Assembly: GCA_001874365.1 (NCBI GenBank)
Contig: MPDF01000001.1
Span: 1 to 64,000 of the forward strand
DNA from: Gammaproteobacteria bacterium MedPE
GTDB lineage: Bacteria > Pseudomonadota > Gammaproteobacteria > Enterobacterales > Psychrobiaceae
Length of the DNA: 64,000 bases
Reading direction: 5' to 3'
Numbering within the stretch: the first letter of the stretch is position 1; every line of letters begins with the position of its first letter. The notes under the pieces were generated by a model that did no database searches, was not told the origin of the DNA, and saw only the letters and a list, made by a program, of their open reading frames with translations. Both the position numbers and the translations under genes were made by a program. Shown piece after piece: positions 1 through 64,000 of the stretch.

Positions 1-267
1 TAGGGTCTGTTGATCTTTCGAGGATGAATTTTGTGCAATTGACAAGACTTTTTCGCAAGACATGAGGAGCGACGCCTAGTTTACCTAGGTGAGCGACGAA
101 AAACGCGGTGAAAATGTCTTGTCATTGCATCCGAAGGACAGCGTTTGTTCGTGATTTATACAGCGTTATCGCCTCCTAGCTTAGCCCACTAAGCGTCGCA
201 GGCTCTGCCTTGCATAAATCGCGATTAATTCGCTACAAAAACCTTCACCAAAGATCAACAGACCCTA
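1..267. mobile_element. MITE-like non-coding element with 18-bp terminal inverted repeats
   Basis: The first 18 bases (TAGGGTCTGTTGATCTTT) recur as an exact reverse complement at 250-267. The outer TA on both sides may be a target duplication, but the left flank lies outside the window. No reading frame of useful size lies between. A subterminal motif GCGACGCCTAGT (about 71-82) reappears in similar inverted form (GCGACGCTTAGT) near 187-198, so the whole element is a loose palindrome. Small size, perfect ends and no coding content fit a miniature inverted-repeat element mobilised in trans. No transposase with these ends is in the window. It ends 64 bp before the fadM-like start and could carry that gene's promoter or disturb it. 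Confidence 0.6.
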
Positions 268-330
268 CTGTTACAGTGTCTTCATTTTGTGTTAGCATCC
301 GTTCAAACAAATGTTTACATAGGAAGTTGT

Positions 331-735
331 ATGACAGAAATCATTGTTCGGGGATATCATTTAGATGGCTATCAACACGTTAATAACGCGCGTTATCTCG
401 AGTTTTTAGAAGAAGCTCGATGGGAGTGCATGACAAGCGATATTGATACATTAGTTAAGCACAATGCTGGATTTGTGGTCGCAAACATCAATATCAATTA
501 TCGAGCGCCTGCGCTATTACATCAACATTTAGTTGTTGAGACGAAAATCAGTAAAATTGGTGATAACAGTGGCATAGTGTCTCAGGTGATTCGTTGCAAA
601 GAAACGGGTAATACAGTGACTGATGCTCAAACGACCTTTGTTCTATTTGATATGAAACAACACAAGGTAATGGCAATTGCAGGAGAGCTACGCAACTGCT
701 TGGAGTCATGCCAGCAACGACTATCTGCGCAGTAG
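331..735 (+). CDS. fadM: FadM/YbgC-type acyl-CoA thioesterase (hotdog fold)
   Basis: A 134-residue single-domain hotdog thioesterase that hydrolyses acyl-CoA to free acid and CoA in the cytoplasm. The N-terminal stretch VRGYHLDGYQHVNNARYLEF, with the catalytic Asp of the 4-hydroxybenzoyl-CoA thioesterase family at residue 12, and the later NININYR are nearly identical to my memory of E. coli FadM, a long-chain enoyl-CoA thioesterase of beta-oxidation. The ATG at 331 is chosen over an upstream in-frame GTG at 289 because AGGAAG (321-326) is well spaced before it and family members start here. It stands alone, transcribed toward rsmF, with an inverted-repeat element just upstream. Substrate chain length cannot be read from sequence. 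Confidence 0.85.
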   Translation: MTEIIVRGYHLDGYQHVNNARYLEFLEEARWECMTSDIDTLVKHNAGFVVANININYRAPALLHQHLVVETKISKIGDNSGIVSQVIRCKETGNTVTDAQTTFVLFDMKQHKVMAIAGELRNCLESCQQRLSAQ

Positions 736-750
736 CACATTCCTCTTTGT

Positions 751-784
751 AAAAAAGAGCTCGGTACTACTCCTGTACCGAGCT
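751..784 (-). terminator. Intrinsic terminator of rsmF
   Basis: Read on the minus strand, AGCTCGGTAC, a 7-nt loop and GTACCGAGCT form a perfect 10-bp stem, followed by C and six T. It lies beyond the rsmF stop codon. In the plus direction the hairpin lacks a T-run, so it is at best a weak terminator for the convergent fadM-like gene. Confidence 0.75.
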
Positions 785-845
785 TAGGGGAATCACTTAT
801 ATTAGCCTAGTTCATATATCGCGAACTGTGATGAGATTTTTCAAT

Positions 846-2261
846 TTATAATTGCACATGATCATTGACGAGGTGGCGGGGCAATTTATTTTTGATTTTG
901 TTGTTGACCCATTTACCTAATCCAACTGGTACGCCTTGATAACCGAGAACTACTTCACCTTTTTGTTTCGATGGATTGTCGATCGATAAGTCTTGTCCTT
1001 TAAGGAAACAAGCATATTGCTCTCTAGTTAAATCTACTGATATTTTGCCCCAGATAGTGACTGCGTCATGGCCAATTGTGTGATGCTTCTTAGCTAATTC
1101 AATTAATTTCACGCCGTGACGCGCAAATCGCATGTTGTTCGTGAGTTGTTCTGAGCCAGTAGGAAACGCCCATATTTCATCATCGCGTTGATAAAGGTTG
1201 TCACTAAATTCCGCAGTCTTAAGCAGTGGCTCTAGCGCTTCCAACACATTTATCTGTTGCTTTTTAGATAGCCTGCTAAATGGGAATTTGCTTTTGAATG
1301 ACGGCTGATTTGAACTGTTGGTCGTTGATGCTTTTGTAAATTTGGCGACGAAAAAACCTTCACTGTTATAAATCTGCGGCCAAATATGGAGGTAACCTTC
1401 ATCAGTTACCGATTTTTCTGCATCTTCGAATAGATTGTGCAACGAAACTGCGGTCGCATTGTCTGGAAACTCTGATAATAACCATTCACAAACACCTTGG
1501 TTTTCAAGACCATTAAGTGCACACGTAGAGTAAACTAATTCACCACCTGGCTTGAGCGCCATAAACGCAGATTTGATGAGTGCCTTTTGCAGCGCGGTGA
1601 TTTCATCAAGGTGTTCAATGGACCAGTTTTTAAATGCGTCATTATCTTTTCGTACAGTGCCTTCGCCACTACAAGGGGCGTCGAGTAGGATCGCGTCAAA
1701 TTGGTTTTCTAAGTAATCGCCATGAACACTGCCATCAAAATGACTAATTAACGTATTGCTTATGCCTAATCGTTGGAGATTGGCATGCAGTGCTTTAACA
1801 CGGCTTGACGAAAATTCATTGGCGACTAATAAGCCGCGATTTTCCATCAAGGTGGCGATTTGAGTTGTTTTTGAGCCTGGCGCCGCGGCCAAATCTAAAA
1901 CAAACTCAGGTGTTTGTTCTAGATTTTCAAATAATGCGGTAGGCGGAAGCATTGAACTTGCTTCCTGAATGTAGAACAAGCCAGCTAGATGTTCTGGTAA
2001 TTTACCGGGCGCGGTTGCATCGTCATTTAACGTAACCCAATAACCATCACTACACCAAGTTATTGGCGTAAACTCCCAGCCTAAAGGCGTCATTAGTGCG
2101 ATAAAGTCGTCATGACTAATCTTTAATGTATTAATTCGAATACTAAAGCGCAATGGCTGTTGGCAGTAATGAATTAAGTCTTCGACGGATAGATGTTGTG
2201 GCAAAGTGTCTTTGATTAATTCGATAAAAGCGTCTGGAATATGGATATTGGTAGATGTCAT
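846..2261 (-). CDS. rsmF: 16S rRNA (cytosine-1407-C5)-methyltransferase RsmF
   Basis: A 471-residue member of the NOL1/NOP2/Sun RNA m5C methyltransferases; E. coli RsmF has about the same length. It transfers a methyl group from SAM to C1407 of 16S rRNA in the 30S subunit. Visible motifs are the SAM-binding loop LDLAAAPGSKTTQ (residues 122-134), DAPCSGEGT (194-202, assisting Cys197) and STC (245-247, nucleophile Cys247). The C-terminal part (about 300-471) matches the RsmF-specific extension with a PUA-like domain. The gene is divergent from msrC. Together with msrC, proQ and prc it reproduces an E. coli neighbourhood, which supports RsmF over RsmB. Confidence 0.92.
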   Translation of the reverse strand: MTSTNIHIPDAFIELIKDTLPQHLSVEDLIHYCQQPLRFSIRINTLKISHDDFIALMTPLGWEFTPITWCSDGYWVTLNDDATAPGKLPEHLAGLFYIQEASSMLPPTALFENLEQTPEFVLDLAAAPGSKTTQIATLMENRGLLVANEFSSSRVKALHANLQRLGISNTLISHFDGSVHGDYLENQFDAILLDAPCSGEGTVRKDNDAFKNWSIEHLDEITALQKALIKSAFMALKPGGELVYSTCALNGLENQGVCEWLLSEFPDNATAVSLHNLFEDAEKSVTDEGYLHIWPQIYNSEGFFVAKFTKASTTNSSNQPSFKSKFPFSRLSKKQQINVLEALEPLLKTAEFSDNLYQRDDEIWAFPTGSEQLTNNMRFARHGVKLIELAKKHHTIGHDAVTIWGKISVDLTREQYACFLKGQDLSIDNPSKQKGEVVLGYQGVPVGLGKWVNNKIKNKLPRHLVNDHVQL

Positions 2262-2470
2262 TGCGGTGGCCTATGTCTATTCGGCGGCTATTGTAACGAA
2301 ATCTAACAGTCAGGTATACGCGACACATCGTCGTTGTATGTGCAAATATTGCGTATTTGTTGTTAAATTCGTCAATAGTTGAGGCTTAGTCTGGTAAAGA
2401 CTCTTTTCATTTAATCCAACTAAGGTATAGTAGCGTGCAATTCGCTTTATAATTAACTAGAGAAAGATTT

Positions 2471-2950
2471 TTGAACACAGATTATTCCCTCGTTGCTCGT
2501 CAGATTGAAGCATTGATAGACGGCGAGTTTGACGCCATTGCAGTGCTATCTAATGTGTCTGCAATCCTAAATGAGTCACTTGACAATATTAATTGGATTG
2601 GTTTTTATTTCTTAAAAAACAATCAATTAGTATTAGGTCCTTTTCAAGGTAAGGTTGCTTGCTATCGTATCCCTTTAGATAAAGGTGTATGTGGTAAAGC
2701 AATTTCAACAAATACTGTTCAACGTATTGATGATGTTCATGCATTTCCTGGACATATTGCGTGCGATAGTGCATCAGAGTCAGAAATCGTCTTTCCGTTA
2801 GTTGTTAATGGAAAAACAATTGGTGTGCTTGATATAGATAGCCCATCGCTTGCAAGATTTAGTGAAGCAGATGAGACTGGATTGAGCTTGTGTGTTGAGG
2901 CATTAATCACACATCTTGCTCAATGCGACCTTGAACTGATCGCGAAATAG
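2471..2950 (+). CDS. msrC: Free methionine-(R)-sulfoxide reductase (GAF domain)
   Basis: A 159-residue single GAF domain that reduces free L-methionine-(R)-sulfoxide in the cytoplasm, with thioredoxin as the usual reductant. The three functional cysteines are Cys64, Cys74 and Cys98. Their spacing of 10 and 24 residues equals that of Cys84/94/118 in E. coli fRMsr (YebR/MsrC). The start is TTG, preceded by GAGAAAG at a suitable distance; no ATG fits the family N-terminus. It heads a close-packed series msrC, small acidic protein, proQ, prc. E. coli also keeps msrC beside proQ/prc and near rsmF, but with letA/letB in between, and these are absent here. Confidence 0.9.
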   Translation: MNTDYSLVARQIEALIDGEFDAIAVLSNVSAILNESLDNINWIGFYFLKNNQLVLGPFQGKVACYRIPLDKGVCGKAISTNTVQRIDDVHAFPGHIACDSASESEIVFPLVVNGKTIGVLDIDSPSLARFSEADETGLSLCVEALITHLAQCDLELIAK

Positions 2951-2961
2951 GAAAATAATTA

Positions 2962-3246
2962 ATGATGTACGATAGAGTTGATATTCATCAATACCTGTTT
3001 GACGCTAGCGAAGTTGGCGAATGGGAAGGTGAGGAAGAACTAGCTGCGGAAAACATTAATAGAATTTATCATCATTTATTTAGTGTCATTGATGAATCAA
3101 TTGAACTTGATCTCTTTGAACAAATGATTGATGCGGTGTGGCCATATTGGCAATACCAACCTGGACTATTAGAAGTGGACGATGAACTTGTCGTACACTT
3201 TGTAACATTTTTAATTGAAGAATTTGAAGTAAACTCGGAAGAATAA
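2962..3246 (+). CDS. Small acidic conserved hypothetical protein upstream of proQ
   Basis: I do not recognise this 94-residue protein. It is strongly acidic (EWEGEEELAAEN, EVDDELVVHF, EEFEVNSEE), with aromatic residues in the middle (VWPYWQYQPG), and has no signal peptide or membrane segment. It starts 11 bp after msrC, at MM (ATG at 2962 or 2965). Its stop TAA is followed directly by the proQ ATG with no gap, which implies translational coupling to proQ. That coupling and the charge complementarity with basic ProQ make a role linked to ProQ conceivable, but nothing in the sequence proves it. It may be a small Alteromonadales-specific family. Confidence 0.7.
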   Translation: MMYDRVDIHQYLFDASEVGEWEGEEELAAENINRIYHHLFSVIDESIELDLFEQMIDAVWPYWQYQPGLLEVDDELVVHFVTFLIEEFEVNSEE

Positions 3247-3876
3247 ATGACTACTACAGTTAAACTAACAGACAATAAGGCAATCATTGCAATGCTGGCA
3301 GAAACATTTCCAGCGTGTTTTAGTGTAAAGGGCGAAGCAAAGCCTTTAAAAATTGGCTTATTTCAAGAGCTTAGTGAACGTTTGGCGGAAGACGAACGTG
3401 TGAGCAAAACTCAACTTCGTGGTGCTATTCGTCATTATACGACGAGTTGGAGATACCTTCGTTGTATTAAATCTGGCGCGAAACGTGTTGATTTAGATGG
3501 CGTTGAAGGCGATGAGTTAGAACAAGAACATATTGACCATGCTGCGCAAACACTGGCACAGTCACAAGAGAAAGCTAAGCAACGTGACGCGGCAAAGAAA
3601 GCAGCTAATCCTGAGAAGGCGAAAAAGCCAAAGCCAGCGGCGCGTGCTAAACAAGCGAGTAAAGTGCGTTCGAGCAAGCCAGTTGCTAAAGTATTAACGG
3701 GTGATAAAGTTGAAGATATCAATACGTTAAAAATTGACCAATCAGTATTGGTTAATGTAGCAAAGGCACCAATGAGCGGAACTATTGTTGATATTAATAA
3801 GTCTGACGTTAAAGTTGCTTTAGCATCAGGTATGGTCATTAAAGTCAATGTTGACCAAATTTTGACAAAGTCGTAA
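3247..3876 (+). CDS. proQ: RNA chaperone ProQ
   Basis: A 209-residue ProQ/FinO-family RNA-binding protein. The N-terminal FinO-like domain (about residues 5-115) contains FPACFSVKGEAKPLKIGLF and LRGAIRHYTTSWRYL. A Lys/Ala-rich linker (about 110-150) follows, then a Tudor-like C-terminal domain (about 155-208), the same order as E. coli ProQ. It binds structured small RNAs and mRNA 3' ends and was first described as needed for full osmoregulatory ProP activity. The ATG abuts the stop of the small acidic gene, and prc follows 33 bp later after a good AAGGAGA site. The proQ-prc pair is a conserved gammaproteobacterial arrangement. Confidence 0.95.
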   Translation: MTTTVKLTDNKAIIAMLAETFPACFSVKGEAKPLKIGLFQELSERLAEDERVSKTQLRGAIRHYTTSWRYLRCIKSGAKRVDLDGVEGDELEQEHIDHAAQTLAQSQEKAKQRDAAKKAANPEKAKKPKPAARAKQASKVRSSKPVAKVLTGDKVEDINTLKIDQSVLVNVAKAPMSGTIVDINKSDVKVALASGMVIKVNVDQILTKS

Positions 3877-3909
3877 TAATTAAAATTTAATTTAGCAAGG
3901 AGATTTTAT

Positions 3910-5940
3910 ATGCTAAACCGTATAACGTTAGGAATTATTCCATTAGTGTTAGCTGGACAGGCGATAGCCTTAGACAGTAAATATAAGATGGATGAAATTC
4001 CTGAGTTAGCGCCAGAGCCACAACATAAAGTCTCCACAACACGTCTCACCGGGTTGTTTACTCGCACACATTTCAAAGCGTTTGATCTTAACGACCAATT
4101 TTCTTCAAAGATTGCTAAGCGCTATGTTGAAAATCTCGATTTCAATAAATCGCTCTTTACTCAATCTGACATTGATGGCTTTAGCAAACTTAACGCTACA
4201 ATAGATGATATGCTCAATGCTGGCGATGTATCAGCAATTTACGATATTTATTCTTTACATATGAAGCGTCGCTTTGAACGCTACCAATATGCGTTGACGT
4301 TGTTGGATAAACCGATGGACTTTACGGTTGCTGACGACTATGTTTACGACCGCGAAGATGCTAATTGGGCAAAAGATACTAAGGAGCTCGACGAATTATG
4401 GCGTCAGCGTGTTAAGTATGATGCACTAAATCTAAAACTTGCCGGTAAGAAGTGGCCAGAAATTCAAGAAGTACTTGAAAAACGCTATAACAATGCATTA
4501 AAACGTATCACTCAAACCAAGAGTGAGGACGTTTATCAAGTGTTTATGAATTCATTTGCACGAGCAATCGACCCTCACACGAGTTATTTATCACCGAGAA
4601 ACGCTGAACGCTTTCAAGTCGAAATGAGCTTATCTCTAGAAGGGATTGGCGCAATGCTACGCGCAGAAGATGATTACACTATCATTACCGAGCTAGTGCC
4701 TGGCGGTCCTGCTGATAAGAGTGAACAACTGGGTCCTGACGATAAAATTGTTGGCGTTGGTCAAGGCGACGAAGAAATTGTTGATGTTGTCGGCTGGCGT
4801 TTGGACGATGTTGTTGAGTTGATTAAAGGCCCGAAAGGGTCGACGGTTAAATTAGAAATAGTCTCTGGAAATGTCGGTGGTCTGGATAATTCGCGTATCG
4901 TTTCGATTGAGCGAGACAAAGTTAAACTCGAAGATCGTCAAGCTAAATTAGAGATTATTGAATCTGAACTTCCTGCGTATAAAGGTCGCCGTCTAGCGGT
5001 TATTGATATTCCGAGTTTCTACGTTAACTTAACTCGGGATGTGAAGAAGTTAATTCTTGAAGCCAAAGAAAAAAATGTGGAAGGTTTAGTGATCGACCTT
5101 CGTAATAATGGTGGTGGTTCATTGCCAGAAGCGATGGCATTAAGTGGGTTATTCATTGAACAAGGGCCGGTTGTTCAGGTGAAAAACGGTGAAAACCGCG
5201 TTGATGTTAAATATGATCCTGATAATAAGACCTTCTACGATGGCAAAGTATCGGTATTAGTTAATCGTTACAGTGCATCTGCGTCTGAAATTTTTGCGGC
5301 AGCGTTGCAGGATTATGGCAGAGCGCTTGTCCTTGGTGAACAAACTTTTGGTAAGGGCACGGTTCAACAACATCGTGGATTAAGCCGTATTTACGATTAC
5401 TATAAGAAACCAATTGGTTATATCACTTATACTATTCAAAAATTCTACCGCATTAATGGTGGCAGTACGCAAAATAAAGGGGTTACACCAGACATTTTGT
5501 TCCCAACACCTATTATTGCTGATGAATTTGGTGAAGTCGTTGCAGATAATACACTGCCATGGGACAGCATTCCCAAGGCCCGTTACAAGGTGTTAGGTGA
5601 GGTCAGTCCAACAAGTTTCAAACCATTGACTGACAAGCATTTGTCTAGAATCGCTAATGAGCAAGAATTTGTCTTTATGAATGAAGATATTGCACGTTAT
5701 AAAGCCGACAAAGATAAGGTAAGTGTTAGTTTAGTGGAAAGTGTGAGAAAAGCAGAACGTGAAGATGGTGAAAAACGTTCGCTAACACGCGCTAATTTGC
5801 GTCGTAAAGCGCAGGGGTTAAAACCAGTGAAAACACTCGATGATTTGCCAAAGAAAGCACCAGCACTTGATCCATATCTGGATGAAGCGGCTAATGTAAC
5901 CTTTGACTACATTGATTTGGGAAAAATAGCAAAACGTTAA
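3910..5940 (+). CDS. prc: Tail-specific (C-terminal processing) protease Prc/Tsp
   Basis: A 676-residue S41-family periplasmic protease (E. coli 682). It has a signal peptide (residues 1-20, cleavage near GQAIA), an N-terminal helical domain, a PDZ domain (about 235-325) that binds C-terminal tails, and the S41 domain (about 330-560). The Ser-Lys dyad is visible: Ser457 in RYSASASEIFAAALQDYG and Lys482 in TFGKGTVQQ, with Asp468. The +11 and +25 spacings equal those of E. coli Tsp. It degrades ssrA-tagged or nonpolar-tailed proteins and, in E. coli, processes FtsI and controls the MepS hydrolase. The ATG has an AAGGAGA ribosome site. It ends the msrC-prc transcription unit at a strong terminator. 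Confidence 0.95.
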   Translation: MLNRITLGIIPLVLAGQAIALDSKYKMDEIPELAPEPQHKVSTTRLTGLFTRTHFKAFDLNDQFSSKIAKRYVENLDFNKSLFTQSDIDGFSKLNATIDDMLNAGDVSAIYDIYSLHMKRRFERYQYALTLLDKPMDFTVADDYVYDREDANWAKDTKELDELWRQRVKYDALNLKLAGKKWPEIQEVLEKRYNNALKRITQTKSEDVYQVFMNSFARAIDPHTSYLSPRNAERFQVEMSLSLEGIGAMLRAEDDYTIITELVPGGPADKSEQLGPDDKIVGVGQGDEEIVDVVGWRLDDVVELIKGPKGSTVKLEIVSGNVGGLDNSRIVSIERDKVKLEDRQAKLEIIESELPAYKGRRLAVIDIPSFYVNLTRDVKKLILEAKEKNVEGLVIDLRNNGGGSLPEAMALSGLFIEQGPVVQVKNGENRVDVKYDPDNKTFYDGKVSVLVNRYSASASEIFAAALQDYGRALVLGEQTFGKGTVQQHRGLSRIYDYYKKPIGYITYTIQKFYRINGGSTQNKGVTPDILFPTPIIADEFGEVVADNTLPWDSIPKARYKVLGEVSPTSFKPLTDKHLSRIANEQEFVFMNEDIARYKADKDKVSVSLVESVRKAEREDGEKRSLTRANLRRKAQGLKPVKTLDDLPKKAPALDPYLDEAANVTFDYIDLGKIAKR

Positions 5941-5959
5941 TTTGCTATTGCATAATAAT

Positions 5960-5985
5960 AAAGGCCGCTTATAGCGGCCTTTTCA
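5960..5985 (+). terminator. Terminator after prc
   Basis: AAAGGCCGC, a TTAT loop and GCGGCCTTT form a GC-rich stem that ends in a short T-tract 20 bp beyond the prc stop codon. The rest of the gap up to 6201 holds no recognised gene, only the inverted repeat at 6152-6170. Confidence 0.8.
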
Positions 5986-6151
5986 CGTAGATAACTTAGT
6001 TAATCAACAACTGTTTGTCTTGCAAAGCTTGTTTAGTATTGATGGTTAGTTAATTGTGAGATTCTTTCTTTAACTAACTGAAATCAAACAGAGGTAGCCT
6101 ATTGTGATAAAAGTAACATTGATGATATAACTTTTTTCATTTGCAGTTTTA

Positions 6152-6170
6152 TACACATTCGTCATGTGTA
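6152..6170. promoter_or_regulatory. Inverted repeat in the leader of the NhaC-type gene
   Basis: TACACAT and ATGTGTA form a perfect 7-bp inverted repeat with a 5-nt spacer, 31 bp before the antiporter start codon. There is no T-run. It could be an operator for a dimeric regulator or a leader hairpin. No regulator gene is adjacent, so its role is open. Confidence 0.35.
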
Positions 6171-6201
6171 AGTAGAGAATAACAATAATAATTGGATATT
6201 T

Positions 6202-7662
6202 ATGAATTCACAGATCAAACAACCATCAATACTGGATGCACTTGCGCCCGTTATACTGATGGTCACCCTTTTAGGTGGAGCAGTATTTTATTTTGGCGAT
6301 TCGTCATCGTCTGGCGCTAATCAAATTGCATTATTATTAAGCGCAGGGTTAGCCGCAATTATTGGCATAAAGAATGGCTTTAAATGGGATGATATCGAAG
6401 CGGGGATTATTAAAGGCATTAGTCTATCGATGACGGCCATTTTGATTTTGTTGGCCGTTGGTTCACTCATTGGTACATGGTTGTTATCGGGCACCGTACC
6501 AACCATGATTTATTATGGTTTACAAATCTTGTCACCATCATTTTTCTATGCGGCGACTTGTATTATCTGTGCGATAGTCGCTATTAGCATTGGTAGTAGT
6601 TGGACGGTTGCTGCAACTATTGGTGTGGCCTTAATGGGCGTTGCTGGTGGATTAGGTGTGTCATTACCTATTACCGCAGGTGCTATTATTTCTGGCGCTT
6701 ATTTTGGCGATAAAATGTCCCCATTGTCAGATACTACAAACCTAGCACCAGCCGTTGCTGGTACTGACTTGTTCACGCATATTCGTCATATGGCATGGAC
6801 ATCTTTTCCAAGTTTTGTCTTCGCTTTAGTTGTTTTCATTATCTTAGGTCTGACAGAAACTAATAGTGCAGAAGCAACCCGTATTGCCCAATTAAGTGAT
6901 GGCTTAGCCAGTAAATATACAATTGCTTGGTATCTGATTATTCCACTGCTTGTCACCTTGACATTAGCACTGAAAAAAGTGGCTGCCTTTCCAGCTGTTT
7001 TTATTGGCGCATTGGTTGGTGGTTTGTGGGCCGTACTATTTCAACAAGAATTAATTAGTGAATTAGCTGGCGATGGTTTAGATGGTTTTGGCGCTAATGT
7101 CACGGTAATTTGGACTGCAATGTTTGACGGTGTATCTGTTGATACAGGGGATGCAGCGCTTAATGACTTACTCTCTGGTGGTGGTATGTCATCAATGCTC
7201 ACCACGATTTGGTTGATCATTACGGCGATGGTATTTGGTGCTGTAATGGAACACGTTGGTTTATTAAAGCGTGTTGTTGATTTAATCGTTGGCTTTGCAC
7301 AATCTGCATCTTCATTAATTATTACAACCATTGTTACTGCATTCGGCAGTAACATGCTAACCGCAGACCAATATATTTCTGTCGTTATGCCTGGTCGAAT
7401 GTTTAAAGATGAATATGAAAAACGCGGTTTAGCGCCAGAGAACCTATCTCGTGCCTTAGAAGATGGCGGTACAGTGACATCAGCACTAGTGCCATGGAAT
7501 ACCTGTGGTGCTTACATGCAATCTGTCCTACTTGTTAGTCCATTAGAGTATGCAGTGTTCTGTGTGTTTAACTGGGCAAGCCCAATTTTCGGTGTGATTT
7601 TTGCGCTGTTGGGCTTTAAAGTGAAAAAGCTGGTCTCTAAAGAAGAACCTCAATTTAACTAA
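6202..7662 (+). CDS. nhaC: NhaC-family Na+/H+ antiporter
   Basis: A 486-residue polytopic inner-membrane protein with about 11-12 hydrophobic segments. The signature GAYFGDKMSPLSDTTNLA (about residues 165-182) is typical of the NhaC family, which exchanges Na+ (sometimes with malate or lactate) for protons. A second conserved half includes SALVPWNTCGAYM (about 430-442). Function in Na+ or pH homeostasis fits a marine cell. It forms a monocistronic unit: prc ends with a terminator upstream and a strong terminator follows. The ribosome site is weak (GGAT). Substrate specificity within the family (H+/Na+ or with a carboxylate) is not determinable here. Confidence 0.88.
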   Translation: MNSQIKQPSILDALAPVILMVTLLGGAVFYFGDSSSSGANQIALLLSAGLAAIIGIKNGFKWDDIEAGIIKGISLSMTAILILLAVGSLIGTWLLSGTVPTMIYYGLQILSPSFFYAATCIICAIVAISIGSSWTVAATIGVALMGVAGGLGVSLPITAGAIISGAYFGDKMSPLSDTTNLAPAVAGTDLFTHIRHMAWTSFPSFVFALVVFIILGLTETNSAEATRIAQLSDGLASKYTIAWYLIIPLLVTLTLALKKVAAFPAVFIGALVGGLWAVLFQQELISELAGDGLDGFGANVTVIWTAMFDGVSVDTGDAALNDLLSGGGMSSMLTTIWLIITAMVFGAVMEHVGLLKRVVDLIVGFAQSASSLIITTIVTAFGSNMLTADQYISVVMPGRMFKDEYEKRGLAPENLSRALEDGGTVTSALVPWNTCGAYMQSVLLVSPLEYAVFCVFNWASPIFGVIFALLGFKVKKLVSKEEPQFN

Positions 7663-7680
7663 GCATAAAATTTTGATATA

Positions 7681-7707
7681 AAAGCCTGAGTTTCTCAGGC
7701 TTTTTTT
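7681..7707 (+). terminator. Terminator after nhaC
   Basis: AAAGCCTGAG, a TTT loop and CTCAGGC followed by seven T make a textbook intrinsic terminator 18 bp past the antiporter stop. It overlaps the region just before a spurious upstream ATG (7708) of pepN. Confidence 0.9.
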
Positions 7708-7734
7708 ATGCCTAATAATTTTCAAGGGAAGGTT

Positions 7735-10329
7735 ATGCCTCAAGATACAACACAATATTTAAAAGATTACACAACACCAGATTATTTAATTAGCGACATT
7801 GGACTCGAGTTTGAGCTTAATGAAACAGCGACTGTGGTAACGGCGACATCACAAGTCATTTGTCAACGCGCAGGTGAGCCACTAAAACTAGACGGTGAAG
7901 ATATCGAGTTACTGTCGGTGAGTATTAATCAACATTCACTTGAAGCCGGAGAGTATACTCTCGGCGATGGCGTATTGATTATCGAAGATGTACCGGATGC
8001 GTTTGAATTAATCATTGTTACGCAAATAAACCCAAGTGAAAACACTAAACTTGAAGGGTTGTATCTCGCCGGCGATTCATTTTGCACCCAATGTGAAGCA
8101 CAGGGCTTTAGACGAATAACCTACTATCTTGATCGCCCAGATGTGATGGCAACCTATACGACAAAAGTCATTGCAGATCGGGATAAATATCCATTTTTAT
8201 TAAGTAACGGTAACAAAATTGATAGTGGTGAGCTCAACGGAAATCGCCACTTTGCCATTTGGCAAGATCCTCATAAAAAACCAGCGTATCTTTTCGCACT
8301 CGTCGCTGGCGATTTTGATTTATTGACTGGTGAATACCAAACTAAGTCAGGGCGTAATGTTGCCTTAGAGTTTTTTGTTGATAAAGGCAACAAACAGAAA
8401 GCGACTTATGCACTGGGTGCACTGCAGCGCTCGATGAAATGGGACGAAGATCGTTTTGGCCTAGAATATGACCTAGATATTTATATGGTTGTAGCCGTTG
8501 ATTTCTTTAATATGGGGGCAATGGAGAATAAAGGGCTCAACGTCTTTAATAGTAAATATGTACTGGCAGATAAAGAAAGCGCGACGGATAAAGACTTCCA
8601 TGGAATTGAATCCGTTATTGGTCACGAATACTTTCACAATTGGACAGGAAACCGAATTACCTGTCGCGATTGGTTCCAATTGAGTTTAAAAGAAGGATTG
8701 ACTGTTTTTCGCGATCAGGAATTTAGTGCTGATTTAGGCTCTCGTGCGGTTAATCGTATTGATGCAGTTAAAATCATTCGCTCTCATCAATTTAGCGAAG
8801 ATGCTAGCCCTATGGCGCATCCAATTCGCCCTGAGGCGGTGATGGAGATGAATAATTTTTACACGGTGACGGTGTACAACAAAGGCGCCGAAGTTATCCG
8901 AATGATTCATACACTACTTGGCGAAGATAGGTTTCAAGCAGGTATGCGTGAATACGTTTCTCAATTTGACGGCATGGCTGTCACTTGTGATGACTTTGTC
9001 AATGCAATGGCGACGGGATCTGGTGTCGATTTGACTCAGTTTAAACGTTGGTATCAGCAAAAGGGCACACCAACAGTTACATCGACACAAGTATATGATC
9101 CGATACACCGTCAATTGACGCTAACCTTAGTACAAGAATTTACGGGTGATACTACTAATGCACCTTTGCATATTCCTATTAATATTGAATTAATCAGCCA
9201 AACTGGCGAAATTTTGTCAGGTAAAAATAGTCCTCGAACATTAGAGCTAATTGATACCAAGCAGTCGTTTATTTTTGATGATATTGAACAAGGCTCTATT
9301 GCTGTATTGCTTGGTGACTTTTCAGCACCGATAAAGCTTAAAGGCGCTCAGACTTCTGATGATTTAGTGCATATTTTATCCTATAGTCGTAACGACTTTT
9401 CGCGATGGGATAGTGCACAGCAGTTATTGACGAATGTTATTCTAGACAACAGTAAACAAACTCAAATGAGTATTGATGCTCAGTTGCTCGAAGCGGTTAA
9501 TATTGTGTTGAATGATAATGATAGTGACCCAGCGCTGATTGCACTGGCATTAGAACTTCCTGCGGACATGGCGCTGTTTGAACTTGAAACACCCATCAAT
9601 GTTGATGGGCTGCTTAACGCTAAGAAATTTGTTAAACAACAAATAGCGCTACATTGTGCACAAGCATTGCAATTGCGCTATGAACATTGTGTCAAAGAAC
9701 TCCTGTTGACTACATCAAATGCAAGCGCACTGCGATCGTTAAAAATGGTGTTGATGAGTTATTTATGTGCTCCAGCAACACCCGCAAGTACGGAATATAT
9801 GGACGGTGAGATTTCACAGCAATTTGCTGATGCACAAGAAATGACTGAGTCCATTAATGCGTTGACTCTCGCTAGTCAATATCAATTACCTTGTTTCGAA
9901 ACATTATCTGATGCATTTTCCAACCGATGGCACGACAATGGTTTAGTCATGGATAAATGGTTTATGACTATTGGCCAATGGCCGGCAAGCGATGTATTAA
10001 ATCGAATGGCTGATGCGATGGGTAGACCGAGTTTTAGTTGGCAAAATCCGAATCGAGTGCGCAGTTTGATTGGTGCATTTGCGCAGGGCAATGCCAAACA
10101 ATTTCATCAACTAGATGGCAGTGGTTATCGCTATTTAACGCAGCAATTAATCAAACTTAATGACATTAACCCACAAATAGCAGCACGTTTAATTACACCG
10201 TTACTGTCATGGCATAAGTTTGATAGCACGCGAAGTGCTCTGATGAAATCTGAGTTAACTACCTTGTCTAAGTTACCAACGCTGTCAAAAGATTTGCTCG
10301 AGAAAGTAACGTTAAGTTTGAGTCAATAA
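7735..10329 (+). CDS. pepN: Aminopeptidase N (M1 zinc metallopeptidase)
   Basis: An 864-residue M1 aminopeptidase that removes N-terminal residues from peptides in the cytoplasm. Counting from the ATG at 7735, the exopeptidase motif GAMEN is at 261-265 and the zinc site HEYFH at 297-301, with the third ligand Glu320. As far as I recall, these numbers are identical to E. coli PepN. An upstream in-frame ATG at 7708 lies at the end of the preceding terminator, while AGGGAAGG (7724-7731) sits just before 7735, which fixes the start. The DUF2835 gene follows after 13 bp and is probably co-transcribed. Alteromonadales genomes commonly keep pepN and DUF2835 upstream of gdhB-pyrD. Confidence 0.95.
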   Translation: MPQDTTQYLKDYTTPDYLISDIGLEFELNETATVVTATSQVICQRAGEPLKLDGEDIELLSVSINQHSLEAGEYTLGDGVLIIEDVPDAFELIIVTQINPSENTKLEGLYLAGDSFCTQCEAQGFRRITYYLDRPDVMATYTTKVIADRDKYPFLLSNGNKIDSGELNGNRHFAIWQDPHKKPAYLFALVAGDFDLLTGEYQTKSGRNVALEFFVDKGNKQKATYALGALQRSMKWDEDRFGLEYDLDIYMVVAVDFFNMGAMENKGLNVFNSKYVLADKESATDKDFHGIESVIGHEYFHNWTGNRITCRDWFQLSLKEGLTVFRDQEFSADLGSRAVNRIDAVKIIRSHQFSEDASPMAHPIRPEAVMEMNNFYTVTVYNKGAEVIRMIHTLLGEDRFQAGMREYVSQFDGMAVTCDDFVNAMATGSGVDLTQFKRWYQQKGTPTVTSTQVYDPIHRQLTLTLVQEFTGDTTNAPLHIPINIELISQTGEILSGKNSPRTLELIDTKQSFIFDDIEQGSIAVLLGDFSAPIKLKGAQTSDDLVHILSYSRNDFSRWDSAQQLLTNVILDNSKQTQMSIDAQLLEAVNIVLNDNDSDPALIALALELPADMALFELETPINVDGLLNAKKFVKQQIALHCAQALQLRYEHCVKELLLTTSNASALRSLKMVLMSYLCAPATPASTEYMDGEISQQFADAQEMTESINALTLASQYQLPCFETLSDAFSNRWHDNGLVMDKWFMTIGQWPASDVLNRMADAMGRPSFSWQNPNRVRSLIGAFAQGNAKQFHQLDGSGYRYLTQQLIKLNDINPQIAARLITPLLSWHKFDSTRSALMKSELTTLSKLPTLSKDLLEKVTLSLSQ

Positions 10330-10342
10330 GAGCGGTAGTGCG

Positions 10343-10564
10343 ATGAACAAATACTATTTTTCATTGAATCTCAGCTATGAACGTTTTTTGCCATTTTACC
10401 AAGGACAGGTTGATACTGTTCAAGTTATTGATGATGCTGGAAGGCGAATTGACATTCCTGCAAAGCACTTTAGACAATTCTTAACACGCGATGGAATTTT
10501 TGGAAGATTTGAGCTAATTACTCAGGTTGATGGAAAATTTATCACACTCAATAGAATTTATTAG
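10343..10564 (+). CDS. DUF2835 family small protein
   Basis: A 73-residue protein of the DUF2835 family, recognised by YYFSLNLSYERFLPFYQGQVD at its N-terminus and the central PAKHFRQFLTRDGIFGRFEL. The function of the family is unknown. It has no signal peptide or membrane segment, so it is probably cytoplasmic. The LRRFL-like centre and basic patches could suit nucleic-acid binding, but that is only a guess. It begins 13 bp after the pepN stop, a linkage seen in other Alteromonadales, so it is very likely part of the pepN transcript. Confidence 0.85.
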   Translation: MNKYYFSLNLSYERFLPFYQGQVDTVQVIDDAGRRIDIPAKHFRQFLTRDGIFGRFELITQVDGKFITLNRIY

Positions 10565-10657
10565 AGTATTTACTTTAAACGGTAGTGCGAATTAGCAACA
10601 TGGTAATTAAACAAGGGTGATTTATTTTACTCTTTTATTACAATGCCTTAACTAAAA

Positions 10658-10703
10658 AAATGCGGCGATTTCTCAGAAAATGGAGATCGCTGCATTTTTT
10701 TTT
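10658..10703 (+). terminator. Terminator after pepN-DUF2835
   Basis: AAATGCGGCGATTTC pairs with GAGATCGCTGCATTT (two imperfect positions, one a G-U wobble), followed by a run of nine or more T. It is the only good terminator after the pepN-DUF2835 unit. Confidence 0.8.
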
Positions 10704-10812
10704 AAATGTCGGGTTAGGTTTTTTGCTCTATTTCTTAGAAAACTTTAGATAAATCAATCAAAACATCGGTTGCAGGGGGCGTTTATTTACTGTAAAAATT
10801 AGTGTTAGCTGA

Positions 10813-10838
10813 TTATGTTAGTGAAAAAACTAACATAA
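10813..10838. promoter_or_regulatory. 10-bp inverted repeat upstream of the DUF1302 gene
   Basis: TTATGTTAGT, a GAAAAA spacer and ACTAACATAA form a perfect 10-bp inverted repeat about 45 bp before the start codon. It is AT-rich and has no T-run after it, so it is more like an operator for a TetR- or LysR-size dimer than a terminator. No regulator gene lies next to the cassette. Confidence 0.45.
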
Positions 10839-10882
10839 ATTAAAAATAACAATAATCCTAAATGGAAAGTGGAGAAAGCTAC

Positions 10883-12940
10883 ATGAACGTGTTTAAAAAA
10901 TCCGTGCTAGCCGTCGGTATAGGTGCTGCAATGGCAGCGCTAACTGCACCCAGTGCGCAAGCAGTAACTTTCAACTGGGGCGATATCGAGGGTAGTTTTA
11001 ACTCTACTTTCTCATATGGTAGCTCTTGGCGTGTTGAGAAACGCGATTTTGATAATCAAGTTGGTATCGTAAATAATCCGAACAACGGCTTGGATTGGTC
11101 TGGATACACCGCATTTGGAAATACCAAATATCTTCCTTCAGAATTATTTGCCCAAGACGGCTCGTATTCAAGTAATGGTGATTTGGCAAATTTAGCGTGG
11201 TCAAAAGGCGATGCATTTAGCCAAGTTGTTAAAGGCTTGCACGAGCTAGACTTACGTTATGAAAACTACGGCGTATTTATTCGCGGTATGTACTTTCATG
11301 ATTTTGCGTTAGACGGCGATATTGATTACCAGCGTGAGTTACAAATTGATGGCCAAGATCGTGGTATCGATCTTTGTCGTGACAAGACGGCAGATGAGCG
11401 CTTTTGTTCGGACATTCGTCTATTAGATGCTTACTTCAGCGCAGATTGGGACTTTGGTGAAACACCTGTATCGTTCCGTATTGGTCAGCAAGTCATTAGC
11501 TGGGGTGAAAGTGCATTAATCTCACACGGTATTTCAACGATTAACGCCGTAGATTTGGGTCGATTACGTACCCCTGGCGCTGAACTAAAAGAAGCATTCA
11601 TTCCTCAAGGTATGGCGTGGGTTTCTGCGGGTTTAACTGAAAACCTATCGATGGAAGCGTATTACCAATATGAATGGCAAGGTACGGTTGTCCCTGCTGC
11701 TGGTACTTATTTCGCGTCGAATGATTTTGTTGCCGGTGGTGGTAAATATAGTGCGATTCAATTGGGCTTCAACGGAAACCCTGATATCGATGGTGATTTC
11801 CTGATTTCAGAATTGAATAAACTCAGTGGTATGGTTGCGTCTGGTCAAGTCCCGGCCGAAACACTCGGCGAACTTATGTTGGCCTATCCAACGAAAGTAG
11901 CGATTAGAAGTAATGACATCAAGCCTGAAGATGGCGGTCAATACGGTGTTAAATTTGCGTATCAATTTGATGAAGCAGAACTTGCATTTTACTACATGAA
12001 TTATCACAGCCGCCGCCCATTAATCTCGGGTCAAGCGTCTAACTTTACTGCAGCCGCTATTCAACATGATCTCGGTGTGCTGGGTGCCAATGCTGGTAAC
12101 GTAGATTACGATACACTTGAAGAACTAGATACGTTTACTAAGGCAAAAATTGTATTTCCTGAAGACATTAAACTGTACGGTTTAAGCTTTAACACGGTAT
12201 TAGGCGAAACATCCTTTGCTGGTGAAGTTTCTCACCGCCAAGATGAAGCGCTTCAAATTGATGATGTAGAGTTATTGTTTGCTGCGATGCCTCAACAATT
12301 AGCAAACGCTGGTTTACGTCCTGATTTGGATGGAATTTCACAAATGGAAGGTCTAACCTATCCATTTAAAGAAGGCGATACGGTACCACCTGGCGCGCTT
12401 GCCAACGGTTACGTATTAGTTGACACAACGCAAGCACAGTTCAATCTGGCACATTTATTTGGTCCAACATTAGGGGCAGATAATCTAACATTGTTCGGTG
12501 AATTTGGTGCTGTGTGGATCCATGATATGCCTGATCAAGACGTGCTACGTCTAAATGGTCCTAATACGGCGCGTTCTGGTGGTAACCCAGATATGCCAGG
12601 CGTTATCCAATTAATTCATAATGGTCCAGAAACGAATCCATTCCCAACAGACTTTGCATGGGGTTATCGTTTAGTAGCAAAAACTGACCATAACAACGTA
12701 TTTGACGGTGTTAACGCGTCAGTTAAATTGGTGTTCTCACATGACGTGAAAGGTATTACACCTGACCCAATTTTCTTATTCACTGAAGGCTCGAAATCAA
12801 TGGCCGCTTCTGTAGATTTTGAATATCAAAATCGTTGGACAGCGTCGTTTGGTTATAATTCTTTCTGGGGTGGTAAAGGCACCATCAATACCATGGAAGA
12901 TAAAGACTTCGTATCATTTAGCATTAAATATTCAATCTAA
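10883..12940 (+). CDS. DUF1302 family outer-membrane beta-barrel protein
   Basis: A 685-residue DUF1302 protein. A clear signal peptide (MNVFKKSVLAVGIGAAMAAL, cleavage after SAQA) is followed by a sequence of alternating amphipathic strands with many aromatic residues. It ends in DFVSFSIKYSI, which fits an outer-membrane barrel. GGAGAAAG lies just before the ATG at 10883, so the in-frame ATG at 10862 is not used. It is the first gene of a cassette with DUF1329 (15 bp downstream), a YCF48-type propeller and an MMPL pump. This set recurs in Pseudomonas, Marinobacter and Alteromonadales. It presumably forms the outer-membrane pore or acceptor of that system. The substrate is unknown. Confidence 0.85.
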   Translation: MNVFKKSVLAVGIGAAMAALTAPSAQAVTFNWGDIEGSFNSTFSYGSSWRVEKRDFDNQVGIVNNPNNGLDWSGYTAFGNTKYLPSELFAQDGSYSSNGDLANLAWSKGDAFSQVVKGLHELDLRYENYGVFIRGMYFHDFALDGDIDYQRELQIDGQDRGIDLCRDKTADERFCSDIRLLDAYFSADWDFGETPVSFRIGQQVISWGESALISHGISTINAVDLGRLRTPGAELKEAFIPQGMAWVSAGLTENLSMEAYYQYEWQGTVVPAAGTYFASNDFVAGGGKYSAIQLGFNGNPDIDGDFLISELNKLSGMVASGQVPAETLGELMLAYPTKVAIRSNDIKPEDGGQYGVKFAYQFDEAELAFYYMNYHSRRPLISGQASNFTAAAIQHDLGVLGANAGNVDYDTLEELDTFTKAKIVFPEDIKLYGLSFNTVLGETSFAGEVSHRQDEALQIDDVELLFAAMPQQLANAGLRPDLDGISQMEGLTYPFKEGDTVPPGALANGYVLVDTTQAQFNLAHLFGPTLGADNLTLFGEFGAVWIHDMPDQDVLRLNGPNTARSGGNPDMPGVIQLIHNGPETNPFPTDFAWGYRLVAKTDHNNVFDGVNASVKLVFSHDVKGITPDPIFLFTEGSKSMAASVDFEYQNRWTASFGYNSFWGGKGTINTMEDKDFVSFSIKYSI

Positions 12941-12955
12941 CGGGTGCACAATAAT

Positions 12956-14311
12956 ATGAAAAAATTAACCCTTATTACAGCCATGACTCTTGCTCTTAGC
13001 GCACAAGCTAACGCGGCAGTGACTAGCGAAGAAGCGGCGAAACTTAAAAAAGAACTAACCCCTGTAGGCGCGACACGTGCTGGAAACGCAGATGGTTCAA
13101 TTCCTGCTTGGACTGGTGGTATTACTAAACCAGTGGCTGGCTACTCAAAAGGTGATCACCACCCTGATCCATTTGCGGCGGACAAAGTTTCCTTTACGAT
13201 TACTGCATCTAATTTGGACCAGTACAAAGACAACTTAACGCCGGGTCAAGTTAAACTTTTTGAAACGTACCCTGATACATTCAAAATGCATGTTTACCCT
13301 ACACGCCGTAGTGCGTCAATGCCGCAAAGCGTTTATGATGCAATCGCTGATAATGCGACTAAAGCTGAGTTAATTCTTGGTGGTAACGGTATTAGCAATG
13401 CTGTACTTGGTGTTCCATTTCCAATTCCTACGACGGGTTTAGAAGTGATCTGGAATCACATTACTCGTTACCGTGGTGAAAAAGCAGAAATTGTGTCGTC
13501 TCAAGTAGCACCGACAGCGTCTGGTGATTTCACTATGATGGAAATGAAAAACAGTATTTTGTTTAAGTATACTGAGCCGGGCATGACGGCTGAAAAGCTT
13601 GCAGACGACAACATTGTGTTTAAGTTTAAGCAAGTTACTACTCAACCTGCACGTTTAGCGGGTACAGCGCTATTAGTGCACGAAACGCTTAACCAAGACA
13701 GTGAACCACGTAAAGCATGGACGTATAACACGGGTCAACGTCGTGTTCGTTTGGCACCAAATATTGCGTTTGACACGCCAGGAACAGCGACAGATGGACT
13801 GCGTACTACCGATGATTTCGATATGTACAACGGTTCTCCGTCACGTTATAACTGGAAATTGATCGGTAAGAAAGAAATTTATATTCCGTATAATTCGTAC
13901 AAATTGCACGCAAAAGGGTTAGATTATGATGATTTAATCAAGCCTGGTCACATTAACCAAGATTACGTTCGATATGAAAAACATCGCGTTTGGCAAGTTG
14001 AAGCGACATTAAAAGAAGGTATGCGTCATACTTATAAGAAACGTGTATTCTTTATCGATGAAGATAACTGGCAGGTATCAGTAGCAGATATTTATGATAA
14101 CCGTGATGAGTTGTATCGCGTAGCAATGGCGCATGAGCTAAACTACTACGAGTTACCTGCATCTTGGTCGACGTTAGATGTTTACTACGATTTACAAGCT
14201 CGTCGTTATTTAGCGCAAGGCTTAGATAATCACAGCAAAATGTATAATTTTGATGCGAAGCTATCTGATAAGAAATTTACTAAATCGGCGCTGCGCCGAG
14301 CTGGTCGATAA
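12956..14311 (+). CDS. DUF1329 family periplasmic/outer-membrane lipid-binding-like protein
   Basis: A 451-residue DUF1329 protein. Its signal peptide (MKKLTLITAMTLALSAQANA) is cleaved near ANAA, and the conserved N-terminal motif LTPVGATRAGNADGSIPAWTGG is typical of the family. DUF1329 proteins resemble LolB/LolA-type half-barrels that hold lipids, which suggests a periplasmic carrier. The ATG at 12956 is preferred over GTG at 12944 because it begins the signal peptide. It follows the DUF1302 gene by 15 bp and is co-transcribed with it. A hairpin with a short T-tract follows, so the next two genes may be expressed at a lower level. The lipid-carrier role is inference from fold similarity. 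Confidence 0.85.
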   Translation: MKKLTLITAMTLALSAQANAAVTSEEAAKLKKELTPVGATRAGNADGSIPAWTGGITKPVAGYSKGDHHPDPFAADKVSFTITASNLDQYKDNLTPGQVKLFETYPDTFKMHVYPTRRSASMPQSVYDAIADNATKAELILGGNGISNAVLGVPFPIPTTGLEVIWNHITRYRGEKAEIVSSQVAPTASGDFTMMEMKNSILFKYTEPGMTAEKLADDNIVFKFKQVTTQPARLAGTALLVHETLNQDSEPRKAWTYNTGQRRVRLAPNIAFDTPGTATDGLRTTDDFDMYNGSPSRYNWKLIGKKEIYIPYNSYKLHAKGLDYDDLIKPGHINQDYVRYEKHRVWQVEATLKEGMRHTYKKRVFFIDEDNWQVSVADIYDNRDELYRVAMAHELNYYELPASWSTLDVYYDLQARRYLAQGLDNHSKMYNFDAKLSDKKFTKSALRRAGR

Positions 14312-14344
14312 ATTGTCGGGTTTCGCAATTAAAAGATAAGAGTT

Positions 14345-14373
14345 AAGCCGGCTATATGCCGGCTTTAGTTTTT
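14345..14373 (+). terminator. Internal hairpin/attenuator between DUF1329 and YCF48 genes
   Basis: AAGCCGGC, a TATAT loop and GCCGGCTT form an 8-bp GC-rich stem followed by TAGTTTTT. It lies between cassette genes in one direction, so it probably acts as a partial terminator that sets higher expression of the first two genes. Confidence 0.65.
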
Positions 14374-14389
14374 ATTGAGGATAGAGAAG

Positions 14390-15436
14390 TTGTTTAAAAC
14401 AAAAAAACTAATATTGACAGTTGTATTAGCAGGTCTGACAAGTACATGGTCACTTGTTAGTTCAGCCCAGGAAGTATCAGAAATTAAACAGGTGTTTACA
14501 TCTCAACCAGCGATGTTAGCAAAGAATGCGCCCGTTATGGCTATTGCTAGTAATGGTCAAGAGATGGTCGCGGTCGGTGAACGTGGTCATGTCTTAACCA
14601 ATAATGGTGTCGACGATTGGTCACAAGTGATCATTGACACTGATGTACTGTTAACTGATGTTGAATTTTATGGCGATAAGTCTGGATGGAGTGTTGGACA
14701 CGACGCGACGATATTACATACCACAGACGGTGGCAGTTCTTGGCAAATCCAGCAACAAATTCCAGAACTTGATAGGCCGCTATTAGATGTGAATTTTGTG
14801 AGTTCAACACAGGGGTTTGCCGTCGGCGCTTATGGCATGTTTTATAGTACGATTGATGGCGGTAAAACGTGGTCAAAGCAATTTTTAGAAAGCCTTTTAC
14901 CGGAAGATGATGTTGAGTATTTAGCGGAAGTTAAAGCAGAAAGTGAAGAGGATTATCAATTTGAAATCGCGTCTATTCTGCCACATTTTAATAAAATAGT
15001 GGCTTTAAAGAACCAAGGATTGATGTTGGTTGGTGAGCTTGGACTCATTGCATTTTCGAATGACTTAGGAAAAAGCTGGCAGCGAATTGATAATGTGTAT
15101 GAAGGTTCTTTTTTTACCGGATTACAGTTAACGTCAGGTGCGATTCTCGTCGGCGGATTACGAGGCAATATGTTTCGTTCATTTGACAATGGCGTTAATT
15201 GGTCGCGAGTTGACCTTGGAAATAGCAACAGTGTTAATGACATTTATCAGTTGAGAAACGGTGATGTGTTAGTGGCGCAAAATAACGGTACATTATTAAT
15301 CTCGACGGATGATGGACTCAGTTTTACCCAGCATAGTGTTCGTAAAGGACAGGACTTGATGGATATTCATCAATTTCACGACCAAGTTTGGTTAGCTGGT
15401 AGTAAAGGTTTAAAGGTAATGAAGGGTGTGAAGTAG
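14390..15436 (+). CDS. YCF48/BNR-type beta-propeller protein (exported)
   Basis: A 348-residue exported protein related to the photosystem II assembly factor YCF48 and BNR/Asp-box propellers. The Asp-box-like repeats are visible: TDGGSSWQ, IDGGKTWSK, NDLGKSWQR, FDNGVNWSR and TDDGLSF. A signal peptide runs from the start to about SSAQE. The start is probably the TTG at 14390 with GAGG nine bases upstream; a TTG at 14375 is the alternative. It ends 6 bp before the MMPL gene. In this cassette it may scaffold pump and outer-membrane components in the periplasm, which is inference. It has nothing to do with photosynthesis here. Confidence 0.82.
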   Translation: MFKTKKLILTVVLAGLTSTWSLVSSAQEVSEIKQVFTSQPAMLAKNAPVMAIASNGQEMVAVGERGHVLTNNGVDDWSQVIIDTDVLLTDVEFYGDKSGWSVGHDATILHTTDGGSSWQIQQQIPELDRPLLDVNFVSSTQGFAVGAYGMFYSTIDGGKTWSKQFLESLLPEDDVEYLAEVKAESEEDYQFEIASILPHFNKIVALKNQGLMLVGELGLIAFSNDLGKSWQRIDNVYEGSFFTGLQLTSGAILVGGLRGNMFRSFDNGVNWSRVDLGNSNSVNDIYQLRNGDVLVAQNNGTLLISTDDGLSFTQHSVRKGQDLMDIHQFHDQVWLAGSKGLKVMKGVK

Positions 15437-15442
15437 GTTAAC

Positions 15443-17752
15443 ATGAATAAACTGGTGTTTTTTGTAGAACAATTTATCTTTCGCCACCGCCGATTTGTGG
15501 TTGCGTTTTTCACTCTGGTTACGTTATTTCTCTTGTATCAAGCGTCGCAGCTCAAAATGGACGCTGCATTTACCAAGAATATTCCGCTTAATCACGAATA
15601 TATGCAGACCTATACTAAGCATGCTAAAGATTTTGGTGGTGCCAACAGTATTATGGTCGCAGTGCGCGCTAAGGACGGCAATGTTTTTACGGAGTCATTC
15701 TTTAACGATTTAAAACAAGTTCATGATCAACTTTACTTTATTCCTGGTATTGATCGTACAACGGTTAAATCACTTTATTCACCATCAACACGGTTCACCG
15801 AAGTCGTTGAAGACGGCTTTGCGGGCGGGCCTGTCATTCCTGCTGATTTCGTTGCCGATGCACGCGGCTTAGACATTGTAAAAGGTAATGTTGAGAAAGC
15901 TGGAATAGTTGGCCGCCTTGTCGCTAATGATTATTCGTCGGCTATGGTGTCAGCTAAATTACTTGATTTTAATCCCGAAACAGGGGAAAAGCTGGAAACT
16001 TTAGCGTTTGCTGAACAGTTAGAAAATGATTTACGTGGAAAACTGTTAAACGATAATATTGATATTCACATTATTGGCTTTGCTAAGATGGCGGGCGATG
16101 TTGCAGATGGCGCTAAAGGTGTCGTGTTGTTCTTTATCGTTGCAATTATGATAACCGCGATCATGGTGTATTTATTTTCCCGTTGTTGGATATTAACGGC
16201 CTTACCGCTATTGTGTTCACTGATTGCTGTGGTTTGGCAAATGGGCCTATTGACCTTATTGGGTTTTGGTTTAGATCCTATGTCTATCTTGGTTCCTTTC
16301 CTCGTTTTTGCGGTTGGGGTGAGTCACAGTGTCCAAGTCGTCAACGGCGTTAAAAAGAAAATGTTAACGGGACTTGGTTCAAAAGAAGCAGCAGCAGCGA
16401 CGTGTTGTGCGTTGTTGATTCCTGGTGGCGTAGCATTGTTATCTGACACCATAGGTTTTATCACGTTACTTTCAATTGATATTGGTATTATTCGTGAGTT
16501 GGCTATTTCTGCGAGCTTAGGGGTAGGCGTTATTATCCTGACCAACCTGGTGTTGTTACCAGTGTTGATTTCTTATCGAGACGTAAAAATCAATAAACGC
16601 GATAACGAACCAAATGCCTTGCTTGAAAAAGTTTGGGCGGTGTTAGCAGCGTTTGCATCTCGCAAAGCTGCTATCGTTGTGGTGTCGATAACGGCAATAC
16701 TATTTGTTGCAGGCCATTTTCAAGCCCAAAAAATGAAAGTCGGCGATCTTGAAGCTGGTGCGGCAGCTTTGCATCAATGGTCTCGCTATAATCAAGATAC
16801 GGCATTAATCACTGAACGTTTTTCAATTACTACCGATGTGATGTCAATAATCGTTGAAGGTCAGGCTGACTCGTGCACCGATTACACTACGCTAGCAACG
16901 ATGGACAAATTTCAATGGCAAATGGAAAATGTTGAGGGCGTTCAGTCAACGATAAGCTTAGCCAGTGTCGTGAAAACTGTTAATGGTGGCTTCAATGAAG
17001 GTAACCCGAAATGGCGCACACTTTCACGCACCCAAGCAACGTTAGTTCAGTCAATTTCTCAAGTCCCAACAACTACTGGTCTGTTAAACGCTAAATGCGA
17101 CACCATGCAAATATTGTTGTTCTTAGAGGATCACAAGGCCAATACTATTGAGCGGGTTGTGGATGAAGCCAAGCTACAAGCATCTTTATTGGATACCGAT
17201 AATTTGAAGTTTAAATTGGCATCTGGCCCAGTGGGGGTCATGGCTGCAACCAACGAAGCCGTTGAAGCCGCGCAAACACCGATGATGATTTATGTATACG
17301 GTGCTGTTATTGCTTTGTGTTTGATTAGTTTCAGATCAGTACGTGCAACGATATCTGTTGTATTACCACTGTTTGTTGTGTCGACGCTTGCGCAAGCACT
17401 AATGACCTTCCTTAATATTGGCCTGACAGTGTCGACATTGCCGGTTATTGCACTAGGCGTTGGCATTGGTGTTGATTACGGTATTTATATACTGGCGACG
17501 ATGAATCAAGGCCTTAGCCAAGGATTGACAGTGCAACAGTCTTACATGATGGCACTGAGAGAGCGCGGTACAGCAGTGATTTTTACAGGCGTGACGCTTG
17601 CTATCGGCGTGAGCACATGGTTCTTCTCTGATTTGAAGTTCCAAATGGATATGGGAATTTTATTAACTTTCATGTTTTTAGTGAATATGCTGGGTGCAAT
17701 TATCGTTTTACCCGCTTTAGCTAATTTATTGTGGTTCAAGCAAGGTAAATGA
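15443..17752 (+). CDS. MMPL/RND-family transporter
   Basis: A 769-residue RND-superfamily protein of the MMPL (hydrophobe exporter, HpnN-like) type. It has one N-terminal helix (about 15-35), a periplasmic domain (about 36-220), a block of five or six helices (about 225-390, including VPFLVFAVGVSHSVQV), a second periplasmic domain (about 430-610) and a second helix block (about 615-765, with ALGVGIGVDYGIYIL). Relatives move lipids, hopanoids, sterols or other hydrophobic molecules, driven by the proton gradient. It is the energy-coupled inner-membrane member of the DUF1302/DUF1329/YCF48 cassette, starting 6 bp after the YCF48 gene. The substrate cannot be named from sequence. Confidence 0.88.
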   Translation: MNKLVFFVEQFIFRHRRFVVAFFTLVTLFLLYQASQLKMDAAFTKNIPLNHEYMQTYTKHAKDFGGANSIMVAVRAKDGNVFTESFFNDLKQVHDQLYFIPGIDRTTVKSLYSPSTRFTEVVEDGFAGGPVIPADFVADARGLDIVKGNVEKAGIVGRLVANDYSSAMVSAKLLDFNPETGEKLETLAFAEQLENDLRGKLLNDNIDIHIIGFAKMAGDVADGAKGVVLFFIVAIMITAIMVYLFSRCWILTALPLLCSLIAVVWQMGLLTLLGFGLDPMSILVPFLVFAVGVSHSVQVVNGVKKKMLTGLGSKEAAAATCCALLIPGGVALLSDTIGFITLLSIDIGIIRELAISASLGVGVIILTNLVLLPVLISYRDVKINKRDNEPNALLEKVWAVLAAFASRKAAIVVVSITAILFVAGHFQAQKMKVGDLEAGAAALHQWSRYNQDTALITERFSITTDVMSIIVEGQADSCTDYTTLATMDKFQWQMENVEGVQSTISLASVVKTVNGGFNEGNPKWRTLSRTQATLVQSISQVPTTTGLLNAKCDTMQILLFLEDHKANTIERVVDEAKLQASLLDTDNLKFKLASGPVGVMAATNEAVEAAQTPMMIYVYGAVIALCLISFRSVRATISVVLPLFVVSTLAQALMTFLNIGLTVSTLPVIALGVGIGVDYGIYILATMNQGLSQGLTVQQSYMMALRERGTAVIFTGVTLAIGVSTWFFSDLKFQMDMGILLTFMFLVNMLGAIIVLPALANLLWFKQGK

Positions 17753-17780
17753 GCTGTTAAAAATTCGTAATTAGTCGTTA

Positions 17781-17810
17781 AAAAAAGGCCATTTATTGGT
17801 CTTTTTTTTT
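17781..17810 (+). terminator. Terminator after the MMPL gene
   Basis: AAAAAAGGCCA, a TTTA loop and TTGGTC followed by nine T form a short stem (one G-U pair) with a long T-run, 28 bp beyond the MMPL stop. The gap from here to 18031 is AT-rich and contains no recognised gene; it presumably includes the gdhB promoter. Confidence 0.8.
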
Positions 17811-18031
17811 GTCTTTTGCATAACCATTCACTCATTGTGCTTGAAATTGTCTAGCCCTTGAATTAACTGGTGTTACGAGTTGTTTTTTATGAAAAAATTA
17901 CTCGAAATTTAGAGTCTTTAATAATAGACTAGCTTAACTAAAATAAAAATATATGGATCGAGGCAGGATGCTTGGTCTGAAGTCCAGAGCTTAGAACAAT
18001 AACTAACCAGTTGATTAAAGGAATCGAGACT

Positions 18032-21000
18032 ATGGCATTAAAAGATGCAAATTCCTCTGTACTATTGGAAAACGTGGCACGCATGATCGACGACAACGTG
18101 GGTGAAGAATTGGCCCCCCTTGTTAAATCATTTACAAAAATCATTTATGGCGATATCTCGGAAGATGATATTGCTGTTCGCAGTGATAGTGACCTATATG
18201 GTGCTGCATTGAGTTTATGGGGGTCGTTAAACGAACGTAAGCCCTATGACCAAGTAGTCAAGGTTTATAACCCAATTCTTTCTCGTCATGGCTGGCAGCC
18301 AACGAAAACCATTGTAGAAATTGTGCATGCAGATATGCCGTTCTTAGTGGACTCTGTCAACATGGCTCTTAAACGCCTGAATATTAATAGTCATTTATCA
18401 CTTCATTACCCAATCAGTGTTTCTCGTGATGATCAAGGTAATGTTAATGCACTGGCGAGTTTAAAGAACAAAAAAGAACAAACGGAAGATATTACAATTT
18501 TCTTATTGGAAATTGACCGTTTGGAATCAGAAGAAGTATTGGCCCAGGTTCAACAAGAACTAGTTAATGTCCTTGAAGAAGTGACTTTATCAGTTCAAGA
18601 CTGGAAGCCAATGCGCGGTAAGTTAAAAGATGTAATCGATGGGTTAGCAAAAGCGCCATTTCCAGGCCCTAAACGTGAACTTGAAGAAACATTAAATTTC
18701 TTACAATGGATTTACGAAGGTAATTTCACGTTATTAGGTTATCGCTCATATTCGCTTAACGCGGTTGAAGGTGATATCGAACTGGTTGCCGAATCAAGCA
18801 CAAGCCTTGGCATGATGCTTAACTCACAAGAGAGCAAACCAAAGCTGTTATCAAGTTTAACCTTTGGCGCACAACGAGAAGCAACCTCTGATAAATTAAT
18901 GTTACTGACGAAAAGTAATACTATTTGTCGTGTTCACCGTCCAACAAAGACTGATTACATTGGTATTAAGCGCTTTGATAACGCTGGGCGTGTTGTTGGT
19001 GAAGATCGCTTTATTGGTCTATACGGTTCAAGCATCTATAACAACAGTGTATTCCAGATCCCATATCTTGGAGACAAGCTTCAACGCATTACTGAATCGT
19101 CTAACTACAGCAAAGGTAGTCATGACTTTAAAGCAATGCAGCACTTCTTAGAGACTTACCCACGTGATGAACTCATTCAAGCAACTGAAGCTGAGTTATT
19201 AGCGACTTGTGTGTCAGTACTTAAATTAGAAGAACGTGATTGCGTTAAATTAGTGGTTCGTGAAGATAGTTTTGGCCGCTTCTATTCTTGTGTTGTTTAT
19301 ATGGCAAGAGAGCGCTACAACACGGCACTGCGTAAGAAAACACAAGAAGTATTAGCACGTCACTTTGAATCTGAAGAGGAAGTGGCGTTTACGACATTCT
19401 TCTCTGAATCTAATCTGGCGCGTACTCATTATATTGTGCAGTTAAAACCAAACCACAAACCGGAAATTAGCGTGAAAGCCATCGAAAACGATTTAATTGA
19501 AGCCGCTCGCTCATGGGAAGATAAACTAGAGAATGCGTTAGTAGCGCATCACGGTGAATCTATTGCGAAAGCACTTAGTAATAAATACAACAAAGCCTTT
19601 AGTCAAAGCTATAAGACCGATGTATTGCCAGGCGTTGCTGTTGTCGATATTGCGACTCTTGAAACATTAAATGATGATCATAACTTAGGGATGATTTTCT
19701 ATCGTCCACAAGAGATGAAAAAAGGCAGCAAACAAGTTCGACTAAAACTATTTAGTCTAGATGAGCCTCTGCATTTGTCTGATGTGTTACCAATGCTCGA
19801 AAACTTTGGGTTAAGAATTGTTGGTGAGCGTCCATATGAGCTAATTTTAGAAGGCGGTCACTCAGCTTGGGTGCTAGATTTCCAAATGCTGCATACTGGT
19901 GACAATAACTTCGACATTAATGAAGTACAAAACATCTTCCAAAACGCATTTGCCCAAGTATGGTCAGGTGAATTAGAAGACGATGGCTTCAACAAATTAT
20001 TGCTGGCGACTAATTTAACAGGTCGTAAGATTACTATTCTTCGTGCTTACGCTAAATACATGCGTCAAATTGGTAGTACTTTCAACCAAAGTTATATCGA
20101 AGAGACGATGGGGCGTTATCCAGAGATCGCTAAGTTAATTATTGAATTATTCACGCTTAAATTTGACCCAAGTGCGAAGTTTAGTGAAAAGAAATTAAAG
20201 AAAATTCAAGACGATATTATCGATCGTTTAGACTTAGTTGCTAACCTAGATGATGACCGTATTATTCGTCGTTACTTAGACATGGTACTAGCGACCATTC
20301 GTACTAACTTCTTCCAGCCAAATGAAGATGGTTCGACGAAATCTTACATGTCATTTAAAGTTCGTCCTGAAATGATTCCTGAAATTCCATTGCCGTTACC
20401 GAAGTTTGAAATCTTTGTGTATTCACCACGTGTTGAAGGTGTTCATTTACGTGGTGGTAAAGTGGCACGTGGAGGTTTGCGTTGGTCAGATCGTCGTGAA
20501 GATTTCCGTACTGAGGTTTTAGGCTTAGTTAAAGCACAGCAAGTTAAAAACACCGTTATCGTTCCTGTCGGTGCGAAAGGTGGTTTCGTTTGTAAAAAAC
20601 TACCGACAACTGGTGGTCGTGAGGCATTCTTTACTGAAGGCCAAGAATGTTACAAGATTTTCATTCGAGCGTTATTAGATATTACTGATAACATTGTTGA
20701 TGGTGATCTTATTCCACCAAAATCTGTGGTTCGTCATGATGAAGATGATCCGTACCTAGTTGTTGCTGCCGATAAAGGTACAGCGACATTCTCAGATATC
20801 GCTAATGGCATTTCTGAAGAATACAACTTCTGGATGGGTGATGCATTCGCGTCTGGTGGTAGTGTTGGTTATGACCATAAGAAAATGGGGATTACGGCAC
20901 GTGGTGGCTGGGAATCAGTTAAGCGTCACTTCCGTGAGATCGGCATTGATTGTCAAAACACAGACTTTACTTGTATCGCTGTTGGCGACATGGCGGGCGA

Positions 21001-22882
21001 TGTATTTGGTAATGGTATGCTGTTATCAAAACACACGTGTTTGCAAGTTGCATTCAACCACATGCATATCTTTATTGATCCAACGCCTGATGCAGCGAAA
21101 AGCTGGGTAGAGCGTGATCGTTTATTTAACTTACCACGCTCATCGTGGGACGATTACAATACTGATTTAATTTCAAAAGGCGGCGGTATTTTCTCTCGCA
21201 GCGCTAAATCAATTAGCTTAACGCCGGAAATTAAGAAGATGTTGGGTATTAAGAAAGCTAGCCTAACACCAAATGAGTTAATTAAGGCCGTGTTACGCAT
21301 GGACGTTGATTTATTCTGGAATGGCGGCATCGGTACGTATCTAAAAGGCTCTGGCGAAAGTCACGCGGATGTTGGTGACCGTGCCAATGACGCACTGCGC
21401 ATCAATGGCAGTGAAATGAAAGCTAAAATTATTGGTGAGGGTGGCAACTTAGGTTGTACTCAACTAGGTCGTATTGAATATTGTGCTGCTGGCGGCCGAA
21501 TGAATACCGACTTTATCGATAACGTTGGTGGCGTAGATTGTTCAGACAACGAAGTAAACATTAAAATCTTACTAAATAGTCTCGTTGCCCATGGTGATTT
21601 GACGGTTAAACAGCGTAACGAATTACTGTACTCAATGACCGACGAAGTGGGTGAGATTGTAATTGATAACCACAACCGTCAAACCCAGTCGCTTTCAATT
21701 AGTAGCTATGGCGGAGCGAACATGCTTAAAGAGCAAATTCGCTTTATGCATGGCTTGGAAAAATCTGGTAGTTTAGATCGCGCTTTAGAGTTTTTACCGA
21801 CGGATGAAGAATTAGCTGAGCGCCAAGCAGATGGTCGAGGTTTTACACGTCCAGAACTCGCGGTGCTACTAGCATACGGTAAAATGGTATTGAAAGAGCA
21901 GTTGGTGATTGATGAAATCACAGACAACAGCTTCCATTCGCGACTATTACCAGCAGCCTTCCCGAAAGTATTGCAAGAACGCTACGCTCAGGATATGGAA
22001 AATCATCCATTGCGCCGTGAGATCATTGCCACGCAACTAGCCAATAAGTTAGTTGATGATATGGGACTGAATTTTGTTCATCGTATGACTGATGAAACAG
22101 GTGCTACTGTCGATGAGATTGCGCACTGTTATACTATCGCATCAGAAGTCTTTGGTTTACGTCATCTATTTGAATCTGTGGATGCTTTGAACAATAAACT
22201 TGATGCGAAAATTCAGACTAAATTGTTGTCAGAAACTCGTCGCAGTATTCGTCGTGTAACACGTTGGTTCTTACGAAATCGTGATACGTCGATGAGTATC
22301 GAGCAAACTATTGAATTCTACAAACCTAAGTTTGATGTGATTAATAGCAACATGTTTGATTTGTTAGTTGAGAGCGATGCGAAACATATCAAGGCACAGA
22401 TTGATGTGATGATTAACGATGGGGTGCCAAAGGCAATTAGTGAAGCGGTATGTAAAGCATCTACTATGTTTTCTGCGATGGATGTTGCTCAAGTTGCACA
22501 AGAAACTGAGATGGACCTATGCTTAGTGGCTCAAACCTACTTTAAATTAGGTGATGAAGTTGAACTACATTGGTTCTTAGACCAAATTTCTGCACAACCT
22601 GTTGCAAACCACTGGCAAGCACTTGCTCGTGCATCATTTAGAGAAGAGCTTGATTGGCAACAACGGGCTTTAACAGCCACTGTATTAAAGGGGTGTACAA
22701 ATACGCAAGCTGGTTGTGATGACATTGTTGCTAAATGGGTGAATGACAACGATAAGTTATTAAGTCGTTGGGTTCATTTATTAGCAGACTTTAAAGCGAG
22801 TAAAACTCATGAATTTGCCAAATTCTCTGTCGCATTACGAGAGTTAAATTTATTGAGCCATAATGCAACTTTAGCGCTATAA
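18032..22882 (+). CDS. gdhB: NAD-specific glutamate dehydrogenase, large (GDH-180) type
   Basis: A 1616-residue enzyme of the very large NAD-dependent glutamate dehydrogenases (Pseudomonas GdhB about 1620). It deaminates L-glutamate to 2-oxoglutarate and ammonium for catabolism. The N-terminal third carries ACT-like regulatory domains. The catalytic core includes HLRGGKVARGGLRWSDR (about residue 799) and KGGFVCKK (about 848), and the NAD-binding domain includes VGDMAGDVFGNGMLLS. A helical C-terminal domain follows. The ATG at 18032 is preceded by AAAGGAATCGAG; an in-frame TTG at 18011 is rejected. It is monocistronic, between two terminators. Location directly upstream of pyrD is, to my knowledge, the usual Alteromonadales arrangement. 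Confidence 0.95.
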   Translation: MALKDANSSVLLENVARMIDDNVGEELAPLVKSFTKIIYGDISEDDIAVRSDSDLYGAALSLWGSLNERKPYDQVVKVYNPILSRHGWQPTKTIVEIVHADMPFLVDSVNMALKRLNINSHLSLHYPISVSRDDQGNVNALASLKNKKEQTEDITIFLLEIDRLESEEVLAQVQQELVNVLEEVTLSVQDWKPMRGKLKDVIDGLAKAPFPGPKRELEETLNFLQWIYEGNFTLLGYRSYSLNAVEGDIELVAESSTSLGMMLNSQESKPKLLSSLTFGAQREATSDKLMLLTKSNTICRVHRPTKTDYIGIKRFDNAGRVVGEDRFIGLYGSSIYNNSVFQIPYLGDKLQRITESSNYSKGSHDFKAMQHFLETYPRDELIQATEAELLATCVSVLKLEERDCVKLVVREDSFGRFYSCVVYMARERYNTALRKKTQEVLARHFESEEEVAFTTFFSESNLARTHYIVQLKPNHKPEISVKAIENDLIEAARSWEDKLENALVAHHGESIAKALSNKYNKAFSQSYKTDVLPGVAVVDIATLETLNDDHNLGMIFYRPQEMKKGSKQVRLKLFSLDEPLHLSDVLPMLENFGLRIVGERPYELILEGGHSAWVLDFQMLHTGDNNFDINEVQNIFQNAFAQVWSGELEDDGFNKLLLATNLTGRKITILRAYAKYMRQIGSTFNQSYIEETMGRYPEIAKLIIELFTLKFDPSAKFSEKKLKKIQDDIIDRLDLVANLDDDRIIRRYLDMVLATIRTNFFQPNEDGSTKSYMSFKVRPEMIPEIPLPLPKFEIFVYSPRVEGVHLRGGKVARGGLRWSDRREDFRTEVLGLVKAQQVKNTVIVPVGAKGGFVCKKLPTTGGREAFFTEGQECYKIFIRALLDITDNIVDGDLIPPKSVVRHDEDDPYLVVAADKGTATFSDIANGISEEYNFWMGDAFASGGSVGYDHKKMGITARGGWESVKRHFREIGIDCQNTDFTCIAVGDMAGDVFGNGMLLSKHTCLQVAFNHMHIFIDPTPDAAKSWVERDRLFNLPRSSWDDYNTDLISKGGGIFSRSAKSISLTPEIKKMLGIKKASLTPNELIKAVLRMDVDLFWNGGIGTYLKGSGESHADVGDRANDALRINGSEMKAKIIGEGGNLGCTQLGRIEYCAAGGRMNTDFIDNVGGVDCSDNEVNIKILLNSLVAHGDLTVKQRNELLYSMTDEVGEIVIDNHNRQTQSLSISSYGGANMLKEQIRFMHGLEKSGSLDRALEFLPTDEELAERQADGRGFTRPELAVLLAYGKMVLKEQLVIDEITDNSFHSRLLPAAFPKVLQERYAQDMENHPLRREIIATQLANKLVDDMGLNFVHRMTDETGATVDEIAHCYTIASEVFGLRHLFESVDALNNKLDAKIQTKLLSETRRSIRRVTRWFLRNRDTSMSIEQTIEFYKPKFDVINSNMFDLLVESDAKHIKAQIDVMINDGVPKAISEAVCKASTMFSAMDVAQVAQETEMDLCLVAQTYFKLGDEVELHWFLDQISAQPVANHWQALARASFREELDWQQRALTATVLKGCTNTQAGCDDIVAKWVNDNDKLLSRWVHLLADFKASKTHEFAKFSVALRELNLLSHNATLAL

Positions 22883-22900
22883 TATAGCGCAATTTTTAAG

Positions 22901-22925
22901 AGCCCGGTCAATACCGGGCTTTTTT
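22901..22925 (+). terminator. Terminator after gdhB
   Basis: AGCCCGGT, a CAAT loop and ACCGGGCT followed by TTTTT form a strong intrinsic terminator 18 bp past the gdhB stop. Confidence 0.92.
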
Positions 22926-23005
22926 ATGCTATTTATCAACGAAGGGTTGATAGGTATAAGTTTTACGAAATTTATCCTTATCATTCTTTTTATTTTGGAG
23001 ATCCG

Positions 23006-24016
23006 ATGTTTTTTTCATTGTCGCAAAAACTAATGTTTCAACTTGATCCTGAGCGTGCTCATGAAATGGCGATCTCATTTTTAAAGCATTCAGCCAATAC
23101 GCCATTAGCCTGTGCTTATACGCAAAGCCTACAAAATAAACCCGTCAATGTTATGGGGATAGACTTTAAGAATCCAATTGGTTTAGCGGCTGGCCTTGAT
23201 AAAAATGGTGAATGTGTTGACGCATTCGATAAGATGGGATTTGGTTTTGTTGAAGTTGGAACTGTGACGCCACGTGCTCAGGATGGTAATGAAAAACCAC
23301 GGATTTTCCGTTTAAAAGAACAACAAGCCATCATTAATCGTATGGGATTTAACAATCACGGCGTCGATTATTTAGTGAATAATGTTGAAAACCGTCAGTC
23401 AAATGGCGTGCTTGGTATTAATATTGGTAAAAACTTCGATACGCCAGTTGAAAATGGCAAAGACGATTATCTCATTTGTATGGATAAAGTGTATCAACAT
23501 GCATCATATATTACAGTGAATATTTCATCGCCAAATACACCAGGACTGCGCAGTTTACAGTACGGTGAAGCACTAGATGATTTACTAAAGTCATTAAAAG
23601 AGCGCCAAGCTAAACTCGCTCAGCAACATGGTAAACAAGTCCCTTTATTATTAAAAATAGCACCTGACTTGAGTCATGAAGAAGTGATACAAATTGCCGA
23701 TAGTTTAGTGCGTCATAAAGTTGATGGCGTAATCGCTACCAATACAACGTTGTCACGTGAAGGGGTAGAAAGTTCAACTTATGCTAATGAGGCAGGGGGC
23801 TTAAGTGGCCGTCCTGTTGCTCAAAAATCGACTGAAGTTGTAAAACTGCTTAATCAAGAGATAAATGGTCAGTTACCTATTATTGGTGTAGGTGGGATCG
23901 ATTCAGCTGCATCAGGTGCCGAAAAATTTGACGCTGGTGCATCATTGATCCAAGTTTATAGTGGTTTTATCTATCAAGGTCCTCAATTAATCAAAGACTT
24001 GGTAAATGCCCGTTAA
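23006..24016 (+). CDS. pyrD: Dihydroorotate dehydrogenase (quinone), class 2
   Basis: A 336-residue class-2 enzyme, which oxidises dihydroorotate to orotate in pyrimidine synthesis and passes electrons to ubiquinone at the inner-membrane surface. Visible features are the N-terminal membrane-associating helices ([21 protein letters not shown]), [11 protein letters not shown] (FMN site), [11 protein letters not shown] with the catalytic Ser (class 1 has Cys), KIAPDLS, and the C-terminal [22 protein letters not shown] split over FMN-phosphate loops. TTTTGGAG precedes the ATG. zapC follows at 181 bp, as in E. coli (pyrD-zapC), but with a terminator between the two genes here. Confidence 0.97.
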
Positions 24017-24041
24017 ACATTGATGTTTATGCGATCTAGAT

Positions 24042-24073
24042 AAGGATCCCGATCGCCATGCGGGATCCTTTAC
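24042..24073 (+). terminator. Terminator-like hairpin after pyrD
   Basis: AAGGATCCCG and CGGGATCCTT form a perfect 10-bp stem with a 9-nt loop. Only three T follow directly, so it may be leaky and let transcription continue into zapC. Confidence 0.65.
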
Positions 24074-24197
24074 GTGATCGCTAAGTTTATGTATTTTAAT
24101 GTAAAAAAATTAACCAAAGTCGTTGATTTTTGATATTATAGCGACTAACTTATCTGTGTCGTCAATTTAATCAAGACAATTAGTAATAGGGTCTCTG

Positions 24198-24737
24198 GTG
24201 CTTATTAAACCGAATAAAGACTGGAAATGGAATTTTTGTCATAACCAAAATAGACTTACTCTGGAAATGGGTGAGGGCATGATATTTGTGTCGGCGTTTT
24301 CAAAACGTCATTTGGTTAATGATGCTTTTAATAATGAGTACTTGTCGATTGAGCAGGGTGAAGATTTTACGCTGTTCTTTGAAAAGCTCGACGCACAGTT
24401 ACCTGTCCCCTCTGATTTTATCTATCAAATAACATTGAATTGCCTTGTCGCTAAGAATTTTTATAAACCGTTGATGCCTAAGAGTTGGTTCTTTGCCACT
24501 GCTCCCGCGTTATCAAGCGCATTACTAGGTAATGTTGTTAAGTTACAATCGGCCACCGAATGTCGCCATTATGTGGTGGTAGAAAGTAATACTAATGCCT
24601 CAACGTTGTTACTTATTGAGAAATCTCATGTGCTAAATGATGTAAAATCGATGGCTCAGTTTGAATTAATTAAAGTAATGAACGACCGACTTATCCCAGT
24701 TAAATTTGAATCTGCAGAAAGAGTTAGCGCTGCGTAG
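24198..24737 (+). CDS. zapC: Cell division protein ZapC
   Basis: A 179-residue FtsZ-ring-associated protein that promotes FtsZ filament bundling at mid-cell. The match to E. coli ZapC is clear at the start (LIKPNKDWKWNF), in the middle (NCLVAKNFYKPLMPKSWFF, compare PQMPKSWHF) and near the end (ELIKVMNDRLIPV). The start is GTG, with AGGG six bases upstream (24188-24191). It lies directly downstream of pyrD, the conserved gammaproteobacterial position, which strengthens the call. In E. coli, rlmL and uup follow shortly after; here about 10 kb (a TonB-like gene, IS4, porin and glycine genes) lies in between. Confidence 0.9.
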   Translation: MLIKPNKDWKWNFCHNQNRLTLEMGEGMIFVSAFSKRHLVNDAFNNEYLSIEQGEDFTLFFEKLDAQLPVPSDFIYQITLNCLVAKNFYKPLMPKSWFFATAPALSSALLGNVVKLQSATECRHYVVVESNTNASTLLLIEKSHVLNDVKSMAQFELIKVMNDRLIPVKFESAERVSAA

Positions 24738-24841
24738 TTGAATTACAGCCCTAACGGATTAATCTAACTATCCTTTTTCTTTTATTTTTGATTGTATAAC
24801 TTTATACTCAAGCAAATTATTACATTACTTGGGGCAGGGAT

Positions 24842-25885
24842 ATGCTTTTTCACACCAATACAACAATCTCATTAATTATTTCGTCGATTGCAGCCACTAA
24901 CACGACATCCACAATCGAAAATGAACTTTTGATTGAAGAAATTAAACGTGGTGCACCAATCGAACGCGTTGACCCTAAATATCCAATTCAAGCTGCCAGA
25001 ACAGGCCAAGAGGGTTGGGTAATTGTCAGTTATGTTATTGGCAAAGACGGTAAAGTGAACTCGGCAATTGTCGAAGAGTCTTCTAATAAATCGATGTTTA
25101 ATAAGTCTACATTAAATGCTGTTAACAGTTGGAAATTTGAACCGACCACCGTTAATGGCAAAGCCGTTGAGCAGTGTAAAAACAGCGTTCGGATTGATTA
25201 TAAGCTGACTAATGCAGAAAATGGAGCACGACGTAAATTTGTGAGTCAGTATAAAAGGATTTTGACTATGATTGATGAAAAGTCTTTCGAAGATGCTGAT
25301 AATGCAATCAATAAGCTTAAAAAACGAGGCGCTTGGAATTTATATGAAGACGCTTGGTTGAGTAGCCTTGAAGTCCAATATTACAACAAGAAAGGCGACG
25401 AGTTGGGAGAAATGGAAGTATTAAATCGTTTAAGTTATGGTAACGATAATTACTTGGATCTCAATACAACGCTTAATCATATGATTCGTTTATTTAAGTT
25501 GAACCTAAAAAATAAATTGTATGTTGACGCATTAAGGTTAGCTAAACTAATTGAAAAAACCGACACTAAATCCGTTGTATATCCTTCGATGATAAAAACA
25601 GTCGGTCAAATTGAAACGTTTATTGATACTGGTGGACATTACAGTGTCCAAGGAACGATTAAAGACGGAGTGTGGCGTTATGATATTGCACGAGGTTCAT
25701 TTGCGTTTGATGGCGTTACAGACCATTTACGTAAATTAGACATTCGTTGTGACAATAAATTTGTATCTTATCGGATCAAAGAACAATCTACATGGACGAT
25801 ACCAAAATCATATGGTGAATGTGCACTCTATGTTTACGGTGAGGAAAATACGATTGTAAATCTAATCGAAGTGAAAAACTCATAA
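24842..25885 (+). CDS. Exported protein with a TonB C-terminal-type domain
   Basis: A 347-residue protein. A short hydrophobic N-terminus (MLFHTNTTISLIISSIAA) resembles a signal peptide. Residues about 43-118 match the TonB C-terminal fold (RVDPKYPIQAARTGQEGWVIVSYVIG is split by the family pattern YP-x-A-x-x-G-x-G-x-V; then SWKFEPTTVNGKAV). The proline-rich linker and typical cytoplasmic anchor of TonB are missing. The remaining 220 residues are helical and then end in a beta-rich section that I do not recognise. It is therefore unlikely to be the energy-coupling TonB. It may bind envelope partners through the TonB-like fold. Its terminator was interrupted by the following IS4 element. Confidence 0.7.
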   Translation: MLFHTNTTISLIISSIAATNTTSTIENELLIEEIKRGAPIERVDPKYPIQAARTGQEGWVIVSYVIGKDGKVNSAIVEESSNKSMFNKSTLNAVNSWKFEPTTVNGKAVEQCKNSVRIDYKLTNAENGARRKFVSQYKRILTMIDEKSFEDADNAINKLKKRGAWNLYEDAWLSSLEVQYYNKKGDELGEMEVLNRLSYGNDNYLDLNTTLNHMIRLFKLNLKNKLYVDALRLAKLIEKTDTKSVVYPSMIKTVGQIETFIDTGGHYSVQGTIKDGVWRYDIARGSFAFDGVTDHLRKLDIRCDNKFVSYRIKEQSTWTIPKSYGECALYVYGEENTIVNLIEVKNS

Positions 25886-25886
25886 T

Positions 25887-25905
25887 AAAAAGGGCGCTAA
25901 ATGCG
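25887..25905 (+). terminator. Left half of a terminator split by IS4 (includes 11-bp target duplication)
   Basis: AAAAAGGG is followed by the target duplication CGCTAAATGCG (25895-25905). The matching half, the second CGCTAAATGCG followed by CCCTTTTT, lies at 27340-27358 beyond the element. Joined without the IS, they form the stem AAAAAGGGCGC / GCGCCCTTTTT with loop TAAAT, a bidirectional terminator between the TonB-like gene and the convergent porin gene. Confidence 0.88.
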
Positions 25906-25906
25906 T

Positions 25907-25940
25907 AATGTCAGTCAGTTAAGCTGACTGGCATTTTTGT
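25907..25940 (+). terminator. Hairpin at the IS4 left end acting as plus-strand terminator
   Basis: AATGTCAGTCAG, a TTAAG loop and CTGACTGGCATT (11 of 12 pairs plus one wobble) are followed by TTTGTTTTT. It includes the terminal repeat and the last codons of the transposase. Read in the plus direction it would stop transcription arriving from the TonB-like gene. Confidence 0.7.
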
Positions 25941-27249
25941 TTTTATTGTGAGGGTACTTTGAAGGTTTGGGCTTCACCCATCTTCGATAGTTCCTGTCTG
26001 AGCACCTGTCAGGCAATTTAAAGTAGCGCATTTGTTCAAGTAAGAATTCGTAATGTTTAGGTATGTTTCCTGGAGAAGTTAATGGGAGCGTCGCAAAAAA
26101 TTGCGTGACGGCCATAGAACAGCTTGCAAAGCTTAATTGGCTGGGCAATACACTATCGAGCCGAGCGGCCGCTGCCGTCATGGCCTGTCTGATGAGATTA
26201 TACGCTAATAAAATTCCCCATAACTCTTGCTCTATCATATCTGGGCGCTTGCTTCTTAATGTATATTTACTATCCAGCAGCGTTTGTTTCATCTCTCTAA
26301 AACCGAGTTCTATTTCCCATCGATAACAATACAGCTCTACCATTTCTTCACTTGGAAAGCGCATTGGGTCGACCATCGACGTCAACATCCTATACTCTTT
26401 CCCTTTGATGACTTTGCTCACTAACCTCGCTTCTAGTGTTTTTGGTAACTCAGCAAATTTCTTACGTGATTGCGGTGTTGTCTTCAGTCGGATTTTAAAA
26501 TCATGCTTACTAATACGTTGAATTATTTCATACTGTAGGTCTTTTCTAGCAGGTATCATCCAGTGCCTATGTTCACCTGCTTGATGCCAGCGATTTAATA
26601 GCCCTAACGAGTAGTATCCTTTATCAAATATCGTTAAAGAGCTGTCAGGCGTTCGCTCAATTAGTTGCTCTGCTAGCATCATTTCGTTAGTTCGGTAATC
26701 TGAAAAGGCGCTATTGATTAATTGATGGCTAGTCACTTCCATGTGATAAACCATACGGATTTTAGGGAAGATATTGTCACTATGACCGTTGTTTTGAGCT
26801 TTAAATGTATCGTGATTCTCTGGTGTATCAGCTGTTCGCCATACAACCCCATCAACAGCCAATAGGTTTAAGCCAGCCCACGTTTCAAACTTATTGGCTT
26901 GATAGCTTTGCGTAGCCATCGCCAAGAATACTTGCTTCACGGCCTCTGAGCCCAGGCGTTGTCTGGCCTGAACTAATGCACTTGGTGCCACTAATGGCTT
27001 TTTCCCAGGCAACATAATATCCATTTGGGTAGCGATATCCCATACTGAGCGCTGTCTAAATAAGCTCATCCCTACAATAGACCAAAGAACAGTTTCTAAG
27101 GGTAATCGGCGCTTTCGGATAGTTGCAACTCCTGCCTGTTGAAAACCTTGTTCGATTAACTGTGGGGAGAGTATTTCAGCAAACTTCTCAAATGAATGGA
27201 ATGTATTACAAGCGGCGAGTGTGGTTGTAAGCTCTGATTCTAGGCGCAT
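25915..27249 (-). CDS. IS4-family transposase (DDE)
   Basis: A 444-residue transposase close to that of E. coli IS4 (442). The DDE residues are the Asp in [10 protein letters not shown], the Asp in [17 protein letters not shown] and the Glu in [14 protein letters not shown]. The last also shows the IS4 signature Y-x2-R-x3-E-x6-K exactly ([15 protein letters not shown]). The start is placed at ATG 27249 (MRLESEL) because this aligns with the second copy's start and with IS4 itself; in-frame TTG 27267 and ATG 27261 lie inside a hairpin. The stop codon is within the left terminal repeat. The gene looks intact and probably active. It reads toward the TonB-like gene. Confidence 0.93.
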
Positions 27250-27250
27250 A

Positions 27251-27287
27251 AAAAAATCCATAACCAAATAAATGATTATGGATTTTT
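27251..27287 (-). terminator. Hairpin plus T-run directly before the IS4 transposase start codon
   Basis: On the minus strand, AAAAATCCATAA, a 12-nt loop and TTATGGATTTTT form a perfect 12-bp stem that ends in a run of seven T and then the ATG at 27249. The presumed ribosome site (GGA) is inside the stem. Transcripts entering from the porin side should terminate or have the start region masked. Confidence 0.65.
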
Positions 27288-27295
27288 GTACGATC

Positions 27296-27321
27296 CAATC
27301 GATCGGTCAACCGATCGATTG
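27296..27321. repeat. Subterminal palindrome of the intact IS4 copy
   Basis: CAATCGATCGGT and ACCGATCGATTG form a perfect 12-bp inverted repeat with spacer CA, next to the right terminal repeat. It contains two GATC sites. A weaker version (GATCGGT-CA-ACTGATC) occurs at the same place in the second copy (43424-43439). It may bind transposase or carry the transposase promoter. Confidence 0.55.
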
Positions 27322-27339
27322 CTTAACTGATCGGCATTA

Positions 27340-27358
27340 CGCTAAATGCGCCCTTTTT
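27340..27358 (-). terminator. Right half of the terminator split by IS4 (second 11-bp duplication)
   Basis: The second CGCTAAATGCG (27340-27350) continues as CCCTTTTT. On the minus strand it lies 28 bp beyond the porin stop codon, where the porin terminator would have been. The complementary half is at 25887-25905. Confidence 0.88.
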
Positions 27359-27385
27359 GGTTGAGAGAGTGTAAATTGGTATCGA

Positions 27386-28435
27386 CTAGAATTTGTAGTC
27401 GAAGTTATAACGCATACCAACCATTACTTGGTCGTTATCTTCACGCTCTTTGAAGTTATTGTTCTGGTATTCAATAAACGTGTAGAAATCGCTGCTTGCG
27501 TGCCATTCTAAGGTTGTATTAATGCGCGTTACTTCAGCGGTGTCAAATGCAGATAAATCATCAGCGTAGTTTGATAGGCCTAGTTTGAACTTGTAGCTAT
27601 CACTAATTTGAAATGCACCAACAACATCAATAGTACTTCTGTCTTGACCATTACCGCCACGATCGATGTCCTGATAAGATGCAGCGATGTAGTGGTCACC
27701 GATATTTTTTGAGGCTGATAAACCAAGGGTGTTTTCATCAGTACCAGCAAAGTCACGTGTTAGGTAAGCAGCGCCTAAAGTAAAACCGTCACCTTTGTAT
27801 TTTAAGCCAGCATTCACTAAGTCACTGCCTTCATTATCAGTATCTTTATTAAACTGACCAGCGACACTGAATGAAAGGTTACCAAAGTCTTTGCCGTAAG
27901 ACACTAATTGCTGTTGACGGAACGGGCTAGCGTCGTCATAAGCAAGTGGCGTGCTTGCACGGTTAAAGATATCTACAGGATCAGCAATGATGTTGTATTG
28001 CATTGTTGCTTGTTTACCAATTGCAATGCGGCCAAAATCACCTTTAATACCTACGTAGGCCTTACGTGCCTCACCGAAATCACCGTTAAGTTGAATGTTA
28101 ACTTTGAATTCGCCTTTTGCAAAGGCGGTCATACCATTACCTAAGTCACGTGATGTTGCGAAACCAACACGAGACAGTGCATCACCAACATCCCAAGAAT
28201 CTTCAGAATCACTGCTTGTAACTCCGAAAGTAGGGCGTAGTGTGCCGTAAACATTAAAGCTAGTTTTTGAATCAGATTTTTTCTCAGTGCCTTCTAACGC
28301 TGCAATACGCTTTGAAATTACTTCGAGTTGCTTTTCTAATTGTGCTTTACTTACATTATCATCAGCAGATGCTTGAAAGACGGGCATTGCGATAACTAAA
28401 GGAAGTAATGCAGTTTTTAGTTTTACGTTTTTCAT
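27386..28435 (-). CDS. Gram-negative general porin
   Basis: A 349-residue outer-membrane porin. It has a signal peptide (MKNVKLKTALLPLVIAMPVF, cleavage near ASA-DD), a short coiled-coil-like segment (VSKAQLEKQLEVISKRIAALEG) and then a 16-strand barrel pattern starting with FNVYGTLRPTFG. The last residue is Phe (YNFDYKF), the signal for BAM assembly. RNITYFVGFATSRDLG-like landmarks and AKGEFKVNIQ / GDFGEARKAYVGIKGDFGRI fit the Porin_4 family. It lies 81 bp downstream of gcvP and has its own AAGGAAAC ribosome site. Solute selectivity is unknown. Its 3' terminator was interrupted by the IS4 insertion. Confidence 0.88.
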   Translation of the reverse strand: MKNVKLKTALLPLVIAMPVFQASADDNVSKAQLEKQLEVISKRIAALEGTEKKSDSKTSFNVYGTLRPTFGVTSSDSEDSWDVGDALSRVGFATSRDLGNGMTAFAKGEFKVNIQLNGDFGEARKAYVGIKGDFGRIAIGKQATMQYNIIADPVDIFNRASTPLAYDDASPFRQQQLVSYGKDFGNLSFSVAGQFNKDTDNEGSDLVNAGLKYKGDGFTLGAAYLTRDFAGTDENTLGLSASKNIGDHYIAASYQDIDRGGNGQDRSTIDVVGAFQISDSYKFKLGLSNYADDLSAFDTAEVTRINTTLEWHASSDFYTFIEYQNNNFKEREDNDQVMVGMRYNFDYKF

Positions 28436-28464
28436 TGTGTTTCCTTATTACTATCAAAATTGTT

Positions 28465-28507
28465 GCTACAACATGTAGCGATTTTGTGGTTAACCAAGGG
28501 TAACCAC
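28465..28507 (-). other. Two small dyads between gcvP and the porin gene
   Basis: GCTACA-ACA-TGTAGC (28465-28479) and GTGGTTA with TAACCAC (28486-28507, 8-nt loop) lie in the 81-bp gap. Neither has a good T-run on the minus strand, so they may be weak terminators of gcvP, leader hairpins of the porin mRNA or protein-binding sites. Confidence 0.4.
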
Positions 28508-28516
28508 GTTTAAAGA

Positions 28517-31396
28517 TTAATCTTGTTGATACACGTCAATTGGTGGGCAGCTACAAATGAGGTTGCGATCGCCATAAACGTTATCAATTCGATTGGTGGT
28601 AGGCCAAAACTTGGTGGTTTTAGCGATGTTATTTGGGAAACAGGCGATTTCTCGGCTATAACTTCGTTCCCATAGTGGAGCAGATAAATCACTCATAGTG
28701 TGTGGTGCATGCACCAACGGATTGTCTTGTAGTGTCCATTGGCCAGACGCTACATTGGCAATTTCTTTGCGGATTGCGATCATCGCGTTAATGAATTTAT
28801 CGAGTTCTTCGAGAGATTCACTCTCCGTCGGCTCTATCATTAAGGTACCAGCAACAGGGAATGACATCGTTGGTGCATGGAACCCATAGTCCATCAAGCG
28901 TTTTGCAACGTCTTCTTCGCTGATACCGCTGCTTTCTTTTAAGTCACGTAAATCGATAATACATTCATGTGCTACTCGACCATTATTTCCGCGATAAAGA
29001 ACGGGATAATGAGCACTGAGCTTTTCTGTAATGTAGTTAGCATTTAAGATGGCAAGTTCGGTTGCTTGTGTTAGGCCTTTGTCTCCCATTAAGGCGATAT
29101 AAGCCCATGAGATAGGTAATATCGACGCACTACCAAGGTCTGTTGCTGATACTGCACCATCAGTTTGATGCACACTGTGCCCTGGTAAGAATGGGGCAAG
29201 GTGCGATTTAACCCCTATTGGACCCATGCCCGGTCCGCCGCCACCGTGAGGAATACAGAACGTTTTATGTAGATTAAGATGGGATACATCAGAGCCAATA
29301 AACCCTGGTGACGTTAATCCAACTTGTGCGTTCATGTTGGCGCCGTCCATGTAAACTTGACCGCCCGCTTCATGGACACGCTCACAAATTTCTACAATGC
29401 CATCTTCATAAACACCGTGCGTTGACGGGTAGGTGATCATGATACAAGACAGTTGTTCTCGATGTACCTCAATTTTATCTTTTAAATCTTCTAAATCGAC
29501 GTTTCCGGCTTCATCACAGTTAACTATAACGATACGTAGCGATACCATAGACGCGCTAGCTGGATTGGTTCCATGAGCAGAACTTGGAATCAAACACACA
29601 TTACGATGTCCTTCTCCACGCGATTCATGGTATTTAGAAATCGCAATCAAACCAGCGTATTCGCCTTGTGCGCCTGAGTTTGGTTGCAATGAAAACGCAT
29701 CATAGCCAGTCACTTTAATAAGCATGTCTGAAAAACTGTCAGCTAATGCTTGATAACCTTGACACTGATTTTGCGGTGCAAATGGATGCATCTGACCAAA
29801 CTCAGGCCAAGTGACTGGGATCATTTGCGCAGTCGCATTCAATTTCATGGTACATGAGCCAAGAGGAATCATGCCGTGTGTTAACGAAAAGTCTTTATTT
29901 TCTAATGATTTTAAGTAACGCAACATTTGGGTTTCGCTGTGGTAGCGATTAAATGTTGGATGGGTCAAGTACTCACTAGTGCGTTGTAATGGCCCTGGAA
30001 TATGCGCAAATTCTGCTTGATTGTAGCTTGCTTCAATATCGACAAAACTCAGTTGCTCGCCCGTAAATACTTCCCATAACCGTTCTAGATCGTCAGACGT
30101 CGTTGTTTCATCAAAACTCACTCCTAACTGCGTTGGCAAAATACGTAAGTTAGCATTATTTGCTAGAGCACGTTCATTGATTGACTCTGTCTCGTTGCCG
30201 GAATTTACCAGTACGGTGTCAAAGAAATGCTGATGAGCGATTTCGATGTTACGTAAACTTAATCCATGGACGAAAAGGGCTGTTAGATGGTGAACGCGGC
30301 GGCCAATGATTTTTAGTCCGTGTGGGCCATGATAAACCGCGTAAAAAGATGCCATATTTGCCAGCAACGCTTGAGCAGTACAGATGTTAGACGTCGCTTT
30401 TTCACGGCGAATATGCTGTTCACGTGTTTGCATTGCCATGCGCAACGCCTGTTTACCTTGCGTATCTACAGAAACACCAATGACTCTGCCAGGAATAGTA
30501 CGTTTGTGCTTCTCACTCGTTGCCATAAATGCTGCGTGTGGTCCGCCATATCCCATTGGTACGCCGAAGCGTTGAGAGCTACCAATGACAATATCTGCGC
30601 CCATTTCACCTGGCGATTTTAGCAGTGTTAAGGCTAAGAGATCAGTGGCAACAGCAATTAAGGTTTTCTTAGCATGAGCTGCACCGATGACAGGTTCTAA
30701 ATCAACAATTTTACCAGTAGTACCTGGATACTGCACAAGGGCACCGAATACATCGTGTTGTTCTAATTCTTCAGTTGGCGCGATAACAAGCTCGAATGCA
30801 AAGTACTGTGCTCGCGTCTTTAACACGTCAATAGTCTGCGGGTGAACATCATCACTGATAAAGAAAACATTACTCTTATTCTTACCAGCGCGTTTACAAA
30901 AACTCATCGCTTCTGCTGCAGCAGTCGCTTCATCTAACAGCGACGCGTTAGCTAACTCCATGCCGGTAAAATCAACAATCATTTGTTGATAGTTAAGCAA
31001 CGCCTCTAAACGGCCCTGCGATATTTCGGGTTGGTATGGCGTGTAAGCGGTGTACCACCCCGGATTCTCTAATACATTACGTAAAATAACATGTGGTACA
31101 TGGGTATCGTAATAACCTTGGCCAATGTAGCTGCGGTTAACAATATTCTTACCAGCTATCGATCGTAATGTCTTTAACATCTCAATTTCCGATTGAGGTG
31201 CTGCTAAACCCATCGGTGATTTTAAGCGAATGTTACTTGGTAATGTTTGGTCAACCAACTCATCAATTGAGTTAGCATTAATTGCGTTAAGCATGTGTTG
31301 CTGTTCATCGACACTTGGCCCATTGTGACGAGCAATAAACTCTTCTTGGGGGCCTAGTTGAACAGATAATGGCTGTGTTGAATTAAAATCTGACAT
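28517..31396 (-). CDS. gcvP: Glycine dehydrogenase (decarboxylating), P protein
   Basis: A 959-residue PLP enzyme (E. coli 957) of the homodimeric P-protein type. It decarboxylates glycine and passes the aminomethyl group to the lipoyl arm of GcvH. The PLP lysine is in [17 protein letters not shown] (about residue 710), followed by the glycine-rich GMGPIGVK. The N-terminal half shows [19 protein letters not shown] and [14 protein letters not shown], which are typical landmarks. It starts 16 bp after gcvH with a GAGG site, so the two form one operon. gcvT is not in it; it lies 2.6 kb away on the other strand behind a glycine/alanine symporter. Confidence 0.97.
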
Positions 31397-31412
31397 TCGA
31401 AAACCTCAACAA

Positions 31413-31793
31413 TTATTCAGAAATCGCTTCTTGATAAGCTGCTTCATCCAGCAAGGTAGCAAATTGGCTATCATCGCTAATTTTAATTTTCACAATCCAT
31501 GCATCTTCCAGTGGTGATGCATTAACAAGTTCAGGTTCATCTTCTAACGATTCATTAACGTCGATGATTTCACCAGAAATAGGAGCATAAACATCTGAAG
31601 CAGCTTTTACTGACTCAACCAAAGAAAAGCTTTCTCCTGCTGTAATGTCATCACCAACGTCAGGTAGTTCGACATAGACCACATCACCTAAAAGCTCTTG
31701 GGCGTGATCTGAAATTCCAATAGTTGCCGTTCCATCACCGTTATTTCTTGCCCATTCGTGGCTTTTTGCAAATTTAGTTTGATTAGCGCTCAT
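31413..31793 (-). CDS. gcvH: Glycine cleavage system H protein
   Basis: A 126-residue lipoyl carrier protein that shuttles the aminomethyl group between GcvP and GcvT. The lipoylated residue is Lys63 in [23 protein letters not shown] near the N-terminus and DAWIVKI near the end are also diagnostic. It is the first gene of the gcvH-gcvP operon and is divergent from the symporter gene across a 703-bp regulatory region. Confidence 0.97.
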
Positions 31794-31957
31794 ATCAGTT
31801 TCCTATTCTTCTTGTTATCTAATGCAATAGATTCGATATCATCGTGGTCTATCTTCCCAATGCCCTTATACCAGTCGTTTTTGCAGGTATTGGATTGTTA
31901 ATAACTCGTTAACATTTTTAAAACATAACAGGCTTGAGTTTCGCAATCAACAAAAAA

Positions 31958-31973
31958 GTTTCCAATTGGAAAT
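31958..31973. promoter_or_regulatory. Candidate operator 1 of the glycine genes
   Basis: GTTTCCAATTGGAAAT is a palindrome about 165 bp before the gcvH start. It shares GTTTCC-N-AT-N-GGAAA with the site at 32347. The regulator is unknown. Confidence 0.45.
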
Positions 31974-32184
31974 AAAAGTGTTTGAAGTGAATTATTGTAT
32001 ACAATATTCATATGGTGACGTTATTTCGTGCTTATTAAGTAAAAGGTGAGAATAATTCTCGATAAACGGTATAAAACCTTGTATCAGCGCCGTGGTATCG
32101 TTTTTTTAACGCCACACCGTTATTAGATAATTATGAAAATAGTGATGTATAGCGCGTTCTTTTTTCATTAGTCGGAGGCTAACA

Positions 32185-32250
32185 TTGTCGATGTTTACCC
32201 AACGTTTGCTTGAACTGTTATTACCTTGTTACTGGTTGGTTCACTTGTAA
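32185..32250 (+). CDS. Possible 21-residue leader peptide or small protein
   Basis: A strong ribosome site GGAGG (32174-32178) is followed after 6 nt by TTG TCG ATG, giving the peptide MSMFTQRLLELLLPCYWLVHL before a TAA stop. A start at ATG 32191 would give 19 residues. It is hydrophobic and could be a small membrane peptide. It lies about 250 bp upstream of the symporter gene in the same direction. Apart from the ribosome site there is no supporting evidence; a 22-codon frame can arise by chance. Confidence 0.25.
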   Translation: MSMFTQRLLELLLPCYWLVHL

Positions 32251-32346
32251 CTAACTGATATAATTCATCTATATTGTTTGTTGACGCGGCATTTTGTTAC
32301 AGAATGTTAAAAAGTACTTGCTATATGTTTCCCAAAGTTTTAATTT

Positions 32347-32362
32347 GTTTCCTATCGGAAAC
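32347..32362. promoter_or_regulatory. Candidate operator 2 of the glycine genes
   Basis: GTTTCCTATCGGAAAC is a near-perfect palindrome 135 bp before the symporter start. It is nested between outer inverted half-sites, CCCAAAG (32329-32336 area) and TTTGGGG (32368-32374). It matches candidate operator 1 at 12 of 16 or more positions. Confidence 0.5.
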
Positions 32363-32496
32363 GATTGTTTGGGGTGTGCTATCAAAGATATCTACAATCA
32401 CCACCGATTAAAAACGATAAACCCTTTTACCTATTTTAATCATTTGAACGATGAATAAGTTGGTAAATATAAATATAACAATACAACGAGGTTTTT

Positions 32497-33885
32497 ATGG
32501 AATTTGTAAGTAATATCATTTCTTACATCAACGGTATCGTGTGGGGCGTTCCTATGCTTATCATGATCCTAGGTGTGGGTCTGTTTTTGACCTTTGGTTT
32601 AAAACTTATGCCTATTTTGAAATTAGGCACAGGCTTTAAACTATTGTGGGGTGGTCGCATCCCAGATAAAGACGGCTCAAAAGAAGGTGAAATAAGTCCA
32701 TTTAACGCGTTAATGACATCACTATCAGCTACCATCGGTACTGGTAACATTGCAGGTGTTGCAACAGCTATCTTCTTAGGTGGTCCTGGTGCATTATTCT
32801 GGATGTGGTGTACCGCGTTAGTAGGTATGGCAACTAAGTTTGCTGAAGCAGTATTGGCAGTACGTTTTCGTGAAGTTGATGAAAACGGTAACCACACTGG
32901 TGGTCCGATGTACTACATCAAAAATGGTCTATCAAGCAAATGGACGTGGTTAGGCACTGCCTTCGCTCTATTTGGTATGATTGCTGGTTTTGGTATTGGT
33001 AACACAGTACAAGCGAACTCTGTAGCAAATGCTATTGAATCTAACTTTGGTGTTGAGCCGTGGATTACTGGTCTTATAATGATGGTACTTGTAGGTCTTG
33101 TACTTATGGGTGGTATCAAGCGTATTGGTGATGTTGCAGGTAAATTAGTACCTATGATGGCTACATTCTATATTGCATGTGGTATCGCAGTACTAATTGT
33201 TAATGCAGCTGAAATTCCAGCAGCATTCGGTCTTATCTTTGAAAGTGCATTTACTGGTACAGCAGCACAAGGTGGTTTCGCCGGTGCAGCAGTGTGGATG
33301 GCAATTCGCTTTGGTGTGGCTCGTGGTGTTTTCTCAAATGAAGCTGGTTTAGGTAGTGCGCCTATTGCTCACGCAGCAGCTCAAACGAAAAACCCAGTTG
33401 CTCAAGGTTTAGTGGCAATGCTAGGTACATTCATCGATACATTGATTGTTTGTTCTATTACAGGTTTAGCAATTATTGTAACAGGTGAGTGGACATCTGG
33501 TGAAACTGGTGCTGCGTTAACGTCTGCTGCATTTGGTGCTGCATTACCATACGGTAACTACATCGTCGCTGTATCATTAACTATCTTCGCATTCACTACA
33601 ATCCTTGGTTGGAGTGTATACGGCGAGAAATGTGTACAGTATTTATTCGGTGTTAAAGCTATCTTGCCTTTCCGCGTAATTTGGATTCTTGTTGTGCCAG
33701 TAGGTGCTGCAGGTTCGTTAGAGTTCATTTGGTTACTTGCTGATACAATGAACGCATTAATGGCTATTCCAAACTTAATCGCAATCGCATTACTAAGCCC
33801 AGTAGTATTTAAACTGACTAAAGAATACTTTGCTAGCAATGGTGCCGTTCCAGAATGTATGGAACAGAAGAAGCCACAAGAATAA
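32497..33885 (+). CDS. Sodium:alanine/glycine symporter (AGCS family)
   Basis: A 462-residue inner-membrane transporter of the alanine-or-glycine:cation symporter family, with about 10-11 hydrophobic helices. Family landmarks are LSATIGTGNIAGVATAIFLGGPGALFWMW (split here: ATIGTGNIAGVATA and GGPGALFWMW), TGGPMYYI, FGIGNTVQANSVA and RGVFSNEAGLGSAPIAHA. It takes up alanine or glycine with Na+ (or H+). It begins with an ACGAGG site and is followed 70 bp later by gcvT, so uptake is probably of glycine to feed the cleavage system. The region upstream is shared with gcvHP. Whether alanine or glycine is preferred cannot be told from sequence alone. Confidence 0.93.
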   Translation: MEFVSNIISYINGIVWGVPMLIMILGVGLFLTFGLKLMPILKLGTGFKLLWGGRIPDKDGSKEGEISPFNALMTSLSATIGTGNIAGVATAIFLGGPGALFWMWCTALVGMATKFAEAVLAVRFREVDENGNHTGGPMYYIKNGLSSKWTWLGTAFALFGMIAGFGIGNTVQANSVANAIESNFGVEPWITGLIMMVLVGLVLMGGIKRIGDVAGKLVPMMATFYIACGIAVLIVNAAEIPAAFGLIFESAFTGTAAQGGFAGAAVWMAIRFGVARGVFSNEAGLGSAPIAHAAAQTKNPVAQGLVAMLGTFIDTLIVCSITGLAIIVTGEWTSGETGAALTSAAFGAALPYGNYIVAVSLTIFAFTTILGWSVYGEKCVQYLFGVKAILPFRVIWILVVPVGAAGSLEFIWLLADTMNALMAIPNLIAIALLSPVVFKLTKEYFASNGAVPECMEQKKPQE

Positions 33886-33921
33886 TCTTTCCGTAGTTTT
33901 ACCTAAAGTTTAATCAATTAA

Positions 33922-33943
33922 AACCGCCCAGCAATGGGCGGTT
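33922..33943 (+). terminator. Hairpin between symporter gene and gcvT
   Basis: AACCGCCC, an AGCAAT loop and GGGCGGTT form an 8-bp GC-rich stem directly before the gcvT ribosome site. No T-run follows (ATTGG), so it may stabilise the upstream mRNA end or tune gcvT translation more than it terminates transcription. Confidence 0.5.
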
Positions 33944-33955
33944 ATTGGAGTTCCT

Positions 33956-35071
33956 ATGTCTGAATTACTTAAAACCCCTTGTTATGACTTACATCTAGAA
34001 GCTGGTGCTAAAATGGTGCCTTTTGCAGGGTATGATATGCCTGTGCAATATACGCTAGGTGTGAAGAAAGAACATTTGCATACACGTGACGCTGCGGGGC
34101 TATTTGATGTGTCGCACATGGGACAGCTTAAGCTTCACGGTGAAAACGCTGCCAAGGCGCTCGAATCTTTAGTGCCTGTCGATATTATTGACTTGCCCGT
34201 TGGTAAACAGCGTTATGCGCTATTTACTAATGAGCAGGGCGGATTACAAGATGATTTAATGGTGAGTAATTTTGGTGATCATTTATTTGTCGTCGTCAAT
34301 GCAGCATGTAAAGAACAAGACATTGCACATTTACGCCAGCATATTGGCGATCAAGTAGAGATTGAAGTCATGGAAGATCGTGCGCTACTTGCGTTGCAAG
34401 GGCCGCAAGCTGCGAAAGTATTTGAGCGTTTGGTACCTGAATCTGCGAATATGGTCTTTATGGATTCTCGCATCCTTAATTTTGATGGTGTTGACGTGAT
34501 TGTTGGACGCGCTGGTTACACTGGCGAAGATGGTTTTGAAATTTCAATGCCAGGTGAACATGCTGAGCGATTAACACGTTTATTATTAGCGCAAGATGAA
34601 GTTGAGTGGATTGGTTTGGGGGCACGTGACTCGCTAAGACTAGAATCTGGCTTGTGTTTATATGGCCATGACATCGATTCGACAACAACACCCGTTGAAG
34701 CAAGTTTATTATGGGCCATTAGTAAAATTCGCCGTAGCGATGGTGAACGAGCTGGTGGTTTCCCTGGTGCAGATATCATTCTTGATCAAATTGCCACTAA
34801 AGATGTTGCGCGTAAACGTATTGGTATGCTTGGTTTAGGTAAAGCGCCAGTACGTGAAGGGGCCGAACTTTTTAATGAAGACGGTGAAAAAATTGGTGTT
34901 GTCACTAGTGGCACTGCCGGTCCTACTCGCGGAGCACCAGTTGCCATGGGATATGTTGCTAAGGAGTACGCTGTGTTAGGTAACGAAATTTTTGCCGATG
35001 TACGTGGTAAAAAGCTACCAATGCGTATCGAAAAGATGCCTTTTGTTGAACAGCGATATTTCCGTGGCTAA
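33956..35071 (+). CDS. gcvT: Aminomethyltransferase (glycine cleavage T protein)
   Basis: A 371-residue T protein (E. coli 364). It releases ammonia from aminomethyl-lipoyl-GcvH and forms 5,10-methylene-tetrahydrofolate. Landmarks are [52 protein letters not shown] and the C-terminal [25 protein letters not shown] precedes the ATG. In most gammaproteobacteria gcvT heads a gcvTHP operon; here it sits behind the symporter gene, on the strand opposite gcvHP. Confidence 0.96.
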
Positions 35072-35110
35072 GTGAATCAGTATTAATTACTAATCAATTT
35101 ACGTAAAAGG

Positions 35111-35145
35111 CGCCGAACAACTCTCTCATTGTTCGGCGTTTTTTT
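35111..35145 (+). terminator. Terminator after gcvT
   Basis: CGCCGAACAA, an 8-nt loop and TTGTTCGGCG form a perfect 10-bp stem with seven T following, 40 bp after gcvT. Confidence 0.92.
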
Positions 35146-35239
35146 ATGTCTGCAATATCAAGTTATTGCACGCAAGTAATGTATTAGTGTTGGAAAGTAC
35201 GTATAATTGCGCGCTTTATAGAACACCGAGACTACTATT

Positions 35240-37342
35240 ATGTTGCCATACTTCGCTGCTTGCCCTAAAGGGCTTGAATACCTACTCGTTAAAGAGATTG
35301 AAGAACTAGGCGGGGTAGAAGTACGAGAGTCGCTTGCTGGTGTTCGTTTTAAGGCTAATTTAGCCGAAGCCTATACGATTTGTTTATGGTCTCGTTTGGC
35401 CAGCCGTATTTTATTATCTATCCATACTGACGAAGTTCATAGTACCCAAGATGTTTACGATGTTGTATATCGTGTCAATTGGCATGCTTATTTTGATAAT
35501 ACGCAAAGCATTGCCGTAGAGTTTTCAGGCACTAACGGTTTTATCAACAACACCCAATTTGGCGCGTTGAAGGCCAAAGATGCAATTGTTGATAAATTCA
35601 GAGATAGCGGCTTTGAACGGCCAAACGTTGATAAACAAAGTGCTAATATTCGTATTGAATGCCGCATGGTAAATAACAAACTTACCCTCGCAATCAACTT
35701 TTCAGGTCGTTCATTGCAACAACGCGGTTACCGTACTAATGCTGGTGAAGCACCGTTGCGTGAAAACTTAGCAGCAGCATTGATTATGCGTAGCGGCTGG
35801 GAAATCAATAAACCATTTTTTGACCCGTTTTGTGGTAGTGGCACATTAGTCATCGAAGCGGCATTAATGGCAGCTAATATTGCGCCGTCATTGACGCGAG
35901 AGCGCTTCTCATTTGAGTCGTTAAAAGCATTTAAACCAGAAATATGGCAAGAAATTAAGCAGGATGCCCAAGTCAAGGCGGATGAAAGTAAGTCCCGTAA
36001 ACAATTATGTATTCGCGGTAGTGATATGGACTCTGGTGTTTTAAATATCGCGCGTGATAACGCTCGCCGCGCTGGTGTGGAGCATCTAGTGAGTTTTGAC
36101 GTCGGTAACGCGCTTGAGATTAAGCCGCCATTTGGTAATCAAAAAGGTCATATAGTGACTAACCCGCCGTACGGTGAACGTCTTGGTGAGTTATTACCAC
36201 TGATCTTTATTTATCATGGTTTTGCAAAGGCGGTTAAAGCGAAATTTAATGGCTGGGAGCTTAGTGTATTTAGTTCGTCTATTGAACTACTCACTGCGAT
36301 TCGTTTAGCGCCGGATCATAAATACAAGTTGTTTAACGGTCAGCTTGAAGCGCTATTGGCTAACTATTCGATTGGCGACGGAGCGCTAAAGTCCGTATCT
36401 AAACAGGCTGAACCTTTTGCTAATCGCATGCTAAAGAATAATAAAGCATTGAGTAAATGGGCCAAAAGTGAAGGCATTGAAGCGTATCGTTTATACGATG
36501 CAGATTTACCTGATTACAACCTAGCGATTGACCGTTATGGTAAGCAGTGGATTGTTCAGGAATATGCGGCGCCAAAATATATGGATCCGTCAAAAACGCT
36601 ACGCCGTTTAATTGAAGCCTTTATTGTACTTGATCATTTGTTTGATATTGATAGTGATGATTTGATTTATAAAGTCCGTGAAGTGAAAAAGGGCGAAAAC
36701 CAGTATGAAAAAATTAACGAGCAAAAGAGTAAGTTCGCTGTTCAAGAATATAACGCGAAGTTTTTGATTAACAGTTCTGATTATTTAGATAATGGTTTGT
36801 TTTTAGATCATCGTTTAACGCGTCGTAAACTTGGTGAATTAAGTGAAGGCATGGATTTTCTGAATCTATTTTGTTACACCGGCACCGCGTCAGTTCACGC
36901 GGCGTTAGGCGGTGCCAAATCAACAACCAGCGTTGATATGTCACGTACTTATCTTGATTGGGCCAAAGAGAATTTCAAACTCAATAACCTACATGGCGAC
37001 CAATACAACTTCATTCAAATGGATTGCTTAAATTGGCTTAAACATTGTCAGCACGATTACGATTTGATATTTATTGACCCACCCACGTTCTCTAATTCAA
37101 AACGTATGGAGCAATCATTTGACGTTAATCGCGACCATGTTGAGCTTATTAAAGCGCTCAAACGCATCTTGCGCCCAGATGGTTTAATTATTTTCTCGAA
37201 TAATTCACGTCAATTTAAAATGAATCATCGTGATATTAAGGGCATTGGTTTACAGGCACAAGAAGTAACGGAACATACGATTCCTCGTGATTTTAAAGGA
37301 AATCCTAAGATTCATAATTGCTGGGAAATCACGCGTTTATGA
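35240..37342 (+). CDS. rlmL: Bifunctional 23S rRNA methyltransferase RlmKL (m2G2445 / m7G2069)
   Basis: A 700-residue fusion protein as in E. coli (702). The N-terminal THUMP region (about 45-155) and first methyltransferase domain, with FDPFCGSGTLVIEAA (about 195-209) and TNPPYGERLGE (about 306-316), make m2G2445. The second methyltransferase domain, with FCYTGTASVHAALGGA (about 545) and FIDPPTFSNSKRM (about 613), makes m7G2069. It starts at the ATG at 35240 with a TATAAT 33 bp upstream. Its stop overlaps the next start as ATGA (37339-37342). Conserved gene order with uup downstream matches E. coli. Confidence 0.96.
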   Translation: MLPYFAACPKGLEYLLVKEIEELGGVEVRESLAGVRFKANLAEAYTICLWSRLASRILLSIHTDEVHSTQDVYDVVYRVNWHAYFDNTQSIAVEFSGTNGFINNTQFGALKAKDAIVDKFRDSGFERPNVDKQSANIRIECRMVNNKLTLAINFSGRSLQQRGYRTNAGEAPLRENLAAALIMRSGWEINKPFFDPFCGSGTLVIEAALMAANIAPSLTRERFSFESLKAFKPEIWQEIKQDAQVKADESKSRKQLCIRGSDMDSGVLNIARDNARRAGVEHLVSFDVGNALEIKPPFGNQKGHIVTNPPYGERLGELLPLIFIYHGFAKAVKAKFNGWELSVFSSSIELLTAIRLAPDHKYKLFNGQLEALLANYSIGDGALKSVSKQAEPFANRMLKNNKALSKWAKSEGIEAYRLYDADLPDYNLAIDRYGKQWIVQEYAAPKYMDPSKTLRRLIEAFIVLDHLFDIDSDDLIYKVREVKKGENQYEKINEQKSKFAVQEYNAKFLINSSDYLDNGLFLDHRLTRRKLGELSEGMDFLNLFCYTGTASVHAALGGAKSTTSVDMSRTYLDWAKENFKLNNLHGDQYNFIQMDCLNWLKHCQHDYDLIFIDPPTFSNSKRMEQSFDVNRDHVELIKALKRILRPDGLIIFSNNSRQFKMNHRDIKGIGLQAQEVTEHTIPRDFKGNPKIHNCWEITRL

Positions 37343-37569
37343 GTCCGGTAATTTTATACTCGACTGATGGATGTCATTTATGCGAGCTTGCACAGCAGCA
37401 ACTAGAGCAATTGACACAGTCATTTGAGATAGTCGACATCATTGAAGACTCATCGTTAGTTGAAAAATATGGCACGCGAATTCCCGTCGTGCTTAATCAC
37501 AATTCTCAAGAACTCGGTTGGCCATTTGAGCTAAGCGAGTTACAAACATTTTTAGGTAGTTCATGTTAA
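37339..37569 (+). CDS. Glutaredoxin-like thiol-disulfide protein
   Basis: A 76-residue thioredoxin-fold protein (glutaredoxin-like, DUF836 type). The redox motif is CHLC at residues 12-15 (STDGCHLCELA), followed by the cis-proline strand TRIPVVL and a C-terminal helix. The ATG overlaps the rlmL stop (ATGA) and the 3' end overlaps the uup start by 7 bp, so the three genes are translationally coupled. An in-frame ATG further upstream within rlmL (37318) is rejected because this start fits the fold. The physiological partner is unknown. Confidence 0.87.
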   Translation: MSPVILYSTDGCHLCELAQQQLEQLTQSFEIVDIIEDSSLVEKYGTRIPVVLNHNSQELGWPFELSELQTFLGSSC

Positions 37570-39473
37570 TACGTTTAAGCAGTGCACAATTGGCATTTGG
37601 TACCCATGTCATTCTCGATAAAGCAGATTTTCAAGTGAACGCTAATGAACGCGTTTGTTTGGTTGGAAAAAATGGTACGGGTAAATCAACATTGATGAAA
37701 ATTGTCGCAAGACAAATGGATTTAGATGGCGGTGAATTACGTTACAACAATGAGATTGTTGTTGCACGATTAGAACAAGATCCGCCAGAAAAAGCAGAAA
37801 TGAGCGTGTTTGATTTTGTATCATCGGGCATTGCTCATGTTGGTGAACTCATTGCAAAATATCATCATGTACTACTTGAGTTAGAAACAAATTATTCTGA
37901 CGCGGTTATGGATAAACTTGCGAAGCTACAAGCTCAAATGGATGACAATGATGCTTGGTTGTTTGAAACTCGCATAAACACAGTACTTGAGCAATTGTCA
38001 TTACCTGCGGACAAGCAATTGAGTGAACTATCAGGTGGTTGGTTACGTAAAGCAGCACTGGCTAAAGCATTAGTTCAACAACCTGATGTATTGTTACTTG
38101 ATGAGCCAACCAATCATTTGGATTTAAATGCGATTGCGTGGCTTGAGAAAGTATTACTAGATTTTCGTGGCGCGATTGTATTTATTAGTCATGACAGGGC
38201 GTTTATTCGCAGCATGGCAACTCGTATTATTGATCTTGACCGTGGCAAACTCAGTTCATGGCCTGGGGGATACGAAGAATACCTTGTTGCAAAGGAAGAA
38301 GCATTACGTGTCGAGCAAGAGCAGAATGCGTTGTTTGATAAACGTTTAGCACAAGAAGAAGTCTGGGTCAGGCAGGGTATCAAAGCACGTCGTACTCGTA
38401 ACGAAGGCCGTGTTCGCGCGCTTGAACAATTACGTCGTGAACGCAAAGCCCGTACTGAAGTTGTTGGCAAGGCTAAAATGTCATTGGCGAGTACGTCTAA
38501 GTCTGGCAAATTGGTATTTGAAATTGAAGATATCAGTTATGCGTTTGAGACAAAACAAATTGTTAATAATTTTACTAGCCAAGTGATTCGTGGCGACCGC
38601 ATCGCATTAATTGGTCCAAATGGCTGTGGTAAATCAACACTGCTTAAAATGCTATTAGGAACGCTAACGGCACAAAGTGGTGAAATTAAGACGGGAACTT
38701 TGCTAGATGTTGCCTATTTTGACCAACATCGCGCTGCTCTTGATTTGGATAAAACCGTTCAAGAAAATGTGGGTGATGGTAAGGATGATGTGGAGCATAA
38801 CGGACGGACGCGTCATGTGTTAGGTTACTTACAAGACTTTTTATTTTCTCCAGAACGTGCAAGAACACCGGTTCGCGCGTTATCGGGTGGTGAAAAGAAT
38901 CGCTTGTTACTGGCAAAACTTTTCCTAAAGCCAAATAATTTACTGGTGCTTGATGAGCCAACCAATGATTTGGATATCGAAACATTAGAACTATTAGAGT
39001 CATTGGTGCATCAATATGACGGTACGTTATTACTGGTGAGTCATGATCGTGAGTTTATCGATAACACAGTAACGTCTAGTTGGTGGTTTGGTGCGAACGG
39101 CAGTATGAGTGAATTTGTGGGTGGTTTCCAAGATGCCGTCAATCAAGGCGCGTCATTATTTGATCCTGAAGCACACGAAGCCGATATTGTTGCAAAACAA
39201 CAAGCTCAAACTGATAAAGCTATTGAGCAAGCGTCTGTAAAAGCGGCGAAAAAACTGAGCTATAAAGATCAGCGTGAGTTAGAACAATTGCCAGACCGTA
39301 TGGAATCAATGGAAACTGAAATCGGTGAAATAGAACGTCAAATGGCTGACAATGGATTCTTCATGAAACCTGCCACTGAAACACAACCAGTGATTGATAA
39401 ATTGGCGCAGCTTAATGATGAGCTAGAGCAAGCGCTAGAACGCTGGGAATATTTGGCAAGTTTTGAAGATTAA
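37563..39473 (+). CDS. uup: ABC-F family ATPase Uup
   Basis: A 636-residue soluble ABC-F protein with two nucleotide-binding domains. The first shows GKNGTGKST, LSGGW and LLLDEPTNHLD. The second shows GPNGCGKST, LSGGEKNR and LVLDEPTNDLD. A C-terminal coiled-coil domain (about 555-636) is the Uup hallmark. Uup acts on ribosomes or DNA branches and, in E. coli, its loss raises precise excision of transposons. It overlaps the glutaredoxin-like gene by 7 bp. The rlmL-uup order is conserved with E. coli. The occurrence of two IS4 elements in the same window is probably coincidental. Confidence 0.95.
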   Translation: MLIRLSSAQLAFGTHVILDKADFQVNANERVCLVGKNGTGKSTLMKIVARQMDLDGGELRYNNEIVVARLEQDPPEKAEMSVFDFVSSGIAHVGELIAKYHHVLLELETNYSDAVMDKLAKLQAQMDDNDAWLFETRINTVLEQLSLPADKQLSELSGGWLRKAALAKALVQQPDVLLLDEPTNHLDLNAIAWLEKVLLDFRGAIVFISHDRAFIRSMATRIIDLDRGKLSSWPGGYEEYLVAKEEALRVEQEQNALFDKRLAQEEVWVRQGIKARRTRNEGRVRALEQLRRERKARTEVVGKAKMSLASTSKSGKLVFEIEDISYAFETKQIVNNFTSQVIRGDRIALIGPNGCGKSTLLKMLLGTLTAQSGEIKTGTLLDVAYFDQHRAALDLDKTVQENVGDGKDDVEHNGRTRHVLGYLQDFLFSPERARTPVRALSGGEKNRLLLAKLFLKPNNLLVLDEPTNDLDIETLELLESLVHQYDGTLLLVSHDREFIDNTVTSSWWFGANGSMSEFVGGFQDAVNQGASLFDPEAHEADIVAKQQAQTDKAIEQASVKAAKKLSYKDQRELEQLPDRMESMETEIGEIERQMADNGFFMKPATETQPVIDKLAQLNDELEQALERWEYLASFED

Positions 39474-39674
39474 GATGAACCTTTTATCAGGTTGTGAGTC
39501 TTTACTAGGTCAATGATGTAATCGCGGTTTCATGAGCGTTTACAAATAAAAACATAAGTTTAATTGCATCAAGGCTCATTCAAGTGAATAATGCCTTGCA
39601 TTAAATCGAGAAGTTAGCATACGACTACAGCAAATTATTGAATGTTAGGCGTTTTGCAGGTAACAGGAACAATA

Positions 39675-41552
39675 ATGAACAAAAAGTTACAACCTACAGT
39701 ACTCGCCATCGCACTCGCTGCTAGTTTTGGCGCCCAAGCTGCCACTGTTTACAAAATTGAAAATATTGATGAATTTTATAAAGTTAATGGCACTATTAAC
39801 AACAGTCGTAGTGGTTTTGGTGCGACACTAAATAACAGCGGTGATGTGCTTGGTGGTGCTTCTGGTACTTTCGCACCTTTGCTAAGTGAAGATGACCAAA
39901 ATACCATTAATAATAACCGTGTTGATGTGTCCTTAACGCAATTAGCAGCTAATGCGTCTAATAGCAGTATTAATCCGACTCGTGTTGTTAAGTTAATTCC
40001 ACAGTCTAACAACTCTGTTTTCGAGTTTGATACCAATAATTTACCTGAATTTATCAAGATATTTGATGAAACTATTACGCGAGACGGTCGAGATGTTTCG
40101 ACTATAGATTCGTTCGCTTTTGATGTGTCAGATACTGGCGTTATTGTGGGAACAACAAGTTCTGCTGCTTATGCTGTTGACGATCCAGATCAGTCAGAAG
40201 GTAACAGCGATAAAGACGATCCATTCTACGTTTATGACTATTCACAACGTGCAATGATTATTGATAACGGCGTGATAAAGGTATTTACTCCTGAGTTTTC
40301 TACTTATGGTGGCCAGAGCGGAATTACGGCAATTAATGACAATGGATTAGTTGTCGGTTATGCCAGTGTTGGTCTTGAAAATGACGCAAGAACGCGTATT
40401 GACACTGTCTGTCTAGATTCCTATAAAGATACCGTTCCGTTACAAGTATGTGCTGCTGGTTTTAGCGATGGTGGTCGTCGAAATACTGCAGTTCAGTATT
40501 ATTTACACGCCTATAGCTGGGAATATAGTAATGGTGAACTGACAAATCCGATAGACTTGGGGATTTTAACATCACCTATTAATGACAACGATGCTGACTC
40601 ATACAACAGCATCGCTCTTGATGTAAATAATAATGGTATTGCAGTAGGACGTAGTAAAACGTTTAGAGATCAGAAGAAAGAATTTCGCTATCGATTAGAC
40701 GTTGCTTCGGTATTTAAAGAAGGAACTGTTATTGATTTAATGGATCATTCTCAAAAGAATTGGCGTAATTCAAGTGCTAATGCTATCAATGATAATAACT
40801 TTGTCGTCGGGTTTGTGGAAAAAAGCATTGGTGGATTTTACCGAAAGAAATTCTTTATCTATGACGCAACAAGTGAAGATACTGCGTTAACTTTTCCAAA
40901 TGACTTTTCAAATAATGAATCAGATTTTGCATCCAATGCAAAGAGTATTAATGACAAGAGCCAAGTGGTAGGCTCTATCGAAATCGATAGTCAGAAAGTA
41001 GATAATGGGCGTCGAACTCACGGTTTTCTTTATGAACACAGTGATCAATCATTCAATGATATTAATGACTTGCTAACTTGTGAATCGAAAGGATACGTCA
41101 AAACGGGTAATGATTGGAAGAAATACCAGGTTGAAGCAACAGGCGGTAATGAGCAAAAGATTAGCTATGATGCTGATATAACTGTTGTAGATGCGTCTAA
41201 AATTGCAGAAGATGGGACAATCATTGCGACAGCATTAGTAACATTACCTCGTGTTAAAACCCGTTGGGTAGATGATAAAGGCAATGAAGTGACATCAACT
41301 ACTGAAGGTGCTGTTGAAGAATTAGTAATTGACGCAAACGGCGAACCTGTGTTCGATACAACTGCTAGTGGCGAACCGATTACAGAACAAATTCCGCGTG
41401 CGGTTATTCTAAAACCAACCGAGGGCGAAGCCTGTCAAGTTGTGGAAGAAGATTCGTTAGATTATAAGCAAGAGCGCCAAGGTGCAGGTTTTGGCTTAAG
41501 TGCTTTGTTAATTGCAACTGCTGGATTATTCTTACGTCGTTTTCGTCGATAA
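39675..41552 (+). CDS. DUF3466 exported protein with HAF-like repeats and a C-terminal sorting-type tail
   Basis: A 625-residue protein of the DUF3466 family. A signal peptide (MNKKLQPTVLAIALAASFGA, cleavage after QAA) is followed by about six HAF-type repeats of the pattern x-I/V-N-D/N-x-G-x-V-V-G: TLNNSGDVLGG, DVSDTGVIVGT, AINDNGLVVGY, DVNNNGIAVGR, AINDNNFVVGF and SINDKSQVVGS. The C-terminus has a Gly/Ala-rich stretch, a hydrophobic helix and a basic end (GAGFGLSALLIATAGLFLRR), like GlyGly-CTERM/rhombosortase signals. The ATG at 39675 with AGGA upstream is chosen. It lies between uup and rmf, as in Vibrio and Shewanella. Function unknown; probably a surface-attached propeller. Confidence 0.85.
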   Translation: MNKKLQPTVLAIALAASFGAQAATVYKIENIDEFYKVNGTINNSRSGFGATLNNSGDVLGGASGTFAPLLSEDDQNTINNNRVDVSLTQLAANASNSSINPTRVVKLIPQSNNSVFEFDTNNLPEFIKIFDETITRDGRDVSTIDSFAFDVSDTGVIVGTTSSAAYAVDDPDQSEGNSDKDDPFYVYDYSQRAMIIDNGVIKVFTPEFSTYGGQSGITAINDNGLVVGYASVGLENDARTRIDTVCLDSYKDTVPLQVCAAGFSDGGRRNTAVQYYLHAYSWEYSNGELTNPIDLGILTSPINDNDADSYNSIALDVNNNGIAVGRSKTFRDQKKEFRYRLDVASVFKEGTVIDLMDHSQKNWRNSSANAINDNNFVVGFVEKSIGGFYRKKFFIYDATSEDTALTFPNDFSNNESDFASNAKSINDKSQVVGSIEIDSQKVDNGRRTHGFLYEHSDQSFNDINDLLTCESKGYVKTGNDWKKYQVEATGGNEQKISYDADITVVDASKIAEDGTIIATALVTLPRVKTRWVDDKGNEVTSTTEGAVEELVIDANGEPVFDTTASGEPITEQIPRAVILKPTEGEACQVVEEDSLDYKQERQGAGFGLSALLIATAGLFLRRFRR

Positions 41553-41577
41553 AATAATTTAATAATAAATTCATATT

Positions 41578-41623
41578 AGGATCATTTACTTAACATATTG
41601 TTAGGGAAATGGTCCTTTTTTTT
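41578..41623 (+). terminator. Terminator after the DUF3466 gene
   Basis: AGGATCATTT and AAATGGTCCT (one wobble) pair across a 19-nt loop and are followed by seven or eight T. Confidence 0.75.
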
Positions 41624-41824
41624 CTTGATCTCACCATAATTTTTGGTTAAAAATAATACCGAAGCATCGAGAGTACCCTCTAATATTAAGCGTTTTTAGA
41701 TAGCGATTCAGGAAGAATAGCCTTGATAAAATCACTTAGTAAACGTCAAGAAGTTAGTATTTATCTAATATTTGATCAGTCTTTTATATTCACTATAAAT
41801 AGCTGATAAGTGAGGAAAAGTTTA

Positions 41825-42001
41825 ATGAATAGACAGAAACGGAACCGCAAAGAACGCGCTTTTTCAAAGGGTTATCAAGCAGGATTACACCAATTAAGTA
41901 GAGACAATTGTCCTTATCAAAACATCGAACAAAAAGAACAATGGTTAGGAGGCTGGCGTGAAGCATGTGAGCGAAGTGCTGAAGGATTTTATAATCGTTA
42001 A
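41825..42001 (+). CDS. rmf: Ribosome modulation factor
   Basis: A 58-residue basic protein that dimerises 70S ribosomes to inactive 100S particles in stationary phase. It shows the Rmf signature: MNRQKRNRKERAFSKGYQAG at the start, CPYQ in the middle and QWLGGWREA near the end, matching E. coli Rmf nearly throughout. GAGGAAAAG precedes the ATG at 41825; a GTG at 41810 in frame overlaps that site and is rejected. The leader of about 200 bp upstream is AT-rich. Its terminator downstream was split by the second IS4 copy. Confidence 0.95.
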   Translation: MNRQKRNRKERAFSKGYQAGLHQLSRDNCPYQNIEQKEQWLGGWREACERSAEGFYNR

Positions 42002-42022
42002 CTAGCATTTATTTAAGTCAGT

Positions 42023-42040
42023 AAAAAAGCACCTTAGGGT
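42023..42040 (+). terminator. Left half of the rmf/fghA terminator split by the second IS4 (with 10-bp duplication)
   Basis: AAAAAAGC is followed by the duplication ACCTTAGGGT (42031-42040). The other half, ATCTTAGTGT followed by GCTTTTTT, lies at 43463-43480. Using the left copy, the restored site has stem AAAAAAGCACC / GGTGCTTTTTT with loop TTAG. It lies 21 bp past the rmf stop. Confidence 0.8.
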
Positions 42041-42041
42041 C

Positions 42042-42078
42042 AATGCTAGTCAGTTAAGCTGACTGGCATTTCTTTTTT
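42042..42078 (+). terminator. Hairpin at the left end of the second IS4
   Basis: AATGCTAGTCAG, a TTAAG loop and CTGACTGGCATT pair at 11 of 12 positions and are followed by TCTTTTTTT. It is the same arrangement as at 25907 in the first element and would stop transcription arriving from rmf. Confidence 0.7.
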
Positions 42079-43373
42079 TATGGGGATATTTACTCGGTTT
42101 CGATTTCACACACCGCGAATATTTCCTATCCTCTTGCCTTATCGGCAACTTAAATAAGCACAATGTTTCTAGTAGGTGATTCCAGTGGGTTGGAATATTT
42201 CCTGGACTCATTATTGATACTGACGAAAAGTATTGAATGACTGCCATAGAGTAACTCGAAAAACTCAGTTGATTAGGCCATATTCCATCAACCTTAGATG
42301 CTGCTATAGTCATCATGCGTCGAATTAGATTGTACGCTAACAGTACGCCCCATAACTCTTGTTTTACCATATCAGGTCGCTTGCTTCTTAAGTGATAGGC
42401 GCTATTGAGCATCGTTTGCTTCATTTCTCGATAGCCCAGTTCAATTTCCCATCGATGGCAATATAAATCGACAATCTCATTGCTAGGAAAGCGTAATCGC
42501 TCTGTCATTGACGTTAAAATTCGATAACGCTTTCCTTTGATTGTTTTACTGATAAGTCGTGCCTCAATAATCTCAGGTACATCTGGGAAGTTCTTCTGGG
42601 CGTGCTTAGTTGCCTTTAATTTGATCGTTTTTACCAACACTTGAGATAACTTCATATTGTAAGTCTGGGCGTGCAGGAATAAGCCAATGACGTTGAGAGC
42701 CTGTTTGATGCCAACGATTTAATAGACCGAGTGAATAATAGCCTTTATCAAACATGGTAAGTGAATTATCTGGCGTACGTTCAATCAATTTCTGGGCTAG
42801 TTTCATCTCGTTAGTCTTGTAGTGGTCGACCTCACTACTAATTAACTGATGACTTGTTAATTCCATATGGCAAACCATACGCAGCTGTGGAAATCCCGTT
42901 TCACCATGTTGGTTACTTCCAGAAGAAAACGCTTCTCTATTGCTTGGCGAATCAGCTGCTCGCCAAACGACACCATCGACTGCTAATAAATTTAGACCAC
43001 TCCATGTTTCAAAGTTTTGTTGCTCATACATGGCTTTAGCAGAGACGTTAAAGACTTGTTTAATTGACTCTTCGCTGAGTCGTTGTCTTGCCTGAACTAT
43101 CGCACTAGGGGCGACAAGTTGGTTTTTACCTGGGAGCATAATATCGAGTTTAGTTGCAATATTCCAAACAGAATCTTTACGAAACATCGCCATGCCAATC
43201 ACCGACCACAATACCGCTTCAAGAGGGAGTCTGCGTTTGCGGACAGTTGTAATCCCTGCCTGCTTAAAGCCTTGTTGTATGATGTCTTCATCAAGAATTT
43301 CAGATAGTTTTTCGAAAGTATGATAGCGAGTACTTTCGAGAAGTGTATTTTGTAAGGCTTGTTCTATGTTCAC
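42050..43373 (-). pseudogene. IS4-family transposase broken by a frameshift
   Basis: Two overlapping frames cover one IS4-type transposase: residues up to [12 protein letters not shown] (43373 down to about 42620) and a second frame from [15 protein letters not shown] to the end (down to 42050). Aligned with the intact copy ([19 protein letters not shown]), about three residues are missing at the junction, consistent with a small deletion of 8 bp near 42620. DDE residues are in both parts ([32 protein letters not shown]). Start GTG at 43373 ([10 protein letters not shown]) aligns with E. coli IS4. Programmed frameshifting is unlikely because residues are lost and this IS group does not use it. 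Confidence 0.9.
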
Positions 43374-43408
43374 AAAAAAATCCGCAGTTAGAATCTAACT
43401 ACGGATTT
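43374..43408 (-). terminator. Hairpin plus T-run directly before the second transposase start codon
   Basis: On the minus strand, AAATCCGTAGTTAG, an ATT loop and CTAACTGCGGATTT pair at 13 of 14 positions (plus one wobble), followed by seven T and the GTG start. The arm sequence differs from the first copy while the structure is kept. Confidence 0.7.
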
Positions 43409-43462
43409 TCAAATGATCTTTAGGATCGGTCAACTGATCTATGCCTTAACTGATCAGCATTG

Positions 43463-43480
43463 ATCTTAGTGTGCTTTTTT
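43463..43480 (-). terminator. Right half of the rmf/fghA terminator (second duplication copy)
   Basis: ATCTTAGTGT (43463-43472) continues as GCTTTTTT. It lies 21 bp beyond the fghA stop codon on the minus strand, where that gene's terminator would be expected. Confidence 0.8.
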
Positions 43481-43500
43481 ACTTTCCGCTATCTAGTAAA

Positions 43501-44349
43501 TTAGCTATTTAAGTATTTAGCATGGAAATCGATGTGAGATTCTATAAAGCTCGCAATGAAGAAGTAGCTGTGATTGTAACCATCGCGCATATTAATGGTT
43601 GCTTCATAGTTAGCGTCGCCAGCTGCTGTAATTAAATTGTCCGTTAACAATTCCTCTTCAAGGAAATTATCCTCACTGCCTTGATCGACTAACATCGGTA
43701 ATTGATTGTTACCTTGCTTGATCAAGTGGCACGTGTCGTATGGTAGCCATGCATTAAGGTGATCGCCTAAATAATTAAAGAACGCTTTTTGGCCCCAAGG
43801 TGTTTCAATTGGATTAACAATTGGGCTAAATGCCGACACACTTTGATAAGCTGTTGAATTACGTAAAGCAATAACTAACGCGCCATGGCCTCCCATTGAA
43901 TGGCCAAAAATTGATTTTTTATCGGTGACCGGTAAACTTTCTTCAATTAACGCTGGCAGCTCTGAGACGACATAGTCATACATATTAAAATGTGTTTTCC
44001 ACGGCTTCTGAGTGGCGTTCACATAAAAACCAGCACCTTGGCCAAAGGCGTAATCATCTTCTAAATCATCAGGTACGTCCTCACCTCGTGGGCTAGTATC
44101 AGGCATAACGAGTGCGATGCCGTGCTTTGCAGCCCATTGTTGTGCGCCTGCTTTCACCGAAAAGTTTTCATCTGTACAGGTAAGGCCCGATAAAAAATAC
44201 AGAACAGGAACGGGGGTATCTTTACTCGCTTGCGGCGGTAAATAAACGGAAAACGTCATCATACAATGATTAACAGCAGATTGATGCTGATATTGATTAT
44301 GAGAGCCTTCAAAGAGTTTTTGAGTGGATAATAAATTTAATGTCGACAT
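43501..44349 (-). CDS. fghA: S-formylglutathione hydrolase
   Basis: A 282-residue alpha/beta-hydrolase of the esterase D family, which cleaves S-formylglutathione to formate and glutathione in formaldehyde detoxification. The nucleophile is in FGHSMGGHGAL (Ser about 151). The acid is in DQGSEDNFL and the His in GYNHSYFFIA. Other landmarks are YFLSGLTCTDENF and DTSPRGEDVPDD. The ATG at 44349 with GAGAT upstream begins MSTLNLLSTQKLFEG, the family start; an in-frame upstream extension to 44403 is rejected. The usual partner, glutathione-dependent formaldehyde dehydrogenase, is not in this window. It converges on rmf across the second IS4. Confidence 0.93.
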   Translation of the reverse strand: MSTLNLLSTQKLFEGSHNQYQHQSAVNHCMMTFSVYLPPQASKDTPVPVLYFLSGLTCTDENFSVKAGAQQWAAKHGIALVMPDTSPRGEDVPDDLEDDYAFGQGAGFYVNATQKPWKTHFNMYDYVVSELPALIEESLPVTDKKSIFGHSMGGHGALVIALRNSTAYQSVSAFSPIVNPIETPWGQKAFFNYLGDHLNAWLPYDTCHLIKQGNNQLPMLVDQGSEDNFLEEELLTDNLITAAGDANYEATINMRDGYNHSYFFIASFIESHIDFHAKYLNS

Positions 44350-44492
44350 AACGATCTCTATGCAGTCTGATTTGCTCTGCATAATAGCAAAGAATAATGT
44401 CAAAGCGGCAGATAAATTAGTTTTTTACGGCACTTTGCCCTTGTTGCTGATTTTGATAGAATCTATTTTATTTCTTATCAAGTTACATCACT

Positions 44493-47400
44493 TTGTCTGA
44501 CCAAACACCAGCGACGCAAGACGCGAGCGAATTATCTAACGATCAAATTATCAACATTATTAAGCAGCAGTCGTATCACTGTACTTTGCTCGATGGTATT
44601 AAACTGCGTGCAAGGTTACGTTCACTGCGAAAAATTAAGCAATCGGACCGTATTACTAAGACACTTGAAAAAATCAGTGTTGATTGCAGTAAAGCACTCC
44701 ATCGATATGAGCAACGCGTTGCGGACGTGCCAACGGTTAATTACCCACCTCAACTGCCGGTTAGCCAGCTGCAAGAGAAAATTGCCAAAGCAATTCGTAA
44801 TCACCAAGTGGTTATCGTTGCGGGTGAGACCGGTTCAGGTAAAACGACGCAATTGCCTAAAATTTGTTTAGAAGTAGGGCGTGGTTTAAAAGGAATGATT
44901 GGTCATACTCAGCCACGACGCCTTGCAGCGCGCAGTGTTGCTGAGCGTATTGCTGATGAAATGAATTGTGAACTAGGAGACGCCGTCGGTTTTAGGGTTC
45001 GTTTTGCTGATAAGCTCAATGATCACAGTTATATAAAACTAATGACGGACGGTATTTTGCTGGCGGAGATTGCCCATGATCCGTTTCTAAATCGCTATGA
45101 TACTATCATCATTGATGAGGCACATGAACGTAGCTTAAATATTGATTTTCTATTTGGTTATTTAAAACGTATTTTACCAAAGCGTCCTGATCTGAAGGTG
45201 GTAATTACATCAGCGACTATCGATACTGAACGTTTTTCGAAGCATTTTAGTGATGCGCCTGTCATTGAAGTCAGTGGACGTACTTACCCAGTAGAGCTTC
45301 GTTACCACATTGATGATGGTGACGAAGATAAAGATCAGTTGCAGTCAATATTCGATGCCGTTGATGAGCTAATGGATGAGGGTGACGGCGATATCTTGAT
45401 CTTTATGAATGGTGAACGAGAAATTCGTGATACCAGTGATGCATTATCTAAACGAAAATTAGCCAATACTGATATTTTGCCGTTATACGCACGCCTAAGT
45501 TATAGCGAGCAATCTAAAATATTTAAAACCAGTCATAAACGTCGCATAGTGCTTGCGACGAATGTTGCTGAAACGTCACTAACAGTGCCGGGTATACGAT
45601 ACGTTATCGACCCAGGCACTGCCCGTATTAGCCGTTATAGCTATCGTACGAAAGTGCAAAGACTACCCATCGAAAAGATTTCTCAAGCGAGCGCGAATCA
45701 GCGTAAGGGTCGTTGTGGTCGTGTTGCCGATGGCATTTGTATTCGTCTATATAGCGAACAAGATTTCGATGCCCGTTCACCGTTTACAGATCCTGAAATT
45801 CTACGGACTAATTTGGCATCGGTGATTTTACAAATGGTGTCACTGGGATTAGGGCACATTGAAGCCTTTCCGTTTCTTCAGGCGCCGGACAGTCGCAATG
45901 TTAATGATGGTATCCGATTACTCGAAGAAATTGGTGCGTTGTCTAAAGAGCACGATAAGAAAAAACAATATGGTGATGAGCAACTAAGTTTGTCTAAAAT
46001 TGGTCAGCAGATCAGTAAGCTGCCAATTGATCCTCGACTTGCGCGAATGGTGATTGAAGCCCAGCGCAATGGCGCGCTGTCTCAATTGTTGATCATCACA
46101 GCGGGTTTAAGTCTACAAGATCCTCGTGAACGTCCGCTTGAACATCAGCAAAAATCAGACAGTTGTCATCAAAAACACTTAGATAAAACATCAGACTTTA
46201 TCGGCTTTTTAAACCTATGGACTCACCTTAAAACACAGCAGCAAGCGTTATCGAATTCTCGTTTTCGCAAACTGTGTCGTGAAGAATTTCTCAATTATAA
46301 TCGCGTGCGCGAATGGCAAGATTTAGTCGGCCAACTGACTCAAGTACTGCAAGAACAGGGGATTGAAGTCAACGAAAATGACGCTGGTTTTGATCAAATC
46401 CACCAGTCAATTTTGGCAGGGTTATTGAGTCATATTGGTTTTAAAGAGTCAGATAATGAATTTAGTGGCGCTCGAAATAGCAAGTTCCACGTTTTCCCGG
46501 GGTCGGCACTTGCCAAAAAGCCCCCTAAATGGGTGATGGTTTCTGAATTGGTTGAAACCTCTCGTTTATTTGGCCGCGTTGCTGCCAAAATTGAACCGCA
46601 ATGGATAGAGCCATTAGCGGGGGATTTAGTTAAAAAGAGCTATAGCGAAGCCCACTTTGAGAAGAAACGCGGCCAAGTTGTTGCCTTTGAACAAGTGAGC
46701 TTGTTTGGCGTTGTTATCGTTGCAAAACGTAAAGTGGATTATTCTCCGATTGCCCCGTCGGAGTCTCGTGAGCTATTTATTCGTCAAGGGCTTGTTGAAG
46801 GGCAATTAGCATCGAATATTTCATTTTATCGTCATAATCTGAATCTGGTTTCACAAGTTGAAGATTTAGAACACAAGTCTCGTCGTCGTGACATTCTCGT
46901 TGATGATAATGATTTATATCTGTTTTATGAAGAAGCATTGCCAAAGCACATTGTTAATGAAGTTCAGCTCAACAGCTGGTGGCGAAAAGACGGTAAAAAA
47001 ATTGCCAAGTCGCTTGAGTTTAATGTCGACCAGTTAATGCGTGATAGTGCTAATGGCGTCAGTAAAAATGACTTTCCTGATACATGGCAGCAGGGGAATT
47101 TGACACTGCGCGTGAGCTACAATTTTGAACCTGGCCACCTCGATGATGGTGTCAGCATTCATATTCCCATTGAGTTACTTAATCAAATTCAAGCGGTGGA
47201 CTTTGATTGGCAAGTGAATGGTTTACGTCAAGAGAAAGTCATCGCGCTTATTAAGTCATTGCCTAAAGCAATTCGCCGTAATTTTGTGCCTGCACCAAAC
47301 TATGCTGATGCGTGTATGGCGGCAATGCCAGTGATGGAATCGACTTTAATCGAAGCAATGAGCAAGCAATTATTGCGAATGTCTGGTGTGCGTATTGGCC

Positions 47401-48452
47401 CTGAGTCATGGGATTTAAATCAGTTAACACCCCATTTGTTAATGAACTTTAAGATCGAAGAAGTACTTAAGGGACGAAAGAATAAACTCATTGCTCAAGG
47501 ACGTGATTTAGCAACGCTGCAAGAAGAGCTCAGTGATAAAGTGGCGAAATCGTTAGTTAAAGTGGCTGACGATGGCATTGAAAAGCAAAATATTACAACA
47601 TGGGACTTTGGACAATTACCACGTAGTTATACCAGTAAACGTGGCCAGTTTGAGGTTAAAGCGTACCCGGCTTTGGTAGCGGCCAAAGACAGTGTTGAAA
47701 TTAAACTTTTTGATAGTGAAGAGCAGGCGCAAGTAGCGACGCGATTAGGCATGCGAAAGTTACTGCTGTTAAACGTACCATCGCCTATTGCTCATATGCA
47801 GCGAACTTTGCCTAACAAAGCTAAGCTAGGGTTGTACTATCATGGTTTTGGTCAGCTCAATGTGTTGATTGATGACATTATTAGTGCAGCCGTTGATGTC
47901 ATTGTTGAAAAAAATGATGGAAGTACAAATAATGAACAAGAGTTCACTTTATTAAAAGATAAGGTGCGCAGTGATTTAGCTGATACAGTGGTGGTTATTG
48001 CCCAAGCCGTAGAGCAGTGTTTGAGTTTGTACAATCAAGTAAACAAAAGGCTTAAAGGTAAGGTAGGGCTTGATATGATCATGGCACATGGCGATATTAA
48101 AGCGCAACTTGAAGGGCTTATTTTCAAAGGGTTTGTCACAGAGCTTGGATTTGAGCGATTGGGGCATTTACAGCGTTATTTGAGTGCAGTCCTTAAGCGT
48201 TTAGACAAGTTAGTCATTGACGTTAATAAAGATCGTCTTGCGATGCTGAGTATTGAACGAGTTTATAAAGACTATCAAGCACTCGTCAATAAACTGCCTA
48301 AGCGTAGTCAGATCCCATCGGCATTACTTGATATTCGCTGGATGATTGAGGAGCTTCGTGTGTCGTTATTTGCTCAGACCTTAGGTACGCAGTATCCTGT
48401 CTCTGAAAAGCGCGTTTCACAGGCGATTAATGAGTTTAAAAAGAATAATTAA
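44493..48452 (+). CDS. hrpA: ATP-dependent RNA helicase HrpA (DEAH box)
   Basis: A 1319-residue DEAH helicase (E. coli HrpA 1300). It unwinds RNA and, in E. coli, resolves stalled or collided ribosomes. The Walker A motif GETGSGKTTQ is at 111-120, DEAH at 208-211 (IIIDEAHERSLN), SAT in ITSATIDTERF, and the helicase C motif in NQRKGRCGRVADGICIRLY. HA2/OB-fold and the long HrpA-specific C-terminal domain (about 650-1319) follow. The start is a TTG at 44493 with only a poor ribosome site, so expression may be low or the true start may differ by a few codons. The exported peroxiredoxin gene follows after 26 bp. Confidence 0.94.
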   Translation: MSDQTPATQDASELSNDQIINIIKQQSYHCTLLDGIKLRARLRSLRKIKQSDRITKTLEKISVDCSKALHRYEQRVADVPTVNYPPQLPVSQLQEKIAKAIRNHQVVIVAGETGSGKTTQLPKICLEVGRGLKGMIGHTQPRRLAARSVAERIADEMNCELGDAVGFRVRFADKLNDHSYIKLMTDGILLAEIAHDPFLNRYDTIIIDEAHERSLNIDFLFGYLKRILPKRPDLKVVITSATIDTERFSKHFSDAPVIEVSGRTYPVELRYHIDDGDEDKDQLQSIFDAVDELMDEGDGDILIFMNGEREIRDTSDALSKRKLANTDILPLYARLSYSEQSKIFKTSHKRRIVLATNVAETSLTVPGIRYVIDPGTARISRYSYRTKVQRLPIEKISQASANQRKGRCGRVADGICIRLYSEQDFDARSPFTDPEILRTNLASVILQMVSLGLGHIEAFPFLQAPDSRNVNDGIRLLEEIGALSKEHDKKKQYGDEQLSLSKIGQQISKLPIDPRLARMVIEAQRNGALSQLLIITAGLSLQDPRERPLEHQQKSDSCHQKHLDKTSDFIGFLNLWTHLKTQQQALSNSRFRKLCREEFLNYNRVREWQDLVGQLTQVLQEQGIEVNENDAGFDQIHQSILAGLLSHIGFKESDNEFSGARNSKFHVFPGSALAKKPPKWVMVSELVETSRLFGRVAAKIEPQWIEPLAGDLVKKSYSEAHFEKKRGQVVAFEQVSLFGVVIVAKRKVDYSPIAPSESRELFIRQGLVEGQLASNISFYRHNLNLVSQVEDLEHKSRRRDILVDDNDLYLFYEEALPKHIVNEVQLNSWWRKDGKKIAKSLEFNVDQLMRDSANGVSKNDFPDTWQQGNLTLRVSYNFEPGHLDDGVSIHIPIELLNQIQAVDFDWQVNGLRQEKVIALIKSLPKAIRRNFVPAPNYADACMAAMPVMESTLIEAMSKQLLRMSGVRIGPESWDLNQLTPHLLMNFKIEEVLKGRKNKLIAQGRDLATLQEELSDKVAKSLVKVADDGIEKQNITTWDFGQLPRSYTSKRGQFEVKAYPALVAAKDSVEIKLFDSEEQAQVATRLGMRKLLLLNVPSPIAHMQRTLPNKAKLGLYYHGFGQLNVLIDDIISAAVDVIVEKNDGSTNNEQEFTLLKDKVRSDLADTVVVIAQAVEQCLSLYNQVNKRLKGKVGLDMIMAHGDIKAQLEGLIFKGFVTELGFERLGHLQRYLSAVLKRLDKLVIDVNKDRLAMLSIERVYKDYQALVNKLPKRSQIPSALLDIRWMIEELRVSLFAQTLGTQYPVSEKRVSQAINEFKKNN

Positions 48453-48478
48453 CGTAAATTATCTACAAGGAGAGACTG

Positions 48479-49012
48479 ATGACACTTTCTAAAGGCGCAC
48501 GAGCACTGACGATTGCTTTTTCATTGATGGTACCTTTAATACTTGGTGCGGCAGAGTTAAAAGTTGGCGACGACGCACCTAACTTTTCACTTAAGGCGAC
48601 CAACGGAAAAACCTATACACTAGCTCATTATAAAGGCCGACAAGCTGTGGTGTTAGCGTGGTATCCCATGGCGAATACACGTGGTTGCACTATTGAGTGC
48701 CTTTCGTTGGTTAAAGACGGGCATCTTATTCGCCAATACGACGTTAGTTACTTTATGGCCAGTGTCGACCCACTGGAAGATAATCTTGATTTTGCTAAGA
48801 AAACAAAAGCTGATTTCCCAATGCTAAGCGACCCGACGAAGTCAGTTGCAACAGCTTATGATGTATTGAATTTCTTAGGGTTCGCGAAGCGTTGGACATT
48901 CTATATCAATAAAGATGGGAAAATTTCAAAAATTGATAAAAATATTCAACCTAAAACTGCAGCGAAAAATATAGCCGATAACTTAAATTTATTGGGTTTT
49001 AAATCACGATAG
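48479..49012 (+). CDS. Exported thiol peroxidase (peroxiredoxin, AhpC/TSA-Bcp type)
   Basis: A 177-residue peroxiredoxin with a signal peptide (about 1-24, hydrophobic TIAFSLMVPLILGAA), so it is periplasmic, unlike cytoplasmic Bcp. The peroxidatic motif P-x3-T-x2-C is WYPMANTRGC with Cys70. A second cysteine at 74 (CTIEC) could act as resolving residue, with three residues between rather than the four usual in Bcp/PrxQ. The Pro of the common TPGCT is Arg here. DPLEDNLDFAKK and FYINKDGKI complete the fold. AAGGAGAG precedes the ATG. It may be co-transcribed with hrpA. It reduces peroxides in the envelope; the reductant is unknown. Confidence 0.87.
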   Translation: MTLSKGARALTIAFSLMVPLILGAAELKVGDDAPNFSLKATNGKTYTLAHYKGRQAVVLAWYPMANTRGCTIECLSLVKDGHLIRQYDVSYFMASVDPLEDNLDFAKKTKADFPMLSDPTKSVATAYDVLNFLGFAKRWTFYINKDGKISKIDKNIQPKTAAKNIADNLNLLGFKSR

Positions 49013-49016
49013 ATGA

Positions 49017-49038
49017 TAGCCCTCGTTTAAGAGGGCTA
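49017..49038. terminator. Hairpin between the convergent peroxiredoxin and kinase-like genes
   Basis: TAGCCCTC, a GTTTAA loop and GAGGGCTA form a perfect 8-bp stem between convergent genes. It lacks a T-run on either side, so termination may be weak in both directions. Confidence 0.55.
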
Positions 49039-49045
49039 ACTGACA

Positions 49046-50917
49046 CTAGGGGAGTGTAATAGTAATAGAAGTCCCATTGTATTCTTGACTTTCAATTGCA
49101 ATTTCACCTTTTAGCTTTTCTGTGATTAGCTGATAGGTATTTGCCATGCCGATACCGACATATCCTCGGTCAGACTTCGTGGTATAAAAAGGTTCGAATA
49201 CTCGTGCAAGAGTTTCATCTGTCATTCCCTTGCCGTTATCGTTGAACTTAATGACGGCACCACCATTTGGTGTACCGTCGACACTTATGGCTATTTTTCC
49301 TTTTCCTTTGTTGTCGAAACCATGTTTTATGGCGTTGTTAAGTAAATTAATCAAAATTAACGCAATGTAGCTTGGTACCGAATCGATCTTTAATTTGTTC
49401 TCACCTGAATAAGTATATCCAATTTTACTTTGATTAAATTCAAAGTCATAAAGCATTACGATCTTTCTAATATATTCAACGACATCCAAAGTTATAACGT
49501 CATGTTCGTCTTGATCTGCTGCAACTATGTTGAAGTTTTCAAGTAGGGTAATTGCTTCTTGTAGCGCTAAACATCCCTGCTTGTTACCAGAGGCTTCAAA
49601 TTGTTCCTGAATCTCGTCCAACGATAATCCAACCGCATAGGTTAAATCTGTCGCGACATATCCAAGAGCAGCAACGTTTTCTGATTTCAATAATTGTGCT
49701 TCTCTTTCCGCCAGTAATTTATCATCTACAGCAGGCAGCGCCGGTGGTGCACTCGATTGAGATTTAGTTTTTGTCCACAGTAGATAAAGTCCAGCGATGC
49801 TTGCCAACAACGCTGCTAACATGCACCAAAATAGCCATTGATAGGGCGTATTGTCATTTTTAATTAAGTTGAGCTCGTTAATCTTCGTCGTGAGCTCTGT
49901 GTTTTTCACTTCCTGCGCTTTAATGTCAGTAGAAAGTTTTTCAATCAGTTTGTCTTGCTCTGCGGCTTTAACATCTTGCGCTTCTTTAGATGATTCCTGT
50001 CCTGAGTTATCTAATACTTGCTGCGTGTCTGTATTCTCGTTATTTGTTGCTATCAACAGTGCATTGGACTTTTCTAAGTCTGATTTTAACTGTTCAATTT
50101 CTTGCTCTTTTGTTTTAAGCATCAAATCTTTTTCAGCGCTTACTTGCTGCACGACTTTCAACGATTGCGCTTCTTTGTTTAAATCACTTTGAATTTTAGT
50201 GGATTTTTTGTTACTGGATTTTAGCGCTTTCTCAAGCGTTGAAATTCGCGAAATCTGCTTAGCTAACTTTGTTTCAAGTGCCAATAGTGTTTCTGTTTTC
50301 GTTAATTCATCATTAATTTCTTGTTCACGTTGTCGTTGTCGAAGAAGGGTGGGGCTTTCAGATAAAATAGCTTCTTCTTCTGATGTTGAGAGAAAGTTAA
50401 GGTCTGGAACAATTAATTTCGTAGCCTTTATGTTTGGATTGACAACATTAACACCTATGCGATTGTTTAAAGTAGTCGTTTCGATATTGATCATAGTTGT
50501 CGCTAAGTTTTTGCTATCGTCACTCAGAATTAAAGTGTCAAAACTGCGCATTAATCGGGTCGCAAGACGTTTTGATTGGTTTCTATTCGGTTTCGTTATA
50601 TAAAGAATGTTTGTATTTTTTCCTGTTGCAAAATCAGTAATTAATTCCACGGAAATATCTTTGTCTTTTACCCCTTTATCTGCAAAGTATTCACTAAAAT
50701 AGCGATGCATATCTTCATCTTCATAAACACCGATGACAAACGATGCCTGCTCTTGTTCATTAGGCCACGTGATATGTTTGGCTAATTTACTAACAATGAC
50801 AGCTTTTTGCTGATTCAGTGAATTACTCACTGCTCGAGCGTGACCGTTTGACATAAAGAAGAAGCAGAATGCTAAGGTCGCAATACTAGTGTATAGCCCA
50901 TTGAACCTAGTGGTCAT
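49046..50917 (-). CDS. YfiR-domain / degenerate histidine-kinase-like membrane protein
   Basis: A 623-residue protein with a signal peptide (1-28), a periplasmic YfiR-like (DUF4154) domain (about 33-175, with KLAKHITWPNE and FVIGVYEDED), a long coiled coil (about 190-350), a membrane helix (359-381), and a kinase-like C-terminus (400-623). The HATPase part looks intact: N-box LINLLNNAIKHGF (523-535), G1 NDNGKGM (559-565), F-box VFEPFYTT (573-580) and G2 GYVGIGMANTY (585-595). In the H-box, where families have AHEINNPL, it reads LTYAVGLSL with Tyr427 in place of the phospho-acceptor His. AGGATTAATT precedes the ATG. No response regulator is adjacent. Its role is unknown. Confidence 0.82.
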   Translation of the reverse strand: MTTRFNGLYTSIATLAFCFFFMSNGHARAVSNSLNQQKAVIVSKLAKHITWPNEQEQASFVIGVYEDEDMHRYFSEYFADKGVKDKDISVELITDFATGKNTNILYITKPNRNQSKRLATRLMRSFDTLILSDDSKNLATTMINIETTTLNNRIGVNVVNPNIKATKLIVPDLNFLSTSEEEAILSESPTLLRQRQREQEINDELTKTETLLALETKLAKQISRISTLEKALKSSNKKSTKIQSDLNKEAQSLKVVQQVSAEKDLMLKTKEQEIEQLKSDLEKSNALLIATNNENTDTQQVLDNSGQESSKEAQDVKAAEQDKLIEKLSTDIKAQEVKNTELTTKINELNLIKNDNTPYQWLFWCMLAALLASIAGLYLLWTKTKSQSSAPPALPAVDDKLLAEREAQLLKSENVAALGYVATDLTYAVGLSLDEIQEQFEASGNKQGCLALQEAITLLENFNIVAADQDEHDVITLDVVEYIRKIVMLYDFEFNQSKIGYTYSGENKLKIDSVPSYIALILINLLNNAIKHGFDNKGKGKIAISVDGTPNGGAVIKFNDNGKGMTDETLARVFEPFYTTKSDRGYVGIGMANTYQLITEKLKGEIAIESQEYNGTSITITLP

Positions 50918-51143
50918 AATTAATCCTATATTATGATATTTGAATGCGAAACATCTTACTTATAACCTGCCTTAATTCAATCTTTTAATGTGGTAATTTT
51001 AAAAATTTAGTTCTTTTGTATGGTTTGTGTTACCGAGTTATTCGTTAGGCACGCTGTTTTGACATTTTTCAGTATCACTTGCGCACTTAATGGAGGCAGG
51101 GTATAACCACTTAATATGATTATAGGGCCATTAAATACTAAGT

Positions 51144-51749
51144 ATGATTACTAATTTTTTACGCATCGCTGTGGCATGTATTTTTCTTACGGGCTGCGCA
51201 CAAAGCAAAATTGGAGTGCAGAGCAACGAAAATGATGCTAATGCAAAACTTGATGATGTGGCTAGTGAAACAAAACGATGGTCGTTAAACGTCTGGCGTA
51301 TTGGTCAGCAAAATTTTGACGTGACATTCTATGCACCTCAGGTGTCGATTGAGAGGTTAGTTGATAAGCGCGAACGTTATTATCGATTAGAACGACATCA
51401 ACGATTTTCGGTGTCATTAAATTTTGCAAAACCGAATTGTGCTGGTGAGCAAAATGCACAAGCGCATATCAAGTGTTTAATCGGAAAGATAAAACATAAC
51501 CCGCATCTGAAAATTGATGAAAACACGATCTCTCAGACAGCCCATAAAGACGGCCAAATATTGACGTATATGTCAATCATTGGCAAGGGTGCTCATAAAA
51601 TGAAAATCATTAACACGCATGTTGTATTTGAGCACTCTGGACATTGGGGGGATCTTCATGCGTCGATACTTCAGCCAAATCATCGTGAATTTTTAACGAT
51701 GTTAAAATTTCCAAGTCTGGTGTCTATTAATACTAATCGCATTCAGTAA
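51144..51749 (+). CDS. Putative lipoprotein of unknown function
   Basis: A 201-residue protein with a lipobox: a hydrophobic signal peptide ending in FLTGC at residues 14-18, so Cys18 would be lipidated. The mature part is basic and hydrophilic, with WSLNVWRIGQQNFDVTFYAPQ and a C-terminal region THVVFEHSGHWGDLHASIL. I do not recognise the family. The Asp or other +2 residue that would keep it in the inner membrane is absent (Ala at +2), so the outer membrane is likely. It is divergent from the kinase-like gene across 226 bp of AT-rich sequence with no other feature seen. Confidence 0.7.
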   Translation: MITNFLRIAVACIFLTGCAQSKIGVQSNENDANAKLDDVASETKRWSLNVWRIGQQNFDVTFYAPQVSIERLVDKRERYYRLERHQRFSVSLNFAKPNCAGEQNAQAHIKCLIGKIKHNPHLKIDENTISQTAHKDGQILTYMSIIGKGAHKMKIINTHVVFEHSGHWGDLHASILQPNHREFLTMLKFPSLVSINTNRIQ

Positions 51750-51848
51750 GTGCTTTTGTTGTGCTTAGGGAAAATAGACTAGAACAAGGCGCTCGATTGA
51801 TTTCGACATGGATGTAGATATTAGGGCAACGCAGGAGCAGATTGCCGG

Positions 51849-51866
51849 CTAATAGCTGGCTATTAG
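51849..51866. repeat. Intergenic dyad after the lipoprotein gene
   Basis: CTAATAGC, TG and GCTATTAG form a perfect 8-bp inverted repeat within a 242-bp gap (51750-51991) that has no gene. The stretch from about 51780 to 51910 differs in composition from nearby gaps (less AT-rich) and may be a degenerate repetitive extragenic element. Confidence 0.35.
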
Positions 51867-51949
51867 GATTGAGAGCAACGATGTTTGAGGTTATTTTAGC
51901 AAGCACCAGTGGGCAAATATTTAATGCAATTGGTATAGTGAAAGCGATG

Positions 51950-51985
51950 AGCCATAAACGCCTAAATGTGAAGGCGTTTATGGCT
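51950..51985. terminator. Long hairpin between the lipoprotein and M17 peptidase genes
   Basis: AGCCATAAACGCC and GGCGTTTATGGCT form a perfect 13-bp stem with a 10-nt loop, 7 bp beyond the M17 peptidase stop codon. No T-run follows in either direction, so it may act mainly as an mRNA 3'-end stabiliser for the peptidase gene. Confidence 0.55.
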
Positions 51986-51991
51986 GTAGTG

Positions 51992-53347
51992 TTAAGCGTA
52001 CTTTGTCGCTAGATGTTGATAGACCGTTCTAACGCCGAATGCTTCGCCGCCAATTGGTCGACCTGCTAATGCTCGGACATTCCAAGCCATAATATCAAAA
52101 TGAAGCCAATCAGTATGATCTTGGGTAAATTCTTGAAGGTAAAGCGCTGCTGTAATACCGCCGCCGAATGGACCTATTGCACAGTTGCTTATATCGGCAA
52201 CATGACTTTTAAGCAGACTTTTATAGGGCTTATGAAGTGGCATCTGCCAAACAGGATCACTGTTTGTCAACCCTTGTGCTAATAACGCATTCGCTGTGTG
52301 CTGATTGCTAGCGAAGAACCCTGGTAGCTCAGTGCCCAGGCCGACACGCATTGCCCCTGTTAAGGTTGCAAAATCAATTAACATCTCCGGTTGCTCTGTA
52401 ATGGCTTCGCTAATGGCGTCACAAAGTACCAAACGACCTTCAGCATCGGTGTTGTCTATTTCAACGGTGATACCTGCGCGGGTCGTGATAACATCGCCCG
52501 GACGTAATGCATTTGCCGATACGGCGTTCTCAACTGCTGGAATAAGTACGCGTAATTGCACAGGCAAATCATTACCCATAATCAATTGAGCCAGACCAAG
52601 GACGTGGGCAGCACCGCCCATGTCTTTTTTCATATTTCGCATGCCGGCCGCTGGTTTTAGATCGAGGCCACCGCTGTCAAAACAAACACCTTTACCAACT
52701 AATGTAACTTTCGGAGCGTTTTTGTCGCCCCAGCGTAAATCGATGAGTTGTGGTGTATTATCACTCGCTCGACCAACTGCGTGAATGGTTGGGTAATTTT
52801 TATCGATTAATTCATCACCGATAATTTGAGTCACTTCACCGCCATATTCTGCCGTAAGAGATTGTGCAATTTTCGCAATATCTTGTGGCATCATGTCGGC
52901 GGCTGGGGTGTTAACCATATCGCGAACCAATGATTGTGCGCGATTATCTAACATTACTTGATTAACCAGTGCTTCGTTGGAAATCAATAAACTTGGTTGT
53001 GCCTTCTTGTTCTTCTTGTAATGGTTGAAATCGTAGCAACCTGCTAACCAACCAAAAGCAATCGCCTCATGGTGCATTGAGTCTGCAACTAATGTATAGA
53101 CCAATGGAGGAAGGACACTCGCCAATTGACCACATGCAAAGAAGTCACTTAAGTCCGCCGCTACATAGATTGCCATCGCTAAATCACCGTTGGAACCCGG
53201 TATTAAGCTGACGTCAGAGGCTTTAAAGTTTGTGTTCTTGAGCCATTGTATCGTTGCATTCTCTTGGAGAGAAAGCCAATTTTCATATTGGTTTTCTTGA
53301 ACGATATGCAATGGAATAGATGGTTGTTCGCTGCTAGTGACAAGCAT
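51992..53347 (-). CDS. M17-family leucyl-type aminopeptidase
   Basis: A 451-residue cytosolic metallo-aminopeptidase with two metal ions. The M17 signature NTDAEGRL is at 299-306. Further ligands and catalytic residues are in LVGKGVCFDSGGLDLK (216-231) and MKKDMGGAAHV (239-249). The N-terminal domain is short and divergent, closer to the short PepB-like or mixed M17 group than to PepA (503 residues). AAGGACGC precedes the ATG. The gene is divergent from lysO; a peptidase beside an amino-acid exporter may be chance. Substrate preference is not deducible here. Confidence 0.88.
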   Translation of the reverse strand: MLVTSSEQPSIPLHIVQENQYENWLSLQENATIQWLKNTNFKASDVSLIPGSNGDLAMAIYVAADLSDFFACGQLASVLPPLVYTLVADSMHHEAIAFGWLAGCYDFNHYKKNKKAQPSLLISNEALVNQVMLDNRAQSLVRDMVNTPAADMMPQDIAKIAQSLTAEYGGEVTQIIGDELIDKNYPTIHAVGRASDNTPQLIDLRWGDKNAPKVTLVGKGVCFDSGGLDLKPAAGMRNMKKDMGGAAHVLGLAQLIMGNDLPVQLRVLIPAVENAVSANALRPGDVITTRAGITVEIDNTDAEGRLVLCDAISEAITEQPEMLIDFATLTGAMRVGLGTELPGFFASNQHTANALLAQGLTNSDPVWQMPLHKPYKSLLKSHVADISNCAIGPFGGGITAALYLQEFTQDHTDWLHFDIMAWNVRALAGRPIGGEAFGVRTVYQHLATKYA

Positions 53348-53394
53348 GAAGCGTCCTTATAGTTTATTTTTCATTAAATTACATATCATTATAC

Positions 53395-53424
53395 CTGAAA
53401 AAATATCTCTGGTAGGGGTATAAT
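53395..53424 (+). promoter_or_regulatory. Candidate sigma-70 promoter of lysO
   Basis: A perfect -10 hexamer TATAAT (53419-53424) lies 28 bp before the lysO start. A weak -35 (CTGAAA, 53395-53400) is 18 bp upstream of it. Confidence 0.45.
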
Positions 53425-53452
53425 CCGTGTTTTATTGTCGTTTGAGAAAATC

Positions 53453-54355
53453 ATGTATTTTGATTTGTTGTTTATTTTATTGCCATTAGTACTTGGCTAT
53501 TTAGTCGTTGTTCAATCCGAATCTTGGTTACATCGCGTCAATCAATATTGCGGTTACATGGTGTATTTTATTCTTTTTCTTATGGGAATAAGTTTAAGCT
53601 TAATTGACAATTTTTCGGCGAATGCGTCTCAGGTAGTTTGGCATGCTGCGGTCTTTATGGTTGCTATTTTAGGTGCGAACTTGATTGGGTTGTATGTTCT
53701 TGATCGTTGGCATCGTCAACGGATACAACAGACACGGGATGTACAAATCGACAAGTTACCGATGATAATCGAATCCATATCCTTACTGGGTGTTGTAGCG
53801 CTTGGTTTTGTCATTGGGCTATTTTTCTCGCTTGATAAAGCAATTATTGATAGTGCTAGTGAGTGGGCATTGATGGTCTTGTTAGCACTTATTGGCATCT
53901 CTTTACGTAACAGCGGCATTGCGCTGCGTGAGATCGTTTTAAATAAAAGCGGAATGCAAATCGCCATAGTGGTGATGATAACTTCTTGGTTGGGTGGCAG
54001 TGCTGCTGCGAAGCTCGTCGGCCTCCCGGCGCTTCATGGTTTAGCGGTGAGCTCGGGGTTCGGTTGGTATTCATTGTCGGGAATCCTTATTAGTGATGGT
54101 ATTTCGCCGCTCCTTGGCGCGGTAGCATTGATAAGTGATCTTGGAAGAGAATTAGTGGCGATTTTTGTTATTCCCCTAATGATTGCTGCGAAGCGTCATA
54201 GTGCGATTGGGATCGGAGGCGCCACGTCAATGGATTTTACGTTGCCGATTATTCAAAAAACCGGTGGTAGTGACGCTGTGCCAATAGCCATTGTTAGTGG
54301 ATTTATTTTGAGCGTGATGGCGCCGCTATGCATGCTATTTTTTATTAACTTCTGA
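53453..54355 (+). CDS. lysO: L-lysine exporter LysO (YbjE) family
   Basis: A 300-residue inner-membrane protein of the LysO/DUF340 family with about eight hydrophobic helices. E. coli YbjE exports L-lysine and its toxic analogue thialysine. Recognition features are YFILFLMGISLSLIDN at the end of the first helix pair, and the highly conserved SSGFGWYSLSGILISD followed by SPLLGAVALISDLGRELVAI (split at a proline). MDFTLPIIQKTGG near the end also fits. The start ATG at 53453 with GAGAAAATC upstream is taken; a TTG 18 bp before is less likely. It stands alone between a divergent peptidase and the ABC operon. Confidence 0.9.
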   Translation: MYFDLLFILLPLVLGYLVVVQSESWLHRVNQYCGYMVYFILFLMGISLSLIDNFSANASQVVWHAAVFMVAILGANLIGLYVLDRWHRQRIQQTRDVQIDKLPMIIESISLLGVVALGFVIGLFFSLDKAIIDSASEWALMVLLALIGISLRNSGIALREIVLNKSGMQIAIVVMITSWLGGSAAAKLVGLPALHGLAVSSGFGWYSLSGILISDGISPLLGAVALISDLGRELVAIFVIPLMIAAKRHSAIGIGGATSMDFTLPIIQKTGGSDAVPIAIVSGFILSVMAPLCMLFFINF

Positions 54356-54369
54356 TATATCCATATTGA

Positions 54370-54392
54370 GCCTAACCGACTCTCGGTTAGGC
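54370..54392 (+). terminator. Hairpin after lysO
   Basis: GCCTAACCGA, CTC and TCGGTTAGGC form a perfect 10-bp stem 14 bp after the lysO stop. The T-run is missing (AGTCCCGC follows), so it is a weak or Rho-assisted terminator. Confidence 0.6.
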
Positions 54393-54557
54393 AGTCCCGC
54401 ATTTCATGTCTCTGTGTTAACCTGAATCCCCCTTACCTCAACGTCAACTTTAAACTACATAATTGTTTGTTAAATATACTAACGTCTAATTTTTATCCTG
54501 TACTAACACCGTATTATCGATATTGCTTTACCAAAACGTAACATAATTGATATTTAG

Positions 54558-54573
54558 TTTACGTAAACGTTAA
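54558..54573. promoter_or_regulatory. LiuR-like operator candidate upstream of the ABC/ligase operon
   Basis: TTTACGTAAACGTTAA consists of the arms TTTACGT and ACGTTAA around AA, with one mismatch from perfect inverted arms. As I recall, the reported sites of the MerR-family regulator LiuR, which controls branched-chain amino-acid and acyl-CoA catabolism in marine gammaproteobacteria, have the form TTTACGT-N2-ACGTAAA. It lies 52 bp before the first gene of the operon. No liuR gene is in the window. Confidence 0.5.
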
Positions 54574-54625
54574 TGGTGCAATAACTAGATAAGAGCACCC
54601 AACCGTCTAGGAAGAGGAGGCGTAA

Positions 54626-55423
54626 GTGGCAGAATCTATATTAGATGTTAATAACATTTCATTAGCATTTGGGGGTGTAAAAGCCTTAACTGATGTAAGT
54701 TTTTCGGTGAAAAAAGGGAGCGTTTTTTCAATTATCGGTCCTAATGGCGCTGGAAAAACGAGCATGTTGAATTGTATTTCTGGTCGGTATCAACCGCAAG
54801 AAGGCGCGATTAAATTTGACGGAAAAATAGTAACTAATCTCAGACCCAACGACCGAGCAAACCTTGGCATGGGACGAACCTTTCAAAACCTCGCGCTGTT
54901 TGGACACATGTCTGTGCTCGATAACATCATGGTGGGACGTCACCATCTACTTAAAAACAATTGGGTGACAGGACCATTATATTGGCTATCGGGGGCGCAA
55001 AAGGAAGAATTGGCTCATCGACGTCATGTTGAAGAAATTATCGACTTTCTGGAAATATCTCATATTCGAAAATCTACCGCAGGCACGCTCTCATATGGCC
55101 TTCGCAAACGTGTTGAGTTAGCTCGAGCGATGGCGCTAAAGCCGAAAATGATTTTACTCGATGAGCCAATGGCGGGGATGAACTTAGAAGAGAAGGAGGA
55201 TATGGCTCGCTATATTCTTGATCTCAATGAAGAGTTCGGTATCACCGTCGTGATGATTGAGCATGATATGGGGGTAGTTATGGATATTTCTCATCAAGTG
55301 ATGGTACTTGATTTTGGTAAGAAATTGATCAGCGGCGATCCGGAAATGGTGATGGCTGATCCCCACGTTAAACGTGCTTATTTAGGCGAAGAAGTGGACG
55401 AATCTGAGGCGGTTGGAGCTTAG
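54626..55423 (+). CDS. ABC transporter ATP-binding protein, LivG type
   Basis: A 265-residue ATPase of the branched-chain amino-acid (HAAT) importer family. Walker A is GPNGAGKTS (38-46), the signature is LSYGLRKRVELARA, Walker B is MILLDEPMAGMN and the LivG-type extended region includes GMGRTFQNLALF. The start is GTG, with the very strong site GAGGAGG (54614-54620). It is the first gene of a seven-gene unit; the acyl-CoA ligase gene starts 3 bp after its stop. It energises import with the LivF-type ATPase encoded five genes later. Confidence 0.9.
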   Translation: MAESILDVNNISLAFGGVKALTDVSFSVKKGSVFSIIGPNGAGKTSMLNCISGRYQPQEGAIKFDGKIVTNLRPNDRANLGMGRTFQNLALFGHMSVLDNIMVGRHHLLKNNWVTGPLYWLSGAQKEELAHRRHVEEIIDFLEISHIRKSTAGTLSYGLRKRVELARAMALKPKMILLDEPMAGMNLEEKEDMARYILDLNEEFGITVVMIEHDMGVVMDISHQVMVLDFGKKLISGDPEMVMADPHVKRAYLGEEVDESEAVGA

Positions 55424-55426
55424 AAC

Positions 55427-57349
55427 ATGAATACATTGGATACTTTTCCAAAAATACTGAGAGAGAACGCCCGCCAATATCCTAACGATATAGCGATGCG
55501 TGAGAAAGAGTTTGGTATTTGGAACGAATTTACATGGCAAGACTACAATAACCGCGTTAAGTGGCTATCTCTTGGCTTGTTAGAGCTTGGCATAGCGCCA
55601 GGTGATGCCGTTGCACTCCTTGGCGATAATCGTCCTGAATGGGTGTGGGGCGAAGTTGCAGCACATGCAATGAGATGTTTCTCACTCGGGGTCTATCAAG
55701 ACTCGATGCATGAAGAAGTGGCTTATTTATTAAATCATGGTCAAGCGACCGTGGTTATTGCAGAAGATGAAGAGCAATGCGACAAACTATTAGAGCTAGG
55801 TGATGAGATCACGTCAGTGAAATACATTGTCTATTGCGATCCACGCGGCATGCGAAAGTACGACGATAAACGTTTGATTGATGTTGAAAAAGTATATGAC
55901 ATCGGTCGTCAAGTAGAGCAAAAAAATGCCAAAGCGTATGACGAAATCGTTGAGGCGACAAACCCAGACGACACCGCAATTTATTGTACAACGTCGGGAA
56001 CCACCTCAAAGCCTAAAATTGCCTTGTTACCCGGTGGTCGTTTCGTTGAGCATTGTGAGGCCTATCTACGTGCTGATCCACGTAAACCCGGTGATAATTA
56101 TGTCTCAGTGTTACCGTTACCGTGGATTATGGAACAAGTGTATGCGGTAGGCATGTCGCTTATTAGTCGCCAAATCGTTAATTTTGTTGAAGAACAAGAA
56201 ACCATGATGGCAGATCTACGCGAAATTGGGCCAAATTTTGTATTACTTGCGCCGCGTGTTTGGGAAAACATTATTGCTGACGTGCAAACGCGCATGATGG
56301 ATTCCACACCGCTTAAGCAAAAATTGTTTAAATTTGCGATGGCTAGAGCCTATAAAGCGTTGGATGAAGGTCGTCACTCTACATTAGCCGAATGGATTTT
56401 ATTAAAGGCACTACGTGACCGTCTTGGTTTTAGTTTCCTTGATTCTGCGGCGACGGGCGGGGCAGCAATGGGTCCCGATTCATTCAGATTTTTCCATGCG
56501 ATCGGCGTTCCACTTCGCCAGTTATACGGTCAAACAGAGATGTGTGGTGCTTATACCGTTCATCATGATAACGACATTGACTATGACAGTGTTGGCTTTC
56601 CATTTGATAATGCTCAAATCAAGGTGATTAATCCAGACTCGGAAGGCGTCGGCGAAATCGTTGCTAAAACCGTTGGCATGTTCACTGGGTACTTAAATAA
56701 CGACAAAGCTTACAACGAAGATGTCATCGAGGGTTGGATGCATACGGGGGATGCTGGCTACTTTAAGAAAGGCAACGGTCATCTTGTGGTTATCGATCGT
56801 ATAAAAGACATGGCGAAAACTGCGCAAGGCGTGAGCTATTCGCCGCAATATATTGAAAATAAATTGAAATTTTCATCATTTATTGCCGAAGCAGTCATTT
56901 TGGGGAATGAGCGTGATCACTTAGCAGCCATTGTCTGTATTCGTTTTGGCATCTTGTCAAAATGGGCTGAACAACAAGGTCTTGCCTTCACTAATTACAC
57001 CAACCTTTCATCATTACCTGAAGTTTACAACAAGATCCAAGCGGAAATTGAAGGGGTGAATCAATCATTACCAGAGGCTCAGAAAATTCAGAAGTTTATT
57101 CTGCTTTATAAAGAGCTCGATGCCGATGATGGTGAATTAACGAGAACAAGAAAAGTACGTCGTGGCGTTATCAATGATAAATACGGTGACATCATTGAAT
57201 CAATTTACAGCGGCGAAGATGCGGTGGACATTGATACTGAAATCACATTCCAAGATGGCAGTAAAACTCGCATTCAAACCTGCTTAAAAGTGGCGACGCT
57301 TATTGAGTCGACCAATGTTATCGAATTGGATAGGAAGCAAGCATCATGA
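55427..57349 (+). CDS. AMP-forming acyl-CoA ligase (long-chain type) within the ABC operon
   Basis: A 640-residue adenylate-forming enzyme that joins a carboxylic acid to CoA with ATP. The AMP-binding P-loop is TTSGTTSKPK (Ser for the usual Gly at position 6 of the loop). Further motifs are YGQTEMCGAYT, GWMHTGDAGYF and DRIKDMAKTAQGVSYSPQYIE. The architecture resembles long-chain fatty acyl-CoA ligases (FadD15/bubblegum class). It lies between the LivG-type ATPase (3-bp gap) and the LivH-type permease, whose ATG overlaps its stop (57346-57349). Such tight coupling suggests that the imported substrate, a carboxylate, is activated immediately. The substrate is not known. Confidence 0.88.
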   Translation: MNTLDTFPKILRENARQYPNDIAMREKEFGIWNEFTWQDYNNRVKWLSLGLLELGIAPGDAVALLGDNRPEWVWGEVAAHAMRCFSLGVYQDSMHEEVAYLLNHGQATVVIAEDEEQCDKLLELGDEITSVKYIVYCDPRGMRKYDDKRLIDVEKVYDIGRQVEQKNAKAYDEIVEATNPDDTAIYCTTSGTTSKPKIALLPGGRFVEHCEAYLRADPRKPGDNYVSVLPLPWIMEQVYAVGMSLISRQIVNFVEEQETMMADLREIGPNFVLLAPRVWENIIADVQTRMMDSTPLKQKLFKFAMARAYKALDEGRHSTLAEWILLKALRDRLGFSFLDSAATGGAAMGPDSFRFFHAIGVPLRQLYGQTEMCGAYTVHHDNDIDYDSVGFPFDNAQIKVINPDSEGVGEIVAKTVGMFTGYLNNDKAYNEDVIEGWMHTGDAGYFKKGNGHLVVIDRIKDMAKTAQGVSYSPQYIENKLKFSSFIAEAVILGNERDHLAAIVCIRFGILSKWAEQQGLAFTNYTNLSSLPEVYNKIQAEIEGVNQSLPEAQKIQKFILLYKELDADDGELTRTRKVRRGVINDKYGDIIESIYSGEDAVDIDTEITFQDGSKTRIQTCLKVATLIESTNVIELDRKQAS

Positions 57350-58239
57350 ATTTTGATTTATTAATGCAGCTAGTCATCAACGGACTCATTGTTGGTTTGT
57401 TATATGGCGTAGTGGGGATGTGTTTTGTATTGGTTTATAAATCTACCCAAATTGTAAACTTTGCCCAAGGTGAATTCTTACTTATTGGCGCTTGGGTATG
57501 TTGGGCGTTTTTAGTGTATTTCAAAGTGCCATTTGTCGTTGGCTTTTTACTGACGCTAGTCTTTATGGCGGGCTTTGGTGTGTTGCTGCAAATGATAGTA
57601 CTACGTCCAATGATCGGTGAACCAATTATCTCTGTCATCATGATTACCATTGGTCTTTCAATGTTATTCCAAGCATTGATGAAATGGATATTTGGTGTTT
57701 CTGCAGAAAGTTATCCGCAAGTATTTGAAACTGAATCATTCTCTATCATGGGCCTCAATATTGAAGCTGCTTATCTAATGAGTACTGGAATTGCGGTTGT
57801 CATCATGGGGCTATTTTATTGGTTCTTTAAATATTCAAAACAAGGCCTTGCTATGCGTGCAACGGCGTTTGATCAGCAAGTCGCGCAAAGTTTGGGGATA
57901 TCTGTGAAGCATGTGTTTGCCATGAGTTGGGCTATTGCGGCAACCGTTTCTGCTACCGCGGGGATTGTTATAGGAATGGTCAATGGCGTATCAGACTCAC
58001 TCTCTGTTATCGGTATTAAGGTATTCCCGGCGGTTATTTTAGGCGGACTGGATTCAATTGTTGGTGCCATTGTTGGTGGCTTGATAATTGGCGTGCTTGA
58101 AAACGTTGCAGAGTTCTTTGATGGGCAATATCTCCATTGGGGCAATTTGTATGACATTGCGCCATTTTATGTCTTGTTAGTTATTTTGTGGTTCAAACCT
58201 TACGGTTTGTTCGGCCAAAAAGATATCGAACGTATTTAA
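57346..58239 (+). CDS. ABC transporter permease, LivH type
   Basis: A 297-residue inner-membrane permease of the HAAT family with about eight helices. Typical landmarks are NGLIVGLLYGVVGMCFVLVYKSTQ at the start (split: LIVGLLYGVVGMCFVLVYK), INFAQGEF-like VNFAQGEFLLIGAW, and the family loop AMRATAFDQQVAQSLGI. PAVILGGLDSIVGAIVGGL lies near the end. ATGA overlap couples it to the ligase gene. It pairs with the LivM-type permease encoded 21 bp downstream. Confidence 0.9.
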   Translation: MNFDLLMQLVINGLIVGLLYGVVGMCFVLVYKSTQIVNFAQGEFLLIGAWVCWAFLVYFKVPFVVGFLLTLVFMAGFGVLLQMIVLRPMIGEPIISVIMITIGLSMLFQALMKWIFGVSAESYPQVFETESFSIMGLNIEAAYLMSTGIAVVIMGLFYWFFKYSKQGLAMRATAFDQQVAQSLGISVKHVFAMSWAIAATVSATAGIVIGMVNGVSDSLSVIGIKVFPAVILGGLDSIVGAIVGGLIIGVLENVAEFFDGQYLHWGNLYDIAPFYVLLVILWFKPYGLFGQKDIERI

Positions 58240-58260
58240 GTTCGGATAAGGAATTAAATT

Positions 58261-59334
58261 ATGTCTACAACGTCTATGCGACCTTGTGGTGACTTTAGAA
58301 CAAGTTATCAGCAAGACAATACAATATTTGAGACAAAGTTCATTTGGCTACTAGCTGTAGCGAGTGTTGGTCTGCTGTGCCTAGCGCCATTGTTTCTAGA
58401 TGAATACTTTTTGTCGTTGGCTATTCAGGTGTCCTACTTGGGTATTGCGGCACTTGGCTTAAACATATTGGTTGGCTTTACGGGGCAAATCTCTTTAGGT
58501 CACGGTGCCTTCTTTGGCTTTGGTGCGTTTGCATCAGCCTGGATTAATACCCAATTTGGTATCCCGGTTTTCTTTGCTATTCCCCTAGCTGGTTTTCTCA
58601 CCATGGCGGTGGGAATGATGTTTGGTTTACCGGCAGCACGTATCAAAGGGCTTTATTTGGCAATTGCTACGTTGGCAGCACAGTTCATTATCGAAGATTT
58701 CTTTGCTCGTGCTGAGTGGTTCTCTGGTGGCTCTGCTGGCGCTATGGCGGAAAGTGTCGATATCTTTGGCTTTATCTTTGATACGGATCAAAGTTTTTAT
58801 TACATCGCAATGTTCGCGTTAGTGACTATGTATTTATGGGGCTCAAATCTAATGAGAACTCGTGATGGCCGCGCTTTTGTGGCGGTACGTGACCACTATT
58901 TATCTGCTGAAATTATGGGCATTAACCTAACTAAATACCGCTTATTGTCGTTCGGTGTATCAGCTTTCTATGCTGGTATTGGCGGCGCGTTATATGGACA
59001 TTATTTGGGGTATGTATCAGCCGAAGGTTTTACCATCATGATGTCTATTCAGTTCTTAGCAATGTGTATCATCGGTGGCTTAGGCTCGGTTAAAGGCACG
59101 TTGATGGGCGTTATCTTCATGGTGATGTTACCTGAATCGCTCGAGTCTGTGGTTGGTCTGATGAAAGAGACTAGCTGGGGCAATATTCCGGCCGTCGTTG
59201 ATGGCATTGCTTACTTAAAAGAAATGGCTATCGGCTTGGTGATTATTCTGTTTTTAATCTTTGAACCTGAAGGGTTAGCACATCGTTGGGCGCAAATTAA
59301 AAATTACTGGAAGTTCTACCCGTTTTCTTACTAA
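58261..59334 (+). CDS. ABC transporter permease, LivM type
   Basis: A 357-residue permease with about ten helices. It contains the LivM landmarks AALGLNILVGFTGQISLGHGAFFG (split across two helices), GLPAARIKGLYLAIATLAAQF and AFVAVRDHYLSAEIMGIN, with the EAA-like loop. It follows the LivH-type gene by 21 bp and has an AAGGAATT site. It forms the membrane channel with the LivH-type protein. Confidence 0.9.
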   Translation: MSTTSMRPCGDFRTSYQQDNTIFETKFIWLLAVASVGLLCLAPLFLDEYFLSLAIQVSYLGIAALGLNILVGFTGQISLGHGAFFGFGAFASAWINTQFGIPVFFAIPLAGFLTMAVGMMFGLPAARIKGLYLAIATLAAQFIIEDFFARAEWFSGGSAGAMAESVDIFGFIFDTDQSFYYIAMFALVTMYLWGSNLMRTRDGRAFVAVRDHYLSAEIMGINLTKYRLLSFGVSAFYAGIGGALYGHYLGYVSAEGFTIMMSIQFLAMCIIGGLGSVKGTLMGVIFMVMLPESLESVVGLMKETSWGNIPAVVDGIAYLKEMAIGLVIILFLIFEPEGLAHRWAQIKNYWKFYPFSY

Positions 59335-59412
59335 TCAAGACAGTTAAACATTTAAAACTCAAAAACTAGCAGAGCTTGCTCCGCTAACTAATTAAAACAA
59401 GAGGATTGTAAA

Positions 59413-60654
59413 ATGAATAAAGTACTATTAGGTTCACTAAGCGCAGTTAGTCTAGCTGTTGCCGCATCTGCTCAAGCAAAAGATGAAGTGTTTGTCGGCC
59501 ACTTAGCGGATCTTTCTGGGCCAACAGCATTCGTTGGGAAGTATTATGCAGACGGCGTTCGAGATTCCTTAGCGTATATTAATAAAAACGGTGGCATCGA
59601 TGGCACCACGGTAAACTTTGAAACCATTGATTACGCCTATAAAGTGCCACAGGCAATTGGTGCCTATAAAAAATGGAAATCACGTAAAAAAATGGTGGCG
59701 ATGCAAGGGTGGGGAACCGCCGATACTGAAGCGTTAATTTCATTTGCTGCAAAAGATAAAATTCCCGTATATTCCGCGTCTTATTCTGGTCATTTAACGG
59801 ATCCTATGGGTAAAAACCCTCATACTAAAAAGCCTGCTCCTTATAACTTTTTCTACGGTGCATCATACTCAGATGCCTGTCGTGCGTTGGTAAAGTGGGC
59901 TGCCGATGACTGGAAAATGAAAGGCAAAAAAGGTCAACCTAAATTTACTCACATTGGGGCCAATCATCCATTCCCTAATGCGCCTAAAAAAGCCTGTGCC
60001 GAATATGCCACTGAACTAGGATTTAACGTGATGCCATCGGTTGTTGTGTCCATGAAACCGGGTGATTTTAAAGCACAATGTTTGACGCTGAAAAACTCAA
60101 AGACGGACTATGGCTATATTGGTAACTTAGGTGGCTCAGTACTATCACTCATCAAGTCATGTAAAACGGTAAAGACTGACATTCAATTTATGTCCAACAT
60201 TTGGGGCGGTGATAAAGAAATTTTCAATGCTATTGGTGATGGTGTTAAAGATTACGTTTTCCCGACGATGACGCCGTTTTGGAGTGATGATGTAAAAGGC
60301 ATGGAACTAGTCCACAAAGTCTCACTGCAATCTGACAAGTCAGGAAAAAAACAACGTACCCATCACTATGTACGTGGTGTTTGTAGTGCTTTTTATATGA
60401 AAGAAGCCATGGAATGGGCTAAAAAGAATGGCGGTATCACTGGCGCTAACATCAAAAAAGGCATGTACGCCGTTAAAGACTGGGAGCCGAAGGGATTAGA
60501 AGGGGCTTGTATGCCAGCAACATGGACTAACGAAGATCACCGCGGTATCAACACAGTCAATATCTATAAAGGTAACTACGTTGATGGCGCAGTGAAAATC
60601 GACAAGGTGTCTGAAGTAACTTTAGAGCGTCGCGATGACTGGTTAGGTTACTAA
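59413..60654 (+). CDS. Periplasmic substrate-binding protein of the HAAT family
   Basis: A 413-residue binding protein with a signal peptide (MNKVLLGSLSAVSLAVAASA, cleavage after QA) and a Peripla_BP_6 fold beginning VFVGHLADLSGPTAFVGKYY. This resembles receptors for branched-chain amino acids, amides and aromatic or other acids. Several Cys and many Lys residues are present (KKGQPKF, NAPKKAC). There is no lipobox, so it is soluble. GAGG precedes the ATG. A hairpin follows its stop, which commonly protects mRNA of binding proteins and raises their level. The ligand cannot be inferred directly; the neighbouring CoA ligases suggest an organic acid. Confidence 0.9.
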   Translation: MNKVLLGSLSAVSLAVAASAQAKDEVFVGHLADLSGPTAFVGKYYADGVRDSLAYINKNGGIDGTTVNFETIDYAYKVPQAIGAYKKWKSRKKMVAMQGWGTADTEALISFAAKDKIPVYSASYSGHLTDPMGKNPHTKKPAPYNFFYGASYSDACRALVKWAADDWKMKGKKGQPKFTHIGANHPFPNAPKKACAEYATELGFNVMPSVVVSMKPGDFKAQCLTLKNSKTDYGYIGNLGGSVLSLIKSCKTVKTDIQFMSNIWGGDKEIFNAIGDGVKDYVFPTMTPFWSDDVKGMELVHKVSLQSDKSGKKQRTHHYVRGVCSAFYMKEAMEWAKKNGGITGANIKKGMYAVKDWEPKGLEGACMPATWTNEDHRGINTVNIYKGNYVDGAVKIDKVSEVTLERRDDWLGY

Positions 60655-60670
60655 ACACCCTAGCTTCATT

Positions 60671-60694
60671 GATTAGCGGTATTTACCGCTAATC
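60671..60694 (+). terminator. mRNA-stabilising/attenuating hairpin after the binding-protein gene
   Basis: GATTAGCGGTA, TT and TACCGCTAATC form a perfect 11-bp inverted repeat without a T-run, between the binding-protein gene and the LivF-type gene. Its position fits differential expression of the binding protein. Confidence 0.6.
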
Positions 60695-60721
60695 ATACGA
60701 GCGTATTTGATGGAGATAAAA

Positions 60722-61540
60722 ATGAGTGCAGTTGAAAAGTTAGCCAGCTCAACGCCGTTACTAAGCGTGAATAACATCGAAGTAGTGTATGACGAAGTCA
60801 TTCAGGTGTTAAGGGGCGTTAGTCTTGACGTACCAGAAGGTGAAATTGTTACCTTGTTGGGCCCCAATGGGGCGGGAAAATCAACCACATTAAAAGCCAT
60901 TAGTGGCCTTTTAAAATCGGAGTATGGTGAAGTAACCAAAGGTGATATTCACTTTATGGGGGAGCGACTTGATAAAAAATTCGCAGAAGACGTGGTACGC
61001 AGCGGAATATTTCAGGTGATGGAAGGGCGGCGAATTGTTGAAGACATGACGTCTATTGATAATCTAAGATTGGGTGCGTATACCCGAAACGACCGTGAAA
61101 TTAACAGTGATATCGAAATGGTCTTTGATCTCTTTCCTCGCCTTAAGGAACGTACGGGACTCGCTGGCTATTTATCAGGTGGTGAGCAACAAATGTTGGC
61201 CATTGGCCGTGCTTTAATGGCTCGTCCGAAAATGATTTTGCTTGATGAGCCGTCAATGGGATTATCCCCTTTGTTGGTAAAGGAAGTGTTTTCCATTATC
61301 GAGCGTATTAGTAAAGAGCAGGGCATTACGATGTTGCTGGTGGAGCAAAATGCCAATTATGCGTTGCGTGCTGCTGATTACGGTTACATCATGGAATCAG
61401 GGAAAATCGTGATGGATGGTTCAAGCGAGTCGTTACTTAACAATGAAGATGTAAAAGAGTTTTACCTCGGTGGTGGTAATGAAGAACGAAAAAGCTTTAA
61501 GAATCTTAAGTCCTATAAACGCCGTAAGCGTTGGTTATAA
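60722..61540 (+). CDS. ABC transporter ATP-binding protein, LivF type, with basic C-terminal tail
   Basis: A 272-residue HAAT ATPase. Walker A is GPNGAGKST (52-60), the signature is YLSGGEQQMLAIGRALMA (split by family pattern LSGGEQQ), Walker B is MILLDEPSMGLSP and the switch is LVEQNAN. The ATG at 60722 with GGAG upstream is chosen over a TTG at 60707. After the normal end (FYLGGG) about 20 extra residues follow, unusually basic (KSFKNLKSYKRRKRWL). The PaaK-like gene follows after 17 bp. Confidence 0.9.
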   Translation: MSAVEKLASSTPLLSVNNIEVVYDEVIQVLRGVSLDVPEGEIVTLLGPNGAGKSTTLKAISGLLKSEYGEVTKGDIHFMGERLDKKFAEDVVRSGIFQVMEGRRIVEDMTSIDNLRLGAYTRNDREINSDIEMVFDLFPRLKERTGLAGYLSGGEQQMLAIGRALMARPKMILLDEPSMGLSPLLVKEVFSIIERISKEQGITMLLVEQNANYALRAADYGYIMESGKIVMDGSSESLLNNEDVKEFYLGGGNEERKSFKNLKSYKRRKRWL

Positions 61541-61557
61541 AAGAAGGAAGCACCACA

Positions 61558-62775
61558 ATGAGTGAATTTTTCGACGAGCTAGAAACGCAAGATGCACAAA
61601 CGCGTGAGCAACACTTATTGGGGCAATTGCCTGCGTTAGTGGCGCGAGCAAAGTCAGATTGCGATTATTATCGTTCAACCCTGCTTGATGTTGACCCAAC
61701 GACTATTAATTCACGCGCGGCATTAGAGCAGCTGCCAATTTTACGTAAAAGTGATTTAATTAAATTACAACAGCAGCAATATCCCTTTGCCGGTATTAAC
61801 GCTAATTCGGCGCCTATTGAGCGAATTTTCCAGTCTCCGGGTCCTATTTATGATCCGCAAGGGTGTGGCTCAGATTATTGGCGTACTGGACGTGCTTTTT
61901 ATGCGGCTGGATTTAGACAAGGCGATCTCGTTCAAAACTGTTTGTCTTATCACTTAACACCTGGTGGTTTTATCTTAGATGCAGGCGCTAAAGCGTGCGG
62001 TTGTAGTGTGATACCAGCAGGCCCAGGGCAAACTGAGCAACAGCTAGAAGTTATCACTCATCTTAAGCCACAAGGATATTGCGGGACACCCTCGTTTCTA
62101 AATATTTTGCGGCAAAAAGGTGATATAAGCTCAATTAAAAAAGCGCTAGTCACTGGCGAAGCCTTGCCAGAATCGTTAAGACTTAGTTTTGAAGATGGTG
62201 GGATCAGTGTACTACAAGCGTATGCTAATGCTGACGCGGGGTTAATCGCCTATGAGTCAACCGCTAAAATGGGAATGATTGTCGCGGAAGATATCATTGT
62301 TGAAATAGTAAGACCGGGTACGAATAAACCTGTAGCGCAAGGTGAGGTAGGAGAAATAGTGATTACCTGTTTCAACGATGCCTATCCACTTATTCGTTTT
62401 GCCACTGGCGATCTTTCTGCGGTATTGTCAGGCCAGAGTCCTTGTGGCCGCACTAATATGATGATTAAAGGCTGGTTGGGCCGTGCCGATCAAACCACTA
62501 AAGTTAAAGGCATGTTTGTGCATCCTGAGCAAATAGAACAGATAGTCTGTCATTATCCGGCATTGAACAAAGCGCGGCTTGTGGTTAGCAGTAAAAATCA
62601 CAACGATGAAATGTTGCTGATTTGCGAAAGCAATGAGCCAGAATCTGTAGATGAAACTGAATTAAGAGATCGCATTAAAGCAGTAACAAAATTAACAGGA
62701 CGCGTTAAGTTAGTTGGGCCAAACTGTATTGCTAATGATGGAAAGGTTATCGAAGATTTAAGGGTATATAATTAA
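61558..62775 (+). CDS. PaaK-like (phenylacetate-CoA ligase family) AMP-binding protein
   Basis: A 405-residue protein similar to phenylacetate-CoA ligases: DCDYYR and ALEQLPILRKSDL at the N-terminus, IFQSPGPIYDPQG in place of the usual SSGTTGxP loop, TGEALPES, and the C-terminal GRADQTTKVKGMFVHPEQIE. The P-loop position lacks the T-T-G core, so catalysis may differ or be reduced. The ATG at 61558 with GAAGGAAG upstream is used; an extension to 61531 overlaps the LivF-type gene. It is the last gene of the ABC operon, which ends at the terminator at 62803. It presumably acts on the imported acid or a related one. Confidence 0.8.
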   Translation: MSEFFDELETQDAQTREQHLLGQLPALVARAKSDCDYYRSTLLDVDPTTINSRAALEQLPILRKSDLIKLQQQQYPFAGINANSAPIERIFQSPGPIYDPQGCGSDYWRTGRAFYAAGFRQGDLVQNCLSYHLTPGGFILDAGAKACGCSVIPAGPGQTEQQLEVITHLKPQGYCGTPSFLNILRQKGDISSIKKALVTGEALPESLRLSFEDGGISVLQAYANADAGLIAYESTAKMGMIVAEDIIVEIVRPGTNKPVAQGEVGEIVITCFNDAYPLIRFATGDLSAVLSGQSPCGRTNMMIKGWLGRADQTTKVKGMFVHPEQIEQIVCHYPALNKARLVVSSKNHNDEMLLICESNEPESVDETELRDRIKAVTKLTGRVKLVGPNCIANDGKVIEDLRVYN

Positions 62776-62802
62776 TAGTTGAACTAATTTTTAGTTCGTA
62801 TG

Positions 62803-62832
62803 AAAAAAGCGCAGTTCAACTGCGTTTTTTTT
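62803..62832 (+). terminator. Terminator after the ABC/ligase operon
   Basis: AAAAAAGCGCAGT, a TCA loop and ACTGCGTTTTTTTT form a strong intrinsic terminator 28 bp after the PaaK-like gene. Confidence 0.88.
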
Positions 62833-62951
62833 CATCTAAAATATGTCATTTTATGCTGAATTAGTGACTTAGCCCCATTGGCAGCTTTCAAATAGGCTGG
62901 CATTATGATTGGCCAAATAAGAGAAATAAAATAACAGGTCTAAAATAAATC

Positions 62952-64000
62952 ATGGATTCACTGACGCTATCACCCATTTCATCGGTTAACGGTACTGTTA
63001 ACCTTCCAGGCTCTAAAAGCCTATCAAATCGCGCGCTACTATTAGCGGCGCTCGCTAGCGGCGAAACCACTATCTATAACCTGTTGGATAGCGATGACAT
63101 TCGTCATATGCTCAGTGCATTAACGACACTCGGTATCAATTATCAATTAAGTGACGACAAAACGACCTGTGTTGTCCAAGGAAACGGCGGCGCTATAGAC
63201 ATTGATAGCGCCTGCGAGCTTTACCTTGGTAACGCGGGAACTGCGATGAGACCACTGTGTGCAGCGCTGTGTTTAGGCCAAGGGGAGTTCACGTTAACTG
63301 GTGAGCCTCGCATGTCAGAGCGCCCAATCGATTCGTTAGTTGAAGCGCTGCAAACCATGGGCTGTGATATTCGTTATCACGATTTTCCGGGTTTCCCACC
63401 TGTGACAATTAAAGGCACTGGGTTAAAGGGCGGACACGTAAAAATTGACGGTTCGGTATCAAGCCAATTTTTAACGGCATTTTTGATGGCAGCGCCATTG
63501 GCTCAAGATGACATCACTATTGAAATTGTCGGTGAATTGGTGTCAAAACCGTACATTGAAATTACCCTTGATTTGATGGCGAAATTTGGCGTCGATGTTT
63601 CCCACGACAATTTGCAGCACTTTTCAATTAAAGGTAAGCAGCAATATCAATCGCCAGGTGATGTCTTTGTTGAAGGGGATGCGTCATCAGCCAGTTATTT
63701 TCTAGCCGCTGCCGCGATTAAAGGCGGTACTATTACCGTGACGGGTGTTGGTAGTGAAAGTGTGCAAGGGGACAAGCATTTTGCCGATGTTCTTGAAGCG
63801 ATGGGGGCAAAGGTCGACTGGCAGCCTCATTCCATTACCGTGAGTGCTGGGCAACTGACCGCTGTAGATATGGATATGAACCATATTCCTGATGCGGCGA
63901 TGACAATTGCAACTGCAGCATTATTCGCCACGGGCACAACGGCTATTCGAAATATTTATAATTGGCGCGTCAAAGAAACCGATCGTCTTAACGCGATGGC
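62952..64000 (+). CDS. aroA: 3-phosphoshikimate 1-carboxyvinyltransferase (EPSP synthase), 5' part
   Basis: The window ends inside this gene after 349 codons of about 427. The protein begins [20 protein letters not shown] and continues [33 protein letters not shown] (phosphoenolpyruvate site), [49 protein letters not shown] and WRVKETDRL, all class I EPSP synthase landmarks and very close to E. coli AroA. It catalyses the sixth step of the shikimate pathway in the cytoplasm. The ATG at 62952 is 177 bp past the PaaK-like stop, after a terminator, so it has its own promoter. Confidence 0.96.

Follow-up and report, generated by a model that had tools for sequence, protein, structure and literature searches.

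Intrinsic Terminators as Targets of IS4-Subgroup Insertion Sequences: Evidence for Insertion on the Dyad Axis

Results

The window, that is, the whole stretch of 64,000 nucleotides analyzed here, contains two insertion sequences, each lodged within what appears to have been an intrinsic terminator (table 1). The decayed copy, element 2, separates rmf from fghA, two genes whose strands and protein families bear out the earlier note's statement that they converge. The terminal inverted repeats of this element are CAATGCTAGTCAGTTAAG and CAATGCTGATCAGTTAAG. When its flanks are joined they yield AAAAAAGCACC-TTAG-GGTGCTTTTTT, with a folding energy of -19.2 kcal/mol (z -6.6); the restored terminator that the earlier note had described, with eight bases left on either side of the duplication, is thereby confirmed to the base. 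In the relative closest in fghA (genome G008, 92% amino acid identity), an unbroken terminator, AAAAAAGCACCCAAGGGTGCTTTTTTACTTTCCGCT, lies between rmf and fghA. Element 2 also has hairpins of its own at both ends (that of the 5' end, folded over 43365-43415, reaches -21.7 kcal/mol, z -6.5); judged from their sequence, the one at the 3' end would terminate the transcripts of rmf and the one at the 5' end those of fghA. Upstream of rmf, positions 39642-41552 (+) encode a 636-aa exported-looking protein whose C-terminal hydrophobic segment ends in LFLRRFRR, like a sorting signal.

Element 1 splits the terminator AAAAAGGGCGC-TAAAT-GCGCCCTTTTT and is flanked by an exact 11-bp duplication (11/11). 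At 66% DNA identity the two elements have indeed diverged from one another, as had been proposed, and it is fair to call element 2 the older because its transposase has been frameshifted into two open reading frames. A further decayed IS4-group copy (31% amino acid identity) is found on another contig of the host genome (C122, locus L137), and it too lies within a hairpin that has the copy's 11-bp duplication at its centre.

Both elements have the characters of the IS4 family and of its IS4 subgroup. A DDE transposase with a Y(2)R(3)E(6)K motif is encoded: D139, D215, E320 and YREK are present in element 1 and YCHRWEIELGYREMK in element 2, and both elements exceed the cut-off of NF033592. The transposase is a single open reading frame, intact at 450 aa in element 1 and frameshifted by decay in element 2, and the best match of its structure model (mean pLDDT 80) is Tn5 transposase. 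The elements end in -AATR (TAATG/CAATG), their lengths of 1,422 and 1,434 bp fall within the range of about 1,400-1,650 bp, and their duplications of 10 and 11 bp within that of 10-13 bp; in size, ends, duplications, DDE residues and YREK motif they thus resemble the IS4 subgroup as reviewed by De Palmenaer et al. (2008; PMC2266710). The targets, for their part, have the GC stem-loop and the T-tract at a gene end that characterize intrinsic terminators.

Table 1. Features of the two interrupted terminators and of the elements within them (positions in the window)
Feature	Positions	Strand	Basis or sequence
Element 1, first IS4-subgroup element, 1,434 bp; intact 450-aa transposase at 25915-27267	25906..27339	-	
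Left half of terminator split by element 1	25887..25905	+	AAAAAGGG + duplication CGCTAAATGCG
Right half of terminator split by element 1	27340..27358	+	duplication CGCTAAATGCG + CCCTTTTT
rmf, ribosome modulation factor; owner of split terminator	41825..42001	+	PF04957, E 3.8e-17
Left remnant of split terminator, A-tract + GC	42023..42030	+	AAAAAAGC; sequence; intact in relative G008
Left 10-bp target duplication, hairpin loop at its centre	42031..42040	+	ACCTTAGGGT
Element 2, decayed IS4-subgroup insertion sequence, 1,422 bp	42041..43462	-	terminal repeats, duplication, domains
Putative inward terminator, element 2 3' end, built from terminal repeat	42042..42077	+	AATGCTAGTCAGTTAAGCTGACTGGCATT-TCTTTTT
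Transposase, C-terminal part, YREK motif YCHRWEIELGYREMK	42050..42655	-	PF01609 + motif
Transposase, N-terminal part, frameshifted	42606..43373	-	PF13006 + PF01609
Putative inward terminator, element 2 5' end, overlaps transposase start	43371..43408	-	fold
Right target duplication, 8/10 to left copy	43463..43472	+	ATCTTAGTGT
Right remnant of split terminator, GC + T-tract	43473..43480	+	GCTTTTTT; sequence
fghA, S-formylglutathione hydrolase, convergent with rmf	43501..44403	-	PF00756, E 1.9e-60

Searching with the DNA of the window element recovered its relatives only as fragments, and the intact window transposase was therefore used to search 395 genomes of the host's order; the DNA around the matches was extracted, and named genomes, viral contigs and E. 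coli IS4 copies were added. Element ends were located from terminal repeats and duplications alone, with hairpin information unused, and copies that were decayed or cut by contig borders, whose ends often could not be fixed, lie outside the counts. After removal of repeat sites the survey comprised 153 non-redundant reconstructed targets, among which some unrecognised shared descent is possible; almost all are from Gammaproteobacteria, beyond which phylum-wide searches revealed almost no members. A hairpin site was defined by a score of >=18, on a scale devised for this analysis, and by a dyad <=1 bp from the duplication centre. The same score was applied to the controls, 400 kb of DNA from ten of the surveyed genomes, and the gene arrangement around the sites was taken from naive ORF calls.

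By this definition 128 of the 153 targets (84%), E. coli IS4 included, are hairpin-centred, whereas 0.69% of the intergenic control positions score as well, an enrichment of about 120-fold. The survey that the earlier note had named as its own possible refutation, one in which such centring would be no commoner than expected from intergenic bias, has thus been run and did not refute it. A strong hairpin lies within 15 bp at 131 sites; its offset from the duplication centre is <=2 bp in all 131 and exactly 0 in 96 of them. Hairpin-centred targets make up 82/94 of those from the order survey, 31/34 from named genomes, 2/2 in the window, 7/11 in E. coli and 6/12 in viral contigs. Grouped by transposase identity to the window, the proportions are 27/31 (<40%), 50/62 (40-50%), 25/33 (50-60%) and 26/27 (>60%), and the terminator-centring rule therefore extends over identities of 31-100%.

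The gene context is equally distinctive: among 84 callable hairpin sites the flanking genes are convergent at 64, tandem at 16 and divergent at 4, as against 14.5%, 63% and 22% of control intergenic DNA (excess of convergent pairs, binomial p about 1e-36). Another 16 hairpin sites were called "inside an ORF" by the naive procedure, some of them probably spuriously. Taken together, the features of these hairpins are those of sequences that would behave as terminators. The 25 sites without a qualifying hairpin (about 16%) include several from E. coli and prophage contigs, and about half of those that could be classified lie within ORFs. The targeting rule that the earlier note raised for the IS4 group holds for the part of the IS4 family surveyed here, the IS4 subgroup with a PF13006 N-terminus. 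For IS50-type elements three or four sites could be resolved, with some GC palindromes and no T-tracts. Those of one genome (L408, L415 and L421 in G023), few as they are, lie in GC-rich, partly palindromic targets that lack T-tracts.

Alignment of the targets on the cuts gives, at either side, the consensus AAAA(A)-N3-cut, in which G/C occupies the three N positions. In the 25 non-hairpin sites these half-sites recur more weakly but at the same spacing (A reaches 0.76-0.80 from -7 to -5, and T 0.68-0.80 from +4 to +7), which suggests that the target is recognized at the DNA level. The preference for terminators as such may accordingly be, in part, one for a DNA motif. A pure tract motif is nonetheless insufficient, as hairpins are still in excess at equal motif strength: at 6-15 bits they occur in 31/41 insertion sites versus 19/107 intergenic motif matches, and across motif-matched comparisons in 69-90% of chosen sites versus 12-33% of intergenic ones (CMH p = 1.6e-8). 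Counted around the cuts, 4.5 of 6 symmetric pairs can form base pairs, versus 2.35 with the halves shuffled; in the 25 non-hairpin sites the figure is 2.56/6, no higher than shuffled. The duplication measures 10-13 bp in 152/153 survey sites, and in 107/128 hairpin sites its parity is that of the dyad (p = 4e-15), a pair of observations that fit a symmetric complex placed on the axis of the target. Element orientation showed no bias with respect to tract strength among the survey insertions.

The elements themselves bear inward-facing, terminator-like hairpins with a T-tract. Such a hairpin is present at the 3' end of all 66 distinct elements and at the 5' end of 65 of them, while 11-12% of random stretches score in this way. 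The 5'-end hairpin is located around the transposase start; that of the 3' end reads inward and in most elements is formed by the terminal repeat itself. In the cell both would presumably terminate transcription.

Discussion

The symmetry of the flanks could be attributed to the element itself, the palindrome being nothing but its own long inverted repeats, with no choice of target at all. However, copies of a single element within one genome differ in their flanks, the duplication covers the 10-13 bp that adjoin the element, and the unbroken sites in relatives without the element refute this reading, to which we attach practically no probability. It could also be argued that insertion is largely random and that only the copies in harmless spots, such as the terminators of convergent genes, persist. 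The strong enrichment between convergent genes is what such survivorship predicts, and the elements' own terminators would make such places harmless. But harmlessness leaves a position fixed to the single base pair unexplained, the rest of the intergenic DNA, which ought to be just as safe, is seldom used, the sites within genes share the half-site spacing, and the dyad parity effect makes survivorship very unlikely; on the base-pair centring and the parity of the duplication, we reject it as a highly improbable account.

More serious consideration is due to the view that not DNA but transcription is detected, whether by the transposase or by a host factor, through RNA polymerase that pauses or terminates, a hairpin in the RNA or the supercoiling between convergent genes. 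Both the favoring of convergent gene ends and the over-representation of hairpins beyond motif-matched intergenic sites speak for it, whereas the A-tracts and T-tracts at unchanged spacing in non-hairpin and in-gene sites, the indifference of element orientation to tract strength and the exact dyad symmetry, which fits a DNA-bound dimer, speak for a guide in the DNA; a transcriptional guide seems to us unlikely. Marginally less so, although still doubtful, is the capture by the transposase of an extruded cruciform, the A/T-tracts serving merely to ease extrusion. The complementarity of the symmetric pairs and the duplication's adherence to dyad parity would follow naturally from it, but the sites whose complementarity is at the shuffled level keep their tracts all the same. 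We infer that it is mainly DNA symmetry together with the A/T-tracts, and not transcription, that is recognized.

It is very probable, in our judgment, that the IS4 subgroup selects bidirectional intrinsic terminators, splits them on their dyad axis and replaces them with its own end terminators. In the scheme that we propose, a symmetric transposase complex would be set on the two-fold axis of the chosen terminator, and the cut in each strand would lie 5 to 6.5 bp away from the axis and about 3 bp inside the A- or T-tract, giving a duplication of 10-13 bp that includes the loop and the upper stem. Since the split terminator would be exchanged for the two inward-facing ones at the element's ends, the transcripts of the flanking genes would still stop, and little transcription would enter the transposase gene. 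With a good deal less assurance, we lean slightly toward the more general picture of IS4-subgroup transposases as terminator-seeking integrases, in which a symmetric complex would read A-tract, stem and T-tract, possibly as a cruciform, the dyad would set the duplication, and the inward end terminators would have co-evolved with this swap of terminator for terminator.

Other members of the IS4 family, IS231A, Tn10/IS10 and Tn5/IS50, show a preference for symmetry in targets of about 9-12 bp. The window transposase matches Tn5 in its fold, but the targets of those elements have a short sequence consensus, and none of them is known to prefer terminators. Tn7 at attTn7 lands in the terminator region of glmS; this, however, is a single site, chosen through the binding of TnsD inside glmS. 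Group IIC (bacterial-C) introns find safe landing sites at rho-independent terminators (PMC8919778), but they are retroelements that insert just after a terminator and leave it whole, whereas an IS4 insertion breaks the terminator at its loop and puts a substitute in its place. ISRm22, an IS4-family element of the IS4Sa subgroup, enters an extragenic palindrome, the REP sequence, exactly at its axis of palindromy (Tobes and Pareja 2006; PMC1525189); its target, though, is a single sequence repeated within one genome, and not a set of terminators whose sequences are unrelated. The "spectacular" target-arm specificity of the IS4 subgroup was noted by De Palmenaer et al. (2008; PMC2266710); their text mentions neither terminators nor dyads nor attenuators and leaves the variable duplication length unexplained. 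A terminator rule for the subgroup was not found stated in the literature searched, in which subscription papers and ISfinder/TnPedia were thinly covered and from which priority is uncertain.

We regard the rule as a well-supported new targeting rule for a known and widespread group of elements. One simple statement covers both the arm specificity and the variable duplication length, that of the classic E. coli IS4 included; it accounts for the ability of a promiscuous element to spread at low cost and with little harm to its host, and it predicts where new copies will land. It further points to a transposase with an inherent preference for safe harbours, and on this system one could test directly what guides a DDE transposase: DNA symmetry, cruciforms or transcription.

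In E. coli, IS4 splits the pdxK-crr and bamD-raiA terminators, both unbroken in K-12, and it is also found in hairpins by glgP, fumB (with the dyad 1.5 bp off) and gnsA/cspG; it departs from the pattern at yicI, at a paa gene and at the insG site of K-12. A description from 1984 reportedly places an IS4 copy in the attenuator of pheST. The adhE-tdk terminator holds IS4 in strain S19-651 and, in the opposite orientation and with a different duplication, in S1-IND-02-A. K-12 cannot serve as the empty allele here, for it carries at this place the remnant ISZ', which has only its end repeats in common with IS4 and an unrelated interior. The opposite orientations and the unrelated interior of ISZ' indicate that this one terminator was struck independently at least two times, and probably three. 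For this adhE-tdk region (L250, L254, L256), 1,125 E. coli genomes align with >=80% of a query made up of IS4 and its flanks. At the bamD-raiA terminator (L242, L246, L247), IS4 has duplications of 13 and 14 bp, and the strains differ in one base of the loop.
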